DNA of 64,000 nt from Peristeroidobacter agariperforans (GTDB taxonomy: Bacteria; Pseudomonadota; Gammaproteobacteria; Steroidobacterales; Steroidobacteraceae), in assembly GCF_004138335.1 (NCBI RefSeq), contig NZ_RYFW01000002.1, positions 1,717,501 through 1,781,500 of the forward strand, written 5' to 3'. The translations under genes were made by a program, and so were the position numbers. The notes below the pieces were generated by a model that searched no databases, was not told the DNA's origin, and was given only the letters and a program-made list of their open reading frames with translations. This document shows positions 1 through 64,000 of the stretch, one piece after another. Each line of letters opens with the position of its first letter. Position 1 is the first letter of the stretch.

Positions 1-602
1 ATCGACGGACGCCACCGACACAGCAATACGATCGTAATGATGTAAAACAGCGCCTGCGACAGGCCGGGAATGATGGCGGCCGTGAACAGCTTGCCGATCG
101 ACTGCTCGGCAAGAATGCCGAACACGATCAAGGCGCCCGACGGAGGAATGATCGAGCCCAGCGTACCGCCCGCGGCGATCGAGCCGGTCGCGAGCGCATC
201 GGAGTAGCCGCGTTTGCGCATTTCCGGCAGACCGATCAGTCCAATGGTGGCTGCGGTTGCGAGGCTCGAACCGCTGATTGCACCGAAGCCGGCGCAGCCC
301 GCGACCGAAGCAATGGCGAGGCCTCCGCGACGGTGTCCGACCATTCGTGCGGCCGCTTCGAAGAAGTCACGACTGGCGCCCGCGGCAAAGCAAAGGTGCG
401 CCATGAACAGGAACAGCGGCAACACTCCCAATTCATAGCGGGTGATGGTTTCGAACAACACGACGCCCGACTTGATGATGGCAGGCTCAGGGCCCAGCAA
501 CAGCATCAGACCGACCATGCCGACCACGCCCATCGAGACGCCGATAGGCACGCCCAACGTCAGCAGGACGAGCAGGGCAATGACGCCAAGGACGCCGTTC
601 AT
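1..602 (-). CDS. TRAP transporter large permease, DctM-like (partial, C-terminus outside window)
   Basis: The minus strand stays open from an ATG at 602 to the window edge, giving about 200 residues of a very hydrophobic protein starting MNGVLGVIALLVLLTLGVPI. This matches the N-terminus of DctM large permeases, which carry out Na+-driven uptake of organic acids with a periplasmic binding protein. A conserved-looking stretch with GFGAISGSS and GGTLGSIIPPSG, typical of the DctM membrane core, is visible about residues 105-160. DctM proteins are usually about 430 aa, so roughly half is present. The start overlaps the stop of the upstream DctQ gene (ATGA). No DctP binding protein is in the window, so the substrate cannot be read here. 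The neighbouring GntR/FCD regulator suggests a carboxylic acid (inference). Confidence 0.85.
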   Translation of the reverse strand, partial: MNGVLGVIALLVLLTLGVPIGVSMGVVGMVGLMLLLGPEPAIIKSGVVLFETITRYELGVLPLFLFMAHLCFAAGASRDFFEAAARMVGHRRGGLAIASVAGCAGFGAISGSSLATAATIGLIGLPEMRKRGYSDALATGSIAAGGTLGSIIPPSGALIVFGILAEQSIGKLFTAAIIPGLSQALFYIITIVLLCRWRPS

Positions 603-1084
603 GCACGCCCCCGGAGTGAGCGCCACATGTCACGCAGGAACACCAGCGCAATGGCCAGAGCCGCCACCAGCGATACGATGCGAAGCGGGCGAAAGGGAAT
701 GTGCAGCAGTTCGCTCTGCTCGAAGTCGTTCCACGATTCGGCCGCGAGCCACAGCGCGCCCGACGCCAGCCCGACGAAGAACAACGCCGACAACAGATGG
801 GCGAAGGCGTGCAAATAGCTGCGTGTGCGATCGCCGACGCGCGCTGTGAGCAACGTGACAGTCGCATGTCCTTTGTTCAGCGTGGCGGACAGCATCGCCG
901 CCGAAGCCATCAGCAGAATGCACGCCTGGATGATTTCCAGCGCGCCGAGTAAGGGAATGCCGGCGTGACGGCCGAGTACCGCAAGCGCTTCGACCGCCAT
1001 CGCGAGCACCAGGCCGCCGGCGCCGATGTAGAACAATGGTCCGCGTGTCTGGCCGCTGCTGTCACGTTCTATCAATTCAGCCAC
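599..1084 (-). CDS. TRAP transporter small permease, DctQ-like
   Basis: This 161-aa protein has four predicted membrane segments (about residues 18-35, 47-65, 89-110 and 131-150), the length and layout of DctQ small permeases. DctQ pairs with DctM in tripartite ATP-independent periplasmic transporters. Its stop overlaps the ATG of the DctM gene downstream. Its start lies 13 nt inside the 3' end of the CapA-like gene upstream, so the three genes are probably one transcript with translational coupling. The sequence of DctQ is poorly conserved, so the call rests on topology plus adjacency to DctM. Confidence 0.8.
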   Translation of the reverse strand: MAELIERDSSGQTRGPLFYIGAGGLVLAMAVEALAVLGRHAGIPLLGALEIIQACILLMASAAMLSATLNKGHATVTLLTARVGDRTRSYLHAFAHLLSALFFVGLASGALWLAAESWNDFEQSELLHIPFRPLRIVSLVAALAIALVFLRDMWRSLRGRA

Positions 1085-2166
1085 ACGCCCTCACTTGTGA
1101 TTTGCATTGTCAGCGGCGGCAGACCAGCTTCGATGCCGATGGTCCGTATGTAATCGGCGATGCGCTGAGCGGCGTCCGGCGCAAGGCGCGGACGGCCCGG
1201 AGGATCGACGTGCACGGGAATGAACCCGACGCGGATCTTGCCAGCTGCATCGATGTGCATCCGACCCAACAGAGCATTCACTGCTTCCGGATGAAACGGC
1301 GCGAGCACATACGCCGGATCGGGTTCGAAGCCAAACAGTTCCTTGCGTTTGCGAGCCCAGGCAGCACGCTCGGGCGAAGTTTGATCGGGGCTCAGTGCTC
1401 GAGTCACGACGCAGCCGTTGCCGAGGCCGTGGAAGATGGGCACGCCGCGATGAAATTCGATCCCTCGGACGATGTGAGCGTGATGACCGATGACCACATC
1501 GCAACCTGCGTCGACGGCCGCGTGGGCGAGGGGACGTTCGTAGGGGGCCAGCCTGGCGCGTGTGTGCACAATGCCTTTGTGAAAGGCGACGACGACGAAA
1601 TCTGCCAGCGCCTTGGCGGCCTTGATGTCTGCGGCGAGGGCGGCTAACGATGCGGGATCGATACGCTCGAGCGCAGCTGCCGGGCGAATTGGACCGCCGT
1701 CGGCGGGCTCGACCCGAATGTATGAGCAGCCGGCATGCGATGGTCCGGCCCACGCGCTCTGCGGGCCGACACAGTTGTAACTCAGTACGGCAATGCGTTT
1801 GCCGCAGCGATCAACGATTGCTGGCTTGCGCGCCTCACTGAGGTTCGCTCCAGCGCCGGTGTATGCAATGCCCGCGTGAGCGAGACCGCGAATCGTGTCA
1901 GCGATGCCGATTTCACCCAGGTCTGCGATGTGATTACCGGCCAGAGTCACGATCCCGACTCCGGCACCCGCCAGCGCCGGCAGATGAGAAGGATCGGCGC
2001 CCGGTGCGGGCACATCGTCGGGACTGCCCGCGATGTGAGTTGTATGTGGGACCTCCAGGTGACCGATCGTCAGATCTGCGCTGCGAAGCGCTGGCGCAAT
2101 GGCTCCCAGCCAGTGTTCGGGCTGCGGCTCGTCGAGGATCAGATCGCCCGTGAAGATCAGCTCCAT
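1072..2166 (-). CDS. CapA-family (PGA_cap) metallophosphatase-like protein
   Basis: This 364-aa protein begins MELIFTGDLIL. It carries the calcineurin-like motifs of the CapA/PgsA family: the GD near the N-terminus, GNH at about 77-79 followed by D, and GHHAH at about 227-231. CapA proteins are best known from poly-gamma-glutamate capsule synthesis, but many stand-alone members have unknown substrates. No signal peptide or membrane anchor is visible, unlike capsule CapA, which argues for a cytoplasmic enzyme. The ATG at 2166 is chosen because the family motif starts at once after it; longer upstream reading has no family likeness. It is first in an operon with DctQ and DctM, so a role in metabolism of the imported substrate is likely (inference). 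Confidence 0.8.
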   Translation of the reverse strand: MELIFTGDLILDEPQPEHWLGAIAPALRSADLTIGHLEVPHTTHIAGSPDDVPAPGADPSHLPALAGAGVGIVTLAGNHIADLGEIGIADTIRGLAHAGIAYTGAGANLSEARKPAIVDRCGKRIAVLSYNCVGPQSAWAGPSHAGCSYIRVEPADGGPIRPAAALERIDPASLAALAADIKAAKALADFVVVAFHKGIVHTRARLAPYERPLAHAAVDAGCDVVIGHHAHIVRGIEFHRGVPIFHGLGNGCVVTRALSPDQTSPERAAWARKRKELFGFEPDPAYVLAPFHPEAVNALLGRMHIDAAGKIRVGFIPVHVDPPGRPRLAPDAAQRIADYIRTIGIEAGLPPLTMQITSEGVWLN

Positions 2167-2181
2167 GACGCGATCAGTCCC

Positions 2182-2202
2182 GGTTGATTGTTGACCAAAA
2201 CA
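2182..2202. promoter_or_regulatory. Candidate GntR/FCD operator half-site in divergent promoter region
   Basis: The 81-bp gap between the CapA-like gene (minus) and the GntR regulator (plus) contains ATTGTTGAC at 2187-2195. The same nine bases occur on the opposite strand inside the near-palindrome AAATTGTCAACAATTT at 7524-7539, upstream of the TonB receptor. FCD-type GntR regulators often bind short dyads of this kind close to their own gene. This is inference from a shared word only. Confidence 0.3.
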
Positions 2203-2247
2203 TCGATCATATTGTCGCCAGGGCCGCCTTCGCGGCCATGAGCTCGC

Positions 2248-2949
2248 ATGCCAGCCAAGACTGACCATCGCACTGTAACCAAAGCACGCACCGCTGCACG
2301 GACCGAGCCGCTGAGCGTGGGTGACATCGTGGAGTGGATTCGCGAACGGATTCGCCGAGGCACCTTCGTGCCGGGCCAGCGCCTGGTCGAAGCGGACATC
2401 ATGCGCGAGCAACCGACTGCGACGCGGACTCGCGTCCGAGAAGCGTTGCAGCGGTTGTCGAGCGAAGGGCTGGTGACCATCGAAGAATTCCGGGGCGCGT
2501 CAGTGAAGCGCTTCACGCACGACGACCTGCGTCAGATGTATCGGGCGCGCATGGCGCTCGAGGGCATGGCGGCAGCGGACTTTGCGGCTGCGGACAAACC
2601 GGAGCTGAAGCGGAAGTTGCAGAAGGTCCAGTCCGAGCTCAACGACATCGAGCACACCATCGATCACGAGCGCTTCGCGCGCCTCAACGACGAGTGGCAC
2701 CAGCTGATCATCGAAGGCTCGGGCAACGAGTTCATCCGCATGTTTCTGGAGCGGCTGCGCATTCCCATCTATCGGCTGTTGATCACGACTTTCTACAGCG
2801 CTCGCCGCATCGACAGCGCCAACGCCGGTCATCGCAAGATCACCGACGCCATTGCCCATGGCCGCGCCAAGGATGCCGAGCGGCTGATGCGCGAGCATAT
2901 TGCCGAGGGTCTGGAAACGCTGTCCGCGATGGACCTGGACCTCAAGTAG
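2248..2949 (+). CDS. GntR-family transcriptional regulator, FadR/FCD subfamily
   Basis: This 233-aa regulator has an N-terminal winged-helix domain at about residues 22-88, recognisable from RERIRRGTFVPGQRLVEAD and TRVREALQRLSSEGLV. An all-helical FCD effector domain follows at about 95-225, with the D..R and H residues that usually bind a metal or carboxylate ligand (for example NDEWHQLI and AGHRKI). FCD regulators sense organic acids or sugar acids. It is divergent from the CapA/TRAP operon and convergent with the hydrolase/TonB operon, so both are plausible targets. The ATG at 2248 gives a normal family length. Confidence 0.9.
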   Translation: MPAKTDHRTVTKARTAARTEPLSVGDIVEWIRERIRRGTFVPGQRLVEADIMREQPTATRTRVREALQRLSSEGLVTIEEFRGASVKRFTHDDLRQMYRARMALEGMAAADFAAADKPELKRKLQKVQSELNDIEHTIDHERFARLNDEWHQLIIEGSGNEFIRMFLERLRIPIYRLLITTFYSARRIDSANAGHRKITDAIAHGRAKDAERLMREHIAEGLETLSAMDLDLK

Positions 2950-2951
2950 CC

Positions 2952-4766
2952 TCACTCGCCCCGCACCTCGGCGGTGAATGCGCCAACGACGGGGAGCGTC
3001 AGCTGTGACGCATGCTCGCGATCGTGGTGGATAGTGAGAGTCGGCGCCGGATCGAATTGCACATTGCGCGAGCGCTGACGCGGATCCGCACCCGCAACGA
3101 TCAGGCGCACACGATGGCCAGCTTTGACGATCGTGGAGGTCGGCAACAAATCCAGTCGCAATCGCGCGGGCTTGCCAGGTACCAGCGGCTGGGCATCGGC
3201 TCGTTCGCCACGGTGATAGGGCAGGCCCATATAGTTTCGATAGGGCGCGGGCTGCTCGCCACGGTGTGAGGCTCGCAGGCGTCCATGCGTCACGATGGAC
3301 ACCGTACCGTCTGGCGCCACATCTTCCAGATAGACGAAAACGTCCGCGTCATGGGTGGTGGATGAGATCCACAGGTCGACGACGGGATGGCCGGCGATGT
3401 GCGCATCGGCCGTAAGTGGCGGAGTCGTGTAGCCCAAGCCGTGCTGGTCGACGCCACAGGGCCACATCAGGAAGTAGAGATCGACTTTCCCGCTGCACTT
3501 GGGATCGTAGTTGACGACGAACTTGTCGGCGGTCGCCGTGTTGTCGGCCTTGTTGGTCAGTTGGCCGGGCACGCCGGGGGATGCCGTGCCGCCGATGTGC
3601 AATGTTTGGTTACGCGCGTTCGCCAGTGGCCACTTATCCGTGCTGCTCCATTCGTTGCCGGCGGGTGCGTTGACGGTGCGGTAGTAGATGGGCGCCTCGC
3701 GTTGCCAGCCGTTGTCGACCTTCTTCAGGAAATGATCGAAGAAGCGCAGGAATTCGGTCGCCATGGGAAAGTCGCCGACCTCGCAGTGACCCCATTCGCC
3801 CATCCACAGTTTGCGCGGGTTGTCGAGGTTGTTATAGGCCAGCGTCGCCTCGAAGCTGCCTTCATCCAGCCAATTGCCCCAGATGAAAATACCGACGCCG
3901 GAGCGCTCGATTTCTTTGGCATAGGTGGCAACGCTGGATTCGCGCCAGAACGGCACCTTGAGCAGCGGCGAAACATCGTCGCGATAGCGCATGCCCGCCC
4001 ACAGCTCCGCCATCGGCGTGCCTTTCGCGTGTTCGGCGATTGCGGCTTGCGCTTGCTTGCCGTCGGCATCGGATTGCACCGGCGCCACGCCTTGTCCGAA
4101 GTCCTGGCCCGGATTTTCGGGGCGAGTGTTGAATTGCGCCGTGATGCCGCCCCGGCTGACGAATCCATACTTGTCGAAATCGGTGCAGCCCGGTGCGATG
4201 GCTTTCAGGTGCGGGGCCATCATCGTGGCAGCGTGCCAGGTGGTGCCGCCCAGATAGGAACATCCCGCGACGCCGATCGCGCCCGTGCTCCACGGCTGGG
4301 AGGCGAACCATTCGGTCATCTCATAAGCATCGCGAGCTTCGGTGCGATCCTGGAATCCGCGACGGGCGCCGAAGGACGCGCCGCGTCCGCGGGTATCCAC
4401 AGCTGCGAGCACATAGCCGTGGTTGAGCAACGGCATCAAGTTCAGCCGTTCGAGGGGATTGACGAGATTTCCTTTGGGGTCGGTGTAGGCGCGTCGATAC
4501 GGCGTGTGAATCCAGACGACCGGTAACTTCTCATCGACCGCGCGGCCATTCACGGCCGGACGATAGATGTCGACAGCGAGCTTCACGCCATCCGACATCG
4601 CGACGTACTGAGACGTCTTTTGCCACTCGCTGAAGCGCGCTTCCGAGTAGCCGCGATAAACACCCGGCCGCGACTCCTTTGGCTCGCTCGCGTGAACCAG
4701 ATGAAAGGGCAGCAGCAATACGCCTGCCGCCCAGGTGACTCGAAACGTTGACTGGGTCGCTCGCAT
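2952..4766 (-). CDS. CocE/NonD (X-Pro dipeptidyl-peptidase S15-like) exported hydrolase
   Basis: This protein of about 604 aa has an N-terminal signal peptide (residues 1-26, ending HLVHA). An alpha/beta-hydrolase domain of the CocE/NonD family carries the nucleophile motif GCSYLGG with Ser at about 170 and the oxyanion-region DTRGRGAS at about 124. A C-terminal jelly-roll (PepX_C) domain starts near residue 420. Family members cleave esters or amides, including acyl-peptides and cephalosporin or cocaine esters; the substrate here is unknown. GTG at 4772 overlaps the stop of the TonB receptor (GTGA) and ATG lies two codons later at 4766; either may be used. Coupling to a TonB receptor suggests that the imported compound is hydrolysed in the periplasm (inference). 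Confidence 0.88.
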   Translation of the reverse strand: MRATQSTFRVTWAAGVLLLPFHLVHASEPKESRPGVYRGYSEARFSEWQKTSQYVAMSDGVKLAVDIYRPAVNGRAVDEKLPVVWIHTPYRRAYTDPKGNLVNPLERLNLMPLLNHGYVLAAVDTRGRGASFGARRGFQDRTEARDAYEMTEWFASQPWSTGAIGVAGCSYLGGTTWHAATMMAPHLKAIAPGCTDFDKYGFVSRGGITAQFNTRPENPGQDFGQGVAPVQSDADGKQAQAAIAEHAKGTPMAELWAGMRYRDDVSPLLKVPFWRESSVATYAKEIERSGVGIFIWGNWLDEGSFEATLAYNNLDNPRKLWMGEWGHCEVGDFPMATEFLRFFDHFLKKVDNGWQREAPIYYRTVNAPAGNEWSSTDKWPLANARNQTLHIGGTASPGVPGQLTNKADNTATADKFVVNYDPKCSGKVDLYFLMWPCGVDQHGLGYTTPPLTADAHIAGHPVVDLWISSTTHDADVFVYLEDVAPDGTVSIVTHGRLRASHRGEQPAPYRNYMGLPYHRGERADAQPLVPGKPARLRLDLLPTSTIVKAGHRVRLIVAGADPRQRSRNVQFDPAPTLTIHHDREHASQLTLPVVGAFTAEVRGE

Positions 4767-4768
4767 GA

Positions 4769-7441
4769 TCACCAGCGCTTCGTGAGCACGAAGGAAACAA
4801 ACCGTCCGAGCGGCGAGACGTTCTGGTTGTCCCAGGACACCAGGCCGTTCAGCACCACCGGCGGATCCTCATCGAGCAGGTTCTGGCCGTTGACCGACAA
4901 GCTCACGCCGCTGAGCGCGCCACGCTCCTCGCCGAAGTCATAGACGATGGAGGCATCGACCGTCTTGTAGCTGTCCACCTCGACATTGGGATTGATCGCC
5001 GTGTTGCGATAGCTGTCGACGTAGTTGAGATACGCGTTCGCCGACCAGCCATTCAATCGCCAGCCCACCGATGCACGCGCTCGCAGGTCGACGGGATTGC
5101 TGTACGTGTCGAGCACATCGACGTAAGGCAGGCCAGGGGCGATGGAGCGAGTCAGGTCGAGAATTTTCGCAGCATCGAAGCCCACGCGCCAATCGCCGAA
5201 CGATGTGTCGAAGCCGTAGCCGAGGTTCAGATCGATGCCTTGCTGCTTCATGCTGCCGAGATTCGCACGCCGACCGTCGATGATGGCGTTGATGTTCGTA
5301 ACAGGTTCGGCCGGGCTCTGCAGGTCCGGATTGCTCAGGAAGGACTGTACCAGCGCATTGAAGGCCGCGGTCGCCGTTGCATCGCTCGCGGGCGGGCGAC
5401 GAATGACATAGGGACCGTAAACCGAGGCATTCGTGAGCGCCGTGTTCAGCACCACGTCGATGCGGTCGGTATAGTCGACATCGTAGTAGGTGAGTGACGC
5501 TGTCAGGCCCTGCAATGCGCCCATGGGCGCCCAGTCCAGGCCGACCGACCATGTCGTCGCTTCTTCGGGCTGCAGCGAAGCGCGACCGCCATTGTGATAG
5601 ATGCCGCGAGTGACACCGCCGACGCCGGCGGGATCGGTCAGGTTCTGAATGAAGATGTTGTGGATCTGCTCGCTGGTGTCGACGAGCGACGGTGCGCGGA
5701 AGCTCGTGCCGTAAGTGGCGCGTGCCGTCAGCGACGAAATGGGCCGCCAGACCACGCCGACCTTCGGATCCGTCGTCGAGCCGAAGTCGGAATATTCCTC
5801 GCGGCGCCCCGCGACCGACACGCTCAAGCTGTGAATGCCCGGAATCGACTGCTCCTCGCTCACGACGGGCACGAACACTTCGCCGAAGAACGAGGCGTTG
5901 TGACGACGATTCAGGATGTTCTTGGTCGTGACTGCGCCGGAGGCCAGCACGTTGTTGGCGTCCAGCCGCTGACTGAACTCGTTGTCGTGCCGCTCCAGGC
6001 CCACGGCCACTCGCACATCGCCGCCCGGCAGCGAGAACAACGGGCCATCGGCCTTCAACGCCAGGTCGCGTGCTTCGCTGGTCGCGTGAGTGTCGCGATT
6101 GGCAATGATCAGATCGACCAGGGCCGGATTGTTGGTGACGTTGAACGAGCCGTCACCGAAGGGATTGAACGCGGTTGCCGGGTTGTTGCTCGCCAACGCC
6201 GCGGTCAACGCGGCGCCGTTGGTGATCGCGCCGCGACGCTGGAAGCCGCGGTTCTTGCTCAGATTGGCGTAGCCTTCGATGCGCCAGTCGCCGCCCAGAT
6301 CGTAGCCCGCACCGATTGCGTTCTGTTGAGCGTTCTCGTAACCGGACAAGCGAGGATCCGAGTCCTCGGCGAGAAAGCGATATTCGACGTTGACGAACGC
6401 CGGCGAGCCGAGCGCGGCCGGAGCGACGAAAAATGCATTCGTGTTCGGAACGCGCAGCTGTCCCGATGCCGGCGCGACACGTTCATCGAATTCGCGCTCG
6501 GAGAGCCAGCCTTGATACCAGATATCCAACCTGCCGAATTCCTGACGCGCATCCACGAAGAAGCTGTCGCGTTCCTGATTCGGCAGCAGGTCGGCGAAGG
6601 AGCCCTCGTCGAATCGATTGGGGGCTCCTGCGGTCAGCTGCGCAGGGCTGAGACCCGTGCCGCGGCCGGCAGGCAGGGGATAACGCGTCGTGCCCGCCAC
6701 GATGTTGCCCGGTGACGCGAGCCCTGGCCGTGCATCCGAGCCGCCGCGTGCGCGACGATCGTTCGTGGCGAAGTCGCGGTCGGCGCCGGAAAGGCTGTCA
6801 CGCTCGTTGTGCTCGTATGCCGCGAACACGCTGCCCGTGTCCCAGGTGAAGCCGAAGTTCTGGCTGATGATCTTCTGGCTGGTGCCATCGGCGACGCCGT
6901 AGCGGGCCACCGTTTCGGCGCCTTCGAAGTCATTGCGCGTGATGATGTTGACGACGCCGGCGACGGCGTCCGAGCCATAAATGGCGGATGCGCCGTCGAC
7001 CACGACTTCCAGGCGCTCGATCGCGGCCGATGCGATGACGTTGGGATCGTAGAGCGACTTGATGACGCCGGCAGGCGCGAGACGCCGGCCATTGATGAGG
7101 AGCAACGTCGCTTCGTTGCCGATGCCGCGAAGATTGATGCCCGAGACGCGCGTGGCGTTGGCAGCGCCGTCTTGCGCGCCACCGAGTCGGCTTTCGTCGG
7201 CGCCGAGATTCAGCACCTGGGGCAGGGCGCGGGCGAGATCGCTGCTGGTCGCAAGGCCTGTGGCCACGAGCTCTTCGCGGTCCATCGCGATCACCGGTGC
7301 GCCGGCACTCGCCACGCCGCGAATACTCGTGCCCGTCACGACCACTTGCTCCACGACCTGTTCGGTGTCCGCCTCCTGAGCCGCTGCGGTCGTTACCGCC
7401 ACCAGTGCACAGGCGCCGAATAAAGCTGGACGTCGTCGCAT
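4769..7441 (-). CDS. TonB-dependent outer-membrane receptor
   Basis: This 890-aa protein has a signal peptide (MRRRPALFGACALVAVTTAA), then a plug domain at about 40-160. The plug includes the TonB-box-like VEQVVVTGTSI and the conserved plug elements VSGINLRGIGNEATLLLING and RLEVVVDGASAIYGSDAVAG. A 22-strand beta-barrel domain follows and ends in the aromatic C-terminus FVSFVLTKRW. It lacks an STN domain, so it is a transport-only receptor. It is the first gene of a two-gene operon with the CocE/NonD hydrolase. The 210-bp leader contains a near-palindrome that may be an operator. Substrate unknown; the QDG/ALPQVLNLG plug style is common in large TonB families of environmental proteobacteria. 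Confidence 0.92.
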   Translation of the reverse strand: MRRRPALFGACALVAVTTAAAQEADTEQVVEQVVVTGTSIRGVASAGAPVIAMDREELVATGLATSSDLARALPQVLNLGADESRLGGAQDGAANATRVSGINLRGIGNEATLLLINGRRLAPAGVIKSLYDPNVIASAAIERLEVVVDGASAIYGSDAVAGVVNIITRNDFEGAETVARYGVADGTSQKIISQNFGFTWDTGSVFAAYEHNERDSLSGADRDFATNDRRARGGSDARPGLASPGNIVAGTTRYPLPAGRGTGLSPAQLTAGAPNRFDEGSFADLLPNQERDSFFVDARQEFGRLDIWYQGWLSEREFDERVAPASGQLRVPNTNAFFVAPAALGSPAFVNVEYRFLAEDSDPRLSGYENAQQNAIGAGYDLGGDWRIEGYANLSKNRGFQRRGAITNGAALTAALASNNPATAFNPFGDGSFNVTNNPALVDLIIANRDTHATSEARDLALKADGPLFSLPGGDVRVAVGLERHDNEFSQRLDANNVLASGAVTTKNILNRRHNASFFGEVFVPVVSEEQSIPGIHSLSVSVAGRREEYSDFGSTTDPKVGVVWRPISSLTARATYGTSFRAPSLVDTSEQIHNIFIQNLTDPAGVGGVTRGIYHNGGRASLQPEEATTWSVGLDWAPMGALQGLTASLTYYDVDYTDRIDVVLNTALTNASVYGPYVIRRPPASDATATAAFNALVQSFLSNPDLQSPAEPVTNINAIIDGRRANLGSMKQQGIDLNLGYGFDTSFGDWRVGFDAAKILDLTRSIAPGLPYVDVLDTYSNPVDLRARASVGWRLNGWSANAYLNYVDSYRNTAINPNVEVDSYKTVDASIVYDFGEERGALSGVSLSVNGQNLLDEDPPVVLNGLVSWDNQNVSPLGRFVSFVLTKRW

Positions 7442-7651
7442 GGATCCCCCCTTGCCGTCCGAGTCATGCCCGGCTCGAGCCGGGCTGTTTGTGGTGTGCC
7501 TGGCAGACTAGGAAGTGCTGATGAAATTGTCAACAATTTGGCAGATGAAACTCCGCCATCAACTCGTTGTTTCACGGGATAAAAATCGCGTATGCCGGGT
7601 AACGCTTCTACTTATGAAGGCCCGGAGGGAAGAATTATAGAGGCTGACGGG
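7442..7651. promoter_or_regulatory. Leader/promoter region of the TonB receptor with AAATTG-N4-CAATTT dyad
   Basis: This 210-bp intergenic stretch lies upstream of the receptor on the minus strand. It holds AAATTGTCAACAATTT at 7524-7539, an inverted repeat with 6-bp arms around four bases, resembling operators of FadR/UxuR-type GntR regulators. The word GTCAACAAT is shared with the reverse strand of the GntR gene's own upstream region (2187-2195). No coding potential is evident in the stretch. Confidence 0.4.
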
Positions 7652-8137
7652 CTAGACGAAGCCGATCCAGCGGCCGCAGATCACGACGCCGATCCACAAC
7701 AGCATCGACACGCCGCCGGCGGCCTTGGCGAGTGCGGGTGTGGTGTCAGGCGTTCGCCATTCGGCCAGGTCATGGGCGACGAGATGGTGGAATGCGAACA
7801 TGTTCACGCCGGCGAGCAGGATCAGCACCAGCTTGATCTGGAAGAACACATTGTCCCAGTAAGAGATCGCGTTCGAGATGAACAGCAGCGCGCCTGATAA
7901 CAGCGCCACGATGAACGCGCCCCAGGTCATCGGCAGGGCATTGCTGGCAAGTTCGGCCACGCCGCGCTTCTTCGAGGCGAGGCCGACCAATCGCAGATCG
8001 ACGATCAGGATGAAGCCAACGACCAGCACCAGCGCCAGCACGTGAATCGATTCGATCCAGGGAAACAGCAGCCCTTCCTCGCGGATCGCCGTCGCGAGCC
8101 GCGTGTTTTCGATCATCATGAGCGTGTCTTCGAGCAT
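7652..8137 (-). CDS. DUF6644-like four-helix membrane protein
   Basis: This 161-aa protein has four predicted membrane helices (about residues 24-50, 68-90, 97-120 and 140-158) and conserved-looking His residues (SIHVLA, FHHLVAHDL) that could bind haem or metal. It resembles the DUF6644/DUF2214-type family of unknown function. It is the last gene of an operon, 13 nt after a paralogous membrane protein. The same two-gene arrangement recurs at 37849-38835 in this window. Function unknown; a cytochrome-b-like or redox-associated membrane role is only a guess from the His residues and the cytochrome next to the second copy. Confidence 0.75.
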   Translation of the reverse strand: MLEDTLMMIENTRLATAIREEGLLFPWIESIHVLALVLVVGFILIVDLRLVGLASKKRGVAELASNALPMTWGAFIVALLSGALLFISNAISYWDNVFFQIKLVLILLAGVNMFAFHHLVAHDLAEWRTPDTTPALAKAAGGVSMLLWIGVVICGRWIGFV

Positions 8138-8150
8138 GAGTGCGCTCCGG

Positions 8151-8651
8151 TCAGAAGGGCTCGACGTACGCGATCCATCGACCGCAGAACACGATGGCGA
8201 CCCAGATGATGAGTGAAGCGACGGCGATGCTCGTGGAGAGCTGGCGACGTCGAGCGATGTCGTCCCACCACGACGGATCGCGTCGAAGCGGACGGGCGTA
8301 AGCGAATGTGATGACGATGCCAGTGAGCAGCAGCCCCATCTTCCAATAGAACGCCGGATTACGCAGCGAGCGCGCTGGCTCAGCGATGATGAGCACGGCG
8401 CCGGTGGCGAGCAGCACGGGCAGGGCGAGCCACAGTGCTGGCATAAACCGATCGGCTATTTCGACACGAGTCTGATCGCGAGCCAGCACGCCGACGGATC
8501 GCAGGTGGATCATGAGCAGCGCCGACATGGCGACGGCAATCGCCAGGATGTGAATGCTCTGCGCGGCGGGCACGATCCACAGCACTTCCTGAAACAAATG
8601 GCTGAGCGGTGTGTCGGCGAGCCAGGCGCAGAAATCCGTCAATGACGACAA
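8151..8651 (-). CDS. DUF6644-like four-helix membrane protein (paralogue)
   Basis: This 166-aa protein has four predicted transmembrane helices. The motif QSIHILAIA...MIHLRSVGVL in the first half corresponds to SIHVLALV...DLRLVGLA in the gene downstream and to GLHFVGMALLF...DLRVLGLA in the copy at 38341. It lies between the winged-helix membrane regulator (10 nt upstream) and the other DUF6644-like gene (13 nt downstream), so the three are almost certainly co-transcribed. Biochemical function is not known. Confidence 0.75.
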   Translation of the reverse strand: MSSLTDFCAWLADTPLSHLFQEVLWIVPAAQSIHILAIAVAMSALLMIHLRSVGVLARDQTRVEIADRFMPALWLALPVLLATGAVLIIAEPARSLRNPAFYWKMGLLLTGIVITFAYARPLRRDPSWWDDIARRRQLSTSIAVASLIIWVAIVFCGRWIAYVEPF

Positions 8652-8661
8652 GAGCGTTTCC

Positions 8662-9990
8662 TCAGCGACCGTGCGAATCGTTGAGATCCGCCAGGAAGAA
8701 GTTGTTGTCGCCCGCAGCCGGATCGTTCGAGGGGCTGTTCTGGGTGCCGCCGAGCGCGGCGCTGAACAGCAGCCGGCCGCTCAGATTGGAGCGGTTCAGT
8801 CCGGCGACTTCATACAGCGCTTCGAAGGAGTCGCTCTGCGTCGAGCGGGCGAGCTCGGCGAGCGGCCACGCGCGCGTCAGTGCTTGCGCCGTTTCCATCA
8901 CGGCGACATCTCGCGTTCCGGCGATGACTACGAAACGATTGCCAGTCGGGCCGGGAAAGCTGGAGAAGAAGCCATAGTCACGATACATCGTGCCCGCTTC
9001 GGGCAACTGTCCGGCCTGGCTCACGTAGCGCTCGCCGGTGCGTTTGTCGACGAGCTCGTCGAAGGAGGAGCCCACGCTCAGACGGGAGTGCTGAAACGCC
9101 AGCTCCTGCAGCTGACGCATGCCGCTGATGTAACCGATATAGATGACGTGGGACGTCCGCAGCATGTCGGTCGTGAGGCTGGACGCGAGCACGATCTGCA
9201 CACGCTGTTGCGGCTGCCCGGGAGCGGCGAGCGTCGTGAGCACGTCGCGCATTGCGAATGCCGTCGAGGTGGGCAGATAAGCGAGGTCCAGATCTTCGTA
9301 GCGGCTGCTCAGCTGCGGATCGGATTGCAGTTGTTCTTCCAGCTCGCGGGCCGAGTTGATCGAGAACTCCCGCACCATGCGCTTCACGGCGCCGGACCGG
9401 GGATCGGTCTCGCCGAAGATGTAGTAGTCGCCGACCACTATCACGACGGGCCGATCGTCATCCAGCACTCTGGCCCACACTGGATTGTGACGAACGGTGT
9501 CCAGCTCGCTGGCAGGGTCGCCCGAGTGCAAGTTGAAGCCGAGCAGGCCGGCACACAACAGCAAGAAGCAGCCCGCCGCGGCGGCCAGCGCGTTGCGCAG
9601 GTTCAACCGGCTGCGCTGCTCAACGTGGGGAGGAGGTGATTGCGTCGTGATCTCGGCGGCCGGCGCATCGTTACCTTCAATGCCGATTCGATATTCACCT
9701 TTGGGCAGCACCAGGTGCGCCGCATCGTCGCGTCCGCCCAGCGTATGAAACTCCTCGAGCTTGCGCCGTAGCTTGTGGACATACACACGCACGGTCGAAT
9801 CCTGGGCGACGGCGAACGATTCGTCCTTGCCGAACACATCGATGGCGATCTCGATTTCTTTGGGCGGCGCGCCGGCGATGGAACGCTCCAGTAAGTAATC
9901 GAACAGCCGGCTGAGCGTGCCGGGCTTGCCAAGAAGGCCGCTGGCGCGAAAGCGCTCGGCCAGCTGCTGGATGTCTTCGGACTCATTCAT
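8662..9990 (-). CDS. Membrane-anchored winged-helix regulator (ToxR-like topology)
   Basis: This 442-aa protein has an N-terminal winged-helix-like domain at about residues 20-105. It contains STVRVYVHKLRRKLEEF and LPKGEYRIGI, the style of DNA-binding domain seen at the N-terminus of some adenylate-cyclase-like and OmpR-type proteins. One transmembrane helix follows at about 134-152, then about 290 residues predicted to be periplasmic. That domain (VVIVVGDYYIFGE, VIAGTRDVAVM) has an alpha/beta look, but I do not recognise it. One-component regulators with a cytoplasmic HTH, a single TM and a periplasmic sensor (ToxR, CadC) have this topology. It heads the operon with the two DUF6644-like proteins, so it may regulate them or sense with them. 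Confidence 0.75.
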   Translation of the reverse strand: MNESEDIQQLAERFRASGLLGKPGTLSRLFDYLLERSIAGAPPKEIEIAIDVFGKDESFAVAQDSTVRVYVHKLRRKLEEFHTLGGRDDAAHLVLPKGEYRIGIEGNDAPAAEITTQSPPPHVEQRSRLNLRNALAAAAGCFLLLCAGLLGFNLHSGDPASELDTVRHNPVWARVLDDDRPVVIVVGDYYIFGETDPRSGAVKRMVREFSINSARELEEQLQSDPQLSSRYEDLDLAYLPTSTAFAMRDVLTTLAAPGQPQQRVQIVLASSLTTDMLRTSHVIYIGYISGMRQLQELAFQHSRLSVGSSFDELVDKRTGERYVSQAGQLPEAGTMYRDYGFFSSFPGPTGNRFVVIAGTRDVAVMETAQALTRAWPLAELARSTQSDSFEALYEVAGLNRSNLSGRLLFSAALGGTQNSPSNDPAAGDNNFFLADLNDSHGR

Positions 9991-10117
9991 GCGGGCGAGT
10001 TTGTCGTTCTCCTACGCATCTAACGTTCCGCGAGTCCGGCACAGACATTAAATGTCGACAGTGCGCCGTGCCCTGCGTTTCAACCGCAAGACACGACGAC
10101 ACTGGGATGCTCATCCT

Positions 10118-10999
10118 ATGCAGAGAAGAATCGCGGGGGGACTGCTGGCGCTGGCGTTGATCGCCGGGCCGGCGTCGGCGGAGCTCGACCTCACCGGAGC
10201 CTGGGGTCAGAAGATGCACGAGGACCGGCTCGACCGCGGCGGCGGCCCCGATATCGGCGACTTCACCGGCTTGCCAATCAACGACGCGGCGTTGTTGCGC
10301 GCCCAGACCTGGGATGCGAACAAATGGTCGGTGCCCGAGCATCAATGCGCGCCCCATCCGGCGGACTACGGTCCGCACGGCCCGGCTCACATCCGCATCT
10401 GGACCACGACCGATCCGAATTCATTCAAGGTCGTCGCTTATCACATCATGCTCGGATGGATGAACCCGGTGCGCACGATCTGGCTCGATGGCCGTGCGCA
10501 TCCCTCGCCGAACGCGCCGCACACCTGGGAGGGTTTCTCCACCGGTGTGTGGGATGGCGATACGCTCATCGTGAAGACGACGCACTTGAAGGAAGGCTGG
10601 ATTCGCCGCAACGGTATTCCACGCAGCGCGAACGGAAAGCTCACCGAGTTTCTGATTCGTCACGACAACGTGCTGACGTGGGTCAGCGCCGTCGAAGATC
10701 CTGTGTATCTCACCGAGCCTTACGTGCGCAGTTGGAACTGGGTGCTCGCGCCGGGCTTGTGGATCAATCCATACACATGTGACGCGCGTGTGGAGGTGGA
10801 ACGTCCGCAGGGCTTCGTTGCGCACTGGCTGCCGCCCGGCATGAACCCCATGCTCAAGGAGTTCAGCGACAAGACCGGCTTCCCGACGCAGGTCACCAAC
10901 GGCGGCGCGAATCAGCTGTACCCGGAATATCAGCTGGAGCTGAAGAAACTGTTGCCGGCGCAGCTGCCCCAGTGGGGCGAGCCGCCGAACCCCTTCTGA
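10118..10999 (+). CDS. Secreted 'DLTG.W' conserved protein of unknown function
   Basis: This 293-aa protein has a signal peptide (MQRRIAGGLLALALIAGPASA), then the start LDLTGAWG and the internal signature IWLDGRAHPS...WEGFSTGVWDGDTLIV. The signature also occurs, with changes, in the gene at 35031 (IYLDGRPHPD...SIGRWEGDVLVV). Such proteins are frequent and multi-copy in aromatic- and steroid-degrading proteobacteria, but I know of no assigned activity. The ATG at 10118 is chosen because the signal peptide starts there. It is followed after 25 nt by a metallo-beta-lactamase-fold gene and a related secreted protein, suggesting an exported three-gene unit. Confidence 0.8.
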   Translation: MQRRIAGGLLALALIAGPASAELDLTGAWGQKMHEDRLDRGGGPDIGDFTGLPINDAALLRAQTWDANKWSVPEHQCAPHPADYGPHGPAHIRIWTTTDPNSFKVVAYHIMLGWMNPVRTIWLDGRAHPSPNAPHTWEGFSTGVWDGDTLIVKTTHLKEGWIRRNGIPRSANGKLTEFLIRHDNVLTWVSAVEDPVYLTEPYVRSWNWVLAPGLWINPYTCDARVEVERPQGFVAHWLPPGMNPMLKEFSDKTGFPTQVTNGGANQLYPEYQLELKKLLPAQLPQWGEPPNPF

Positions 11000-11024
11000 C
11001 CGCGACTAGATCACGGAGCGCATT

Positions 11025-12083
11025 GTGAGTTGTAACACTAAGCCCGCATCGGCGGTCGGACTGTGCCGCCTGGCCGCGACGGCGATGTTGTCGGTTGGCT
11101 TGCTTGGATCGCCGGCACACGCGCAGAAGGCGCGCACGGCGAAGAACGCGAAGACTGCTCAGCCCGCGGAGTTCGCCGGCGAGCTCGACGTGATGCACGT
11201 GAAAGGCAACGTGTATCTGATCGGTGCAGCGGGTGGCGGCGCGCACTCGGTGTTTCAGATCGGGCCCGACGGCGTAGTCGTCGTCGATACGCAAACGCCC
11301 GCGACCAGCGCGAAGCTGGTCGAGGCGATTCGTGAGGTGACGCCGAAGCCGATCCGGATCATCTTGAACACGAGCGCTCTGCCGGATCACACCGGCGGCA
11401 ATCTGCCGGTCACGAAGGTCGGCAAGTTCATCGGCGATCGCGGCGAGATCAATGTCGCATCCATCAAGGGACACGAAGGCGTGCTCAATCGCATGAGCGG
11501 TGTCATCGGCACCGCGACCCGACCTGAAGCAGCTTGGCCGACCGATGTTTATTACACCGGCACCATGGACCTGCACATGAACGGCGAGCCGGTCATTTTG
11601 ATTCATCACCCCGCGGCAGCGACTGACGGCGACAGCGTCGTGTTCTTCCGCGGTTCCGATGTGATCGTTGCGGGCGAGATCTTCACGCCCGACAGCTATC
11701 CCGTCATCGAGCCGGAGCAGCGGGGCGGGAGCCTGCAAGGGACGATCGACGCGTTGAATCGCATCATCGATCTCGCCGTGCCTGTGATGAATGCGCAAGG
11801 CGGCACGCTGGTCGTGCCCGCCTACGGACCGATCGCTGATGAGTACAGCGTGGTCATCTATCGCGACATGCTCACGATCATCCGCGACCGCATCGCCGAT
11901 CTCGTCAAACGCGGCATGACGCTCGATCAGGTGAAGGCCGCGCGGCCCACGCTCGATTACGACGGCATCTATGGCACTGCGCCGCGCGGTTGGACCACTA
12001 ATCAGTTCGTCGAAGCCGCGTATCGCGAGCTGAGTGCGACGGTGGACAAGTCCAGCCCCGACCACGCGACGGCGTCGCCCTGA
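11025..12083 (+). CDS. Exported metallo-beta-lactamase-fold protein lacking the HxH metal ligands
   Basis: This 352-aa protein starts at GTG with GGAG just upstream and has a signal peptide (to about residue 33). The MBL fold is recognisable from VYLIGAAGGGAHSVFQIGPDGVVVVDTQ and ILNTSALPDHTGGN. In active family members the second segment reads N-T-H-x-H-x-D-H. Here both His of HxH are replaced (Ser and Leu), while Asp and the last His remain. Loss of two site-1 zinc ligands predicts altered metal binding or a non-hydrolytic role. It sits between two secreted 'DLTG.W' proteins. Quinoprotein relay/MBL fold metallohydrolase is the nearest family label, with function unproven. Confidence 0.8.
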   Translation: MSCNTKPASAVGLCRLAATAMLSVGLLGSPAHAQKARTAKNAKTAQPAEFAGELDVMHVKGNVYLIGAAGGGAHSVFQIGPDGVVVVDTQTPATSAKLVEAIREVTPKPIRIILNTSALPDHTGGNLPVTKVGKFIGDRGEINVASIKGHEGVLNRMSGVIGTATRPEAAWPTDVYYTGTMDLHMNGEPVILIHHPAAATDGDSVVFFRGSDVIVAGEIFTPDSYPVIEPEQRGGSLQGTIDALNRIIDLAVPVMNAQGGTLVVPAYGPIADEYSVVIYRDMLTIIRDRIADLVKRGMTLDQVKAARPTLDYDGIYGTAPRGWTTNQFVEAAYRELSATVDKSSPDHATASP

Positions 12084-12102
12084 CATGACTACGGAGATTG
12101 CT

Positions 12103-12915
12103 ATGAGCTCGATGCCGATTCGCGGCACTGGTTGGATGGTCATGAGCGTGCTGTCGCTGGCGCTGGCGATGCCGGGGGGCGATGCGTTTGCGCAGAATCG
12201 AAATCGCGGGTCCGCTCCGGCAGGTGCTCCGGGTCAGCCGGCGCCGCCCAGGTCAGCACGCGAGGCGGCGCCGTTCGATCTCACCGGTTACTGGGTTTCC
12301 GTGGTGACCGAGGATTGGCTGGAGCGCATGACCATGCCGCCGAAGAACTTCATCGGCAGTTTGCCGGTCAACGATGCGGCTCGTAAGGCTGCGGCTTCCT
12401 TCGATCTCGCGGCCGACAAAGCAGCCGGGCAGGAATGTCGGCCGCATGGCGCTGCTGCCAACATCCGTTCGCCAGGCCGCTTGCACATCACTTGGCAGAA
12501 CGACGATACGCTGCAGATCGATTTCTCGGCGGGCACGCAGACGCGGACGATTCCGTTCAAGCCGGCCGCCCCCGGCGCGGAGTTGACGTGGCAGGGCCAG
12601 TCCGTCGGCAGCTGGAACGAGACGGTGCACCTTCGACAGTTCGCAGCGCCCGCGAAGACGGGCCGACCTGCGCTGCGCGTGATTACGAAGCAAATGAAGC
12701 CCGGCTACCTGCAGAAGAACGGCATGCCGTATAGCGAGCAGGCGGTGATGACCGAGTTCTTCGATCGCTTCGAGCTCAACGGCACGCCGTGGATCGTGGT
12801 CACGACACAGATCGACGACCCACAGTACCTGCGCGAACCGCTGATCTGGAGCACGCAGTTCCGCAAGGAGCCGGACGGCTCGAAGTGGCGGCCGACCGCC
12901 TGCGGCGAGACTTGA
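12103..12915 (+). CDS. Secreted 'DLTGYW' protein of unknown function
   Basis: This 270-aa protein has a signal peptide to about residue 32 (ending GDAFA), then a Pro/Gly-rich linker and the block FDLTGYWVSVVTEDWLERM. That block opens a family of secreted proteins distantly like the one at 10118 (same DLTG.W start, then a P..DAA segment). Later features are CRPHGAAANIRSPGRLHI and YLQKNGMPYSE, the latter parallel to WIRRNGIPRS in the 10118 protein. A GGAG ribosome-binding site lies 8 nt upstream of the ATG. Function unknown; probably periplasmic and co-expressed with the MBL-fold gene 19 nt upstream. Confidence 0.75.
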   Translation: MSSMPIRGTGWMVMSVLSLALAMPGGDAFAQNRNRGSAPAGAPGQPAPPRSAREAAPFDLTGYWVSVVTEDWLERMTMPPKNFIGSLPVNDAARKAAASFDLAADKAAGQECRPHGAAANIRSPGRLHITWQNDDTLQIDFSAGTQTRTIPFKPAAPGAELTWQGQSVGSWNETVHLRQFAAPAKTGRPALRVITKQMKPGYLQKNGMPYSEQAVMTEFFDRFELNGTPWIVVTTQIDDPQYLREPLIWSTQFRKEPDGSKWRPTACGET

Positions 12916-13052
12916 GCGTCCATCAACAAGCATGGCTTGGAGGGTTCTGTTGCTCGATTAATGAGTGTATGTTGTGGTTCGAGCCGCCGCTGACGATTGC
13001 ACGCGACTTTGCATAAGCAACGCAGACGCCGGCCCTAACGTCGGGGGATACG

Positions 13053-15686
13053 TTGCGTCGAGGCGATCGGTCACGTCACGGGACGGCCGGCGGCGCAGGG
13101 AGCGTGCGCGCGCTGGCAGCCGTGATGTTGCTGGCTGTGAGTCCTGTTGGGCTTTCTGACAGCGCCGGCAAGCTGCGTTTCGATATTCCATCGCAAAGTC
13201 TCGACGACGCCTTGCGCGAATTCTCGCGCCAGGCCAAACACCACTTGTTGTATCCGTCGGACGTGATTGGCGCCGATCTGCGACGCGGCCTGCGCGGCTA
13301 CTACACCGTCGAAGAAGGGCTTGCCCAACTGCTCGATCAGACCGATCTGGAATTCGTCGTCGACGGTCATGGCAGCGTCGCGATTCGCCGGCGCACCCGA
13401 GCGGTGAAAGCAGAGCAGCCGCCGACGCTGGTATCCGCAACGGCTGACAATGCCGCCGTCGATGACATCTGGCGCAGCGTCTCGATTGCGGAAGTAATCG
13501 TTACGGCTCGCCGGCGTGAGGAGAGTCTGCAGCAGGTGCCGTTGGCGGTCACATCCATCGATGCCGATGAGATCGAAGCACGCGGCATCCAGAACACCGA
13601 AGACCTGAACGCTCGCGCCCCTGGCGTCGCGGTGAATGGCGGCAACTTCTTCGGTCGAGCCAACGGGGCATTTCGAGTACGCGGTGTGCCGGGAGTCGCC
13701 GTGTATGTGGACGGCGTCGTTCGCAGCGGCTCCGCCGGATTGCTGATGAATGTGGTGGAGATCGAGCGCCTCGAAGTGCTGCGCGGTCCGCAAGGAACGA
13801 CGTTCGGCAAGAACGCCATCGGCGGCGCCATTCAATACGTCACCCGCAAGCCGCGCGAAGAGCAGGGACTGAGAATCAAGGCGACGACGGGCTCGGCGAA
13901 TCGAACGGATCTGCTCATCGACATGGACCTGCCGCTCAGCGAGACGCTGCTCAGCAAGTTCACCGCGGCCACGCTGAATCGTGACGGCTACGTCGACAGC
14001 ATCGATGGCGACTTCTCTTTCGGCGACCAGCGGGATCGATTGCTGCGCGCGGATTTGCTGTGGCGGCCGAACGAACGTTTCGACGCCTTGCTGATCGGCG
14101 AGTACGCAGTTCAGAAGAGCAACGGTACGCCCGGCGTCACCTGGCAGCTCAACCCGGTGTGCCCGGATGATCAAGTGCCAAGCAACTTCGTTGGATCGGT
14201 GCCGAACAGTGCGTGCATCTACGAGGCCGTCGGCATGCCCATCGATCCTGACTGGACCTATGGCGCGTCCGAACAATGGAAGTCTGCGGCCAATCGGCCC
14301 ATTCGTCAGAATAGTTTCGTGTCCAGCGGCGCCACGCTCGAATTGAACTGGGACGTGAGCGAGCGGCTGCACGCGAAGTCGATCAGCGGCTATCGCGAGA
14401 CCGATCTCTACGTGGGCCATGACTTCGATGGCACGCCGTATCACTTGTATCAAGCCTTCTCGGCTGCGGACCGCCAGGAGCTGAGCGAAGAATTGCAGCT
14501 GCTCTACAACGGCGAGCGGCTCACCGGCACGAGCGGCATCTACTACTACACGGACCGAAACTGGTCGAGCCGGCAGAACTGGGTCGCGAACGAGCTGCGC
14601 TTCGATCCCTATCTCAGTGCGCGTCAGGCGCTGGGCGGCCAGTACGCGGCGTACGATCCGATGATCATCGATTCATTGACGGAGGCGCGCAGCGAAGGCT
14701 GGGCCGTGTTCGCCGAATGGACCGCGAGGCTCACGGGCAAACTGTCCGTCAGCGTGGGTGCTCGCTACACGCAGGACGACATCACGCAGAACTATTATCG
14801 CCCGCGTCATCCGTTGGCGGAGCAGTGTTGCATGCCGACGCGCTCGGTGAGTCCGGACGGTCCGAAGCTCGAGAACAATTCCGGAAGCGCGACCTTTGAC
14901 GAAGTGTCGCCGCGTATCTCGATTCAGTACCGGTGGTCGCCGGATGTGATGACGTACTTCACTCGCTCGTCCGGTTTCAGCGCAGGCGGCTTCAGCGGCG
15001 GCAACGTGCCGTTTCTGCCGAATGGCGGTTTCCTGCCCTTCGGACCGGAAACGTTGATCTCCAACGAGATCGGCGTTCGCGCCGATCTGCTCGATCGTCG
15101 CCTGCGACTCAACGCCACATTGTTCGATGGCGAATACGATGACGTGCAGATCACGGAGGAACTGCAGGAGGCGCCGGGATTTCCGGTCACCACCAATGCC
15201 GGCGAAGGTCGCATCCGAGGTCTGGAGCTGGAAGGAGCGTGGAATGTCACCAAGCAGCTCACGTTGCAGTATGGCGCGAGTTGGTTGCACACCGAATTTA
15301 CCGAAGTGGGCCGTGCCAAGAATCTGGAGCTCGGGTCCGAGTTCGCATACTCGCCCGAGTTCGCGTATTCGATCGGCGCACAGTATGACTGGAGCTTACC
15401 GGCCGGCAATGCATTGAGCGCGCGCTTCGACTACGGCTGGCAGGATCGCGTGTTCACTCAGTCGGATATCAACACGCGCTCCCAGCAGCGCGCCTACGGC
15501 GTCGGCAATGCTCGACTGTCCTATCGGGATGCGCGCAATCGCTGGGAAGTGTCGCTGTTCGGCAGCAATCTGTTCAACGAGTTCTATCGCATCAACGGCT
15601 TCTTCCTGCCCGCCGATCAAATCGACACCGGCACGCCAGGACGGCCGCGCGAGTGGGGGCTCTCGGTGCGTTATGCCACCAACTGA
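13053..15686 (+). CDS. TonB-dependent receptor with N-terminal STN signalling domain (FecA-type)
   Basis: This 877-aa receptor starts at TTG with a GGGGGA ribosome site. It has a signal peptide (to about 33), an STN domain at about 36-93 (KLRFDIPSQSLDDALREFSR), a TonB box/plug region (IAEVIVTARRREESLQQVPL; VLRGPQGTTFGKNAIGGAIQ) and a beta-barrel ending WGLSVRYATN. STN domains contact FecR-like anti-sigma factors, and a FecI/FecR pair lies 2.3 kb downstream (17975-19662), so substrate binding may switch on the locus. The barrel is clearly paralogous to the receptor at 30059, which lacks STN. Maleylacetate reductase follows after 62 nt, implying an aromatic ligand or a conjugate of one (inference). 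Confidence 0.93.
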   Translation: MRRGDRSRHGTAGGAGSVRALAAVMLLAVSPVGLSDSAGKLRFDIPSQSLDDALREFSRQAKHHLLYPSDVIGADLRRGLRGYYTVEEGLAQLLDQTDLEFVVDGHGSVAIRRRTRAVKAEQPPTLVSATADNAAVDDIWRSVSIAEVIVTARRREESLQQVPLAVTSIDADEIEARGIQNTEDLNARAPGVAVNGGNFFGRANGAFRVRGVPGVAVYVDGVVRSGSAGLLMNVVEIERLEVLRGPQGTTFGKNAIGGAIQYVTRKPREEQGLRIKATTGSANRTDLLIDMDLPLSETLLSKFTAATLNRDGYVDSIDGDFSFGDQRDRLLRADLLWRPNERFDALLIGEYAVQKSNGTPGVTWQLNPVCPDDQVPSNFVGSVPNSACIYEAVGMPIDPDWTYGASEQWKSAANRPIRQNSFVSSGATLELNWDVSERLHAKSISGYRETDLYVGHDFDGTPYHLYQAFSAADRQELSEELQLLYNGERLTGTSGIYYYTDRNWSSRQNWVANELRFDPYLSARQALGGQYAAYDPMIIDSLTEARSEGWAVFAEWTARLTGKLSVSVGARYTQDDITQNYYRPRHPLAEQCCMPTRSVSPDGPKLENNSGSATFDEVSPRISIQYRWSPDVMTYFTRSSGFSAGGFSGGNVPFLPNGGFLPFGPETLISNEIGVRADLLDRRLRLNATLFDGEYDDVQITEELQEAPGFPVTTNAGEGRIRGLELEGAWNVTKQLTLQYGASWLHTEFTEVGRAKNLELGSEFAYSPEFAYSIGAQYDWSLPAGNALSARFDYGWQDRVFTQSDINTRSQQRAYGVGNARLSYRDARNRWEVSLFGSNLFNEFYRINGFFLPADQIDTGTPGRPREWGLSVRYATN

Positions 15687-15748
15687 ATTGTCGACGCTCG
15701 CCCCCCTGCAAAGTATTAGCTTCGGTGGAGCGTCAGCTGGAGGGTCGA

Positions 15749-16810
15749 GTGCCACCCTTTGTATTTGAAATCGCGCGCCTGAGGGTGGTCTCGGGCAGGG
15801 GCAGTCGAGCTCGCCTCGGCGAAGAGGTCACCGTGCTCGATCGCCGGCGACAACTCATCATCGTCAGCCCCAGTCATGCAGAGACCGCCGCGCAGGTTGC
15901 CGCAACGCTGGGTGATCGCTGCGTTGGCATCTACGACAAGGTCGTTCAGCACGTGCCCGCCGCCGTGGCCGCCGCCGGCGTTGCTCACGCACGCAGCGTC
16001 GAAGCGGACGGTTGTATCGCGATCGGCGGCGGATCGGCGATCGGCTTGGCGAAAGCCATTGCACTGGAAACGGGTTTGCCCATCATCGCCGTGCCGACCA
16101 CGTATTCCGGTTCGGAGATGACAGCTGTGTGGGGCATCACGATGGACGGCGTGAAGCGCACGGGCAAGGATGAAAGAGTTCTACCGCGCTCCGTCGTCTA
16201 TGACGCCGAGTTGACCGCGACCTTGCCGGCGAAGATTGCCGGGCCGAGCGGAATGAATGCGCTGGCCCATCTCGTCGAAGGCTTGTACGCGCAGAACGCC
16301 AATCCAATGATGTCGACGCTCGCGCAGGAAGGCGTTCGCGCCATCGCGCGGGCCTTGCCCAGCGTCTGCGCGAACCCAGGCGATCTGGATGCGCAGGAAG
16401 AGATGCTCTATGGGGCTTGCCTTGCGGGCATTCTGCTCGGCTCGACGGGCATGTCGCTGCATCACAAGCTGTGTCACACGCTGGGCGGAACGTTCAACAC
16501 GCCTCACGCCGAGACGCACGCCGTCGTGCTTCCTTATGCAACCGCTTTCAATATGCCGGCCGCGACGGATGCCCGTCATCGCTTGACGGTCGCATTGGGC
16601 ACGGAGGCGATTGCCAGCACTCTTCATGCGTTGGGTGCCGCAGTGGGCGCGCCGCGTTCGCTGCGTGAGTTGGGACTGAGTCCTGACGATCTGGATCGTG
16701 CCGCCGAGATCGCGACGCGCACGCCTTATTTCAACCCGCGTCCGGTAACGCGCGATGCCATCCGGCAGTTGCTCGAGGACGCTTACCACGGAGTCGTGCC
16801 CAGCCCATGA
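15749..16810 (+). CDS. Maleylacetate reductase
   Basis: This 353-aa member of the iron-containing alcohol dehydrogenase superfamily reduces maleylacetate to 3-oxoadipate with NAD(P)H, the last specific step of hydroquinone and hydroxyquinol catabolism. Visible features are the nucleotide-binding CIAIGGGSAIGLAKAIA, the PTTYSGSEMTAVWGIT block typical of maleylacetate reductases, and SGMNALAHLVEGLY with HHKLCHTLGG near the active site. The GTG at 15749 is preceded by GGAGGG and gives the usual length of about 350 aa. The stop overlaps the ATG of the dioxygenase downstream (ATGA), so the two are translationally coupled. Confidence 0.93.
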   Translation: MPPFVFEIARLRVVSGRGSRARLGEEVTVLDRRRQLIIVSPSHAETAAQVAATLGDRCVGIYDKVVQHVPAAVAAAGVAHARSVEADGCIAIGGGSAIGLAKAIALETGLPIIAVPTTYSGSEMTAVWGITMDGVKRTGKDERVLPRSVVYDAELTATLPAKIAGPSGMNALAHLVEGLYAQNANPMMSTLAQEGVRAIARALPSVCANPGDLDAQEEMLYGACLAGILLGSTGMSLHHKLCHTLGGTFNTPHAETHAVVLPYATAFNMPAATDARHRLTVALGTEAIASTLHALGAAVGAPRSLRELGLSPDDLDRAAEIATRTPYFNPRPVTRDAIRQLLEDAYHGVVPSP

Positions 16811-17646
16811 CTCAACTCAATTCGAATCAGCTGCTGCTAGAGCAGGTCATCGCCGCCTACAGCCGGACGGACAACGAACGCTGGAACACAGTGATCGAGA
16901 GTCTGTTGCGTCACCTGCACGGCTTCGCGAACGAGGTCGAGGTGCGTCCGGAGGAGTGGTGGACGGCGATCGATTTTCTGACGCGCACCGGTCAATCGTG
17001 CATCGGCCCGCGTCAGGAGTTCATTCTGTTGTCGGATGCGCTCGGGTTGAGCTCGGCCGTCGACAACCTCAACAACGCCTCCTCAGCAGGCGCGACCGAA
17101 TCCGCTGTGACCGGTCCGTTCTATGCGCCACATTCGCCATACATCGAAAACGGCGGCAGCATTGCGCTGGCGGGCGAGGGTGAGACGGTTTTGATTCGCG
17201 GCCGGGTGCTCGATACCGACGGCAAGCCCATCGCGGGCGCCGAGCTGGACATCTGGCACACCTCACCCAATCAGCTGTACGCAGTTCAAGACCAGAGCCA
17301 GCCGGAGATGAACTTCCGCGGCAAGCTGCGAACGGCCGCTGACGGCGCTTTTGCGTTCCGGACGATCAAGCCGATTGCTTATCCGGTGCCGGTGGATGGG
17401 CCCGTCGGTCAGCTGTTGGGCAAGGCGGGGCGGCATCCGATGCGTCCGGCGCACATTCATTTCATCGTCAGCGCTGCAGGCTATCGATCGGTCACGACGC
17501 AGCTGTTCACTCGCGGCGACGAGTACATCGATTCGGACGCGGTGTTCGGAGTCAAGAATTCGCTGCTCATCGACTACCAGCGCAACACCGACCGTTCGCT
17601 GGCGGTGGACTGGCTGCTCGCACATGATTTCGTGCTGGCCGGGTAG
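16807..17646 (+). CDS. Intradiol ring-cleavage dioxygenase, probable hydroxyquinol 1,2-dioxygenase
   Basis: This 279-aa enzyme has the N-terminal helical dimerisation domain of catechol-type dioxygenases (about 10-105). The catalytic sandwich carries the Fe(III) ligands Tyr158 (PNQLYA), Tyr192 (AYPVP), His216 and His218 (RPAHIHF). GPFY at 103-106 and LDIWHTSPNQLY are hallmark segments. Coupling to maleylacetate reductase points to hydroxyquinol (1,2,4-trihydroxybenzene) as substrate, giving maleylacetate directly. Catechol 1,2-dioxygenase is the main alternative, but no muconate cycloisomerase is present. All metal ligands are intact. Confidence 0.9.
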   Translation: MTQLNSNQLLLEQVIAAYSRTDNERWNTVIESLLRHLHGFANEVEVRPEEWWTAIDFLTRTGQSCIGPRQEFILLSDALGLSSAVDNLNNASSAGATESAVTGPFYAPHSPYIENGGSIALAGEGETVLIRGRVLDTDGKPIAGAELDIWHTSPNQLYAVQDQSQPEMNFRGKLRTAADGAFAFRTIKPIAYPVPVDGPVGQLLGKAGRHPMRPAHIHFIVSAAGYRSVTTQLFTRGDEYIDSDAVFGVKNSLLIDYQRNTDRSLAVDWLLAHDFVLAG

Positions 17647-17650
17647 CCGC

Positions 17651-17878
17651 ATGTCGCACGATCAGGACGTCTTCGAACCGATGCCGGCCGGCGGCCCGAC
17701 CGGCCAACCGACTTACTTCGTGTACGAGGATGGCGGTCAGCGCTGGCGCTGGTTCCTGCTGGATGCCCAGCGGCGCAAGATCGCTAACTCAGGGCGGGGT
17801 TACCGGAGCCGCGCGGACTGCCTGGCAAGCATCGATCTGGTACGCCTGTCGGCCGATGCCGGCCTGCGCGAGGCATAG
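17651..17878 (+). CDS. DUF1508/YegP-like small protein
   Basis: This 75-aa protein has a core resembling DUF1508: YFVYEDGGQRWRWFLLDAQ, then KIANSGRGYRSRADCLASI. The family folds as a small alpha/beta unit often found as tandem repeats; here there is a single repeat with an N-terminal Pro/Gly-rich extension. It begins 4 nt after the dioxygenase stop, so it belongs to the same transcript. Its role in aromatic catabolism is unknown. Confidence 0.7.
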   Translation: MSHDQDVFEPMPAGGPTGQPTYFVYEDGGQRWRWFLLDAQRRKIANSGRGYRSRADCLASIDLVRLSADAGLREA

Positions 17879-17974
17879 ATCCGGAAAAATGTCTGCACCT
17901 GACCGCCTGCTACGTATGTACCTGTGTCCGCGTCGAAATAGCGGGTCGAGTCAAGGTTGTAACCGTACCGTCCA

Positions 17975-18607
17975 ATGAGTTTTGCCAAGGTCAAGCTGCA
18001 GCTGGTGCGCGCCATCAAGCCCCAGGCGAACGAGCCGAGCGGGGCGCCCATCGCGGGACCCGGGGCCGATGCCGAGGCGGCGGCGATGATGGATGCCGAG
18101 CGGGCCGCGCTGGTTGAACGGCTTTTCAGCCATCACCGCACGGCCTTGCTTCAATACCTCACGCGGCTGTTGTCCAACAGCGATGACGCGGAGGAGGTGC
18201 TGCAGGAAACCTACGTCCGGCTGTTGCGAGTCGAGCATCTGGATCACCTCGACGATCAGGTGCGCAGGTTTCTGTTCAAGATTGCCACCAACCTGGCGCG
18301 AGACCGCTTTCGCCAGCGCAAGTCGCGCTCGTACGCGGCGCACATTCCCTACGAGCTGGTGGATCTGGTCGGCGAGCAGGAATCGCCCGACGAGATCATC
18401 GATTGGGATCACGGCATGCTGGTCGTGAAGCAGGTGCTGCTGGATCTACCGCCGCGGCACCGGCAAGTGTTCCTGCTGCACGTCACACAAAATATGAGTT
18501 ATCGGACGATCAGTCGTCATCTGGGGGTCAGCACAAAAACAGTGGAGCGCGATATCGCCATGGTCTTGGAATTGTGTCAGAGCCGATTGAGGACGGCGGA
18601 GCGATGA
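17975..18607 (+). CDS. ECF sigma factor, FecI-like
   Basis: This sigma-70-family protein of up to 210 aa has region 2 (HHRTALLQYLTRLLSNSDDAEEVLQETYVRLL, then FLFKIATNLARD) and region 4 (LPPRHRQVFLLHVTQNMSYRTISRHLGVSTKTVERDI). These are typical of FecI-type factors that direct transcription of surface-receptor genes. No ribosome site precedes the ATG at 17975. Internal ATGs at 18086 and 18089 would start at MMDAERAALVERLF and are also plausible. The stop overlaps the ATG of the FecR-like gene. Together with the STN-containing receptor at 13053 this makes a complete cell-surface signalling trio embedded in a catabolic block. Confidence 0.9.
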   Translation: MSFAKVKLQLVRAIKPQANEPSGAPIAGPGADAEAAAMMDAERAALVERLFSHHRTALLQYLTRLLSNSDDAEEVLQETYVRLLRVEHLDHLDDQVRRFLFKIATNLARDRFRQRKSRSYAAHIPYELVDLVGEQESPDEIIDWDHGMLVVKQVLLDLPPRHRQVFLLHVTQNMSYRTISRHLGVSTKTVERDIAMVLELCQSRLRTAER

Positions 18608-19662
18608 GCGACCGAGACCTCAAGAGCAGTAGCTCAACAGACATCCGCGCGGTGGAAGCCGCTGCGGCCCGTTGGTTCGTCCGGCTGCACGATCATCCGG
18701 TCAGCCGCGAGACCGAAGCTGAATTCGATGCCTGGCTCGACCAGGCCGCCGAGCATCGCGAGTGTTACATGCGGTGCGAGCTGGTGACGGCGATGGGGCG
18801 TGGCCTGGCCACCGAGGCCGAGCTGCAGGCGGATATTGATTTCGTTGCGGCGATTGCCGCCCGAGAGGCGGCCGCTCAAGAACGCTCACGTCGTTTCCGG
18901 GAAAAGCGCTCGATCTGGTTGAGCGCCGCGGCGACGGTGCTCCTGATGGTCGCGACCGGCGCGTATTTCTTCACGCACCACGTCGAGACGCAGATTTATC
19001 AAACGCAGGTCGGCGAGCAGCGGCGCGTGGTGCTGGCCGATCACTCGACGGTCACGTTGAACACCGACACCGTGCTGACAGTGAAGCTCTCCGACGAATC
19101 GCGTCGGATCGAGATGCAGCGGGGCGAAGCATTCTTTTCTGTCGCACATGACACCTCGCGTCCGTTTGAAGTGATAGCGGCGGGTGGATTGGTGCGCGCC
19201 GTGGGGACCGAGTTCGGTGTCGAGATGAAACGGGATGGTGTGACGGTGTCGGTGCTCGAAGGCGCGGTCGTGGTGCTGCCCAAAGAGTCCGATTCCGTGG
19301 CCGGCGTGCCGCACCTGACCGCCAACATGGCGGTGAGCTATGGGGGCGGCGGCGGGATCGGCGCGGTGCAAGCGGCCGACGTGAGGCGCATCACCGCTTG
19401 GCGCGAAGGCAAGCTGGTGTTCGACCAGGTGCCGTTGGCCGATGCCATCGCCGAGTTCAACCGCTACTCGCCTCGGAAGGTGCAGGTGAGCTCGGCGAGC
19501 GTCGGCAGCCGTCCCGTGAGCGGGGTGTTGCAGATCGGCGATATGAGCTCGTTGCGCTTCCTCCTGCAGGAGTCGCTGGGCCTGAAGCTGATCGATCAGG
19601 GCGACACGCTGCTGCTGCAGGCCGCGCCGGAGAGCAACCAAACAGGGGATGCCAGACGATGA
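18604..19662 (+). CDS. FecR-family anti-sigma factor
   Basis: This 352-aa protein has an N-terminal DUF4880-like cytoplasmic segment (AARWFVRLHDHPVSRETEAEF...W), one membrane helix at about 103-122, and a periplasmic FecR domain. The periplasmic part shows QVGEQRRVVLADHSTVTLNT and DTSRPFEVIAAGGLVRAVGTEF, then a C-terminal STN-like/DUF4974 part (KLVFDQVPLADAIAEFNRYS). FecR proteins hold or activate their FecI sigma factor in response to a liganded receptor. The start overlaps the sigma stop (ATGA). The stop overlaps the ATG of the dioxygenase small subunit, so regulator and catabolic genes are co-translated. Confidence 0.92.
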   Translation: MSDRDLKSSSSTDIRAVEAAAARWFVRLHDHPVSRETEAEFDAWLDQAAEHRECYMRCELVTAMGRGLATEAELQADIDFVAAIAAREAAAQERSRRFREKRSIWLSAAATVLLMVATGAYFFTHHVETQIYQTQVGEQRRVVLADHSTVTLNTDTVLTVKLSDESRRIEMQRGEAFFSVAHDTSRPFEVIAAGGLVRAVGTEFGVEMKRDGVTVSVLEGAVVVLPKESDSVAGVPHLTANMAVSYGGGGGIGAVQAADVRRITAWREGKLVFDQVPLADAIAEFNRYSPRKVQVSSASVGSRPVSGVLQIGDMSSLRFLLQESLGLKLIDQGDTLLLQAAPESNQTGDARR

Positions 19663-20171
19663 CTGCGGAATTTCAAACGGCCGGATTTCAAACCGTGTTC
19701 GGCTCGCTGCAGGACTATGCCAAGGGCGAGCTCGAGATCATCAACGACAGCCCGAAGAACTACGCGTTCTCGAATGTCTTTGACGTTGCTTCGCGCTCCG
19801 CTGCGTATGAGAAGGTGGTGGTGGCGATCAACCTGGGCTACGTGCTCGAGACGCTGCGGGCCGAAGGCACGTCGCCCTGGTTTGCGGCCTCGCACGACGA
19901 GTTCGCGATCGTGATGGACGGCGAGGTGGAGGTGGAACTGGTGAAGCTCGAGGCTCCAGCGGCGCCGGCATCGAAGAGGGGCACGGTCCAGCTGTCCGGC
20001 GCTCCGGTCGGACGAAGGATGGGACACGTCAAGTGCAAGCGTGGCCACCAGGTGTTGCTGCCGCAGGGCGCGGCTTACCGCTTCAAGGCGGCGCGCCCGG
20101 GCGTGATTCTGTTGCAGACCATCGAAGGCGAGCTGTCGAAGCAGAAGTGGCGAGAGATTTGTTACACCTGA
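19659..20171 (+). CDS. hapC: Hydroquinone 1,2-dioxygenase small subunit (HapC/PnpC-like)
   Basis: This 170-aa cupin-like protein corresponds in length and position to the small subunit (about 18 kDa) of the two-component hydroquinone 1,2-dioxygenase from 4-hydroxyacetophenone and 4-nitrophenol degraders. That enzyme opens hydroquinone to 4-hydroxymuconic semialdehyde and needs Fe(II). Visible features are YAKGELEIINDSPKNYAFSN, SPWFAASHDEFAIVMDGEVEVE and a final GVILLQTIEGELSKQKWREI. The small subunit pairs with the large subunit encoded 11 nt downstream. ATG 19659 overlaps the FecR stop. I recognise the pair rather than individual ligands; the subunit is thought to support an active site in the large subunit. 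Confidence 0.85.
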   Translation: MTAEFQTAGFQTVFGSLQDYAKGELEIINDSPKNYAFSNVFDVASRSAAYEKVVVAINLGYVLETLRAEGTSPWFAASHDEFAIVMDGEVEVELVKLEAPAAPASKRGTVQLSGAPVGRRMGHVKCKRGHQVLLPQGAAYRFKAARPGVILLQTIEGELSKQKWREICYT

Positions 20172-20182
20172 GGGCGAGAACA

Positions 20183-21178
20183 ATGAGTGCATTGGACGTG
20201 GTGGCGTCACCCGCGAGCAACGAAACCGGCTATCGCAGTTTCCAGCTCGGCAGCTTCTCGTTCAGCCGCGACGAATATTTCGTGCGCGTCGGCTGGGAGG
20301 CGAACGGCCAGCAGCTCTCCCACAAGATGTCGGCTGATGCGTTCCTGCGAGCCGTCATGCGTGATGTCGCCTGGGGCTTCTTCTACGGCTGGGTGAATTT
20401 CGACGCGATGATCGGCACGCGCAATCTCTACGGCAAAGTGGAGTTCTACGCCGGCACTTACAACCCGGCGTACAAAGAGCGCGGCCTCGATCACACGGAG
20501 ACGTTCGATTCGCGCCAGATCATGGCGACCTTCAAGGCCATGCTGGATGACTGGACCAACGAGGGCTTCGATCCATTCGCCGCGCCGGATGAGACGAGCA
20601 AGAGCTGGCTGGGCAAGAAACGTGGCAACAATCGCGGCGCCATCGAGCGTGAGCGTCAGGCGTGCAAGCGCATGCCGGGATTGCCGGGCGATGCGGAGCT
20701 GCGCACCGATGCGAACGGTTATCCGGTAAATCGCGCATTCGCCGATGTTTCTCAAGACGAACCGGAGATTCATGCCGAGCCCGGCTTCGAGGACGAGCTG
20801 CACGCGTTCAGCCTGTTCGCTTATCTGTCGCGCTCGGACGTGACGTGGAATCCCTCGGTGTCCTCCGTGCTCGAGCGCAGCCTGTGCTGCCCGACGACCG
20901 AGGAATACATCCTGCCGATCAAGCACGGCAACGATCGCGTCGAATGGTTCATCCAGCTGAGCGATGAGCTGGAATGGCAGATCGAGGACAAGAACACCGG
21001 TGCGCCGCGCGCCAAGGTGATCATGAAGGCCGGCGACGTCGCGGCCATGCCGGCGGACATTCGCCATCAAGGCTTCTCCAAGAAGCGCTCCATGCTGCTG
21101 GTGTGGGAGAACGCCACGCCCGAGCTGCCGCAGCTGTACGAGAGCGGCAAGCTGAAGCCGTATCCGGTGGAATTCTAG
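20183..21178 (+). CDS. hapD: Hydroquinone 1,2-dioxygenase large subunit (HapD/PnpD-like)
   Basis: This 331-aa protein (about 38 kDa) matches the large subunit of HapCD/PnpCD. Characteristic segments are FQLGSFSFSRDEYFVRVGWE, FFYGWVNFDAMIGTRNLYGKVEFYAG and a C-terminal cupin with ILPIKHGNDRVEWFIQLSDELEWQIED and DVAAMPADIRHQGFSKKRS. The enzyme belongs to a separate structural class of Fe(II) ring-cleavage dioxygenases, distinct from intradiol and vicinal-oxygen-chelate enzymes. The His and acidic residues of the C-terminal cupin are likely iron ligands; I do not assign them individually. AGGGCGAG upstream of the ATG is a fair ribosome site. The dehydrogenase for its product follows after 93 nt. 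Confidence 0.87.
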   Translation: MSALDVVASPASNETGYRSFQLGSFSFSRDEYFVRVGWEANGQQLSHKMSADAFLRAVMRDVAWGFFYGWVNFDAMIGTRNLYGKVEFYAGTYNPAYKERGLDHTETFDSRQIMATFKAMLDDWTNEGFDPFAAPDETSKSWLGKKRGNNRGAIERERQACKRMPGLPGDAELRTDANGYPVNRAFADVSQDEPEIHAEPGFEDELHAFSLFAYLSRSDVTWNPSVSSVLERSLCCPTTEEYILPIKHGNDRVEWFIQLSDELEWQIEDKNTGAPRAKVIMKAGDVAAMPADIRHQGFSKKRSMLLVWENATPELPQLYESGKLKPYPVEF

Positions 21179-21271
21179 ACCTCCGACTCCGGTTGTTTTC
21201 CCAATCGAAGCACAACACACCGTTGCCGATGGTGGCAACGGCAACGGGGCACTATTGCCCGCGAGTTGACC

Positions 21272-22741
21272 ATGACACTGCAGACCAAACTGTACATCGG
21301 CGGCGAATTCGTCGACGCGCTCGACGGCGCGACGCTGGACGTCATCAATCCATTCGACGGCTCGGTGATCGCCAGCGTCGCGGAGGCCAAGGCCGCTGAC
21401 GTCGATAGGGCGGTGGCAGCGGCAACCAAGGCGTTTCCAGCCTGGCGCGCGATGCCGGCCATGCAACGCGGTCGTTTGCTAGGCAAACTGGCCGATGCGA
21501 TCGAAGCGCACGCGGAGGAGCTCGCGGAGCTCGAATCGATCGACACCGGCCATCCGATTCGCGACACCAAGGGTCTCGACGTACCTCGCACGGCGGTGAC
21601 GTTTCGTTACTTCGCCGGCATGGCCGATAAGCACCAGGGCAGCGTGGTGCCGGTCGAAGCAGGTTTCCTGAATTACGTGCAGCGGGAGCCGGTCGGAGTC
21701 GTCGGGCAGATCGTTCCCTGGAATTTCCCGTTGATGTTCACCAGCTGGAAGATGGGTCCGGCGCTCGCGGCCGGCAATACGGTCGTGTTGAAGCCGGCGG
21801 AGATCACGCCGCTGTCGACATTGAAGATTGCGCAGCTGATGGCGGAAGTCGGTTTCCCGCCCGGCGTGGTCAACATCATCCCTGGCTTCGGTCACACGGC
21901 CGGTCAGCATCTGGCCGAGCACCCCGGCGTGCAGAAGATCGCGTTCACCGGCTCGACGGCCGTCGGTCGGCGCATCGTGCAGGCGTCGGCGGGCAATCTG
22001 AAGCGCGTGCAGCTGGAATTGGGCGGCAAGGGCGCGAACATCGTGTTCGCCGATGCAAATCTGCCGGCGGCTATCAATGGCAGCGCCTTCGCGATCTTCC
22101 ACAATCAAGGGCAGGCGTGTATCGCGGGCTCGCGATTGCTGCTGCAAGAAGACATCGCGGCGCCGTTCCTCGAAGGTTTCCTCAAGCTGGCCAGGTCCAT
22201 CAAGTTGGGCGATCCATTGGATCCGACGACCGAGATGGGGCCGCTCACGTCGCAGAAACAACAGCAGAGCGTGCTCACCTACTGCGAGGTGGCGAAACAG
22301 CAGGGCGCTGAAGTCATTACCGGCGGACGCAAGCCGGAAGCGGCAGCATTGTCGAAAGGCTTCTTCGTCGAGCCCACGATCGTCAAAGCGCAGCCGAAGG
22401 ATCGCGTATGCCAGGAAGAGGTGTTCGGGCCGTTCGTTTCGGTCACTACGTTCAAAGACGAGGCCGAAGCCGTCGCGATTGCCAACTCGACCGAGTATGG
22501 CCTCGGCGGCGGCTTGTGGACGACGAACCTGCAGCGTGCGCATCGCATGGCGGGCACGATGCGGGCGGGCATGGTGTGGATCAATAGTTACAAGCGCGTC
22601 AACCCCGGCTCGCCGTTCGGCGGCGTCGGCAGCTCCGGCTACGGACGCGAGATGGGCTTCGAAGCCATGCACGACTACACCGAAGCAAAGTCGGTGTGGG
22701 TCAACGTGGACGCACAGATTCCTCCTCATTACCCGCGCTGA
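21272..22741 (+). CDS. hapE: 4-hydroxymuconic semialdehyde dehydrogenase (aldehyde dehydrogenase)
   Basis: This 489-aa NAD(P)-dependent aldehyde dehydrogenase has Glu at about 249 (LELGGKGAN) and the catalytic Cys at about 283 (GQACIAGSR). It also has the NAD-binding FTGSTAVGRRI and the PWNFPLMFTSWKMGPALAAG segment. Next to the hydroquinone dioxygenase subunits, its expected job is oxidation of 4-hydroxymuconic semialdehyde to maleylacetate, which maleylacetate reductase then uses. General ALDH similarity alone would not fix the substrate; context does. ATG 21272 is preferred over the in-frame TTG two codons upstream. Confidence 0.85.
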   Translation: MTLQTKLYIGGEFVDALDGATLDVINPFDGSVIASVAEAKAADVDRAVAAATKAFPAWRAMPAMQRGRLLGKLADAIEAHAEELAELESIDTGHPIRDTKGLDVPRTAVTFRYFAGMADKHQGSVVPVEAGFLNYVQREPVGVVGQIVPWNFPLMFTSWKMGPALAAGNTVVLKPAEITPLSTLKIAQLMAEVGFPPGVVNIIPGFGHTAGQHLAEHPGVQKIAFTGSTAVGRRIVQASAGNLKRVQLELGGKGANIVFADANLPAAINGSAFAIFHNQGQACIAGSRLLLQEDIAAPFLEGFLKLARSIKLGDPLDPTTEMGPLTSQKQQQSVLTYCEVAKQQGAEVITGGRKPEAAALSKGFFVEPTIVKAQPKDRVCQEEVFGPFVSVTTFKDEAEAVAIANSTEYGLGGGLWTTNLQRAHRMAGTMRAGMVWINSYKRVNPGSPFGGVGSSGYGREMGFEAMHDYTEAKSVWVNVDAQIPPHYPR

Positions 22742-22743
22742 GC

Positions 22744-23121
22744 GTGAGTTGGAAATCGCATCCGTACGCCCCGGCAGCGGACACCGAAGTGTGTTCGCTC
22801 GATGCGGTGCCGGATGGCGGGTGCGTCGAAGTCGGCTTCGGTGTTGACGGGCAGGCGCTGCGACTGATTGTCCTGCGCAGCGGCGACGAGGCGTGGGCCT
22901 ACGTGAATGTTTGTCCGCATTTCTCGCTGCCGTTGAACTCTCGTCCGGGCGAGTTCCTCGTGACGGCGGATCGGCATCTCATGTGCGCGTATCACTGCGC
23001 GTTGTTTCGATTTCACGATGGCCTGTGCGTCGATGGGCCGGCGAAAGATCGCAGCCTCGAGGCGGTGCCTGTGACCGTCGTCGACGGTGTCGTGCGGATC
23101 GGCGTGGCGGGTGATCGATGA
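22744..23121 (+). CDS. Small Rieske [2Fe-2S] protein
   Basis: This 125-aa protein carries the Rieske ligands in CPH (about residue 59) and CAYHC (about 81-85), the C-x-H...C-x2-H pattern of ferredoxin-like Rieske proteins. GTG at 22744 lies 2 nt after the dehydrogenase stop. The stop overlaps the ATG of the AAA+ gene, so it is tightly inside the operon. No oxygenase large subunit of the Rieske type is present, so it is not a simple hydroxylase ferredoxin. By analogy with XylT/NahT, which re-reduce oxidised iron in extradiol dioxygenases, it may keep the HapCD iron ferrous (inference). Confidence 0.85.
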
Positions 23122-24065
23122 GCGACGATGCCGAACTGTTCGCGCTGCCGGACACGACCGTGTCGTTGCGAATGGCCTTTGGCATCGATCGCGAGGGCGT
23201 CGTGCCGGCCTTCAGTCGGCGCAACGATCATGTGCCGCCGGTGGATGCTTCCTATCGCTTCGATCCTGAAACGACGCTCGCCATTCTTGCCGGCTTTGCT
23301 CACAACCGGCGCGTCCTGGTGCAGGGATATCACGGCACGGGCAAGTCGACGCATATCGAGCAGGTGGCGGCGCGGCTCAATTGGCCGTGCGTTCGAATCA
23401 ATCTCGATGGGCATGTCAGCCGGATCGATTTGATCGGCCGAGACGCCATTGTCATTCGCGAGCACCGGCAGGTGACGGAGTTTCAGGAAGGCATCCTGCC
23501 TTGGGCGTTGCGCCGGAACGTTGCGTTGATTTTCGATGAGTACGACGCAGGGCGGCCGGATGTGATGTTTGTTTTGCAGCGGGTGCTCGAAGCGGAGGGC
23601 TCGCTGACGTTGCTCGATCAGAACCGGGTTATTGCGCCGCATGCGTGCTTCAGGCTGTTCGCAACGTCGAACACGATCGGGTTGGGGGATGCGAGCGGGC
23701 TGTATCACGGCACGCAGCTCATCAACCAGGGGCACCTGGATCGGTGGCATATCGTTGCGGTGCTGAACTATCTGAAGCCGGTGGTGGAAATGGCCATCGT
23801 GCGCGCTCGGGTGCCGGCGTTTGCGGATCGATGGCCGGAGGCGATCGAGTTCATGGTGATGCTCGCTGGATTGATCCGACAGGCATTCGTGGCCGGAGAT
23901 ATTTCGACGGTGATGTCGCCGCGGGCGGTCATCTCGTGGGCGGAGAATGCGGTGATCTTCGGTGATCTGAGGCGCGCGTTCGAGCTCAGCTTTTTGAACA
24001 AGTGCGACGAGTCCGAGCGGGCGGCGGTCATGGAACTGCATCAGCGCTGCTTTGGGGGTGCCTGA
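23118..24065 (+). CDS. CobS-like AAA+ ATPase (MoxR/CobS family)
   Basis: This 315-aa AAA+ protein is very close to the CobS subunit of aerobic cobaltochelatase. It has FGID near the start, Walker [10 protein letters not shown] at about 70-78, [20 protein letters not shown], Walker [16 protein letters not shown] at about 137-151, and the [20 protein letters not shown] sensor segment. CobS works with CobT and CobN to insert cobalt into the corrin ring. Here there is no CobN or any other corrin gene; the pair sits in a dioxygenase operon. Related AAA+/VWA pairs (NorQ/NorD, CbbQ/CbbO) activate or metallate enzymes. It overlaps both neighbours by 4 and 1 nt. Confidence 0.88.
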
Positions 24066-25681
24066 TGCCTGGCGCTCCCGGCACTGAAGTACGGCTGGGG
24101 CGGCTGAAGCATGCGTCGTTGACGACACTGAAGGCGATCAGTCATGTCGCCGATCCGCCGGGAGCGGCTGCGCTCATCGAAGCGATACGACAACTGCCGG
24201 GCGACTCCGATGCGCTCGCCATCTGGCGAGGTCGAGTGGATGCGCACGCGTTGAGATTGAGATTCAACGATCCGGCACTGCACGCCGAGTTGCGTCCTGC
24301 CGGCGCGGCGGCGCCATTGTTTGATGCGCTCGAGCAATGTCGAGTCGAGGCGCTCGGTGTAAGACTCTTTCCAGGTGCTCGCGTCAACCTGCGTGCGTTC
24401 CATGGTGCTTGTCCGGTGGATGTCGAGCGTCGAGCGAAGCTCGACGATGCCATGATCGGGCTGGCACCACTGATCTTCGATCAACGGGCGTTCGGCACAG
24501 AAGCCGCCAGGCTTGCAGCCGCGATCGCGCGCGGCGAGCGAAACGACACCGAAGAGCCGGAGGAGCCGAGCGACCGGCCTGATGGTGCTGTAGAAACGCA
24601 GCAGCGGAATTTCACTGAGGTGCAAGCGGAGCGCGCACAGGTAGACATCCTGCGTCGAATCAGCAATGAACCTCGCGGCCGCGTCGTGCCAAGACGAACG
24701 CCTCGTCAAGCAGGCGAGCCCGGCTATCGCGCCTTCACCCAACAGTTCGACGCCGTCGTCGACGCATCCTCCTTGATCGACGACGCGATGCGACGAGACC
24801 TGTTGCGCCAGTTCGATGACATATCGACGACATCGCGCAGACACGTCAGCCGCTGGGCACATCGCCTGCAGCGTTATCTCCTCTCACGCCAGCGTCGAGC
24901 CTGGACCTTCGATTGTGAAGAGGGGCTGCTCGACTCCGGCCGTCTCGCCCGCGTCGTCTGCGATCCTTCACTGCCGTTGTTGTTCAAGCAGGAAACCGAC
25001 ACCGACTGGCCCGAAACCGCCGTCACCCTCCTGATCGACAACTCCGGCTCGATGCGAGGCGCGCCCATCGTGATCGCATCTGTCTGCGCCGAGCAGCTGG
25101 GCGCCGTGCTCGAGCGCTGCGGAGTCACGACAGAAATTCTCGGCTTCACGACCCAACGCTGGCGTGGCGGGCGCAGCCGCGAACGCTGGATCGCAGAGCG
25201 CCGGCCACCGAACCCGGGCCGTCTCACCGACCTGAATCACATCATCTATAAGTCCGCCGACGTTCCGTGGCGGCACGCTCGCCGCAACCTCATCGCGATG
25301 CTCGATGAATCCTTGCTCAAGGAGAACGTCGACGGGGAGGCGCTGCTCTGGGCCTACCAGCGGCTGCGTCGCCGGCCCGAGCGCAGAAAAATCCTGATGG
25401 TCATTTCCGACGGCGCGCCGCTCGACGGTGCAACGCTGTCAGCAAACGATTTCGGTTACCTGGACCGGCACCTGCGCTCGGTCATCGAAGCGCTCGAAGC
25501 CGACAGCGCCTTCGAGCTGCTGGCGATCGGCATCGGCCACGATGTCGGCTCCTACTATGCCAATGCGTTTACTGTTACCGAGCCCCAAGAACTCGGCGAA
25601 GCCATGGTGAGGCAGCTCGTTGCACGACTGAAGGATGGCGGCAACAGCCGACAGCGGACGGTTCGCGGGTCGAGCCTATGA
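24065..25681 (+). CDS. CobT-like VWA-domain protein
   Basis: This 538-aa protein has an N-terminal helical region, an acidic low-complexity patch (NDTEEPEEPSD, about 160-172), and a C-terminal von Willebrand factor A domain. The MIDAS motif DNSGSMRG is at about 325, and HARRNLIAMLDESLLKENVDGEALLWAY and ILMVISDGAPLDGATLS are CobT hallmarks. CobT is the VWA partner of CobS and forms a chaperone-like hexamer. It is shorter than typical cobaltochelatase CobT (about 630 aa). It starts 1 nt inside the CobS-like stop. With CobN absent, a metal-loading or activation role for the local Fe dioxygenase is proposed (inference). Confidence 0.88.
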   Translation: MPGAPGTEVRLGRLKHASLTTLKAISHVADPPGAAALIEAIRQLPGDSDALAIWRGRVDAHALRLRFNDPALHAELRPAGAAAPLFDALEQCRVEALGVRLFPGARVNLRAFHGACPVDVERRAKLDDAMIGLAPLIFDQRAFGTEAARLAAAIARGERNDTEEPEEPSDRPDGAVETQQRNFTEVQAERAQVDILRRISNEPRGRVVPRRTPRQAGEPGYRAFTQQFDAVVDASSLIDDAMRRDLLRQFDDISTTSRRHVSRWAHRLQRYLLSRQRRAWTFDCEEGLLDSGRLARVVCDPSLPLLFKQETDTDWPETAVTLLIDNSGSMRGAPIVIASVCAEQLGAVLERCGVTTEILGFTTQRWRGGRSRERWIAERRPPNPGRLTDLNHIIYKSADVPWRHARRNLIAMLDESLLKENVDGEALLWAYQRLRRRPERRKILMVISDGAPLDGATLSANDFGYLDRHLRSVIEALEADSAFELLAIGIGHDVGSYYANAFTVTEPQELGEAMVRQLVARLKDGGNSRQRTVRGSSL

Positions 25682-25707
25682 AGACAAAGTACGAACAGAG
25701 TTCCGCG

Positions 25708-26025
25708 ATGGTAAAGCACCTGGTGATGTGGCGCTTGCGAGCCGCCGAGAATGGCGAGCGCGCCGAGCAATTAGCGTCGATCGCGCGGGCCATCGAAGCC
25801 ATGCGCAACGGTATTCACGGCCTGCAGCGGGTCGAGCTGGGGCGCGATCAGTCGCAGGTCTCCGACTCGGCCGACCTGGTTCTGTACTGCGAGTTCGACA
25901 GCTGGGCGGCGCTGCAGGCGTACGAAACCCATCCGCTGCACGAGCAGCTCAAACGTTTGATCGGGCCGCTGCGCGTCGAGCGCCGCGTGGTCGACTACGA
26001 AACCAGCATGACATTGGACGCATGA
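25708..26025 (+). CDS. Dabb (stress-responsive alpha/beta barrel) domain protein
   Basis: This protein of about 105 aa starts MVKHLVMWRLR, the usual opening of Dabb-domain proteins, and includes VELGRDQSQVSDSADLVLYC and HPLHEQLKRLIGPL. Dabb dimers form small ligand-binding barrels; relatives include polyketide cyclases and EthD-like proteins. An upstream ATG at 25678 overlaps the CobT stop and would add ten residues, so either start may be used. The gene is part of the same operon. Binding or protecting a reactive quinone or semialdehyde intermediate is a possible role (inference). Confidence 0.8.
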   Translation: MVKHLVMWRLRAAENGERAEQLASIARAIEAMRNGIHGLQRVELGRDQSQVSDSADLVLYCEFDSWAALQAYETHPLHEQLKRLIGPLRVERRVVDYETSMTLDA

Positions 26026-26039
26026 CATTCGGGGGAACA

Positions 26040-27632
26040 ATGAAAAGTCGATTGGTTCATGTGCTCGCGACGCTGCTCTCGGGCGCGCTGACACTCGGGG
26101 CGATGCAGGCGCAGGCGTCGAGTGACGACAAGGCCATCGTGACGGCCGCAGCCGAAGCGCTGGGCGGACTCGAAAGAGTGCGCTCCGTCAAAAACATTAC
26201 GCTGTCCGGCTATGGCCAGTACGCCTACATGTTTGGCGGCGGCAACATCAGCGGCTCGCCCGAGGCGCCGCAGAAGTATCAGGCAGCGAACGATCTCAAG
26301 CGCGTCTACGACCTGGAGCACGGCCGCTTTCAGCAGCTGGAACGGCGCAATTTCCTGTTCCCATTCGCGGCGATCTTCGGCCATGCGTTTGCACAGGCGA
26401 ACCTGGTGCTCGACGGCGACATCGGTTATGAGACCGGGCGCGATGGCCAGTTCGTCCGCTCGCGCCAGTGGATCGAAAGCCCGTTACACGTCGATGGCGT
26501 GCACATGCGCCGCATGTGGATGTTGAACAATCCCGTGGCGTTGGTGCGTGCGGCCCTGGACCCGGCCAACCAACTCGGCGCGCCCCGTAAGGAAGGCGAT
26601 CTCACGGTGCTCGATCTCACCCTGAAGCAGGGAGACAAGCTGAGTTTCGCCATCGACGGTCGTTCCAAGCTGCCGACCTGGGTGCGCTGGAAGAACCCGC
26701 ACAGCAACCTGGGCCAGGTGACGCTGACGACGCACTTCAGCGGCTACGCGCCGTATGGCGGTCTGAAGATGCCGCTGGGTTACGTCACTCGCATCGACTG
26801 GCGCAACGTCGATTATTTCAAGATGTATGTCGATGACTATGTCGTCGACACTCAGATCGCCGATCTCGCCGCGCCCGAGTCGGTGCGCTCCGGCTCGGAT
26901 GCCGATCCCGCTGTCACATCCGAAGCAACGCAGGTCGCGCCGGGCGTGTGGCGTCTGACCCCGTACGGCAATACCGTGTTCGAGTTCGCCGATCACCTGG
27001 CGATCTACGAGCTCGGCGGCAGTCATGCCGCGGCCAAGGCGGCGATCGACAAGGCGCGTACGCTGGTGCCAGGCAAGCCGCTCACCGAATATATTCCTTC
27101 GCATCACCACTTCGATCACACGGCGGGATTTCGCGTCGGCGTGGCTGAGGGCCTCACTGTCGTTTCCCGCTTTGGCAACGAAGGCATCTTCCGTGAGATG
27201 GCTGAACGACGTGCGCCGGATTATCCGGACGCGCTGGAAAAGAACCGCAAGCCCTTCAAGTTCCGCGGCTTCGACGATCACCTGCGCATGTCGGATTCGA
27301 AGGCCACCGTCGATTTGTACTGGGCGCGAGCGAACACGCACATGGCCGACGCGGTGTTTGCGTATGTGCCGGCTTCCAAGGTGTTCGTTGAAGGCGATAT
27401 GGCTACGGCCGCCAAGGATTATCAGTTCTGGGGCGACAACTACATGGACAACGTCGAGCACTACAAGCTCGATGTGGACGTACTCTCGACCGTTCACATG
27501 GGCATCATGAAGCCTGCGGAGGTGATCGAGATGGTGAAGGGCGGTGTGCAGCGGGCCCGCGAGCGTTGCGCGGCCGAGCTTGCGAAGGGCAACTACTTCC
27601 CGGGTTGTCCCATCGTCAGCAATCGCTATTGA
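26040..27632 (+). CDS. Exported metallo-beta-lactamase-fold hydrolase
   Basis: This 530-aa protein has a signal peptide (to about 25, ending MQAQA). An N-terminal domain of about 270 residues follows (LGGLERVRSVKNITLSGYGQ), reminiscent of outer-membrane lipoprotein carrier-like folds. The C-terminal MBL domain has an intact zinc motif at about 355-360 (SHHHFDHTAGF, the HxHxDH pattern), unlike the degenerate copy at 11025. GGGGGAAC lies just upstream of the ATG. It closes the operon and is followed by a strong hairpin. The substrate is unknown; being periplasmic, it may release the aromatic from a conjugate before or after receptor-mediated uptake (inference). Confidence 0.82.
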   Translation: MKSRLVHVLATLLSGALTLGAMQAQASSDDKAIVTAAAEALGGLERVRSVKNITLSGYGQYAYMFGGGNISGSPEAPQKYQAANDLKRVYDLEHGRFQQLERRNFLFPFAAIFGHAFAQANLVLDGDIGYETGRDGQFVRSRQWIESPLHVDGVHMRRMWMLNNPVALVRAALDPANQLGAPRKEGDLTVLDLTLKQGDKLSFAIDGRSKLPTWVRWKNPHSNLGQVTLTTHFSGYAPYGGLKMPLGYVTRIDWRNVDYFKMYVDDYVVDTQIADLAAPESVRSGSDADPAVTSEATQVAPGVWRLTPYGNTVFEFADHLAIYELGGSHAAAKAAIDKARTLVPGKPLTEYIPSHHHFDHTAGFRVGVAEGLTVVSRFGNEGIFREMAERRAPDYPDALEKNRKPFKFRGFDDHLRMSDSKATVDLYWARANTHMADAVFAYVPASKVFVEGDMATAAKDYQFWGDNYMDNVEHYKLDVDVLSTVHMGIMKPAEVIEMVKGGVQRARERCAAELAKGNYFPGCPIVSNRY

Positions 27633-27640
27633 TCGGCAGG

Positions 27641-27668
27641 TCACGGGGCAGCCAACGCTGCCCCGTGA
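27641..27668. terminator. Strong hairpin, likely bidirectional terminator
   Basis: An 11-bp perfect inverted repeat (TCACGGGGCAG / CTGCCCCGTGA) surrounds a 6-nt loop. It sits between the end of the MBL gene and the end of the convergent SnoaL-like gene. There is no clear run of T, but position and stem strength support termination for both. Confidence 0.7.
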
Positions 27669-27675
27669 TGCAGCC

Positions 27676-28119
27676 TCAGATCATTCCGTTCTTGTTGCGA
27701 GATTTCTCTCCCGGCGGAATCGATTCCGTCACCGCCCAGTGCTCGGCGATCTGGCCGTCCTGGATGCGGAAGATTTCCATGGTCGCCACCGGGCCGTTGG
27801 GGTCCTCCCGACGGAAGTGCACGACGACCAGATCGCCCTCGGCGACGACCCGCGCGAACTTCGGCATCACCCCCTTGCCCTTGGGCGTCATCATGTCGAT
27901 GTAACTGAGAATCGCCGCCCGCCCGGACGGAATATTCGGCATGTGCTGGATGTAGTCCTCGCGCACGATCTTGGTCACGGTCTGCTTGTCGCGCGACTCG
28001 ACGGCACGGAAGAACTGTTCCACCAGCGCCTTGTTGGCGGGCAGGTCGTTGGCGCTGCCGGCCAGGCCGACGCTGGCGGCCAGCAGCAGGCCCGCCGCGC
28101 CTGCGAACAAATATTTCAT
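27676..28119 (-). CDS. Secreted SnoaL-like (NTF2-fold) protein
   Basis: This 147-aa protein starts MKYLFAGAAGLLLAAS with a cleavable signal peptide and GGAGATCCC just upstream. The rest is a single NTF2/SnoaL-like domain: ANKALVEQFFRAVESRDKQTV, YIQHMPNIPSGRAAI, DLVVVHFRRED and IAEHWAVTESIP. The pattern with His in HMPN and W in EHWAV is usual for this family of small cyclase or isomerase-like proteins. Exported members are common; activity unknown. It is convergent with the hydroquinone operon and divergent from the DUF6152 gene. Confidence 0.82.
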   Translation of the reverse strand: MKYLFAGAAGLLLAASVGLAGSANDLPANKALVEQFFRAVESRDKQTVTKIVREDYIQHMPNIPSGRAAILSYIDMMTPKGKGVMPKFARVVAEGDLVVVHFRREDPNGPVATMEIFRIQDGQIAEHWAVTESIPPGEKSRNKNGMI

Positions 28120-28251
28120 CGGGATCTCCGGGTAGGGGCGTGATTGCCTGGAGTTAATACGTTGCAGCGGCTCGCCACCGGACAAGAATTGTCGACAGCC
28201 CTCAAGGTGTTTCGTTTAACGGGAAGCAGATCGCTTCGAAGAGGAAACACC

Positions 28252-28650
28252 ATGGTTTCGTTGTCTCGCATTGTGAGCGGCTGTGTCGCCGCCGCCTTGC
28301 TCTCGGCCGCCGTGCCTTCGCTGGCGCATCACTCCTTCCCGGCGACGTACTACATCGACAAGTCCGTCACCATCAAGGGCAAGGTGGTGCAGTTCATGTT
28401 CCGCAATCCGCACTCGATGATCATCGTCCTGGCGCCCGGGCCGGACGGCAAGGACGTGCGCTACGCCGTCGAATGGGCCGCGGCCGGTGCGCTGGCCAAA
28501 GATGGCCAGGCCACGCGCGAGTCGCTGAAGCCGGGCGATGTCGTGATCATCACCGGCGCACCTGGCCGGCAGGAAACCGATCACAAGATCCGTCTGAACC
28601 AGATCGAGCGGCCCGCCGACGGTTGGAAGTGGGGCGGCACGTTCGAATAA
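28252..28650 (+). CDS. DUF6152-like exported protein
   Basis: This 132-aa protein has a signal peptide ending PSLAHHSF. The AHHSF motif right at the mature N-terminus is typical of DUF6152. It continues with TIKGKVVQFMFRNPHSMIIV and LKPGDVVIITGAPGR, suggesting a small OB-like beta barrel. The two His at the mature N-terminus could bind copper. GAGGAAAC lies 4 nt before the ATG. A second family member is at 36751. Function unknown. Confidence 0.8.
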   Translation: MVSLSRIVSGCVAAALLSAAVPSLAHHSFPATYYIDKSVTIKGKVVQFMFRNPHSMIIVLAPGPDGKDVRYAVEWAAAGALAKDGQATRESLKPGDVVIITGAPGRQETDHKIRLNQIERPADGWKWGGTFE

Positions 28651-28740
28651 CGCTCATCGCAGATGGGCGCCGGCAACCAATGACACAAGGGCGGCGCAGG
28701 TCATGCCGCCTCCATACCAACAGCTTTCGGGGGATGCGCG

Positions 28741-29967
28741 ATGACCAATTCGCAAGGGCAGTGGGATACGTCGTATGAATGGAAGGCTGTCACGCTGCTG
28801 ACGCTGGCGTTCGGCCTGGTGGGACTGGACCGGTGGATCATCGCGCCATTGTTTCCATCGATGATGCAGGACCTCGGCCTGGACTATCAGGCGCTCGGCA
28901 ACCTGATCGGCGCGCTGGGCCTCGCGTGGGGCGTGTTTGCAATCGTGGCCGGCGGGCTCTCCGACCGGCTCGGTCGGCGCAAGATCCTGGTGCCGGCGAT
29001 CATCGGCTTCTCGTTGCTGTCCGGCATGAGCGGCTTCGCGCAGGGCCTGACCAGCTTGATCTTCATTCGCGCGCTGATGGGCATCACGGAAGGATCGTTC
29101 TGTCCCACCAGCTTCGCCGCGACCGCCGACGCTTCGTTGCCGACGCGTCGTGGCTTCAATCTCGGTGTACAGCAGAGCGCGTTTCCGCTGCTGGGTCTGG
29201 CGCTCGGACCCATCATCGCCACGCAGCTGCTGCAGGTCGTGAATTGGCGCTGGGTGTTCGTGCTGGTTGCGATTCCGGGTTTGATTCTTGGCCTGTTGAT
29301 GTGGCGCACGATTCGCGAGCCGGCAACGGTTGGTGCGAATGCCAAAGCAGAGCGCGCGCCGCTCGGCGATCTGCTGAAACACCCGAACGTGAAGCTCGGC
29401 ATGATCGCGCTGATGTGCGCAATGAGCGGCATCTTCGTGTTGAGCGCCATGGTGCCGAACTATCTGGTCGACTACCTGAAGCTTACGACGGTGCAGATGG
29501 GCTTTGTGACTTCGGCCATCGGCTTCGGCGGTTTCCTCGGTCAGGTCGTGTTGCCCGGTGCGTCGGATCTGCTGGGAAGAAAGCTGGTTGCGGTCGCGGG
29601 CTTCGTCCTGGGAGCTGCATTCCTGTATGCCTTCATGCAAGTCGGCCCGAATCCGGCGCTGTTGTTTGCGCTGCTGTTCGTTTGCTGCTTCTTCTGTTTC
29701 GGATTGCTGGGATTGATCACCGGGCCGATCGCGGCCGAAGCGGCGCCGCGCGGCCTGATCTCGTCCACGGCCGGCATCATCATCGGTACCGGTGAAATAT
29801 TCGGCGGCGGCATCGCGCCCGCGATCGCCGGCAACGTCGCGCAGACCTATGGCATCCAGCACGTGCTCACGATGGCGTTGATCGGCCTGTGCGCCGGCGT
29901 CGTGGTCAGTTTGTTTCTACGCGAGACCGCACCTCGCAAGATCGAGGCGGCGTTGGCCGAAGCTTGA
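28741..29967 (+). CDS. MFS transporter
   Basis: This 408-aa protein has 12 predicted membrane helices. The MFS signature between helices 2 and 3 is GGLSDRLGRRKILV, and a second A-like motif, PGASDLLGRKLVAV, begins the second half. An acidic/aromatic N-terminus (WKAVTLLTLAFGLVGLDRW) resembles aromatic-acid or sugar-acid (ACS/AAHS) transporters. It lies just upstream of a TonB receptor with 91 nt between them, so it could move the same compound across the inner membrane. Substrate is not predictable from sequence alone. Confidence 0.88.
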   Translation: MTNSQGQWDTSYEWKAVTLLTLAFGLVGLDRWIIAPLFPSMMQDLGLDYQALGNLIGALGLAWGVFAIVAGGLSDRLGRRKILVPAIIGFSLLSGMSGFAQGLTSLIFIRALMGITEGSFCPTSFAATADASLPTRRGFNLGVQQSAFPLLGLALGPIIATQLLQVVNWRWVFVLVAIPGLILGLLMWRTIREPATVGANAKAERAPLGDLLKHPNVKLGMIALMCAMSGIFVLSAMVPNYLVDYLKLTTVQMGFVTSAIGFGGFLGQVVLPGASDLLGRKLVAVAGFVLGAAFLYAFMQVGPNPALLFALLFVCCFFCFGLLGLITGPIAAEAAPRGLISSTAGIIIGTGEIFGGGIAPAIAGNVAQTYGIQHVLTMALIGLCAGVVVSLFLRETAPRKIEAALAEA

Positions 29968-30058
29968 AACAGCGCCGACCAGAATGTCGGTGCCGGAGCG
30001 AACCATACGTTTGTTTCTAGTAGCTCCGATAACATCTGTCGATCATGGGGGAAACGCA

Positions 30059-32368
30059 ATGCTTCGCATGCCAAGAAAATCGCTGAGCCTGTGTGGTCTG
30101 GCGCTGCTGACCGCATCGTCGGGCTTGGCTGCAGCGCCGCAGGATACGGCCGCTCCAGTCACCGACACGGCCGAATCCGGCGGCAGTCTCGAGGAAGTCA
30201 TGGTGATGGCGCGTCGCCGTGAAGAGAGCTTGCAGGAAGTGCCGATCGCCATCACCGCGATGGGCACGGAAGATCTGGAGATGCGCGGCATCGACTCGAC
30301 CGAAGGCCTGAATCGCATGGTGCCCAACGTCGTGATCGCCAGCACCAACTTCTTCGGTCGGCAGGGCGGCAGCTTCCGCATGCGTGGCTTGCCGAACGTC
30401 GGCATCTATGTCGACGGCATCGCGTCGAACAGCAGCGCCGGCACACTGATGAACATCGTGGAAGTGGATCGCGTCGAAGTGCTGCGCGGTCCGCAAGGCA
30501 CGCTGTTCGGCAAGAACGTCATCGGCGGCGCGATTCAATACATCACCAAGCGGCCGCAGGACACCTTCGGTGCGCGTGTGAAGTCGACGATCGGCTCGTA
30601 CGATCGCTTCGATGTCTCCGCCAACGTCGATCTGCCGTTGAGCGAGACCTTCCTTACGAAGATCACCGCCGCGAAACTCTCGCGCGACGGTTTCGTGCCG
30701 AGCACGACCATCGACAAGCGCTTCGGCAGCCAGAACGATACGACGGGCCGATTGGATTTGTTGTGGCAGCCGTCGGATTCGTTCAACTGGCGCTTCGCCG
30801 CGGGCTACGACGATATGCGCACCAACGGCAATCCGTCGACGGTGTGGGCGTTGAACCCGGTGTGCCCTGGCGATCCGAATCCGCCGGCGAACTTCCCGGG
30901 TGGCGCGCCGAACTTCCCCTGCATCTATGAAGCGGCGGGTTTGCCGATCGATCAGGAGTACGTCTATGGCGCCCGCGAGGAGCGCAAGACGGCGAGCGAC
31001 TACAACGGGCCCGACCTCTACACCAAGGTCAAGTCGTTCTCCACGGAGATCAACTACGAGCTGAACGATACCTGGGCGTTGAAGGGCATCGGCAGCCGCC
31101 GTGAGATCCGAACGACTGCCTACGCGGACTTCGACGGTACGCCATATCACATCTTCGACGGTGCGAACTACAGCGAGCCCGAGGAGACCAGCGCCGAGTT
31201 GCAGTTCCTGTTCAGCGGTGAGCGTTTCCACGGCACCAATGGCCTGTACTACTACAGCAACGAAACCTACGGTCGTCGCATCAATTGGCTCGCCAACGAT
31301 CTGAAGCGCGAAGTGAATCCGGCTCGCAATGCGCTGGCCTCCGCGTACGTCGGCGGCTTCTTCTTCGCGCCGGTGATCGACCAGCTGTCTTACACCAAGA
31401 CCGAAGGTTGGGCGGTGTTCGCCGAGTGGACCTACGACGTGACCGACAAGTTCTCGATCACGGCCGGTGCACGCTACAACGAGGACGAAGTCACCAACGC
31501 GCAGTACACGCCCCGCACGCCGGTGCCCGTCGCCTGTTGCTCGCCGGTGCTGAGTGTTGAAACCAATGGCGGTCCGGCACGTGCAGGCACGGAGCTCGGC
31601 GATAAGTGGACCAACATCGCGCCGCGTCTGTCGTTCCAGTACCAATGGACCGACGACATCATGACCTATCTGACGTACTCGGAAGGCTTCAACCAAGGCG
31701 GCGTCAACAACGTCAACGGCCTGGCGATCGGCTTCGATCCGGAAACGTTGAAGAACTATGAGGTCGGTCTGCGTTCGGATCTGTTCGAGCGCCGGCTGCG
31801 CTTCAATGCGTCGGTGTTCTACGGCCAGTATCAGGACATCCAGGTCAGCGAAGAGATCATTCCACGCTTCCCGACCACCACCAACGCCGGCGAGGCGGAA
31901 GTGAAGGGCGTGGAAATCGAAGGCGTCTTCCTGGTCAGCGACAACTTCTCGATCAACTACGGCGCGGGCTGGATCGACTCGGAATACACCGACCTCGGTA
32001 CATCGACTGCGATTCCGCTCGGCGCGCGCTTCCCGTATGCGCCGGAGAAGTCGTACAGCATCGGCGGTCAATACGATCTGGATCTCGCATCGGGCGGTCT
32101 GACCTTCCGCGCCGACTACGGCTGGCAGGATGAAGTGGACACGGCAGCCGACATCCAGAAGTCGGTGATCCCGGACTACGGACTGCTCAGCGCTCGCATC
32201 ATGTATGCCTCGCCGAATGGCAAGTGGGACGTATCGTTGTTCGGCTCGAACCTGACGAATGAGTACTACCGCATCAACGGTTTCTACATTCCGACGGATC
32301 AGATGGACAACGGCACGCTCGGTCGGCCGCGCGAGTGGGGCCTGACGTTCGGCTTCCGCTTCGAGTAA
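30059..32368 (+). CDS. TonB-dependent receptor (paralogue of the 13053 receptor, no STN)
   Basis: This 769-aa receptor has a signal peptide (to about 30), TonB box (LEEVMVMARRREESLQEVPI), plug (VLRGPQGTLFGKNVIGGAIQ) and a barrel ending GLTFGFRFE. It matches the STN-type receptor at 13053 along its whole length from the TonB box on. For example, both have the loop ALNPVCP...CIYEA.G.PID and the C-terminal YRINGF...P.DQ.D.GT.GRPREWGL. It lacks the STN domain, so it would transport without signalling. The ATG at 30059 follows GGGGGAAACGCA. The two receptors probably take related ligands. Confidence 0.92.
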   Translation: MLRMPRKSLSLCGLALLTASSGLAAAPQDTAAPVTDTAESGGSLEEVMVMARRREESLQEVPIAITAMGTEDLEMRGIDSTEGLNRMVPNVVIASTNFFGRQGGSFRMRGLPNVGIYVDGIASNSSAGTLMNIVEVDRVEVLRGPQGTLFGKNVIGGAIQYITKRPQDTFGARVKSTIGSYDRFDVSANVDLPLSETFLTKITAAKLSRDGFVPSTTIDKRFGSQNDTTGRLDLLWQPSDSFNWRFAAGYDDMRTNGNPSTVWALNPVCPGDPNPPANFPGGAPNFPCIYEAAGLPIDQEYVYGAREERKTASDYNGPDLYTKVKSFSTEINYELNDTWALKGIGSRREIRTTAYADFDGTPYHIFDGANYSEPEETSAELQFLFSGERFHGTNGLYYYSNETYGRRINWLANDLKREVNPARNALASAYVGGFFFAPVIDQLSYTKTEGWAVFAEWTYDVTDKFSITAGARYNEDEVTNAQYTPRTPVPVACCSPVLSVETNGGPARAGTELGDKWTNIAPRLSFQYQWTDDIMTYLTYSEGFNQGGVNNVNGLAIGFDPETLKNYEVGLRSDLFERRLRFNASVFYGQYQDIQVSEEIIPRFPTTTNAGEAEVKGVEIEGVFLVSDNFSINYGAGWIDSEYTDLGTSTAIPLGARFPYAPEKSYSIGGQYDLDLASGGLTFRADYGWQDEVDTAADIQKSVIPDYGLLSARIMYASPNGKWDVSLFGSNLTNEYYRINGFYIPTDQMDNGTLGRPREWGLTFGFRFE

Positions 32369-32389
32369 TTGGTCCCCCTGCGGGTTGGC

Positions 32390-32411
32390 GCCGGGTACGC
32401 GAGTGCCCGGC
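32390..32411. terminator. Possible weak terminator hairpin after the receptor gene
   Basis: GCCGGG and CCCGGC form a 6-bp stem with a 10-nt loop, followed within 20 nt by a pyrimidine-rich stretch (CTCTTTCTTGCTC). It lies 22 nt after the receptor stop and before the GH3 gene. The stem is short, so read-through is possible. Confidence 0.35.
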
Positions 32412-32451
32412 CTGACTCGCTCTTTCTTGCTCGGTCACGGTTGGAGTGTCG

Positions 32452-35019
32452 ATGCGATCGGACGTGCTGCGACTTGTTTTGGCAACGCTGTCAGTGGCGG
32501 CGACGGCGCAGGCGAGCACGCCCGATGCAACGGGCGGTTTCTCACCGGCTGTGCAAACGCTCGTCTCCCAGATGACACTCGACGAGAAGTTGACGATGGT
32601 GCAGGGGTCTCGCGATCCCGCATACAACGGCGGCGCGGGTTATATTGCCGGCGTGCCGCGTCTGGGCATTCCGCCGCTACGGATGGCGGATGGTCCAGCG
32701 AACGTCTATGTGAGATATGAAACGACGGCGCTGCCTCAGCCCATCACGCTCGCGGCAACCTTCAGTCGAGACTACGCGAAACAGTACGGTGAGATCCTCG
32801 GGCGCGAGTCGCGCGCCACTCGCAACGATGTGCTGCTCGGACCGATGGTCAATCTGTCGCGTCTGCCGAATTGGGGGCGCAATGTCACGAGTTTTGGCGA
32901 GGACCCCTTCGTCATCGGCCAGCTCGCAGCGGCGGAGATCGGCGGCATTCAATCCACCGGCACGATGGCGAACGCCAAACATTTCCTCGCCAACAATCAA
33001 TCGCTCAATCAGGGCGGCGGCATCAATGGCGCCGACGGGTTCGACTTCATCGTCGATCAGCGCACGCTGCACGAAATCTACCTGCCGGGCTTCGAGGCGT
33101 CGCTGCAGGCGGGCGTGGCCTCGGTCATGGCCTCGTACAACAAGACGAATGGTTCCTGGAACGCCGAGAACCAGGGAAATCTCATCGGCTTGTTGCGCGA
33201 CGAGTTGAAGTGGGATGGCTTCGTCGTCTCCGACTGGCACGCCAACCGGAGCACGCCGTCGATCATCGCCGGTCTGGACATGGAGATGCCCGGCGTGGGT
33301 CCGCAGTATCCGACCGGCCGCGAAGGCGCGAAGTGGGGCCCGCGATTGAAGGCAGCGATGGAGAGCAAACAAGTCGGCACCGAGGCGTTGGATCGTGCGG
33401 TCGCGCGTGTGCTCACACAGATGGAGAGGTTTGGCTTCCTGAACGGCACGCGCGTGCCGGGTCCGACCGAGATCGATGTTGAAGGCCACGCGGCCTTTGC
33501 TCGCAAACTGGCGGGCGAGGGTGCTGTGCTGCTGAAGAATCGGGGAAACATTCTGCCGTTTAGCGCAGAGGCGGCGGGTGAATTGCTGCTGATCGGTCCG
33601 ACGGCGGAGCAGCTGGCCATCGGCCCGGGTATTTCCGGGTTCGAGTCGCGCTTCATTTCGCCTCGCGAAGCTCTGGAGCGCTCGCTGGGCTCGAACACGC
33701 CGCTGAAGCACGTCGTTGGCGATGAACTGACGGGCACGGCGATTCCGGCCGAGTTCCTGACGCCGGAGGGCGGACAAGGTTCTGGGCTGTTGCGTCGGGC
33801 GTCGGACTCGACGCCAATGGGCGTGGATGCGAGTGTGAACTTCACTGGCGATAAAGCTTTGCCGGTAGGGCGCGGCTATTCCTGGCGCGGCACGCTCAAG
33901 GTCAACGAGAGCGGCACGTACGCACTGCAAGTTCACAGCTGGGGCGGCACGGGTGTGCTCAAGGTCGATGGCCAGCCTCGCGCGTTCTCGGCGGCGGTGC
34001 GTTTTGGGCATGGCGTCCCTCGCAAGTATTCGAGCGTCGTGCCGACCAAAGATGGTTTGGACAACGCGCAGTACAGCGTCGATCTCGTCGCGGGTAAGTC
34101 GTATGCCATCGAGGTCGAGGGCCAGGCCGAGCCCGAGTCGAAGCTGCAGGTGCGGTTGGCTTGGGTTACGCCTGCCATGCGCAAACAGAACATTGCTGCG
34201 GCGGTGGCGGCTGCGAAGGAAGCACGCAGTGCGGTGATATTCGCGTGGGCACGCAGCGGTGAGTTCGACGATCCGGATCAGGCGCTGCAATTGCCCAACG
34301 ATCAGGACGAGCTGATCACCGCTGTCGCGCGCGTGAATCCGCGAACCATCGTCGTGTTCAACAGCGGCAGTCCGCACGACATGCCCTGGCGCGATCGGGT
34401 CAAGGGCATTCTGTACATGTGGTATCCGGGTCAGGAAGGGGGTTGGGCAACGGCGGATGTGCTGTTGGGGAAGAGCAATCCCGGCGGCAAGCTCGCGATG
34501 AGCTTTCCCAAGAAGTACTCCGATGTCGCAGCGTTCGATCCGAAACATCCGGAGCGCTACACCGGCGTGAACAAGCAGGTGGTGTACTCGGAAGGCGTCT
34601 TTACGGGCTACCGTCATTTCGATGAGCACAAGATCGCGCCGTTGCACCCTTTCGGCTTCGGTCTTTCGTACACCACGTTTGTCTACTCGAACTTGAATGT
34701 CACGCCGCGCGGTGACGGCTTCGATGTGAGCTTCACTGTTCGAAACACGGGTCAGGTCGCCGGCGCCGATGTGCCGCAGGTCTATCTCGAGCGTCCCGCA
34801 AAGGCACCGCTGCCGATGGCGCCGAAGACCCTGGTTGGATTCGAGCGAGTCGCACTGGCTCCCGCGGAACAGAAATCGGTGACCGTGCACGTGACGCCAC
34901 GACAGCAATCGTACTGGTCGGAGGCGGATCGCGGCTGGCGCAGGGCCGAAGGTGCGCGGGGCGTCGTGGTCGGTTCGTCGTCGCGCGATATCAAGCTCTC
35001 TGGCCGGTTGCCGCAGTAA
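32452..35019 (+). CDS. Glycoside hydrolase family 3 beta-glucosidase with PA14 insertion
   Basis: This 855-aa exported enzyme has a signal peptide to about 22. The GH3 N-terminal barrel carries the nucleophile Asp at about 261 in VVSDWHA and the NAKHFLANNQ substrate loop. Within the second domain there is a PA14 insert at about 465-575 (YSWRGTLKVNESGTYALQVH). The C-terminal half ends with the FHPFGFGLSYTTF-type motif and a fibronectin-III-like domain. GH3/PA14 enzymes release glucose or other sugars from beta-glucosides, and the PA14 domain shapes specificity. Genes for a secreted 'DLSG.W' protein, a Tat isomerase-like protein and DUF6152 follow closely, forming a unit that may process plant glycosides. 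Confidence 0.92.
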   Translation: MRSDVLRLVLATLSVAATAQASTPDATGGFSPAVQTLVSQMTLDEKLTMVQGSRDPAYNGGAGYIAGVPRLGIPPLRMADGPANVYVRYETTALPQPITLAATFSRDYAKQYGEILGRESRATRNDVLLGPMVNLSRLPNWGRNVTSFGEDPFVIGQLAAAEIGGIQSTGTMANAKHFLANNQSLNQGGGINGADGFDFIVDQRTLHEIYLPGFEASLQAGVASVMASYNKTNGSWNAENQGNLIGLLRDELKWDGFVVSDWHANRSTPSIIAGLDMEMPGVGPQYPTGREGAKWGPRLKAAMESKQVGTEALDRAVARVLTQMERFGFLNGTRVPGPTEIDVEGHAAFARKLAGEGAVLLKNRGNILPFSAEAAGELLLIGPTAEQLAIGPGISGFESRFISPREALERSLGSNTPLKHVVGDELTGTAIPAEFLTPEGGQGSGLLRRASDSTPMGVDASVNFTGDKALPVGRGYSWRGTLKVNESGTYALQVHSWGGTGVLKVDGQPRAFSAAVRFGHGVPRKYSSVVPTKDGLDNAQYSVDLVAGKSYAIEVEGQAEPESKLQVRLAWVTPAMRKQNIAAAVAAAKEARSAVIFAWARSGEFDDPDQALQLPNDQDELITAVARVNPRTIVVFNSGSPHDMPWRDRVKGILYMWYPGQEGGWATADVLLGKSNPGGKLAMSFPKKYSDVAAFDPKHPERYTGVNKQVVYSEGVFTGYRHFDEHKIAPLHPFGFGLSYTTFVYSNLNVTPRGDGFDVSFTVRNTGQVAGADVPQVYLERPAKAPLPMAPKTLVGFERVALAPAEQKSVTVHVTPRQQSYWSEADRGWRRAEGARGVVVGSSSRDIKLSGRLPQ

Positions 35020-35030
35020 TCGAGGACATC

Positions 35031-35759
35031 ATGACGATCAGAAACAAAGCCATGTCCTGCTCCCTCGCGTTGGGATTGATCGCGCTGGGCACGGTCGGCA
35101 TTGCTGGCGCCGCGACGCCGGACTTGTCGGGCTTCTGGGAACTGAAGCATGACAGCAAGAAGGTGACTCCGGCCGAGGTGACGGCCGAAGGCAAGCGCCT
35201 GGCTGAGGCAAACCGTCCCAAGGTCGAGGACGGCATGATCATGACGTATGCGTCGCGCTGGTGTCATCCGCTCGGCACGCCGTTCATCATGGGCGACTCC
35301 GCGCCGTTGGATCTGATTCAGTCCAAAAAGGAGCTGGCGATCACTGCGGAAGTGCAGTCCTCGGCGCGTCACATCTATCTCGATGGCCGTCCGCATCCCG
35401 ATAGGGATGCTTTCGATCCGACGACCAACGGTCATTCCATCGGGCGTTGGGAGGGCGACGTGCTGGTCGTGGACACCGTCGGCTTCAACGATCGCGGCAA
35501 CCCGATGGTCCCGGGGGGCGGCGTGCGTGGTGAAAGCTCGCATCTCCTCGAGCGCTACGAGCTCATCGATGGCGGCGAGCGCCTGAAAGTCACGTTCACC
35601 TGGACAGATCCAAAGATCTTCGTGAAGCCGCACACGTACTCGTTCACGTACTACAAGGCGGCGCCGGAGACGTATGCGTTGGAATACTTCTGCGATTCCA
35701 GCGATCCGGAGCGGGCGAAGACGGCGGAAGAGCCGCCGCAGATCCAGAGCAAAGAATGA
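35031..35759 (+). CDS. Secreted 'DLSGFW' conserved protein of unknown function
   Basis: This 242-aa protein has a signal peptide ending GIAGA, then TPDLSGFWELK. The family signature is RWCHPLGTPFIM, IYLDGRPHPDRDAF and GHSIGRWEGDVLVVDTVGFND. It is related to the protein at 10118, which carries a variant of the same IWLDGRAHP...W.GDTLIV core. Members often occur beside glycoside-processing or aromatic genes; no activity is known to me. It starts 12 nt after the GH3 gene and its stop overlaps the start of the Tat protein gene, so it is co-transcribed. Confidence 0.8.
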   Translation: MTIRNKAMSCSLALGLIALGTVGIAGAATPDLSGFWELKHDSKKVTPAEVTAEGKRLAEANRPKVEDGMIMTYASRWCHPLGTPFIMGDSAPLDLIQSKKELAITAEVQSSARHIYLDGRPHPDRDAFDPTTNGHSIGRWEGDVLVVDTVGFNDRGNPMVPGGGVRGESSHLLERYELIDGGERLKVTFTWTDPKIFVKPHTYSFTYYKAAPETYALEYFCDSSDPERAKTAEEPPQIQSKE

Positions 35760-36727
35760 ATATGCAGCGACGCGACTTTCTACGCTGCGCCGGCGCTGCC
35801 GCAGTCGGCGGAGCGAGCGCGGCCGCGACGGCGATCGGCGGCCTGGGCGCCGCGATGTTGACGTATTCGAGCGTCACGAAGTCCGATACGCGTCGCTATG
35901 AGCTCGGCATTCAGTTCTTCACGTTCAACTCGCTGGCGACACAGGGCTGGGAGAAGTTTTCCGAAGCGATGGGCATTGCGCGCGGGCTGGGCTACGAGGC
36001 GATTCAGTTCGCCGGCTTGATGGGACACTCGCCCGAGCTGATCCGAAAGCGTGCGGCGGAGTTGGGCTTAGCGCTGCGGACGCTGCACATCGGCAACGAC
36101 CAGGTGCGCGCGTTTCGCGTGCCAGGAGGTCCGATCAGCGAAGCGCAGGACGCCGTCTATACGCCCAGAGGTATCGTTCAACTCACGCGGGTCAACGTGC
36201 CGCTGGCTCGGGATCTCGGTTGCGAATGGGCTGTCGTCGCGGCTTCGGGTCCAACGAACATGCTGTCGTTGGACAACGTTCGCCGCATGTGTGACGCACT
36301 CAATGCGGCCAACGAGATTGCGCGCAAGGCGGGCATCGGGCTGTCGTATCACGGTCACGGCCCCGACTATCGGTCGCTGGAAGGGCAGAACGTCTTCGAG
36401 TTCATGCTCGCCAACACCGACTCGACGATTCGATACGAGCTGGACGTTGCGTGGGTCGCCGCCGGTGGCGCGGATCCGGTGGCATTGATCGAGAAGCATG
36501 CCGCTCGCATCGTGAGCTTTCACTTGAAGGATTGGACCAGGGCGGGCAAGGCGGCGACCGTGGGCGACGGTCAGATCGATTTTGTCGGCATCTACCGCGC
36601 CGCTGCGCGCATCGACCGACCCATCTTCAACGTGGAGTGCGAAGGCGGCCCCGGCGTGGACCTTACGCGCGAGGCCGGACGCAGCCTGGAGCATCTACGC
36701 CCCTTGGGCTGGACGTTGACGGCATGA
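35756..36727 (+). CDS. Tat-exported sugar phosphate isomerase/epimerase-like TIM barrel protein
   Basis: This 323-aa protein starts with a twin-arginine signal (MNMQRRDFLRCAGAAAVGG). A xylose-isomerase-like/AP-endonuclease-2 TIM barrel follows, with GYEAIQFAGLMG, SYHGHGPDY (metal-binding His), RYELDVAWVAAGGADP, HLKDW and FNVECEGGPG, the E/D/H/E metal-site residues of the family. Exported members of this superfamily include 3-keto-glycoside-processing enzymes, so with the GH3 enzyme it could act on oxidised glycosides in the periplasm (inference). Tat export implies folding with its metal in the cytoplasm. The ATG overlaps the preceding stop. Confidence 0.88.
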   Translation: MNMQRRDFLRCAGAAAVGGASAAATAIGGLGAAMLTYSSVTKSDTRRYELGIQFFTFNSLATQGWEKFSEAMGIARGLGYEAIQFAGLMGHSPELIRKRAAELGLALRTLHIGNDQVRAFRVPGGPISEAQDAVYTPRGIVQLTRVNVPLARDLGCEWAVVAASGPTNMLSLDNVRRMCDALNAANEIARKAGIGLSYHGHGPDYRSLEGQNVFEFMLANTDSTIRYELDVAWVAAGGADPVALIEKHAARIVSFHLKDWTRAGKAATVGDGQIDFVGIYRAAARIDRPIFNVECEGGPGVDLTREAGRSLEHLRPLGWTLTA

Positions 36728-36750
36728 GAATCTGTATTGGAGTGTCATTC

Positions 36751-37164
36751 ATGAAACTTCGACTGTTCCTGGGCATGGGCGCACTGCTCGCCGCATCGGC
36801 GACGCTGGCTCATCATTCGTTTGCGATGTTCGATCAGAAGCAGGTGTGGACCTGGGAGGGCACGGTGGTCGAGTACAGCTGGCGCCAGCCTCACGTACAC
36901 ATCATCGTCCAGGTACCGGAAAGCAAGACGAATCCGAAACTCGGGGGCACATGGGACTTCGAAAGCTCCGGCCCGAACATCGGCGCGCGCCAGGGCTGGA
37001 CCCGCACGACGTTCAAACCAGGCGACAAGATCACCGTGGTCGGCAATCCCAAGCTCGATGGCAGCAGGGGCGCCTCGTTGAAATATGCGAAGACCGAGTC
37101 GGGTCAGATCCTGTATCACGATGTCGAGCGCAAGGTCACGCCGGAAAACACTCCTGCGACGTGA
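36751..37164 (+). CDS. DUF6152-like exported protein (second copy)
   Basis: This 137-aa protein has a signal peptide ending ATLAHHSFAMFD, again with the AHHSF mature N-terminus. It then shows WEGTVVEYSWRQPHVHIIVQV and FKPGDKITVVGNPKLDG. It parallels the protein at 28252 (TIKGKVVQFMFRNPHSMII; LKPGDVVIITGAP). An alternative ATG at 36724 overlaps the previous stop. Downstream is a cytochrome c' lipoprotein 11 nt away. A periplasmic metal- or redox-linked role is possible; no function is established. Confidence 0.8.
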   Translation: MKLRLFLGMGALLAASATLAHHSFAMFDQKQVWTWEGTVVEYSWRQPHVHIIVQVPESKTNPKLGGTWDFESSGPNIGARQGWTRTTFKPGDKITVVGNPKLDGSRGASLKYAKTESGQILYHDVERKVTPENTPAT

Positions 37165-37175
37165 GGTGAGTTGCG

Positions 37176-37652
37176 ATGCTCAGGCGATGGCAATGGGCGG
37201 TGGTACTGGTGTTGGCTGTTGGCGCGCTCGCGGCTGGCTGTTCCGAACCCGCACCGGCGAAGTCTGAGCCGGCGCCGGCGGCGCCCGCGTCTTCGCATTC
37301 GTTCAAGGTGGTTGGGCCTAGTCGTCAGATCATGCTCGCCATCACCATTCCGGCGTCGGAGACGGTGTTCAACGCTGCCGCCGAGCCGCCGACGACCGAT
37401 GAGCAGTGGGTGAGTGTGGAACGGGCGGCTCTGACGCTCGCCGAGTCGGGGAATCTGTTGCTCATTCCAGGTCGCGCTGTTGATCAGGGTGAGTGGTTGC
37501 GTTTCTCACAGATGCTGATTGATACGGCGGGTCAGGCGTATGAGGCTGCGCAGGCCAAAGACATTGATGGCGTGTCGGAGGCGGGGAACACGATCTACGA
37601 GGCGTGCGAGGGGTGTCATAAGAAATATTTGCCGCAGCCCGCGGCGCCTTAA
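37176..37652 (+). CDS. Cytochrome c'-like lipoprotein
   Basis: This 158-aa protein has a lipoprotein signal (lipobox ALAAGC at about 18-23), a Pro/Ala linker, a helical region and a single C-terminal haem site CEGCHKKY at about 144-151. A haem motif at the very C-terminus of a four-helix bundle is the arrangement of class II cytochromes c'. It sits at the end of the GH3/Tat/DUF6152 gene run and just upstream of the second DUF6644-like pair, suggesting electron transfer in the periplasm for this locus (inference). Confidence 0.85.
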   Translation: MLRRWQWAVVLVLAVGALAAGCSEPAPAKSEPAPAAPASSHSFKVVGPSRQIMLAITIPASETVFNAAAEPPTTDEQWVSVERAALTLAESGNLLLIPGRAVDQGEWLRFSQMLIDTAGQAYEAAQAKDIDGVSEAGNTIYEACEGCHKKYLPQPAAP

Positions 37653-37675
37653 GAGTCGGAGAAGAGGGGGCGCTG

Positions 37676-37746
37676 CCGAGCCACCGACGCATCAACCGCA
37701 CTCTTAGCGCGCGATCCCGAGCCACCGACGCATCAACCGCGCTCTT
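37676..37746. repeat. Two 30-bp direct repeats
   Basis: CCGAGCCACCGACGCATCAA and the following ten bases occur at 37676-37705 and again at 37717-37746, with one mismatch and a start-to-start distance of 41 bp. They lie in the gap between the cytochrome c' gene and the DUF6644-like pair. Only two units are present, so this is not a CRISPR array. It may be a duplicated leader or terminator element. Confidence 0.75.
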
Positions 37747-37848
37747 CCAAACGATCGACACCAAACTATTTTTTGTCCGCAATGACCACATCGCCCCGTT
37801 GATAGCAGCGTATCGAAAGACGAAACCCACCGCTGCGTCAGGAGCCCA

Positions 37849-38328
37849 ATGATCAGCTTGCTCGAAACATTACAGAACTCCGAGTTCTCGCAATGGGTGC
37901 TGGTGTCGGTGTGGGGCTATCCCATTCTGCTGACCTTGCATTCCCTCGGTCTCGCATTACTGGTGGGATTGCTGATCATCATCGACCTGCGCGTGCTCGG
38001 CGTGCCTCGCATGCTGCCGTTCATGCCGTTCAACCGCCTGATGGCGCTGATCTGGGGCGCGTTCGCGATCAATCTCGGTTCGGGGGTGGCGCTGTTCGTC
38101 GCCGATGGCGTGAAGTTCTTCAATAGCACCGCCTTTCGCTTCAAGTTCGCGAGCATCGTCATCGGCATCGTGCTCGCCGTCATCATCAAGAGCTCGGTGT
38201 TGAACGACGCGCCGAGGCTCGATGCAGAGCAGGGCAAGGTCCCGGTGAAGGCCAAGGCGCTCGCGGCCGTTTCAATATTGATGTGGATCTCGGCGATCGG
38301 CTTCGGTCGCTACATGGCATACGAATAA
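37849..38328 (+). CDS. DUF6644-like four-helix membrane protein
   Basis: This 159-aa protein has four predicted membrane helices (WVLVSVWGYPILLTLHSLGL; LIWGAFAINLGSGVALFVAD; FKFASIVIGIVLAVII; AAVSILMWISAIGFGRYMAY). The LHSLGLALLVG...DLRVLG segment aligns with the proteins at 7652 and 8151. It is followed after 12 nt by its paralogue. The pair lies 196 nt downstream of a cytochrome c' gene, supporting a redox-linked membrane role, though this is only context. Confidence 0.75.
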   Translation: MISLLETLQNSEFSQWVLVSVWGYPILLTLHSLGLALLVGLLIIIDLRVLGVPRMLPFMPFNRLMALIWGAFAINLGSGVALFVADGVKFFNSTAFRFKFASIVIGIVLAVIIKSSVLNDAPRLDAEQGKVPVKAKALAAVSILMWISAIGFGRYMAYE

Positions 38329-38340
38329 GAGGCCGGCACC

Positions 38341-38835
38341 ATGATCGTCGACTTGCTGCGTTGGTTGGAAGCGTCGTGGTATGGGCAGGTCATGCGCGAC
38401 GTGCCTTGGTTGTTCCCGACCTTCGAAGGCTTGCACTTCGTCGGGATGGCGCTGCTGTTCGGCTCGATCGCCTTGATCGACCTGCGCGTGCTGGGCCTCG
38501 CGAAGGGGCTGCCCATCGGTCCGCTGCATCGGCTGCTGCCGCTGGCGTTCGGCGGCTTTGCGTTGAATGTGATCACCGGCATCGGCTTCATCGCCTCCGA
38601 TCCGATGTCTTACTGGGTCGTGCCCGCGTTTCGCTTCAAGATGCTGCTGATCATCCTCGCGGGCTTGAATGCGATCTGGTTCTGGATCAGCGTGCTGCCG
38701 AAGGTGGAGGAGTGGGGTGCGGGCGAGGATGCCTCGCCGCTGGCGAAGAAGATTTCGATGGCGTCGTTACTTCTGTGGGTCGGCGTGATCACGGCGGGTC
38801 GCTTTATTGCGTTCGCCGGCACCGGCACGCTTTGA
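38341..38835 (+). CDS. DUF6644-like four-helix membrane protein (paralogue)
   Basis: This 164-aa membrane protein has the same four-helix layout and motif (EGLHFVGMALLFGSIALIDLRVLGLAK) as its neighbour. The last residues FAGTGTL overlap, on the opposite strand, the 3' end of the LysR gene by about 69 bp (tail-to-tail overlap). Function unknown. Together with the upstream gene it mirrors the operon at 7652-8651, where a winged-helix membrane regulator accompanies the pair instead of a cytochrome. Confidence 0.75.
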   Translation: MIVDLLRWLEASWYGQVMRDVPWLFPTFEGLHFVGMALLFGSIALIDLRVLGLAKGLPIGPLHRLLPLAFGGFALNVITGIGFIASDPMSYWVVPAFRFKMLLIILAGLNAIWFWISVLPKVEEWGAGEDASPLAKKISMASLLLWVGVITAGRFIAFAGTGTL

Positions 38836-39768
38836 CGGCTTTGCAGCGGCGCGGGCCTGATCCCGCAGCGCCTTGTCCCACACGGGCTCGCCCGAGAAAC
38901 GTTCGGTGATGAATTCGACGAACAGGCGAACCTTCAGCGCCCGGCGGTGGGTGGCCGGGTAGATGGCAAGCAGATCGAGCGGCGGGATGTGATATTCGTC
39001 CAGCACTCGCACCAGGTTGCCTCGCAGAAGATCTTCGCCGCACACGAGCGTCGGCAGGCAAGTGATGCCGCCGCCGCTCAATGCGAAGTCACGGAGCATG
39101 TGCACGGAGTTGGTCCGAATCGCCGCGGGCAGGACCAATGACACTTGCTCCGGACCCTTGAACGTCCAGCGGTCCCGCGTCGGATAGGCCGAATACAAGC
39201 CGAGCCGGAAGCGCAGCAGGTCGGGCGGCGCCAATGGCACGCCCGCTCGCTGCAAATACACCGGCGAAGCACAGAACACGCGCTGCACAGGAAACAACGA
39301 TCGTTCGATCAGCGTCTCGGCGGCGGGCTTGAAGACTTGCAGGGCCACGTCATAGCCCTTGTCGACCGGATTGACCGGCACGTCGCTCACCGTGATGTCG
39401 AGCTCGATCTGTGGATATTTGCTGCTGAAGTCCTTGAGCGCCGAGCCCAGGTGTCCGAGCGCAAAGCCGGGCAGCACCTGCAGCCGCAATACGCCGGTCG
39501 GCGTGGTCTTCATGACGCGCATTCGTTCCAACGCGGAATCGACGTGCGAGACCAGGTCGGCGCATTCCTCGAAGAAGTTCGCGCCGGCCTCGGAGAGCGT
39601 GACCGCCCGGGTCGAGCGATGAAACAGCGGGGACTGGATGTAGGACTCCAGCTTCTTCACGCGGCTGGTGATAACCGAGGGCGTCACATTCAACTGTCGC
39701 GCAGCCTCCACGAAACTGTGGGTTTCGGCCACGCGCACGAACGCCTGAATACATTCGAACTTATCCAT
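38767..39768 (-). CDS. LysR-family transcriptional regulator
   Basis: This 333-aa regulator has the N-terminal winged HTH (MDKFECIQAFVRVAETHSFVEAARQLNVTPSVITSRVKKLE) and a substrate-binding domain from about 90 (GVLRLQVLPGFALGHL, VDKGYDVALQV). The C-terminal tail of about 30 residues is basic and extends over the 3' end of the convergent membrane-protein gene. It is divergent from the orphan ECF sigma gene, 109 nt away, so it may control that gene. The effector is not predictable from sequence. Confidence 0.9.
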   Translation of the reverse strand: MDKFECIQAFVRVAETHSFVEAARQLNVTPSVITSRVKKLESYIQSPLFHRSTRAVTLSEAGANFFEECADLVSHVDSALERMRVMKTTPTGVLRLQVLPGFALGHLGSALKDFSSKYPQIELDITVSDVPVNPVDKGYDVALQVFKPAAETLIERSLFPVQRVFCASPVYLQRAGVPLAPPDLLRFRLGLYSAYPTRDRWTFKGPEQVSLVLPAAIRTNSVHMLRDFALSGGGITCLPTLVCGEDLLRGNLVRVLDEYHIPPLDLLAIYPATHRRALKVRLFVEFITERFSGEPVWDKALRDQARAAAKPSKRAGAGERNKATRRDHADPQK

Positions 39769-39877
39769 TGCCCGTCTCCGGCGCCAAGGCTGTATTCGTG
39801 GAACGCGAATAATCAGAGGTCAATTGCATCATAAACTAGAACAACAAAATGAGCACGGCCGCACGGGGGATTGCCAG

Positions 39878-40447
39878 GTGAACAACTCATTCTTCGAGCC
39901 GGTGCGCGTGGCGGTCGAGGAGCGAACCCAGTCGCTGCGGCTGGTGCAGCTGGTCGACATGCACCGTGGAGCGCTCCTCAAATATGTGAATCGCATTCTC
40001 AACTGCGCCGAGGATGCGGAGGACGTCGTGCAGGAAACATGTGTGCGCCTGATGCGTGTTCGTGATTTGTGGCGTGGCGAGCGCGAAGTGCGCGCGTTCC
40101 TGTTCAAGATCGCGACCAACCTGGCACGCGATGAACTGCGCCGTCGCCGCACTCGGTGCCACGGAATGCATTTGCCGCATGACTCGCTGGATCTGGTCGG
40201 CGACGAGCAGCAGCCCGAGGAGCTCGTCGACCGTTGTATCGCGCTGGAAGTGATCTCCAGTGCGCTCTCATCGTTGCCCCAGCGATACCGCCAGGTGTTC
40301 TCGCTGCATGTGGACGAGGAAATGAGCTATCGCGCCATAGCACGTCAGCTCGGCATCAGCACCAAGACCGTGGAACGCGACATGAGCGGGGCTCAGGAGC
40401 TGTGCCAGGATCGTTTGCTGAAAGCGCGTCGCGCCGTTGCAGCTTGA
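39878..40447 (+). CDS. Orphan ECF sigma factor, FecI-like
   Basis: This protein of about 189 aa starts at GTG 39878 with CGGGGGA upstream; a TTG at 39824 would add 18 residues without a clear ribosome site. It has sigma region 2 (RGALLKYVNRILNCAEDAEDVVQETCVRLM, FLFKIATNLARDELRRR) and region 4 (LPQRYRQVFSLHVDEEMSYRAIARQLGISTKTVERDM). It resembles the FecI-like factor at 17975, but no FecR anti-sigma gene follows. It is the same class as receptor-linked sigma factors, so it may serve another receptor or be controlled by transcription alone. Confidence 0.85.
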   Translation: MNNSFFEPVRVAVEERTQSLRLVQLVDMHRGALLKYVNRILNCAEDAEDVVQETCVRLMRVRDLWRGEREVRAFLFKIATNLARDELRRRRTRCHGMHLPHDSLDLVGDEQQPEELVDRCIALEVISSALSSLPQRYRQVFSLHVDEEMSYRAIARQLGISTKTVERDMSGAQELCQDRLLKARRAVAA

Positions 40448-40530
40448 GCTGAAGGCTCTTGCGCCGCTCGCGGCAGCGTTATCGCGGGGATAGCTTCGAC
40501 ATTCACACTGGGACGTAGAGCCAATTTTGT

Positions 40531-40555
40531 CTACGCAACGTGTGCTCGTGCGTAG
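40531..40555. promoter_or_regulatory. CTACGCA-N11-TGCGTAG dyad upstream of CoA-transferase genes
   Basis: A perfect 7-bp inverted repeat with an 11-bp spacer ends 10 nt before the ATG of the CoA-transferase A subunit. The spacing is usual for dimeric regulators such as LysR- or IclR-type proteins controlling aromatic catabolic genes. Which regulator binds is unknown; the LysR gene at 38767 is a candidate. Confidence 0.5.
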
Positions 40556-40564
40556 TACTTCCGT

Positions 40565-41284
40565 ATGAGCAGAAAGGTCTATTCAGACGCCACCGCGGCA
40601 CTCGATGGAGTGTTGTTCGATGGCATGAGCATCATGTCCGGCGGCTTCGGGTTGTCCGGTAATCCAGAGAATTCCATCGCGGCGCTGGCGCGAGCGCCAG
40701 TGAAGAATCTCACAGTGATCTCGAACAACTGCGGCGCTGACGGCTTCGGGCTGTGGACGCTGCTGAACAACGGTCAGATCGCGAAGATGATCAGCTCGTA
40801 CGTGGGCGAGAACCGGCTGTTCGAGCAGCTGTATCTCACAGGCAAGCTGCAGCTGGAACTGAATCCTCAAGGCACGCTCGCCGAACGCATTCGCGCTGGC
40901 GGCGCCGGCATCGCGGCGTTCTTCACGCGCACCGGGGTCGGCACGGTCGTCGCCGAAGGTAAGCCTGTGCAGGAGTTCGATGGCGAGATGTATGTGATGG
41001 AGCGGGGGCTGCGTGCCGATCTCGCGATCGTAAAAGCGTGGCAGGGCGACACTGCCGGGAATCTGGTGTTTCGCAAGACCGCTCGGAACTTCAACGCCGT
41101 GATGGCGACTGCCGCGGCCGTTACCGTCGCCGAGGTCGAACACCTGGTGCAGCCGGGTGAGATCGATGCCGATGCCATACACACGCCGGGCATCTACGTC
41201 GATCGCATCTATCAAGGCGTCAACTATGAGAAACGCATCGAGAAACGAACGACTCGGCCGCGTGCAGAAGGAGTGAGCACATGA
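40565..41284 (+). CDS. 3-oxoacid CoA-transferase subunit A
   Basis: This 239-aa subunit of a family I CoA-transferase has the conserved [13 protein letters not shown] near the N-terminus, [16 protein letters not shown] and [21 protein letters not shown]. These subunits move CoA from succinyl-CoA to 3-oxoacids such as acetoacetate (ScoA) or 3-oxoadipate (PcaI). Because the window encodes a complete route to 3-oxoadipate at 15.7-22.7 kb, 3-oxoadipate is an attractive substrate, but acetoacetate cannot be excluded. The stop overlaps the ATG of subunit B. Confidence 0.9.
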
Positions 41285-41931
41285 GCTGGTCGCGCGAACA
41301 GATGGCGCAACGCGCGGCGGCGGAGTTGCGCGATGGTTTCTATGTGAACCTGGGCATCGGAATCCCTACGCTGGTTGCGAACTACATTCCAGACGGGGTG
41401 GATGTGACGCTCCAGAGCGAGAACGGCATGCTCGGCATGGGGCCTTTTCCGTTCGAGGGTGACGAAGACCCCGACCTGGTCAACGCGGGCAAACAAACCA
41501 TCACGCAGTTGCCCACGTCGAGCTTTTTCTCCAGCGCCGAAAGTTTCGCGATGATCCGCGGCGGTCACATCGATCTGGCGGTGCTCGGCGCCATGGAAGT
41601 GGCTTCGAACGGCGACCTGGCGAACTGGACCATCCCGGGCAAGATGGTCAAGGGCATGGGCGGGGCGATGGACCTTGCGGCCAACGTCAGATGCATCGTC
41701 GTATTGATGGAGCACACGTCGAAGTCCGGCCAGCCCAAGATTCTCGAACGCTGTACGCTGCCGTTGACCGGCGTACGTTGCGTCGATCTGATCATCTCCG
41801 ACCTCGGGGTCCTTCGCTGCGACAAGAAGGGCAGCGGCGCATTGACGCTCATCGAGCTCGCACCCGGCGTGAGCGCGGACGAAGTCATCGCGAAGACCGG
41901 TGCGCCCGTAAACATCGCGCTGCTGGGTTGA
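41281..41931 (+). CDS. 3-oxoacid CoA-transferase subunit B
   Basis: This 216-aa B subunit has the catalytic-Glu motif [12 protein letters not shown] at about 44-55, [19 protein letters not shown] near the start and [21 protein letters not shown]. The Glu forms the glutamyl-CoA thioester intermediate. It is co-translated with subunit A by ATGA overlap. Downstream no thiolase gene is present in this window, so the final 3-oxoadipyl-CoA thiolysis must be encoded elsewhere if this is the PcaIJ role. Confidence 0.92.
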
Positions 41932-42319
41932 GGAGGACAGGTGGCTCCGTGAGCATTCTCCCCACGCGACCTGCAACTCCTCGTGCAGCGGCATGTGTTA
42001 TCGCTCACTTCGTCCGGGCGGTATCAGTCGTCGCATGGCTCTGCCAGTTCTGAAAGGCATCCGCCAGCTTGGACTGACTCTACCAACGCATCGGTGCGGC
42101 GCCCGCCGTTTCGATTCGATCTAACAAATGTTGTTCGCCGCGGTGTAAACACGATCGCCAATCTCCGGGCGAATCGATGAGCAATCATCAGAATGACTTT
42201 GACCTCCGCTGTCTCCGTCTAACTACGTAGATGTGCGGTGTGAGTCACAGCTGTTTCCGTAATATGAGAATGAGAGGCTAGCCGTCCAGCACAATACAGC
42301 GGTCGGAGGAAATCGGGTC
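41932..42319. other. Intergenic region without recognisable gene
   Basis: These 388 bp between the CoA-transferase and the nucleotidyltransferase show no convincing coding frame. They contain a CTACGTAG palindrome at 42223-42230. The ribosome site GGAGGAA of the next gene is at 42305-42311. Somewhat lower GC in the last 150 bp suggests a promoter region for the downstream gene. Confidence 0.6.
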
Positions 42320-43321
42320 ATGCCTCGCGAACAGCAGCGTACGAAAATCTCATTGGAGACGGGCCATCGTTGGGCCCTGATCCTTGCGGGTGGAGAGGGC
42401 AGCCGGTTGCAGTCGCTCACGACGACGGCGTCCGGCATAGCGATACCGAAACAGTTCTGTTCGTTCGGCGGTGAAGCGTCGTTGTTGCACGATGCCCTGC
42501 GCCGGGCGCAAAGCGTGACCACGCCGGCCCACACCTGCGCCGTGGTGACGGAGCATCACCGGTTGTGGTGGCAAGCCATGGATCTGCGCATCCCCAGTGC
42601 GAACGTGATTCGTCAGCCGCACAACCGAGGCACAGCGATCGGAATCCTGTTGCCCTTACTGCAGATTCTTTACCGCGATCCGGATGCGAGCTTGCTGGTG
42701 CTGCCCTCGGACCACTTCGTGCGTGATGAGCCGCTGCTTGGCCTGAGCCTGCGAAGCGCGATGGATCAGGTCCAGTATCAGCCCGAGCAGATCGTGATGC
42801 TGGGCATCTCGCCCGAGGAAGCCGATCCAGAGCTCGGCTACATCGTCTCGGACTGCGGCGACGTGAGCGAATTGCGGTCGGTCAGCGAGTTCGTAGAGAA
42901 ACCCACTGCCGCCATGGCGCATGCGCTGATCGCTCGCGGCGGAGTCTGGAACTCATTTATCTTCGCGGCCCAGGGCCGGACCCTGCTGCGTGCATTCGAG
43001 CAGCGTTGTCCCGAGCTAGTGGCGGAAATGTGGGAAATCGTCAGCGCGCCGAAGTCCCGGTCGCAGCAGGCTCACCTCGCCGACTTGTACGATCGCGCTC
43101 CGAGCCTGGATTTCTCGCGTGAAATTCTGCAGCGTGCGCCAGAATTGCTACGAGTGCTCACCGTGCCGCCCTGTGGCTGGAGCGACCTCGGCACGCCCCG
43201 TCGCGTGACGGAGGCGTTGACTCGCTTCCCGCCGCGACAGGCGCGCTCCCGGCACCCCGGGCACGCGGCGTTCCTCGATCTCACTCAGCACCAGCCGGTC
43301 GTCTCGTACGCTTCGGGCTGA
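42320..43321 (+). CDS. Mannose-1-phosphate guanylyltransferase-like nucleotidyltransferase
   Basis: This 333-aa sugar nucleotidyltransferase has the pyrophosphorylase motif WALILAGGEGSRL at about 18-30, then PKQFCSFGG, VLPSDHFV, FVEKP, WNSFIF and GWSDLGT. All are consistent with GDP-mannose pyrophosphorylase-type enzymes. It lacks the C-terminal isomerase domain of bifunctional ManC/AlgA and its final 40 residues look variable. The ATG has GGAGGAA 9 nt upstream. It stands alone and is convergent with the ATPase, overlapping it by 41 bp at the 3' ends. Confidence 0.85.
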   Translation: MPREQQRTKISLETGHRWALILAGGEGSRLQSLTTTASGIAIPKQFCSFGGEASLLHDALRRAQSVTTPAHTCAVVTEHHRLWWQAMDLRIPSANVIRQPHNRGTAIGILLPLLQILYRDPDASLLVLPSDHFVRDEPLLGLSLRSAMDQVQYQPEQIVMLGISPEEADPELGYIVSDCGDVSELRSVSEFVEKPTAAMAHALIARGGVWNSFIFAAQGRTLLRAFEQRCPELVAEMWEIVSAPKSRSQQAHLADLYDRAPSLDFSREILQRAPELLRVLTVPPCGWSDLGTPRRVTEALTRFPPRQARSRHPGHAAFLDLTQHQPVVSYASG

Positions 43322-45818
43322 AGCGTAGCCACCGACCTGCCGCAAGCACCAACACGACGGTGGCGATGGCCACCGTCACGATCCATTCCCACTCCGGCGG
43401 CGTGAATCGAAAGACCGCCGCGGCCCCCGGCATGTAGACGACGAGCGCGAGCGCGACGCATGCGACTGCCGCCATGACCCAGAACAGGTTGTTGTGGCGT
43501 CTTGCAATCGTACGCACGTCGCCGCTGCGGGAGCGGCTCACAAAAATCAGCGCCACATTGGCAAACACCAGGCTGACGAACGCGAGGGCCCGCGCGCTCG
43601 GGTCATCGAGCCACTGCAGGGCGATGCCGTACACGCTAACGGCCCAGACCATCACGCACGCGCCCAGGCCGATGCTTCGCTTCAGCATGTCGTAGGAAAA
43701 CAGCGGCTCGTCGCGCGGGCGGGGTGGACGCCGCATGACATCGTCGGCTTCCGGGTCGGCTTCGAATACGAAGGCGCAGGCCGGATCGATGACGAACTCC
43801 AGGAACAGCACGTGCACCGGAAATAACAACAGCGGCCAGCCGAACAGCACCGGCAGCAGGCCCATACCCGCAATGGGAATGTGCACCGAGACGATGTAAC
43901 TCATCGCATGGCGGATGTTCGTATAGATGCGGCGGCCCAGGCGCACGGCGGCGACCAGCGATTTGAAATCGTCATTGACCAGCACGAGCGAGGCCGCCTC
44001 ACGGGCTACATCCGTGCCGCGACCGCCCATCGCGACGCCGACGTGGGCGGCCTTCAGTGCCGGCGCATCGTTCACACCGTCGCCGGTCATCACCACTTCG
44101 TTGCGGTCGGCTTTGAAGGCCTGCACCAGTCGGAGTTTGTGCTCGGGCTTGGAGCGCGCATAAATGTTCACTTTGCGAGCGCGCTCGCGCAACGTTTCAT
44201 CGTCCATGGCGGCGACTTCGGCGCCCGTCAGCACACCGGCGTCGACATCGAAGCCTGCCTGGGTGGCGATCGCGACCGCCGTGCCCGGATGATCGCCCGT
44301 AATCATTACGACGCGGATGCCCGCTTGCTTGCACTCGGCAAGCGCGGACGGCACATCCGTGCGCAGAGGATCGGCGAGGCAAACGAAACCCAGGAAGTGC
44401 AGCTCGAAGCTTCTCGGCGTCTCGGGGAATGAGTCGTTGGAAGTTGTTCCTTGGGCAACGCCGAGGATGCGCAGCCCTCGTTGTGCATTGGCATTGACGC
44501 GCTTCATGAGCTCGGAGCGCTGAGAAGATTCCAGACGACACAGCTCCATCACCGTTTCCGGCGCGCCCTTGACGGCGATGAACGCTTGATCAGCGCCTGG
44601 GGCGCACCAGACGTGAGTGACCGCGAGCAACTCGGGAGTGAGATCGTACTCGCGGATCAGTTCCATGGCGCGGAGTTGTTCCACCGCCGTCGATGCGAAG
44701 GCTTGCGCGGCCGTGTGAATGGCTCGTTCCATCGGATCGAAAGGCGAGCGCTCGCTGGCGGCGAGGGCGATTCCCAGCACCTGCTGCGCGGCGTCTGTGA
44801 GAGCGGCGCCAGCCGACAACTCAGCGCGATCGGTGGGGGTTTCGATCGCCATCACTTGCATCCGGTTTTCGGTGAGGGTGCCGGTCTTGTCGACGGCGAG
44901 AATCGTGGCCGCACCGATGGATTCGAGCGCCGGCATGCGGCGGGTCAGCACCCCGACCCGTGAGATGCGCCAGGCGCCCATCGCCAGGAACACGGTGAGC
45001 ACGAGCGGAAACTCTTCGGGCAGCACGCTCATCGCGACGGTGATGCCCGCGAGCACTCCGCCCAGCCAGTCGCTGCGGGTGAGGGCGTAGATCACTGCGA
45101 TCGCAGCACACAGCATCAGCGCCGCAGTGGCGATCCATCGCACGAGTCGATGCACTTCGCCAAACAGCGCGGTCGTCTCGGGCTGCAAGGTCTTCAGTAC
45201 GCCACCGATCTTTCCTATCTCGGAGCGAGCGCCGGTCGCCGTGACGCGAGCCGTGCCAAAGCCCTGAACGACCAGACTGCCGGAGTACACGTGGCCATGA
45301 TCGACGGTGTCAGATGTGGTTTTCTCGACCGGCAGCGATTCGCCCGTGAGGATGGATTCGTCGACGCTGAGCGCAGTGGCTTCGAGAATCACACCGTCGG
45401 CGGGGACGCGATCGCCTTCACGCAACAACACGAGATCCCCGGCGACGACGTCGCGGCCGGCGATGCGTTGCTCGACGCCATCTCGAATGACCAGCGCGCG
45501 GGGACTCGATAGATCGCGAAGTTTGGATAGGGCGCGCTCGGTGCGGCGCTCCTGCAGGACGGTGATGCCGACGACCACGACGATCGATGCCGCAAGAATG
45601 ATGGCCTCGCGAACATCGCCCAGCACGATGTAGACCGAGGCGGCTGCGATCAGCAGCAGAAACATCGGCTCGGTGAGCACCTCGCGCACGATGCCGCCCA
45701 GGCTGCGCGGACCTTGGCCGGGCAACTCATTCGGACCGTCCGCACTCAACCGTCGTGCCGCCTCGGCGCTGCTCAACGAGTCGAGGGCGCGTGGGCCGGC
45801 GTCAGTGGTGTCATTCAT
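43281..45818 (-). CDS. P-type cation-transporting ATPase
   Basis: This 845-aa P-type ATPase has the N-terminal cation ATPase domain (LSSAEAARRLSADGPNELP), the actuator TGES motif (SILTGESLPVEK), the ion-site helix AMSVLPEEFPLVLTVFLAMG, the phosphorylation site DKTGTLTEN at about 310, and the hinge MTGDGVNDAPALKAAHVGVAMG. About ten membrane helices are predicted. The PEEFP in place of the PEGLP of Ca2+ pumps marks a P2-like bacterial subgroup whose ion (Ca2+, Mg2+ or other) is uncertain. It appears monocistronic and is convergent with the nucleotidyltransferase. Confidence 0.92.
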   Translation of the reverse strand: MNDTTDAGPRALDSLSSAEAARRLSADGPNELPGQGPRSLGGIVREVLTEPMFLLLIAAASVYIVLGDVREAIILAASIVVVVGITVLQERRTERALSKLRDLSSPRALVIRDGVEQRIAGRDVVAGDLVLLREGDRVPADGVILEATALSVDESILTGESLPVEKTTSDTVDHGHVYSGSLVVQGFGTARVTATGARSEIGKIGGVLKTLQPETTALFGEVHRLVRWIATAALMLCAAIAVIYALTRSDWLGGVLAGITVAMSVLPEEFPLVLTVFLAMGAWRISRVGVLTRRMPALESIGAATILAVDKTGTLTENRMQVMAIETPTDRAELSAGAALTDAAQQVLGIALAASERSPFDPMERAIHTAAQAFASTAVEQLRAMELIREYDLTPELLAVTHVWCAPGADQAFIAVKGAPETVMELCRLESSQRSELMKRVNANAQRGLRILGVAQGTTSNDSFPETPRSFELHFLGFVCLADPLRTDVPSALAECKQAGIRVVMITGDHPGTAVAIATQAGFDVDAGVLTGAEVAAMDDETLRERARKVNIYARSKPEHKLRLVQAFKADRNEVVMTGDGVNDAPALKAAHVGVAMGGRGTDVAREAASLVLVNDDFKSLVAAVRLGRRIYTNIRHAMSYIVSVHIPIAGMGLLPVLFGWPLLLFPVHVLFLEFVIDPACAFVFEADPEADDVMRRPPRPRDEPLFSYDMLKRSIGLGACVMVWAVSVYGIALQWLDDPSARALAFVSLVFANVALIFVSRSRSGDVRTIARRHNNLFWVMAAVACVALALVVYMPGAAAVFRFTPPEWEWIVTVAIATVVLVLAAGRWLRFSPKRTRRPAGAE

Positions 45819-45981
45819 TTACACCCCGCTTGGGACGCGACCACAAGTTACTTTACCGCCGAGCCGGGTCACTCGGTGGGATCACGTAACGGTTACGGCG
45901 TTTCGCGCATGGTGGGTGAGGCGCGAGCGCTTGACACTGTACTGGTCCTACGGCTGCAACGATTGAAGGAGCGCAGCTTCC

Positions 45982-46701
45982 GTGGCCACCCACTCCCGCA
46001 TGCCCGTTCTACGACTTGTGGTCGCTTCGGCCTTGATAGCTGTGCTGGCCGGCGGCACGGCCGTCGCGTCGCCGGAGAGCGTCGATGAGAAGGTTCGCAA
46101 TGCCTTGCAGCTCGATCAGAACACGGAGCGCGGCGCGACGTTGTATGCGAAACACTGCGCCGAGTGTCACGGACCGCGAGCGCTCGGCAGCGCCAGCCGG
46201 GTGATACCAGCGCTGGCGGGCCAGCGCCGTGCGTATCTGGTCAAGCAACTCACGGATTTCAGCGAATTGGAGCGTGCAAGTCGGGAGATGCACTCCGTTG
46301 TAGCCAAACCAGAGCTCGGGAATGAGCAGGCGTGGGCAGATCTAGCGGGATTTCTAAACTCCCTGCCGCGCGCCAGCTTTCCTCAGACCGGTGACGGTCG
46401 GGACCTGGAGCTGGGCGAGGCCATCTTTCAGGAGCAATGCGCCTCGTGTCACCAGGACGATGGTCGTGGCGACGATGACGGTTTCATTCCGTCGGTGCGC
46501 GACCAGCACTACTCCTACCTGGTGCGCCAGATGCGCACGATCGCTTCATGGCATCGGCTGAACGTCGATGCCGATCTGGTGCGGTATCTCGACAGCCTGG
46601 ATACCGACGAGGCGACCGCGGTGGCCGACTATCTGTCGAGAATGCGCGGCCCGATCCAGGATCACGATCGCATGAACAGCGACGGTACGACCAACAACTG
46701 A
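45982..46701 (+). CDS. Dihaem cytochrome c, c4-like
   Basis: This 239-aa protein has an N-terminal signal peptide (ending GTAVA) and two cytochrome c domains with CAECHG at about 57-61 and CASCHQ at about 153-157. Each is followed by a Met-containing loop (SREMHSVV; VRQMRTI) that could supply the axial ligand. Two fused domains of about 90 residues are the cytochrome c4 layout, which links the bc1 complex or dehydrogenases to terminal oxidases. GTG at 45982 or ATG at 46000 may be the start; GAAGGAG precedes the GTG. Confidence 0.87.
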   Translation: MATHSRMPVLRLVVASALIAVLAGGTAVASPESVDEKVRNALQLDQNTERGATLYAKHCAECHGPRALGSASRVIPALAGQRRAYLVKQLTDFSELERASREMHSVVAKPELGNEQAWADLAGFLNSLPRASFPQTGDGRDLELGEAIFQEQCASCHQDDGRGDDDGFIPSVRDQHYSYLVRQMRTIASWHRLNVDADLVRYLDSLDTDEATAVADYLSRMRGPIQDHDRMNSDGTTNN

Positions 46702-46882
46702 CTGTCGCCTTCGCGCGGCGATGCCGCTATCATGGCGGCACGGTCTGCAGTTCACCGAGGCGTCGCCGCCCCATCCAGGGGAGCTAAACCTGCCCAATTT
46801 CCAATAGACACGCACTTATCCCGTGCCGTTGTCGAAAGCCGGCGACCATCGACGTTAGAGAACGGCGCGAAAAGGATGAGTC

Positions 46883-47419
46883 ATGTCCAGAGTCGCCTTG
46901 GCCTTACAGATCCCCGACCTGTCGGGGTTCGCTAAATCCGTCCGTGAACAGCTCGGCAAGCTCCCCGAGCCGCCCAGTCATGTTGAAATGCTCAACCTGC
47001 TGTGCCGTTCGGCCGGCTTCAGGAACTATCAGCATTGCAAGGGTGTGATGGAGGCCCAGCAACGCCTGCACCTGCCAGCTGCGGCGGCGGCGCCGGTCGA
47101 TTATTCGCTGGTGGAAAGAGCTGCGCGGCTGTTCGATGAGCACGGCCGGCTTGTGCGTTGGCCGACGGCGTCCGCGCTTCAGGATCTTTGTTTGTGGGTG
47201 CTGTGGTCGCGGCTTGCGAGCCGCAAGACCTTTACCGAGAAACAGATCAGCGAGCTGATCAAGGGCTGGCACGTGTTCGGCGATCACGCGCTGTTGCGAC
47301 GTGCGCTGATCGGCTGGCGTCTGGTTCAGCGCACGCAGGATGGCAGCGAGTATCGCCGCATCGAGCAGAAGCCGCCGGCGGAGCTGCGACCGCTGATTGC
47401 TCGCTTGCCGGCGAGCTAG
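46883..47419 (+). CDS. DUF2087-domain protein
   Basis: This 178-aa protein has a C-terminal DUF2087-like region at about 110-165 (WPTASALQDLCLWVLWSRL, then TFTEKQISELIKGWHVFGDHALLRRALIG and YRRIE). In other proteins this domain often accompanies ArsR-like regulators or acetyltransferases. The N-terminal part (MLNLLCRSAGFRNYQHCKG) resembles a short helical segment found in small bacterial proteins. A winged-helix nucleic-acid-binding role is possible, but nothing is established. It is an isolated gene. Confidence 0.75.
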   Translation: MSRVALALQIPDLSGFAKSVREQLGKLPEPPSHVEMLNLLCRSAGFRNYQHCKGVMEAQQRLHLPAAAAAPVDYSLVERAARLFDEHGRLVRWPTASALQDLCLWVLWSRLASRKTFTEKQISELIKGWHVFGDHALLRRALIGWRLVQRTQDGSEYRRIEQKPPAELRPLIARLPAS

Positions 47420-48051
47420 GCCGGCTGCGGTTCGGGCCGCGAGAGGTACATGAGATGGGCGGTGCCGAGTGCCGGCAACGCGCCGATGAGCACGATGAAG
47501 CTCAACGTCGCGGCGTAAGCGCCGGGGCCAGAGAACATTCGCAGGAGGATGGATGCCCCGATGTACAGCATCACGCCCGCAATCATCGCGATGCCCAGCG
47601 CGCGGCTTCGCAGGCCCGCGCCTGTGACAGCCGCGCGTGACGCTAGAAACAATCCGATCGGCCCGACCAACCCGATGACGGCGGCGCCGATCATCATGCC
47701 GAGCACGGTGCGAGCAAGCGGCGTCGCCGAGAAATGTTGCTGTATGACGCTTTGATTCAATCCCAATACACCCGAGGGGCCAAACACCGCGTCCCACCAA
47801 CCCAGCGTGATAGGCGCGAAACAAACCAGCAGTTCCAGGAGCAGCAACCCGCGGGGGATCTGAAAATTGCCGATACGCATGACCTGAAATCTCCTTTTCA
47901 GCGCAGCTAACAAACAACCCAGCGACCACATCAGCCGTTCGTCGGCGGGCACATGATCCAGTTCCGCTTGCATGGCTTGCAGCCACTCGTTGCCGTGCTT
48001 GCCGAGCAATGCGGCTGCTAAACGCATGGACAATGAAACGAGATCGTTCAT
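47416..48051 (-). CDS. Membrane protein partner of PadR regulator
   Basis: This 211-aa protein has an amphipathic N-terminal region (LGKHGNEWLQAMQAELDHVPADERLMWSLGCLLAALKRR), then four predicted membrane helices. The W..AM..EL..I motif is shared with membrane proteins encoded next to PadR regulators and macrolide-exporter-like permeases, often believed to be envelope-stress modules. Its ATG overlaps the stop of the PadR gene (ATGA), so the two are co-translated. Its 3' end meets the DUF2087 gene tail-to-tail with 4 bp overlap. Function unknown. Confidence 0.8.
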   Translation of the reverse strand: MNDLVSLSMRLAAALLGKHGNEWLQAMQAELDHVPADERLMWSLGCLLAALKRRFQVMRIGNFQIPRGLLLLELLVCFAPITLGWWDAVFGPSGVLGLNQSVIQQHFSATPLARTVLGMMIGAAVIGLVGPIGLFLASRAAVTGAGLRSRALGIAMIAGVMLYIGASILLRMFSGPGAYAATLSFIVLIGALPALGTAHLMYLSRPEPQPA

Positions 48052-48359
48052 GCGTGGCGCGGGCGTCCCAAGGCGACCCTGGTCGATTCGCACAGCTCGA
48101 TTTGTTCCTTGGCGTGCGCGAGGCCTTTGGCGGTCAAACGATAGATGTGACGCGGCAGTCGCCCACCGTCTTCCGGCGGAACCCATTTATGTTCGAGCAA
48201 GCCTCGCTCGGAGAGTCGCATCAAGATGGGGTAGAGCGTGCCGGACATGAGCTCCGTCGCCTTTGAAAGCTCATAGCCGTGCCGCCAGGTGCGCGGCTCT
48301 TCGAGGAGACAGCGCAAAAGATCGAGCGTTTGACCGGAGGCGCGGCGGGTGCGTGGCAT
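48048..48359 (-). CDS. PadR-family transcriptional regulator
   Basis: This 103-aa winged-helix protein is typical of short PadR regulators: LDLLRCLLEEPRTWRHGYELSKAT, MSGTLYPILMRLSERGLLEHKW and YRLTAKGLAHAKE. PadR proteins repress their own operon and respond to small molecules such as phenolic acids, or to stress. It is co-translated with the membrane protein downstream and divergent from the TraB-like gene. Confidence 0.9.
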   Translation of the reverse strand: MPRTRRASGQTLDLLRCLLEEPRTWRHGYELSKATELMSGTLYPILMRLSERGLLEHKWVPPEDGGRLPRHIYRLTAKGLAHAKEQIELCESTRVALGRPRHA

Positions 48360-48462
48360 GGCGATAAGTCTACATATGTGGAGTTAGAGGTCAAGCCGCG
48401 GAAGTGTGGCGCGAATCACAGGTCGTCTATCATCCACGCAAGGACGGTTGGATGGTTTCTGA

Positions 48463-49440
48463 ATGCGCATCAAGAGAAGGACCGTGAGCGTTTATTCGAT
48501 CGTGCTCGCCTGGCTGCTGCAGGCGGCGCTGTTCGATGCACATGCATCTGGCACGGACGACTCGAGCACGCCCGTGGGCGTGCCGGAAGAAGTGCTGGTG
48601 CTGGGCGAGCAGCCCGGGCCGGGGCTTTGGAAAGTTTCGAAGGGCTCGCATACGTTATGGATTCTAGGAACATATGTGCCGACGCCTCGGGGCATGGTGT
48701 GGCGTTCGAAGCAGGTGGAAGCGGTGATCGCGGCGTCGGACGAAGTGCTCGGCCCGTATTCAGCGTCCTTGCGAGTGAAGGGCGCGAAGCCTTATCAGTC
48801 GCAGCGAGGCAAGCTGAAAGACGTTCTGCCGCGCAAAGTGCATGCGCGGTGGCGGTCGCTGCGAGACAAATACATCGGCGATGATCCGGAAACGGAGAAG
48901 CTGTTGCCCACCGCGGCGGCTTTGCTGTTGAGGTCACGAGCGTTCGAGCGTATCGGCCTCAGCTACGCCGACGACGTGTGGCGCCGGATTTATGAAGTCG
49001 CGGGCGCGCACGCCGTTGCGATTCGGGCCCTGCAATATGAGATGGGGCCGGTGACGCCGGACAAGAACAGCTCGCGGCGCTCGCGCGAGAACAGCATCAA
49101 ATATCTGGTCGAAACGATGGATCGGCTCGAAACCGACATGACTCAGGCGCGTGCGCGCGCGAATGCCTGGGCGACAGGCGACATGGCAGTGCTGGAGACA
49201 TTGATCGAAGCCGATGCATCGTATGCTCAGTCGCTGGCCTACAGCTGGCCGTTCCTCGGTCAGGAGCAGGCGACCCAACTACAGCTGGAAGCTGAAAACA
49301 AACTGCTCAGCGCGCTCGAACGAGCGTTGAATCGCAATGAAACGACGCTGGTGGTGCTGCCGATCCACATCGTCTCGCGAGGCAAGGGCGTGGTAGCCAG
49401 CTTGCGGGCTGCCGGATATGGAGTCGAAGATCCGCGCTGA
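48463..49440 (+). CDS. TraB/GumN-family protein
   Basis: This 325-aa protein has a signal peptide (to about 28) and the TraB/GumN opening WKVSKGSHTLWILGTYVPTP. The family usually has a GT.H motif here; His is replaced by Tyr-Val, so the putative metalloprotease site looks altered. Other family marks are ALQYEMGPVTP in the middle and TTLVVLPIHIVSRGKGVVASL near the end. The role of bacterial TraB-family proteins is unsettled; a Tiki-like protease activity has been proposed. Stand-alone gene. Confidence 0.82.
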   Translation: MRIKRRTVSVYSIVLAWLLQAALFDAHASGTDDSSTPVGVPEEVLVLGEQPGPGLWKVSKGSHTLWILGTYVPTPRGMVWRSKQVEAVIAASDEVLGPYSASLRVKGAKPYQSQRGKLKDVLPRKVHARWRSLRDKYIGDDPETEKLLPTAAALLLRSRAFERIGLSYADDVWRRIYEVAGAHAVAIRALQYEMGPVTPDKNSSRRSRENSIKYLVETMDRLETDMTQARARANAWATGDMAVLETLIEADASYAQSLAYSWPFLGQEQATQLQLEAENKLLSALERALNRNETTLVVLPIHIVSRGKGVVASLRAAGYGVEDPR

Positions 49441-49549
49441 GCGCCGGACGCGCATTCCATGGGAGCCGGAGGCTCCGGGCCCAGCTCTTGCACCGTGCCA
49501 GATTTGCCGGCACGATCGCGCGGTGAGCGCAGTCGCAGTCAATCAGAAT

Positions 49550-50140
49550 ATGAGAGCCAGTACGCTGACCCTCGGTGAGTTGCTTTATGCCGACCCGGCG
49601 ATCGCCTGTGTCTCCGAGAAGGAATGGTTCGGGCTCGTGCGCGCGATCGCGGCAGGTAATGAGGGGGCGCTGCGCACGTTGCTCGATAAGTCGTATGCGG
49701 TGATGTTTACGTTCCTCATGCGGCTGACGGGCGACCGGCGTACCAGCGAGGAAGTGATTCTCGAAGTATTTCAGAACGTTTGGTGCGAAGCTCCAGTGTT
49801 TGATGGCGCCGAGGGGCCGGTGCTCGGATGGATCATGAGGCAGGCCCGCGCTCGGGCTCTCGCCCGGCCTACCGACGCCCCGTCGATTCAAGGCGGCGTC
49901 GAATCCGACTTGGCCGCGTCGCACGAACCGTCGCTCGATGCTTCGGACCTGGTGGCCATGGCGTTGACGCGCCTCAATGAATCGGAACGCGCGGCCATCG
50001 AGGCTGCTCTATTGAACGGGCTCTCCTACGAGCAGGTGGCCCTGCAGTCTGGACAGAGTGTCGGCAGCGTCAAGAAGCAGATCCGCTCGGGACTCTCGAA
50101 GCTGCAGCAGTCGCTGCGAGCGCGAGGTGACCAGGCATGA
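49550..50140 (+). CDS. ECF sigma factor (RpoE/SigK-like)
   Basis: This sigma factor of about 196 aa has region 2 (TLLDKSYAVMFTFLMRLTGDRRTSEEVILEVFQNVW) and region 4 (LNESERAAIEAALLNGLSYEQVALQSGQSVGSVKKQIRSGLSKL). The GTG at 49523 is an alternative start nine codons upstream. The stop overlaps the ATG of a ChrR-like zinc anti-sigma gene, so it belongs to the group of ECF factors controlled by ZAS-cupin proteins that respond to singlet oxygen or other oxidants. It is unrelated to the FecI-like sigma factors of this window. Confidence 0.87.
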   Translation: MRASTLTLGELLYADPAIACVSEKEWFGLVRAIAAGNEGALRTLLDKSYAVMFTFLMRLTGDRRTSEEVILEVFQNVWCEAPVFDGAEGPVLGWIMRQARARALARPTDAPSIQGGVESDLAASHEPSLDASDLVAMALTRLNESERAAIEAALLNGLSYEQVALQSGQSVGSVKKQIRSGLSKLQQSLRARGDQA

Positions 50141-50736
50141 GCTCGTTCGACGAAAAGGTCCGTTGCGCACGCGCCGAACTCGTAGCGCCGTATGCACTCT
50201 CGACATTGGATCGTGGTGAAGCTCGCGCAATGCAGCTGCATTTGCCTGGATGCGCCGAGTGTCAGCGCGAATTCGAGGCGATCGCGCCGGTGACGGACGC
50301 GTTGAGAGCCTGGCGCACTCAAAGCTTGCCGACCCCGGTGGCGCTGTGGGATCGACTGCTGGCGCGCATTGGTAAACAAGATCATCCGGGCAATGTGCTC
50401 TCGACTGCGCCCGTGCCTGCCGCACAAGCGGCCTGGCCAGATCCAGAGTGGAGGAATGTCGCACCCGGCATCGCGTGCAAGCTGTTGTCCAGCGACCCTG
50501 AAGAGGATCGGGTCACGATGCTGGTGCGACTCGAGCCCGACGCTTCTTATCCTCCGCATCAGCACAGCTCGGTCGAGGAGTTGTACCTGTTGGAAGGGGA
50601 GCTGTGGATCGACGACAGGAAGCTCTCTCCCGGCGACTACAGCCGCGCCGAGCGCGGCACGTCGGACCAGCGCGTCTGGAGTCAGACGGGCTGTATGTGC
50701 CTGCTCATCACATCACCGTCGGACCAATTGGCGTAG
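50137..50736 (+). CDS. ChrR-like anti-sigma factor (zinc-binding N-terminus plus cupin)
   Basis: This 199-aa protein has an N-terminal anti-sigma domain with the zinc motif H-x3-C-x2-C (HLPGCAEC at about 36-43). A C-terminal cupin follows (YPPHQHSSVEELYLLEGELWID, about 130-150) with His/Glu metal ligands. This two-domain layout is that of ChrR, which releases its sigma factor on singlet-oxygen or peroxide stress. Translationally coupled to the sigma factor. It is convergent with the hybrid kinase gene downstream. Confidence 0.88.
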   Translation: MSSFDEKVRCARAELVAPYALSTLDRGEARAMQLHLPGCAECQREFEAIAPVTDALRAWRTQSLPTPVALWDRLLARIGKQDHPGNVLSTAPVPAAQAAWPDPEWRNVAPGIACKLLSSDPEEDRVTMLVRLEPDASYPPHQHSSVEELYLLEGELWIDDRKLSPGDYSRAERGTSDQRVWSQTGCMCLLITSPSDQLA

Positions 50737-50750
50737 CCAACGCAGCAGCC

Positions 50751-52337
50751 TCATTTTTCCAGCACTTGAACGATCCGCTCATATAACTGCGCGCGAGTGA
50801 ACGGTTTCGACAGCAGCGGGATCTCCATCAACGAACTCGAGGTCGTGGGCGAGGGCATTTGCGCGTAACCGCTGGTGAACAGAAGCCGTACCTTGGGGTA
50901 TCGGCGCTGCACGGTTGCCGCCAGCTCTCGACCGTTCAAGCCAGGCAAACCGATATCGGTAAACAACAGCTCCACCCGGCGATTGCGATCCAGGATCTTC
51001 AAGGCCTCGGAAGCGTCGACCGCCTCGATCACGTTGAAGCCGAAGTCACGTAACGTGTCGGTCGTAAAGCTCCTCACGGCATCGTTGTCCTCGACCACCA
51101 GAATGGTCTCTCGACGGGCGCACGTTGCCGCTCCACTCGTTGTTTCCGCGCCCTGGTCTTGCGCGGCGACGATCTGTGGCAGGTAGATCTTCACCGTGGT
51201 GCCGTGCCCGGCGCGGCTATAGATCTTTATGTGGCCCCCCGACTGTTTGACGAAGCCGAACACCTGGCTCAATCCCAAACCGGTCCCTTGTCCCATGGGC
51301 TTGGTCGTGAAGAATGGGTCGAAGACGCGCTCGAGCACCTCCTGCGTCATGCCAGTGCCGGTATCGGTGACGCAGATCAGGACGTAGTTGCCCGGGGTCA
51401 GATCCGGTATCAGCCGCGCGTCGTGCTCGGTGAGTCTGGCGGTCGCCGTTTCGATAGTCAGCGTACCGCCGCCCGGCATGGCATCCCGTGCATTGACGAT
51501 CAGATTGAGCAGTGCATTCTCGAGCTGATTCGCATCGACCTCGGCGACGCCCGCGAACTCATCCTCGATGCGGCGGACGTTGATATTCTCCGGCAACGTA
51601 CGGCGGACCATCTCTGTCCAGCGAGCCAGCAAAACATTGATCTCGACTGCTTTGGGTCGCAGCGGCTGGCGGCGTGCAAACGCGAGCAACTGCTGAGTGA
51701 GGCCGGCAGCGCGCTCCGCCGCACGTAACGAGTGATCGACTCGGCGGCGCCAGAGCACCTGTTCCGACGGCAGCTCCTGGGACAGGCTGTCCAGATTACC
51801 CAGTATCACCGTGAGCAGGTTGTTGAAATCGTGCGCGACGCCGCCGGTCAGTTGCCCGATCGCTTCCATCTTTTGCGACTGGTGCAACTGTTCCTGCATC
51901 AAGCGACGTTCGGTCATGTCGCGAGTGATTTTGGCAAATCCGATCAGATCCCCCTCGGGAGAGCGCAGGGCGTCGATCAACACGCTCGCCCAGAATTTGG
52001 TGCCGTCCTTTCTCACGCGCCAGCCTTCGCCCTCGAATTTGCCGGTGCGCTCGGCGGTGCTGAGGGCGCGTTTCGGAACCCCCTCGTGCCGGTCTTCGGG
52101 CGTATAGAACTCGCTGAAATTGCGGCCCATGATCTCCTCGGCCGTGTACCCCTTGATGCGCTGGGCGCCGGGGTTCCAGGAGACGACGTTGCCAGAGCGA
52201 TCGATCATGTAGATGGCGCAGTCGCGAATGCCATCGATCAGCCGGGCGAACTGCCGGGCACTGTCGTCCAGGGCGGCGCCCTCAGCCGGTGCTGGCCCAG
52301 AGGCAGGGGACAGCGGTTCATCTATTCTCTTTCCCAT
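50751..52337 (-). CDS. Hybrid sensor histidine kinase (PAS-HisKA-HATPase-REC)
   Basis: This 528-aa protein has a PAS domain at about 28-140 (IRDCAIYMIDRSGNVVSWNPGAQRIKGYTAEEIMG) and a HisKA helix with the phospho-acceptor in GGVAHDFNNLLTVILGNLD. The ATPase boxes are NLIVNARDAMPGGG (N), DTGTGM (G1) and GQGTGLGLSQV (G2). A C-terminal receiver has the Asp in LLFTDIGLPGLNG. No membrane helices are seen, so it senses in the cytoplasm. It is a relative of the kinase at 60975. No response regulator lies next to it. Confidence 0.92.
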   Translation of the reverse strand: MGKRIDEPLSPASGPAPAEGAALDDSARQFARLIDGIRDCAIYMIDRSGNVVSWNPGAQRIKGYTAEEIMGRNFSEFYTPEDRHEGVPKRALSTAERTGKFEGEGWRVRKDGTKFWASVLIDALRSPEGDLIGFAKITRDMTERRLMQEQLHQSQKMEAIGQLTGGVAHDFNNLLTVILGNLDSLSQELPSEQVLWRRRVDHSLRAAERAAGLTQQLLAFARRQPLRPKAVEINVLLARWTEMVRRTLPENINVRRIEDEFAGVAEVDANQLENALLNLIVNARDAMPGGGTLTIETATARLTEHDARLIPDLTPGNYVLICVTDTGTGMTQEVLERVFDPFFTTKPMGQGTGLGLSQVFGFVKQSGGHIKIYSRAGHGTTVKIYLPQIVAAQDQGAETTSGAATCARRETILVVEDNDAVRSFTTDTLRDFGFNVIEAVDASEALKILDRNRRVELLFTDIGLPGLNGRELAATVQRRYPKVRLLFTSGYAQMPSPTTSSSLMEIPLLSKPFTRAQLYERIVQVLEK

Positions 52338-52484
52338 ATCCAGTAAACGCCCAGCTCGCTCACCAACGCTGTAACAAAATTAAACGGATTGTCTCGCCTG
52401 CAGGTTCCCGGGCAAGCGCAACGGAAGTGCGCGCGCCGCGAGGAACTCCTTGAAAGTCGTTCGCGCCGCTGCGACACTCGCGCC

Positions 52485-52802
52485 ATGAACTCCGCCCTGA
52501 TTTCACGATTGCGTGGAACGCCTGCAACACAACGCCCCCGCGTTGTGTTGCTCGGGTTGGCGGTGTGTTTGTGGTTGTTCGCGTTCGCTACGCACATCCA
52601 CAGCGCCGATGAACTGCCATCGCACGGTCCGTCATCGGCGTGCAGCTTCTGCTTGTCGCTGCCGGTCGGCGCGCCTCCGATCGCGCAGAGCACCGTTTCC
52701 AAGCTCGTTCCGCTCGCGATTGAAGCGGCGGTCGAACGCGATTCGGAATGGGTCGTCCGCGACGTTCCCGCCTTTTATTTCAGCCAGGGCCCTCCGGCCT
52801 AA
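52485..52802 (+). CDS. Small DUF2946-like exported/membrane protein
   Basis: This 105-aa protein has one hydrophobic helix at about 18-38, followed by a CSFCLSLP motif at about 53-60. Short proteins with an N-terminal helix and a C-x2-C near a TonB receptor for copper or zinc are usually labelled DUF2946. The CxxC and His (THIHSADELPSHG) could bind metal. It lies 182 nt upstream of the ZnuD-like receptor in the same direction. Function unknown, probably linked to metal homeostasis. Confidence 0.65.
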   Translation: MNSALISRLRGTPATQRPRVVLLGLAVCLWLFAFATHIHSADELPSHGPSSACSFCLSLPVGAPPIAQSTVSKLVPLAIEAAVERDSEWVVRDVPAFYFSQGPPA

Positions 52803-52984
52803 CACCCGTCAGTCCGTCCTTGTACGTCGACGCGAGGGCCATGCGCTTGCGTCGGCTCACCTGCGCGTGATTCGCGCGCCGGCCGGGTAGATCCATACAT
52901 CTCGACGAGCCCGTTCGTTGCGTGCAGCGAGGCTCGTTGCTGCCCGGTCCCCGAGACTTTCTGGTTCGTATTTCGGAGACCCTC

Positions 52985-55090
52985 ATGCAAATCGAAAAAA
53001 CTCTCGCCGTCAGCATCCGGCTGATCCTGGCGAGCTCTCTGGCCACAGCGACGTTGGCGGCGCAAGCGCAGGATTCGACGCAAAACCGCGTCCTGGAAAC
53101 CGTGCGGGTGTCCGCCAGCGCCGTGGACGAAGACCCAACCGATCTCGCCGCGTCTTACGGCATTCTGCAAGGGCAGTCGCTGTTCGAGCGCTCGCAGTCG
53201 ACGCTCGGCGACACGTTGAATTCTCTGCCCGGTGTGAATTCGGATACGTTTGGTGGCGGCGCGAGTCGTCCTGTGATCCGCGGTCAAACGGCGCCGCGTG
53301 TTGCAGTTCTCTCCGATAGCGCGGTTCTCCTCGACGCATCTGACATCTCGCCCGATCATGCCGTTACCGCGGAGCCGTTGTTGATCGAGCGCATCGAAGT
53401 GCTGCGAGGCCCGGCGACGTTGTTGTACGGCAGCGGCGCGATCGGCGGCGTGGTCAACGTGCTCGACAAGAAGATTCCTGACTCGCTGCCCGACGACCGG
53501 TTGGACGGCTCCTTGGGCCTGCGCGGATCGAGTGTCGCGAAAGAGAAAGCCGGCGCCTTCGAAATCACCGCACAGGCCACTGACCATCTCGTCCTGCACG
53601 CAGAAGCCATGATGCGCGAAGCCGATGACTATCGTGCGCGAGGACTGGACGAGTCCCGAGTGCACGGAACATTCTCGGAATCGGAGAACGCCAGCCTAGG
53701 CATGTCGTGGGTCGGCGATCGCGGCTTCATCGGGCTCGCTTACTCCTATCGCGACGACGGCTATGGCATTCCGGGCCACAGTCACGAGTACGAGGGCTGT
53801 CATCCGCATGGCAGCGCGTTGCATTGTGGTAGCCACGACGCGGGCGGTGAAGATGATCACGACCACGATCATGAGCACGAGCACGAAGCTGTTCCGGAAA
53901 TTTCGCTGCTCAGTAAACGAGTCGACCTGCGCGGCGAGCTCACCGAGCCGTTTGCGGGCATCGAACGCATCCGGCTGCGAGCCAGCCACACCGACTATCG
54001 CCACTACGAGCTGGAACAGCGAGAGATCGCCACGACCTTCCTCAACGAAGGCTACGAAGCGCGCGTCGAGCTTCAACATCGAGAAATCGGCGCCGTGCGC
54101 GGCGTTGTCGGTGTGCAGTACACCGATACGGATTTCAGTGCACTTGGCGCCGAAGCATTCATGCCAGAAGTGCAGAGCCGGTCGATCGGCCTGTTTGCCG
54201 TGGAGCACGTGGAGCTGAGCGAACGTTGGCACCTGGAACTGGGGGGCCGACAGGAATGGCAGAAACATTCGCCGATCAACGATACGCGCGGACGGCCGGA
54301 GTTCGATGACTCGGCGACTTCGCTGTCTGCCGCGGCGATCTGGGAATTCGTGCCCGATTACTCTTTTACGCTTGCGCTGACCCGCTCGGAGCGCTTGCCG
54401 CACGCACAGGAGCTGTATGCGCGAGGCATCCACCTCGCGACCAATACCTATGAGTGCGGACTCGTGCCACATCCACTCACCTGCGGCGGGGCCGAGAACA
54501 ATGCCGAGCTGCAGACCGAAACCTCGAACAACATCGAGCTGACGCTGAAGAAAAACGTCGGCGACATGACGTTCGCGGTCGGCGTCTTCCGCAACGACAT
54601 CGACGACTACATCTATGCGCGCACGCTCGATCAGTTCGAGGATTTCCGTCTTATCAAATACACCCAGGACGACGCCGAGTTCACCGGCCTGGAGGCCGAG
54701 GCCACGTATCGCGTCAGCGAGAGCCTCTCCGCAACGGTGTTCGGCGACTATGTCCGTGCCGAGTTGAAGGACGGCGGTAATTTGCCGCGCATTCCAGCAG
54801 CCCGTTATGGCACTCGCCTGAATGCGAAGCTGCTGGCGATTGCCGGCGAGCTCGAGTATTACCGGGTGAACGAGCAGGACGATATCGCGGACCTCGAAGC
54901 AGTCACCCCCGGCTATGACATGCTGAACCTGACATTGAGCTTCGATGTTCTCGGCGAGAACGGCCCGGTGATGTACGTTCGCGGTACGAACTTGCTCGAC
55001 GAAGTGGTGTGGAATCATGCGTCGTACCTGGCGCGCGTCGTGCCTCTGCCTGGTCGCGGGGTAACGGCTGGACTCCGCGTTTCGTTCTAG
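52985..55090 (+). CDS. znuD: TonB-dependent receptor, ZnuD-like zinc receptor
   Basis: This 701-aa receptor has a signal peptide to about 32 and a plug (LGDTLNSLPGVNSDTFGGGASRPVIRGQ; VLRGPATLLYGSGAIGGVVN). The barrel has an extracellular loop at about 270-300 that contains HSHEYEGCHPHG, LHCGSHD and a DHDHDHEHEHE run. Such a His/Asp/Glu-rich loop with paired Cys is the hallmark of ZnuD-type zinc receptors. No STN domain. A methyltransferase gene begins 2 nt after its stop and a DUF2946-like gene precedes it. Zinc-responsive (Zur) control would be expected; I could not identify a Zur box by eye. Confidence 0.88.
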   Translation: MQIEKTLAVSIRLILASSLATATLAAQAQDSTQNRVLETVRVSASAVDEDPTDLAASYGILQGQSLFERSQSTLGDTLNSLPGVNSDTFGGGASRPVIRGQTAPRVAVLSDSAVLLDASDISPDHAVTAEPLLIERIEVLRGPATLLYGSGAIGGVVNVLDKKIPDSLPDDRLDGSLGLRGSSVAKEKAGAFEITAQATDHLVLHAEAMMREADDYRARGLDESRVHGTFSESENASLGMSWVGDRGFIGLAYSYRDDGYGIPGHSHEYEGCHPHGSALHCGSHDAGGEDDHDHDHEHEHEAVPEISLLSKRVDLRGELTEPFAGIERIRLRASHTDYRHYELEQREIATTFLNEGYEARVELQHREIGAVRGVVGVQYTDTDFSALGAEAFMPEVQSRSIGLFAVEHVELSERWHLELGGRQEWQKHSPINDTRGRPEFDDSATSLSAAAIWEFVPDYSFTLALTRSERLPHAQELYARGIHLATNTYECGLVPHPLTCGGAENNAELQTETSNNIELTLKKNVGDMTFAVGVFRNDIDDYIYARTLDQFEDFRLIKYTQDDAEFTGLEAEATYRVSESLSATVFGDYVRAELKDGGNLPRIPAARYGTRLNAKLLAIAGELEYYRVNEQDDIADLEAVTPGYDMLNLTLSFDVLGENGPVMYVRGTNLLDEVVWNHASYLARVVPLPGRGVTAGLRVSF

Positions 55091-55092
55091 TC

Positions 55093-55851
55093 GTGAACCT
55101 CTCGCTCTATCAGCGAGTCAGCGAGCTCCACGGCACTTTGCCGTGGGGCTCGTTGCTCGACGCAGGCACCGGGCCGGCATCGATGCGTTGGTTGTTGTCG
55201 CTTGCGACTCGGCGTTGGACCGCCGTCACCGGCTCGCCTCGCATGCGCGATGTCGTTCGCAAGGAGATCGGCGATCGAATCCGCCGCGAGGATCGCTTGA
55301 TCGTCGGCAACTGGCTCGAGCCGGAGTTGCTCGCGAATGAGGTGTTCGACGTTGTGCTCGCCGACTATTTGCTCGGTGCGGTCGATGGCTTCTCGCCTTA
55401 CTGGCAGGATCAGTTGTTCGCGCGCCTGCGACCTCATGTCGGGCAGCGGCTCTATGTCATCGGGCTGGAGCCCTATGTTCCGCTGGCGCCTGCCGACCCC
55501 GACGGTCGGTTGGTCAATGAGATCGGTCGGCTGCGCGATGCCTGCCTGTTACTGAGTGGCGATCGACCGTACCGGGAATATCCGCTGCACTGGGTGCTGC
55601 GCCATCTGGCGCTGGCGAAGTTCCGGGTGATCGATGCGCAGAAGATTCCGATCCGCTATGGCGAGCGCTTCGTCCAGACGCAGCTCCACATGTGCGATCA
55701 GGCGCTACGCCGGCTGAACGATCGCACGCTTGCCGTTGCCTTCGAGTCGCATGTGGCCGCCCTGCGAGATCGCGCGATGGCGTTCATCAGCCGCGAGGGC
55801 GGAATCCGTCACGGGCACGATTACATCGTGGTCGCGGAGCCGGTGAGCTGA
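55093..55851 (+). CDS. Class I SAM-dependent methyltransferase-like protein
   Basis: This 252-aa protein starts at GTG 2 nt after the receptor stop. It has a Rossmann-like core with motif I LLDAGTGPASMRWLL, a VIVGNWLEPELL segment and FDVVLADYLLGAVDGFSPYW in the position of motif II, suggesting a methyltransferase fold. Its later part (YREYPLHWVLRHLALAKFRVIDAQKIPI) fits the same family. The target is unknown. Translational coupling to a zinc receptor is unusual and hints at metal-related modification or metallophore chemistry (inference). Confidence 0.8.
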   Translation: MNLSLYQRVSELHGTLPWGSLLDAGTGPASMRWLLSLATRRWTAVTGSPRMRDVVRKEIGDRIRREDRLIVGNWLEPELLANEVFDVVLADYLLGAVDGFSPYWQDQLFARLRPHVGQRLYVIGLEPYVPLAPADPDGRLVNEIGRLRDACLLLSGDRPYREYPLHWVLRHLALAKFRVIDAQKIPIRYGERFVQTQLHMCDQALRRLNDRTLAVAFESHVAALRDRAMAFISREGGIRHGHDYIVVAEPVS

Positions 55852-56011
55852 GCCGATACGCTACGCACGGCCTGCAACAGGTTGCGACAGGTGCGAAATT
55901 TATTCACGCGATCAGGCGGACGTGCATCGACTTATCAAATTGGATCAAACTTGCATTGAACGGCGAGTCGTATGGTCAACTGAGCCATCGTTGGCAGATT
56001 AAAAAACCCAC

Positions 56012-57448
56012 ATGCCCAGTCAACACAAGTCAGAGCGCAGCGTGCACGCGAAGGCGGCGGTTGGAGCCGTCTTGCTGGTGGTGGTCGAGCTGAGCCGGGC
56101 AGCGCTGCCGACCGAGCCGTTCTGGCAATCACGAGAGAATCAACAACGTGAACCGTTCGTCTCGGTGCAACTGCCCCCCGATATCAAGGTAATGCCGACC
56201 GAACTGGAAGGGCCCGTCTTTGCGGATGAAAAGGGCATGACGCTCTATGTCTGGCCGCAGCAGCAGTTGCGCAATGGCAACCTCGGCGATCGCCGCAACA
56301 GCGGAGTCTCTACTTGTGGGGACACTATTTATAACGAAACGTCGGGCCTCATGAGCCCCTACCCACCGGGCTTCCTACTGCCGGATCTCGACAAGCGTCG
56401 TAGCTGCGAACAGTTATGGAAACCGAAGCTGGCTCCCGCGGACGCCAAGCCCATCGGCAACTGGACCGTCATCAAGCGCAAGGATGGCCGCGCACAATGG
56501 GCGTACGACGGTTTGCCGGTCTACAGCTCGGATCGCGATCGCAAGCCGGGCGACGTGTTCGGCGGCACCAGCGCCATTATCGTGGGCGAACAAGGCGCGG
56601 CGCGCTTCCCGGTCGGCCCGCCGCCCGATGTGCCGCCCGAGCTGGATGTCGCGCCGTTTCGGACCGGTCACCTGCTGATCACGAGCAAGGGATACTCGGT
56701 CTACAGCTCCGACGCCGACGCTCCGAACAAATCCAATTGCGATAGCGAGTGCCTCAAAGACTGGGCGCCCGTCGCGGCCCCGCAGGTCGCCAAATCTCAT
56801 GGCGAATGGCGCGTCGTCGAGCGAGCTCCCGGCGCACGGCAGTGGGCTTTTCGTGGCAAGCCGCTGTACACCTATCGACACGAGAAACGAACCCGCAGCA
56901 TGACCGGCAGCGACCTTCCGGGATGGCACAACGTCTTCACACAACGAGCCTATTTGCCGCCGTCCGAATTCACCATTCAGGACTCGCGCATCGGCCAGGT
57001 GCTCGCGGATGCCAGCGGCAAGACGATTTATCTCTATCACTGCAATGACGATGCGCTCGACCAGCAGTCGTGCGACCACCTGGATTCGCCTCAGCAGTAC
57101 CGGCTTGCGATCTGCGGAAACTTCGATCCGCAGGTGTGTCAGCAGACGTTCCCGTACGTGAAAGCTCGGCCGGGGGCGAGGGCGGACAGCGCCTTGTGGA
57201 CCGTCATCGATATCGATCCGAACACGGGCAACCGCGCCAGAGCGGGTCAAGCTGGCTCGATGGCGGTGTGGGCGTATCGCGATCGGCCTGTGTACACCTA
57301 TGGCGATGACGAGAAGCCGGGCGACGTGAACGGCGACAACTATGGTGAGTTCAACGGCGCTCGCAATGGCTTCAAGGCGTTCTGGTTACGTGACGATTAT
57401 CGCGACAACGTAATGGGCCTGTCGTTGAAGGACATGATGCGTCGCTGA
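56012..57448 (+). CDS. Secreted protein with Lipoprotein_15 (COG4315) repeats
   Basis: This 478-aa protein has a putative N-terminal signal/anchor helix at about 12-32. It carries about four repeats of the type G.TLYV....D, W.P.LAP, W.V..R.DG..QWAY.G.P.Y...D..PGD (for example GYSVYSSDADAPNKSNCDSE, then WAFRGKPLYTY). These repeats are known as Lipoprotein_15 in predicted surface or secreted proteins; here four pairs with Cys residues are visible. Function is unknown; electron transfer or adhesion have been suggested for relatives. It is followed 0 nt later by an unrelated gene remnant. Confidence 0.8.
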   Translation: MPSQHKSERSVHAKAAVGAVLLVVVELSRAALPTEPFWQSRENQQREPFVSVQLPPDIKVMPTELEGPVFADEKGMTLYVWPQQQLRNGNLGDRRNSGVSTCGDTIYNETSGLMSPYPPGFLLPDLDKRRSCEQLWKPKLAPADAKPIGNWTVIKRKDGRAQWAYDGLPVYSSDRDRKPGDVFGGTSAIIVGEQGAARFPVGPPPDVPPELDVAPFRTGHLLITSKGYSVYSSDADAPNKSNCDSECLKDWAPVAAPQVAKSHGEWRVVERAPGARQWAFRGKPLYTYRHEKRTRSMTGSDLPGWHNVFTQRAYLPPSEFTIQDSRIGQVLADASGKTIYLYHCNDDALDQQSCDHLDSPQQYRLAICGNFDPQVCQQTFPYVKARPGARADSALWTVIDIDPNTGNRARAGQAGSMAVWAYRDRPVYTYGDDEKPGDVNGDNYGEFNGARNGFKAFWLRDDYRDNVMGLSLKDMMRR

Positions 57449-57622
57449 GTGCGCGCGCCGGCGAAACGCATTCGCCGCGACGGCAAGCTCTATATGTTCT
57501 ATGCCGGCGGCTACAACAACGAGCCGCAGCAGGTTGGCGTTGCGGTCAGTAACGACGGTGTGACCTGGACGCTCGCCGCCACCGAGATCGGTTGGAACAA
57601 GAACGGGCCGTATCTGAAGTAG
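57449..57622 (+). pseudogene. C-terminal remnant of a GH43/GH-family five-blade beta-propeller hydrolase
   Basis: The frame right after the preceding stop encodes DGKLYMFYAGGYNNEPQQVG, then VAVSNDGVTWT, the blade pattern of glycosidases of the GH43/GH32/DUF377 type, ending in a stop at 57622. Only about 57 residues remain, with no ribosome site or proper start, so this is the tail of a gene whose front has been lost. It lies directly before a truncated GH115 gene. Confidence 0.6.
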
Positions 57623-57663
57623 CGCTCGCGCTCACAAGAAACATTCTCTGAGAAGGAAGCAGG

Positions 57664-58524
57664 ATGGCACTCGTCCGCATTCTGGCTGCGCTGTGCGTCG
57701 CATTTGCCATTTCCGTTCCGGTGTCTGCTGCAACTTTCGAGCTTGTCGCCAACGGTGTCGCGCCGACGATCTTCACGAGCGCGGGTGACGCTGCGGTGGT
57801 GGAGATCGCCGCGCATGCCTTTGCTGGCGACGTCGAGCGCGTCTCGGGTGTGCGACCCAAGGTTTCGCAGGCAGCACCGGAAGGTCGGCTTGCCATCCTC
57901 GCGGGCACGATCGGCAGCTCGCCATTGATCGATCGACTGATCGCCGACCAGCGCATCATCGTCGATAAGATCGCCGGGCAGGCCGAGGCGTATACGATTG
58001 CACTCGTCAAGAATCCGTCGCGCGGCATTGCTCGTGCGCTCGTAGTGGCCGGCGCGGATCGTCGTGGGAGGGCGTATGGAATCTTTCGGCTGTCGGAACG
58101 GATCGGCGTGTCTGCTTGGGTTTGGTGGGCCGATGCTGCGCCCACGCGGCGTTCGCAGCTGAGTCTTGGTGCCGAGACGATCGTGCAGGGCTCGCCGTCG
58201 GTGCGCTATCGCGGCATCTTCATCAACGACGAGGACTGGTCGCTGCGCCCGTGGGCGGCAAAGAACGATCCAACTGGCGACATCGGTCCGCAGACGTATG
58301 CGAAGCTCTTCGAGCTGCTGCTGCGTCTTCGCGCCAACTTTCTATGGCCGGCGATGCACAAGGTCACCGCTGCGTTCAATCAGGTGCCGGGCAACGCCGA
58401 GATGGCTGATCGATATGCGATCGACATGGGCGCGAGTTACAACAGCGTTACGAACATCGATCCGTTTCACCAACCGAATTGCAGGCCGAACTGCTTCCAT
58501 CGCCGATCACGCGGCAGTATATGA
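57664..58524 (+). pseudogene. Truncated GH115 (alpha-glucuronidase-type) N-terminal fragment
   Basis: The ATG with a good ribosome site (GAGAAGGAAGCAGG) opens a signal peptide (to about 23) and the first 260 residues of a GH115-type protein. Recognisable segments are RRGRAYGIFRLSERIGVSAWVWWADA, VRYRGIFINDEDWSL and LLLRLRANFLWPAMH. GH115 enzymes remove 4-O-methylglucuronic acid from xylan and are usually over 800 aa. Similarity stops near 58437 and the frame ends at 58524. From there another frame encodes a regulator tail, so the gene has been cut by a rearrangement. Confidence 0.75.
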
Positions 58525-58603
58525 GGCAATCGCGAGGCCCGACGCGGATGGCGCGAGTCGAGCGATGAGGCACCTCATCGATGAGGGTGTTGACGCTCAT
58601 TGA
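58437..58603 (+). pseudogene. C-terminal fragment of a GntR/FadR (FCD) regulator
   Basis: In a frame shifted from the GH115 fragment, the DNA encodes LRTSIRFTNRIAG, then SIADHAAVYEAIARPDADGA and SRAMRHLIDEG. This is the usual end of FCD ligand domains (pattern H.A...AI...D...A..AM..H). It lacks a start and DNA-binding domain. The joint with GH115 is near 58437. GH115 loci often carry a UxuR/ExuR-type FCD regulator, so both pieces may come from one lost glucuronoxylan locus. Confidence 0.55.
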
Positions 58604-58666
58604 GAAGAGCTGACCATCCTCGCGAAATGCGTTGGGCACGACAAATTAAAACAGCCCGCACGGAGA

Positions 58667-58972
58667 TTAGCGGCGACCTTGCCTAAGTCCCTTTCGCGGC
58701 GGGCGTTGCTTGGAGCGATTGCCGACCCGAACGCGGAGCGCCGTGGCTCGGTCCGCGCGGCGCTTTTCGGTGATGGGCGTGAGGTACTTTTCCAACCAGT
58801 CGCTGAGCATGCCGATGCACACCAAGCCAGCGCTAACGCCGAGCAAAGCAAGGAGGTCGGCGCGCCCAAGCGCGATGCCACTCAACACAGGTGTGCACGC
58901 AACAAACATAAGGACACGTGCCAGCGGTGCCCTCAACAGCATTTCCTTCACGAGTTCCACGATGTGTCGCAT
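58667..58972 (-). CDS. Small membrane protein of unknown function
   Basis: This 101-aa protein starts MRHIVELVKEMLLRAP with AAGGG upstream, and has two predicted membrane helices (LMFVACTPVLSGIALG; LLALLGVSAGLVCIGML) and a long basic C-terminal tail. I do not recognise a family. It may be a genuine small gene in the decayed zone. An upstream ATG at 58990 is also possible. Confidence 0.5.
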   Translation of the reverse strand: MRHIVELVKEMLLRAPLARVLMFVACTPVLSGIALGRADLLALLGVSAGLVCIGMLSDWLEKYLTPITEKRRADRATALRVRVGNRSKQRPPRKGLRQGRR

Positions 58973-59312
58973 GTTCGCCCTTGTCTCCAAACCAGCTCAG
59001 GAAAGAACCCTTGGGTTCTGAACTGGGTTCGCTTCTCTCGAAGGGCGCGCGTCGCGGCGGCAATTCAGATGCTAAGCCGAATCTCGCACAGGTCAATATT
59101 TCGATTCCATATCAGACATGGAAACTCGATTTGCAACATCGTTGCTCTTACAGTAGAGGCGGAAACTTCTGACGGGGCGGGGTTTGTGACAGCGAACGAG
59201 AGCATGTATTCGGGACGGGCACTGTGCACCCCGGACTCAATTCTTAATCCTCTCGGTGCGACCGTTTATCGGTCTACGGCATCCTGCAAATGTTTTCACA
59301 GGAGGGTGCTGG
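58973..59312. other. Intergenic region with short inverted repeats
   Basis: These 340 bp separate the small membrane protein (minus) from the serine hydrolase (plus), so both promoters should lie here. AGAACCC and GGGTTCT form a 7-bp dyad at 59004-59019 next to the start of the minus-strand gene. The right part is less GC-rich, as expected for a promoter. No gene is evident. Confidence 0.45.
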
Positions 59313-60467
59313 ATGAAGAGCTGTGCACTGAGGATTGGCGCGACTTGTCTCGCGCTGGCGTTGGCGACGGACGCCTCGGCTCATGAATTCAAACTGAACG
59401 CTCGAGAGCGCCAGCAGCTGGAATCGGAGGCTCGACGCATGGTCGATGCGCGCCTCACGCCCGGCATCGCCGTTGGCGTCATGAGTCGCGGGCAGATCAT
59501 CTATGCCAAGGGCTTCGGTCAAATCAATCTCGAGACCGCGACGCCCACTACGGCAGAGTCGGTGTTCCAGATCGGCTCGGTGACGAAGCCACTCACCGCG
59601 GCGTCGATCGTACAACTCGTCGAGCAGGGCAAGCTGCAGTTCGATGACAGGCTGTCCAGGTATTTCCCGGATTTCCCGCGCGGCGACGAAGTCACGCTTC
59701 GGCACCTGCTGTATCACACCTCGGGCATCCATTCGATCATGCAACCCGGAGAAGGGCCGCCGCCCGCGGAAGCCATCGCCATGAAGACCACTGCGGATGT
59801 CGTTACATACATCCGAGATCAGCCGAATCTCTATGACTTCCAACCAGGCACCGCTACTCGTTACTCCAACTCTGGCTACTGGCTGCTCGGCGCCATCATC
59901 GAGCAGGTCTCGGGCATCCCGCTGGCTGAGTTCATGAAACAAAATAGCTTCGACCGCGCCGACATGTGCTCGAGCGCGCTTGACGATGCAACGGAGGTCG
60001 TGCCTCACCGCGTCTCCGGGTATGCCCGCTCAACGCCGGGAAATACTGCTGCCTTCATCAATCCAGAACCTTCCTACCTCCGCGTATCTGGCGGCGCGGG
60101 CGGGATCCGCTCAACTGTCGGGGACATGCTGCGTTGGTCGGACGCGCTCGTGAACGGTCGCCTTCTGTCCCGCTCCGGGCTGAGGGCTATGATCGCACCG
60201 GCGAAATTCGACAATGGAGAACCGCTGCCGGTCGCCAGTGGCATGGGGTTGCTCTTGGGCAACCGCAACGGTCACACCGTGTGGAGCGCCAATGGCGGCA
60301 CGACGCAGGGCTTCACGGCCAACTTGAGAATCTTCCCTGACGATCAGGTCGCTTATGTTGTGTTCGTGAATATGCCCAGTGGCCCGGCGGACGATCCGAC
60401 CCGGGGGATCATCACGCTGTTGAACGATTGGATCACCGGGCCACTTTGGTCGCCCGCCGAGAACTGA
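59313..60467 (+). CDS. Class C beta-lactamase-like serine hydrolase
   Basis: This 384-aa exported protein has a signal peptide (to about 22, ending DASAHE). The beta-lactamase fold shows SVTK at 89-92 (SxxK nucleophile and Lys), YSNSGYWLLG at about 184 (the YxN-type tyrosine) and NGGTTQGF at about 328 in the place of the third motif. Family members include peptidases, esterases and D-aminopeptidases as well as AmpC. The GGAGG ribosome site at 59301-59305 fixes the start. No ampR-like gene is adjacent, so resistance is not implied. It is a stand-alone gene. Confidence 0.88.
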   Translation: MKSCALRIGATCLALALATDASAHEFKLNARERQQLESEARRMVDARLTPGIAVGVMSRGQIIYAKGFGQINLETATPTTAESVFQIGSVTKPLTAASIVQLVEQGKLQFDDRLSRYFPDFPRGDEVTLRHLLYHTSGIHSIMQPGEGPPPAEAIAMKTTADVVTYIRDQPNLYDFQPGTATRYSNSGYWLLGAIIEQVSGIPLAEFMKQNSFDRADMCSSALDDATEVVPHRVSGYARSTPGNTAAFINPEPSYLRVSGGAGGIRSTVGDMLRWSDALVNGRLLSRSGLRAMIAPAKFDNGEPLPVASGMGLLLGNRNGHTVWSANGGTTQGFTANLRIFPDDQVAYVVFVNMPSGPADDPTRGIITLLNDWITGPLWSPAEN

Positions 60468-60471
60468 GCTA

Positions 60472-60793
60472 CGTGATGGTGTAACCCAGGGCCTCTAGAA
60501 ACTTGTTGTTGGTCGATCGGAATAGCGCGCGGCGAAACGCAATCAGAGGCGTGGCCGCGTCGCTTCGGTCCGGCAAATCGTCTGTGTGCCGCGCTCGCTT
60601 CATCTGTGCCAATTGCTCCCTGGTCCGGCGTACTGCCGCGAGAGCAGCGACATTTGGTTCGATCAGCCACATCTTCGATGTCTCGCTGGCTGGACACATA
60701 GCGAGTCAGGAATCGCTTCAAATTCAATGTGTTCTCTAAGAATGCCGCGGACACCGCGGTGAGCTCGCGGCCGGCTCGCTTGTTATACGCCAT
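60472..60793 (-). pseudogene. Truncated ECF (FecI-type) sigma factor gene
   Basis: The ATG at 60793 has a strong ribosome site (AGGGGGG). The encoded MAYNKRAGRELTAVSAAFLE, then NTLNLKRFLTRYVSSQRDIEDV, matches the first part of sigma region 2 (compare the DAEDVVQET of the gene at 39878). After DIEDV the sigma likeness stops. Another frame (MWLIEPNVAALAAVRRTREQ and on to NKFLEALGYTIT) runs to a stop at 60472, but I do not recognise it. This looks like a broken sigma gene joined to foreign sequence. Confidence 0.5.
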
Positions 60794-60800
60794 GCATGGT

Positions 60801-60832
60801 CCCCCCCTAGTATTAGAAGACTAGCGAGGGGG
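60801..60832. promoter_or_regulatory. Hairpin in leader of the truncated sigma gene
   Basis: CTAGT and ACTAG flank an 8-nt loop, with C-rich and G-rich arms outside (CCCCCC / GAGGGGG, with a small bulge). It overlaps the ribosome site of the minus-strand sigma fragment, so it could have acted as a translational control element while the gene was intact. Confidence 0.3.
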
Positions 60833-60974
60833 AGAAATCCACAATCGCGCGCAGCTGGCTGTGGCACGCACGCATGAACACGCCCGCAAGGCCAGCGTGG
60901 CTGGTCGTCCCGAATCTCGTCACGTAACCTGTGGGCCTGAAGGGCCACCGTGGCGGCTACGGTAACTGGAAACC

Positions 60975-63221
60975 ATGCAAGATATTCACGACGACAACGC
61001 CAATGGCAATGCCATTTCAGCATCGCAGTGGCGACAGATCGTCGATAGCGCTCTTGATACGGCGATCATCAGCATCGACCGCGACGGGCGGGTCACCAGC
61101 TGGAATGCGGGCGCGACTCGTATTCTTGGCTGGACGCAGCCGGAGATGCTGGGTCAGACGCTCGAACGCATCTTTCCCTCGGGTGCGTCCCAACTCAAAC
61201 GCGAAATTGCGGATGCCACCGAACAGGGCTGCGGCGGAGGAGAAGAGAGTTGGCGCGTCCGCAAGGATGGCAGTCAGTTTTGGGCAGCGGGTGAGCTCAG
61301 GCCAATACGAGAGCGCAGCTCGATCGTCGGATTTGTCAAAATCCTGCGCGACCGTACGCAGCAGCGTGCGGCAGAGGAGCAGGTTCGCGAAGATCGTCGT
61401 GCGCTCGAGATACTGAATCGGGCCGGCGTTTCGCTCGGCCGCGAAACCGATCTGCACCGTCTCGTGCAACTGGTGACCGATGCGGGAGTCGAACTCAGCG
61501 GCGCTCAGTTTGGCGCGTTCTTCTATAACGTGCTCAATGACCGTGGCGAGAGCTACATGCTCTATACCCTTTCCGGGGCGCCTGCGGAGGCGTTTGCCCG
61601 GTTTCCCATGCCGCGAAATACACCTGTTTTTGCGCCTACCTTCAATGGTGAAGGCATCGTCCGCTCCGCGGATATTACGCAGGATCCGCGTTACGGCAAA
61701 AATGCACCTGGCAAGGGGATGCCTGAAGGACACTTGCCGGTGCGTAGCTACCTGGCTGTTCCCGTCATCGGCCGCGATGGCAGGGTGCTCGGCGGACTGT
61801 TCTTCGGACACGCTGCCGTTGGCGTCTTTACGGAACGATCCGAGCGTGGACTGGCCGGCCTCGCTGCCGAAGCCGCAGTGGCCATCGACAATGTTTCTTT
61901 GGCGCATGCCGCTCAAGCAGAGATCGCCGAACGGACGCGGGCTGAGGAGGCGCTGCGCGATCTGAATGCGAACCTCGAGCTGGAAATCGCCGAGCGCACG
62001 GAGCAATTGCGAGCTACGGAAGAGATGGCCCGACAAGCGCAGAAGATGGAGGCTGTTGGACAGCTCACAGGCGGGGTCGCCCATGACTTCAACAATATCT
62101 TGCAGGTGATCGTTGGCAACCTGGACGTTATACGTCGCCTCGTGCCTGCAGGCGCAGGTCGCCTGCAGCGTTCCGTCGAGCAGGCGCTAAACGGTGCGCA
62201 CCAAGCGGCGTCGCTCACTCAGCGGCTGCTTGCCTTCTCGCGTCGCCAGCCGCTCGACCCGAAACCCGTGGATGTGAACTCGCTGGTAGGCGGCATGGCG
62301 GACCTGCTGAATCGCTCGCTGGGCGAGATGGTTGCTGTCGAAACGGTCCGCGGCGCGGGACTTTGGAAGATCGAAGTCGATCCGAACGCGCTCGAATCCG
62401 CGATTTTGAATCTCGCAGTCAACGCACGAGATGCCATGCCGGACGGCGGCCGGCTCACCATCGAAACTGTGAACGCGTACATCGATGAGGGGTACGCGAT
62501 TTCGCACGCCGAAGTCACTCCGGGCCAATACGTGCTGATCTGCGTGTCCGATACGGGCATGGGCATGGACTCCGAAGTCCTCGAGCGAGCCTTCGAGCCG
62601 TTCTTTACGACGAAACCCGTCGGGCAGGGCACGGGACTCGGATTGAGTCAGGTCTACGGCTTCGTGAAGCAGTCAGGCGGACACGTCAAGATCTATTCCG
62701 AAATCGGGCAGGGGACCACCGTGAAGATCTATCTGCCCCGATTCGAAGCTGCGGGCGCAGAGAGCGAGCCCGCGCCGGCGATGCCAATTCCAGAAGGCTC
62801 ATCGCAGGAAACCGTGCTCGTCGTCGAGGATGAAGCGGCCGTGAGAGCCTACTCGGTCGATGCGCTGCGTGACCTCGGCTATCGAGTTCTGGAAGCAGCA
62901 GATGGCCCGTCGGCTTTGCGGCTGTTGGAGAACGCCGGGTCCATCGACTTACTATTTACCGACGTGGTGTTGCCTGGAGGTCTGACGGGTGCGCAATTGG
63001 CGGCGCAGGTGCAAGCGCTCCGCCCGACGATCAAAGTTCTGTTTACGACAGGCTACGCGCGCAATGCCATCTTTCATCACGGTCGTCTGGACAAGGGTGT
63101 CCAGCTGATTACAAAGCCCTTCAGTTTTGCGGATCTCGCAGCAAAAGTGCGCGACGTACTGGACGGGCTATCGCGGACATCCGAAGAACGCAAAGGCTCT
63201 ACAAATCAAAAGGCGCAATGA
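60975..63221 (+). CDS. Hybrid sensor histidine kinase (PAS-GAF-HisKA-HATPase-REC)
   Basis: This 748-aa protein has PAS at about 14-130 (ALDTAIISIDRDGRVTSWNAGATRILG), GAF at about 145-310 (LHRLVQLVTDAGVELSGAQFGAFFYN) and a short coiled coil. HisKA carries the His in GGVAHDFNNILQVIVGNLD. The ATPase boxes are NLAVNARDAMPDGG, DTGMGM and GQGTGLGLSQV. A receiver has the Asp in LLFTDVVLPGGL. No membrane segment. It shares its kinase core and REC design with the protein at 50751, with an added GAF domain. No partner regulator is adjacent. Confidence 0.92.
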   Translation: MQDIHDDNANGNAISASQWRQIVDSALDTAIISIDRDGRVTSWNAGATRILGWTQPEMLGQTLERIFPSGASQLKREIADATEQGCGGGEESWRVRKDGSQFWAAGELRPIRERSSIVGFVKILRDRTQQRAAEEQVREDRRALEILNRAGVSLGRETDLHRLVQLVTDAGVELSGAQFGAFFYNVLNDRGESYMLYTLSGAPAEAFARFPMPRNTPVFAPTFNGEGIVRSADITQDPRYGKNAPGKGMPEGHLPVRSYLAVPVIGRDGRVLGGLFFGHAAVGVFTERSERGLAGLAAEAAVAIDNVSLAHAAQAEIAERTRAEEALRDLNANLELEIAERTEQLRATEEMARQAQKMEAVGQLTGGVAHDFNNILQVIVGNLDVIRRLVPAGAGRLQRSVEQALNGAHQAASLTQRLLAFSRRQPLDPKPVDVNSLVGGMADLLNRSLGEMVAVETVRGAGLWKIEVDPNALESAILNLAVNARDAMPDGGRLTIETVNAYIDEGYAISHAEVTPGQYVLICVSDTGMGMDSEVLERAFEPFFTTKPVGQGTGLGLSQVYGFVKQSGGHVKIYSEIGQGTTVKIYLPRFEAAGAESEPAPAMPIPEGSSQETVLVVEDEAAVRAYSVDALRDLGYRVLEAADGPSALRLLENAGSIDLLFTDVVLPGGLTGAQLAAQVQALRPTIKVLFTTGYARNAIFHHGRLDKGVQLITKPFSFADLAAKVRDVLDGLSRTSEERKGSTNQKAQ

Positions 63222-63270
63222 ATTTCGGGACGGATGCGAAAAACGAAAAGCGCCGCAAGGATTTTATGTT

Positions 63271-63318
63271 TTAGCGGAGACAGGGATTCGAACCCTGGAA
63301 CGGGATATCGTTCGCCAG
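63271..63318 (-). tRNA. 3' fragment of a class II (long variable arm) tRNA
   Basis: Read on the minus strand this stretch gives a variable-arm hairpin (GAACG...CGTTC, 63298-63313), a T arm (CAGGG TTCGAAT CCCTG, 63281-63297) and an acceptor-like 3' strand (TCTCCGC, 63274-63280). That is the end of a Ser- or Leu-type tRNA. The D arm, anticodon arm and matching 5' acceptor strand are not found upstream, and there is no CCA. It is therefore a fragment. tRNA 3' ends are common attachment sites of integrating elements. Confidence 0.5.
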
Positions 63319-63391
63319 CGGCCATGAGGTAACGATGACACTTGAAGTGAAGCGCCCAGCAACGTGTTTGAGCCTTCGGGTTCGAGCTGCA

Positions 63392-64000
63392 TCATTGAGC
63401 GCGCTGAATCTTCATGCTGCTGAGTACGCCTGGATCGTCTCGAAGTGCATCTTCCGGCACGGCGGCATTGTTTACGTCCAACAAGTACGCGACTATATCC
63501 AGGTATGCCTGCCTCTTGAGACTTCCCGGATTGGCTTGTGGCATGGTGGTGCGGACGTTGTCATATAGGTCGCGTACGCTTGCGGAGGCCCATCTAAGCC
63601 TGAAGGCCGAGCCGGCTAGCGCTGGCGCAGAGGCACGACCGTTTAGGTCTTCTCCATGGCAGGCGCTGCAATGCCTGTTGAAATGTTCGCGGCCGCGCAT
63701 TCGTTGACCTTCTGTACCGGGAATCACTGCTGACGGGCTAGTTATTCGAGAGGAAGAAGTCGTGTCGGTCGTTTTGGTGGCATCGATGACGATTTGGCCG
63801 TAGCTCCATGGATGATCTTTGCAGAAGTATGTGTGAGATCCCGGCCTGTCGAGCCTTAGCCAGGACTCTTGTGCAGGATGAAGGGGGCCAGTGCTCCACG
63901 AGCCATCAACAGCAACTATCTCGTGACGCATGGTGCCGTTGTTGACGAACAGCACGGCAGCGCCGGTTTTCACCCGAGCCCGGCTGGGATTGAAGGTAAA
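63392..64000 (-). CDS. Cupredoxin-cytochrome c fusion protein (partial, N-terminus outside window)
   Basis: The frame stays open to the window edge. The visible part has a cupredoxin-like domain with RHEIVA and YFCKDHPWSYGQ (His, Cys and His as blue-copper-type ligands). A linker follows, then a cytochrome c domain with CSACHGEDLNG and TMPQANPG (axial Met). It should be periplasmic, moving electrons between a copper site and haem. The first residues seen (FTFNPSRARVKTGAAVLFVN) fit the beginning of a cupredoxin fold, so a signal peptide and little more is missing. It follows the tRNA fragment in the decayed zone. Confidence 0.82.
   Translation of the reverse strand, partial: FTFNPSRARVKTGAAVLFVNNGTMRHEIVAVDGSWSTGPLHPAQESWLRLDRPGSHTYFCKDHPWSYGQIVIDATKTTDTTSSSRITSPSAVIPGTEGQRMRGREHFNRHCSACHGEDLNGRASAPALAGSAFRLRWASASVRDLYDNVRTTMPQANPGSLKRQAYLDIVAYLLDVNNAAVPEDALRDDPGVLSSMKIQRAQ

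What the first reader, a model, noticed from the sequence alone, without database searches (positions are those of the whole stretch)
19659..25681. Hydroquinone 1,2-dioxygenase operon with a dedicated CobS/CobT-like AAA+/VWA pair
HapC/HapD-like subunits, the semialdehyde dehydrogenase, a Rieske protein and CobS- and CobT-like proteins are joined by very short or overlapping junctions. CobS keeps its Walker motifs and CobT its MIDAS motif, but no CobN or corrin gene is near. Related AAA+/VWA pairs (NorQ/NorD, CbbQ/CbbO) activate or metallate enzymes. The proposal is a new metal-loading or reactivation system for the unusual Fe(II) dioxygenase class. I do not recall a described example of this pairing.
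Basis: partly seen in the sequence, partly recalled or inferred. Interest (0 to 1): 0.88.

Follow-up and report, generated by a model that had tools for sequence, protein, structure and literature searches.

The report
Helper ATPase pair for ring-cleaving dioxygenase
Some bacteria carry, inside the gene cluster that breaks down hydroquinone, two genes that look like the motor half of the vitamin B12 cobalt-inserting machine, and the evidence suggests this motor has been redirected to load or repair an iron-dependent ring-cleaving enzyme.

Summary
The operon is real: hapC, hapD, an aldehyde dehydrogenase, a Rieske ferredoxin, cobS-like and cobT-like genes (19659-25681), then an overlapping Dabb gene. 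CobS keeps Walker A/B; CobT keeps its MIDAS. Twelve distinct loci have Rieske-cobS-cobT at -14 to +54 and -8 to +38 bp. In 296 genomes of the order, 9 of 11 HapD genomes have CobT (20 of 296 overall); in 8 of 11 the pair lies in the hap cluster. It is the only CobS/CobT pair in its genome. None of 9 hap-linked genomes has CbiC or a CobN above curated cut-offs, although unlinked CobST genomes of the order lack these too. Hap-linked CobS form one clade; hap-linked CobT lie outside the cobaltochelatase-type clade and have a shorter linker. One genome has a second CobST pair in a B12 locus. The modelled VWA domain is nearest NorD, which helps load non-haem iron. Best reading: an ATP-driven iron-loading or reactivation machine for HapCD, working with the Rieske ferredoxin. 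Client and chemistry are inferred. Against: 73 of 80 sampled hapD loci show no linked pair, and a Burkholderia HapCD made in E. coli is active with added iron. CobST without CobN is common elsewhere.

The parts
19659..20171 (+). HapC, hydroquinone 1,2-dioxygenase small subunit
   Evidence: phmmer to PDB 4zxa_A E 1.4e-61 and 5m21_A E 2.7e-52
20183..21178 (+). HapD, hydroquinone 1,2-dioxygenase large subunit; keeps H248-x-N250-x3-E254 (that these are iron ligands is recalled, not tested)
   Evidence: PF18191 E 3.4e-66; 4zxa_W E 1.2e-152; residues
21272..22741 (+). aldehyde dehydrogenase, presumably 4-hydroxymuconic semialdehyde dehydrogenase
   Evidence: PF00171 E 2.1e-182; no curated equivalog cut-off reached among the 25 of 43 NCBIfam families shown
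22744..23121 (+). Rieske [2Fe-2S] ferredoxin, GTG start (an upstream GTG at 22696 is possible)
   Evidence: PF00355 E 7.3e-9; CPH-x21-CAYH motif; junctions
23118..24065 (+). CobS-like AAA+ ATPase
   Evidence: TIGR01650 505 bits, below cut-off 558.55; PDB CobS 9ujv E 6.6e-136
23325..23351 (+). Walker A of CobS-like protein (GYHGTGKST)
   Evidence: present in 8 of 8 aligned hap-type CobS with T/S and Y/F changes in some
23526..23546 (+). Walker B of CobS-like protein (LIFDEYD)
   Evidence: DEYD present in 7 of 8 aligned, the eighth (L014) has an assembly gap there
24065..25681 (+). CobT-like protein: helical N-domain, short linker, VWA domain
25037..25051 (+). MIDAS DxSxS (D325-S329), completed by T363 (25151-25153) and D449 (25409-25411)
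   Evidence: invariant in all 28 aligned CobT; residues checked
25678..26025 (+). Dabb (stress-responsive A/B barrel) protein, overlaps cobT by 4 bp
   Evidence: PF07876 E 5.9e-20; found behind cobT in 8 of 12 hap-linked loci
15653..16810 (+). iron-type alcohol dehydrogenase, presumably maleylacetate reductase (pathway context; start codon not settled)
   Evidence: PF25137 and PF00465; maleylacetate role inferred
16807..17646 (+). intradiol (catechol/hydroxyquinol type) dioxygenase (pathway context)
   Evidence: PF00775 E 3.8e-43

Best explanation
The CobS-like ATPase and CobT-like VWA protein are a dedicated maintenance machine for this lineage of HapCD. The CobS ring is coupled to CobT, and the CobT N-domain and MIDAS grip the oxygenase. 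ATP-driven movement strains the enzyme so that Fe(II) can be loaded, or so that a dead iron or inhibitor can leave and be replaced; the Rieske ferredoxin supplies electrons to keep the iron ferrous. Shown here: the conserved gene block, intact ATPase and MIDAS motifs, separate ancestry from cobaltochelatase-type pairs, and lack of CbiC and of a curated CobN. Inferred: that HapCD is the client, that iron is the cargo, and the opening mechanism (borrowed from NorQ/NorD).
Against: CobST is linked in 7 of 80 GTDB hapD loci (6 of the other 73 end less than 5 kb past hapD), so HapCD in general does not need a linked pair. Burkholderia PnpCD made in E. coli is active, with 0.04 mM Fe2+ in the assay (PMC4879640, passages). 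Rieske-CobS-CobT is tighter than HapD-CobST: in L017 HapD and ALDH are 4 kb apart with opposite-strand genes between, and in L015 the ALDH lies elsewhere. The ten unlinked CobT genomes of the order tested also lack CbiC and a curated CobN, so that lack does not single out the hap type. In the CobS tree the cobaltochelatase-type clade is poorly supported (93/63). The HapD residues that mark the CobST-linked lineage (P95, W142, K247, E268) may be ancestry only. HapD genome G136 has no CobT match (88% complete). No activity or binding was tested.
Confidence: 0.5

Rival explanations
1. The client is the Rieske ferredoxin, not HapCD: CobST assembles or docks the Rieske protein, which then reactivates HapCD.
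For: Rieske is the gene next to cobS in 12 of 12 loci, even where ALDH or HapD moved away (L015, L017).
Against: A similar Rieske gene lies in the same locus (up to 10 kb) in 52 of 75 HapD loci without CobST, so the protein generally does without a linked pair; the CobST-linked Rieske shows little that is special to it (2 positions).
Confidence: 0.17
2. The pair is an ordinary cobaltochelatase motor that serves a CobN encoded elsewhere.
For: CobS/CobT are its nearest solved relatives and the motif positions are kept; the genome has a CobN-like gene over Pfam's family cut-off.
Against: CbiC is absent from 21 of 21 genomes. Of six genomes with CobN-family hits, three have BchH by curated cut-off and a fourth has a protein 99% identical to one of them; the other two are below every curated CobN cut-off listed. 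Both window proteins fall below the curated CobS and CobT cut-offs and the pair branches outside the cobaltochelatase-type clade (CobT). Genome G100 has a second CobST pair beside BtuR and CobV.
Confidence: 0.05
3. The pair acts on the aldehyde dehydrogenase or another operon enzyme (for example the Dabb protein) as a general MoxR-like chaperone.
For: An ALDH gene also sits next to cobS in two loci without hap genes (L126, L134), and one lies about 5 kb from cobS in an Xsc-linked locus (L244).
Against: ALDH genes are common and need no metal (recalled); in L015 the ALDH is about 7 kb from HapD while HapD, Rieske, CobS and CobT stay together. Dabb is not found behind cobT in 4 of 12 loci.
Confidence: 0.1
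4. CobST clears a bound inhibitor (benzoquinone adduct or dead-end product) from HapCD, as the Rubisco activase CbbQO does (role recalled), and does not handle metal at all.
For: Turnover inactivation of a hydroquinone dioxygenase was not reversed by Fe(II), and benzoquinone inhibits it strongly (PMC3222310, passages). The CbbQ relation is weak but present (PDB 5c3c E 1.8e-6).
Against: The closest fold relative is NorD of the metal-inserting NorQD.
Confidence: 0.18

Closest known systems
Cobaltochelatase CobS/CobT (motor of CobNST)
   Same: Nearest sequence relatives (PDB 9ujv, 9uka); same gene order; Walker, MIDAS and many invariant residues kept.
   Different: Below curated CobS and CobT cut-offs; shorter linker, on average less acidic; CobT outside the cobaltochelatase-type clade; no curated CobN and no CbiC in the 9 hap-linked genomes searched.
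NorQ/NorD (iron insertion into NO reductase)
   Different: CobS/CobT sequence type, not NorQ/NorD (NorQ match only E 2.3e-5); soluble dioxygenase instead of a membrane haem/non-haem enzyme.
CbbQ/CbbO Rubisco activase
   Same: AAA+/VWA pair that restores an inactivated enzyme (role recalled).
   Different: Only weak sequence relation (5c3c E 1.8e-6).
hapCDEFGHIAB / pnp operons (order of hap genes from PMC3727088, passages)
   Same: HapC, HapD, usually the ALDH, and in 52 of 75 CobST-free HapD loci a Rieske ferredoxin in the locus.
   Different: Those loci show no CobST; in the window the Rieske gene lies directly behind the ALDH and overlaps cobS.

Membership tests
cobaltochelatase CobNST (TIGR01650/TIGR01651) | CobS above curated cut-off 558.55 bits | tested here: not met
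   505 bits
cobaltochelatase CobNST (TIGR01650/TIGR01651) | CobT above curated cut-off 759.05 bits | tested here: not met
   463.2 bits
cobaltochelatase CobNST | a CobN partner (curated cut-off) in the same genome | tested here: not met
   own CobN-like protein passes the Pfam family cut-off but none of the curated CobN cut-offs listed; in the hap-linked genomes the CobN-family hits are BchH or divergent
cobaltochelatase CobNST | corrin ring pathway (CbiC/CobH) in the genome | tested here: not met
   0 of 21 genomes, own included; CbiC was the only corrin enzyme searched
cobaltochelatase CobNST | branches among CobN-associated CobS/CobT | tested here: not met
   CobT: 48-row clade 100/100* excludes all 12 hap rows; CobS: hap clade 99/91*, the other clade only 93/63
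cobaltochelatase CobNST | ATP-dependent cobalt insertion into the corrin | not testable with these tools
   needs biochemistry
MoxR-class AAA+/VWA metal-loading pairs (NorQD type) | AAA+ with Walker A/B encoded beside a VWA protein with MIDAS | tested here: met
MoxR-class AAA+/VWA metal-loading pairs (NorQD type) | VWA domain fold of NorD | tested here: met
MoxR-class AAA+/VWA metal-loading pairs (NorQD type) | inserts metal into the linked enzyme | not testable with these tools
   needs biochemistry
HapCD hydroquinone 1,2-dioxygenase | HapD N-domain PF18191 and full-length match to solved HapCD/PnpCD | tested here: met
HapCD hydroquinone 1,2-dioxygenase | hydroquinone ring cleavage | not testable with these tools
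   needs biochemistry

The most novel reading that the evidence does not exclude
The CobS/CobT pair is a free-standing ATP-driven metal-loading and repair module that has been recruited to several unrelated enzymes: HapCD here, corrinoid methyltransferase and sulfoacetaldehyde clusters in other gammaproteobacteria, and an unknown BolA/DnaJ-linked client in alphaproteobacteria that lack CobN. Cobalamin synthesis would then be only one of its jobs.
Probability: 0.4. Interest if true: 0.88.

Novelty: new variant of a known kind. Interest (0 to 1): 0.73.

Why it matters
AAA+/VWA pairs that load metal are known for a few clients. A pair of cobaltochelatase type tied to a soluble ring-cleaving iron dioxygenase would add a client class. 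It would also offer an explanation for how cells cope with an enzyme that dies in oxygen and during turnover, and it would question the automatic annotation of CobS/CobT as vitamin B12 genes in genomes without CobN. The system is small and probably soluble, so it is directly testable in E. coli.

Tried and rejected
Chance neighbourhood: rejected, since the block recurs in 12 distinct loci. Ordinary cobaltochelatase: rejected on cut-offs, CobT tree, lack of CbiC and reclassified CobN hits. I first read the six CobN-family genomes as having CobN; neighbours and NCBIfam showed three to have BchH, and a fourth has a protein 99% identical to one of them (the second, N-terminal hit in that fourth genome, L161, was not classified). 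A search for Mg-chelatase/ChlI-type motors in the own genome gave four hits, none on the stretch beside the CobN-like gene. Special residues in hap-type CobT: none at the thresholds used; two in CobS. Adaptation of HapC: one position only. Hap-type CobT as one clade: neither shown nor rejected (AU p 0.296). In the first CobS and CobT trees with far outgroups the hap rows came out as a grade. CobT structure: the fold search covered residues 244-529 only, so the N-domain was barely tested; a sequence profile of hap CobT matches CobT 9uka along its length. 9uka did not appear in the fold lists shown; I do not know whether it is in that library. Genome-level searches for CobN and CbiC were not made for the organisms of L012, L014 and L015. 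Literature: no paper held both 'hydroquinone dioxygenase' and 'cobaltochelatase' or 'CobS'. Searches were seen as listings. Four papers were opened: PMC13036017 (abstract, outline, passages), PMC3222310, PMC3727088 and PMC4879640 (passages); none was read whole.

Rows dropped: 7 of 71 long-branch or outgroup rows before the careful CobT tree. Twelve of the 71 loci gave no CobS row of 200 aa or more (59 rows), and 7 of these 59 were left out (52 rows). L152 and L154 (contig ends) were left out of the 75 'without' loci. G208 (a 99-aa match at 7.4e-5) is in the count of 20 CobT genomes but was not among the 21 genomes, and is left out of the recount. The 10 weakest CobT genomes were left out of the 129. 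Columns of the linker were set by eye.
Full report
What is there. The window lies on contig C10 of a 7.65 Mb genome. Its HapD is 99% identical to that of Steroidobacter agaridevorans. On the + strand run hapC, hapD, an aldehyde dehydrogenase, a Rieske ferredoxin, cobS-like, cobT-like and a Dabb-domain gene. The last four overlap by 4, 1 and 4 bp, which suggests translational coupling. Upstream are an iron-type alcohol dehydrogenase (probably maleylacetate reductase), an intradiol dioxygenase and an ECF sigma factor. This is a hydroquinone-type catabolic region.

Conservation of the block. Of 80 hapD loci found in GTDB genomes, 7 carry CobS and CobT with hapCD: Steroidobacter, Povalibacter, four MAGs labelled Gammaproteobacteria and one labelled Proteobacteria. 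Six of the other 73 end less than 5 kb past hapD. An order-level survey added more. In 296 genomes, CobT was found in 20 (one of these, G208, is a weak fragment), HapD in 11, both in 9. In 8 of the 11 HapD genomes CobST lies downstream in the hap cluster; in one of them (G124, the same contig as L017 by length) HapCD is 4 kb from the ALDH-Rieske-CobST part, with opposite-strand genes between. In G259 the contig ends inside the Rieske gene, so CobST cannot be seen. G136 has no CobT match. G010 has hapCD-ALDH-Rieske without CobST and an unlinked pair elsewhere. G112 has ALDH-Rieske-CobST on a contig that ends inside the ALDH. Fisher's test on co-occurrence gives 2e-10, but related genomes are not independent. 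Altogether 12 distinct loci (four were fetched twice, recognised by equal contig lengths) have Rieske-cobS-cobT at -14 to +54 bp and -8 to +38 bp. The HapD tree (88 rows) puts 11 CobST-linked HapDs in one 16-row group (SH-aLRT 93), together with two contig-truncated rows, two alphaproteobacterial rows and G136.

Not the B12 enzyme. The own genome has one CobT match and one full CobS match, no CbiC, and one CobN-like protein on another contig. That protein passes Pfam's family cut-off but none of the curated CobN or BchH cut-offs listed. It starts with a hydrophobic stretch (by eye) and sits near PF02277, CobV and a histidine phosphatase, a B12-salvage set. Over 21 genomes, CbiC was absent in all and CobN-family hits occurred in six. 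Three of the six are BchH by curated cut-off (G118, G138, G261), and the long hit of G152 is 99% identical to G118's. G000 and G100 are divergent; G100's lies beside a TonB receptor and an ExbB-like gene. So none of the nine hap-linked genomes has a CobN that passes a curated cut-off; two of the nine are under 86% complete (G112, G124). The same holds for the ten unlinked CobT genomes tested, so this lack alone does not mark the hap type. G100 is a useful internal control: it has the hap-linked pair and a second pair next to BtuR, a histidine phosphatase and CobV. It is a draft genome with 3% estimated contamination, so this needs checking.

Ancestry. In the careful CobS tree (52 rows) all 12 hap-linked CobS form one side of a branch, 99/91*, in 98% of bootstrap trees; the cobaltochelatase-type rows also form one side, but with weak support (93/63). 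In the careful CobT tree (64 rows) all 12 lie outside a 48-row clade (100/100*) that holds alphaproteobacterial CobT with and without CobN and the gammaproteobacterial CobT of loci without hap genes. Whether hap CobT is one clade or a grade is open (AU p 0.296). Two subgroups (window, L012, L013, L014; and L016, L017, L023) recur in the HapD and CobT trees, which fits inheritance as a unit. CobT changes fast: 52% identity to Povalibacter where HapD has 92%.

How it probably works. NorQ and NorD are needed to insert iron into NO reductase, and NorQ remodels a NorD linker (PMC13036017, abstract and passages). A hydroquinone dioxygenase from Sphingomonas loses activity in oxygen, is partly restored by Fe(II) and ascorbate, and loses activity with its substrate in a way Fe(II) did not restore; its authors mention ferredoxins for reducing the iron (PMC3222310, passages). 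A ferredoxin plus an ATP-driven AAA+/VWA pair would deal with both faults: reduce the iron, and open the protein to load iron or expel what blocks it. I give this 0.5. The step from operon to client is inference. The Rieske gene is the closest partner of cobS, so the Rieske protein is a strong rival client.

Against. In 73 of 80 hapD loci no CobST was found. A Burkholderia PnpCD expressed in E. coli is active, in an assay with added Fe2+ (PMC4879640, passages). So the pair is not a general need of HapCD. CobST-linked HapDs carry P95, W142, K247 and E268 in 11 of 11, each in at most 10% of 75 others. K247 stands next to H248, which I recall as an iron ligand. This could be client adaptation or only shared ancestry.

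Wider picture. In 398 Pseudomonadota genomes, 129 have a strong CobT match; 75 of these have a CobN-family match and CbiC, 14 a CobN-family match only, 40 neither. The CobN count is if anything too high, as the family also matches BchH. Genomes with and without CobN interleave in the CobT tree. I viewed the neighbours of 8 of the 40 alphaproteobacterial loci fetched and tested 7 proteins from 5 of them: DnaJ-domain genes in L209, L219, L226 and L235, and bolA in L209, L214 and L226, near cobS. Other gammaproteobacterial CobST lie beside corrinoid methyltransferase genes (L126; MttB also in L132) or beside sulfoacetaldehyde acetyltransferase (L240, L241, L244). I did not test these further.

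Verdict. I found no paper linking the two in the library searched.

Noticed in passing
The genome search phylum sample; L200-L219: CobT without a CobN-family match or CbiC in 40 of 129 strong-CobT Pseudomonadota genomes, including a 1.2 Mb genome (G654). DnaJ-domain and BolA genes lie near cobS in the five loci tested, with or without CobN.
   Followed up: partly
L126, L131, L132, L134: Gammaproteobacterial CobST near methyl-transfer genes: MttB, B12-binding protein, RACo-type activator, MTHFR and FAD/GCV_T oxidoreductase in L126; MttB in L132; homocysteine methyltransferase family in L131; L134 has similar FAD oxidoreductases by eye. No CbiC in these genomes.
   Followed up: partly
L240, L241, L244: A divergent CobST type sits next to sulfoacetaldehyde acetyltransferase (TIGR03457, above 1000 bits); L244 also has Pta, TauE and an ALDH.
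   Followed up: partly
L242: Divergent CobST with a sulfatase and a formylglycine-generating-enzyme family gene downstream.
   Followed up: no
L007:8445-12752: Divergent CobN-like protein with a hydrophobic N-terminus (by eye) in the window's own genome, near B12-salvage genes; in PDB it matches ChlH, CobN and the HmuS haem dechelatase.
   Followed up: partly
window 25678-26025: Dabb-domain protein overlaps cobT and follows it in 8 of 12 hap-linked loci; role unknown.
   Followed up: no
window 26040-27632: 530-aa protein without any Pfam or NCBIfam match at E 0.001, with histidine motifs that look like a metallo-beta-lactamase fold (by eye); also found in L012 and L014.
   Followed up: no
L154 (G205:C96) and L122 (G205:C42): Genome G205 has two HapD copies (78% and 80% to the window); one is with CobST, the other ends 91 bp before its contig end.
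   Followed up: no
HapD residues P95, W142, K247, E268 (window 20183-21178): Residues that mark the CobST-linked HapD lineage (11 of 11; each at most 10% of 75 others).
   Followed up: no
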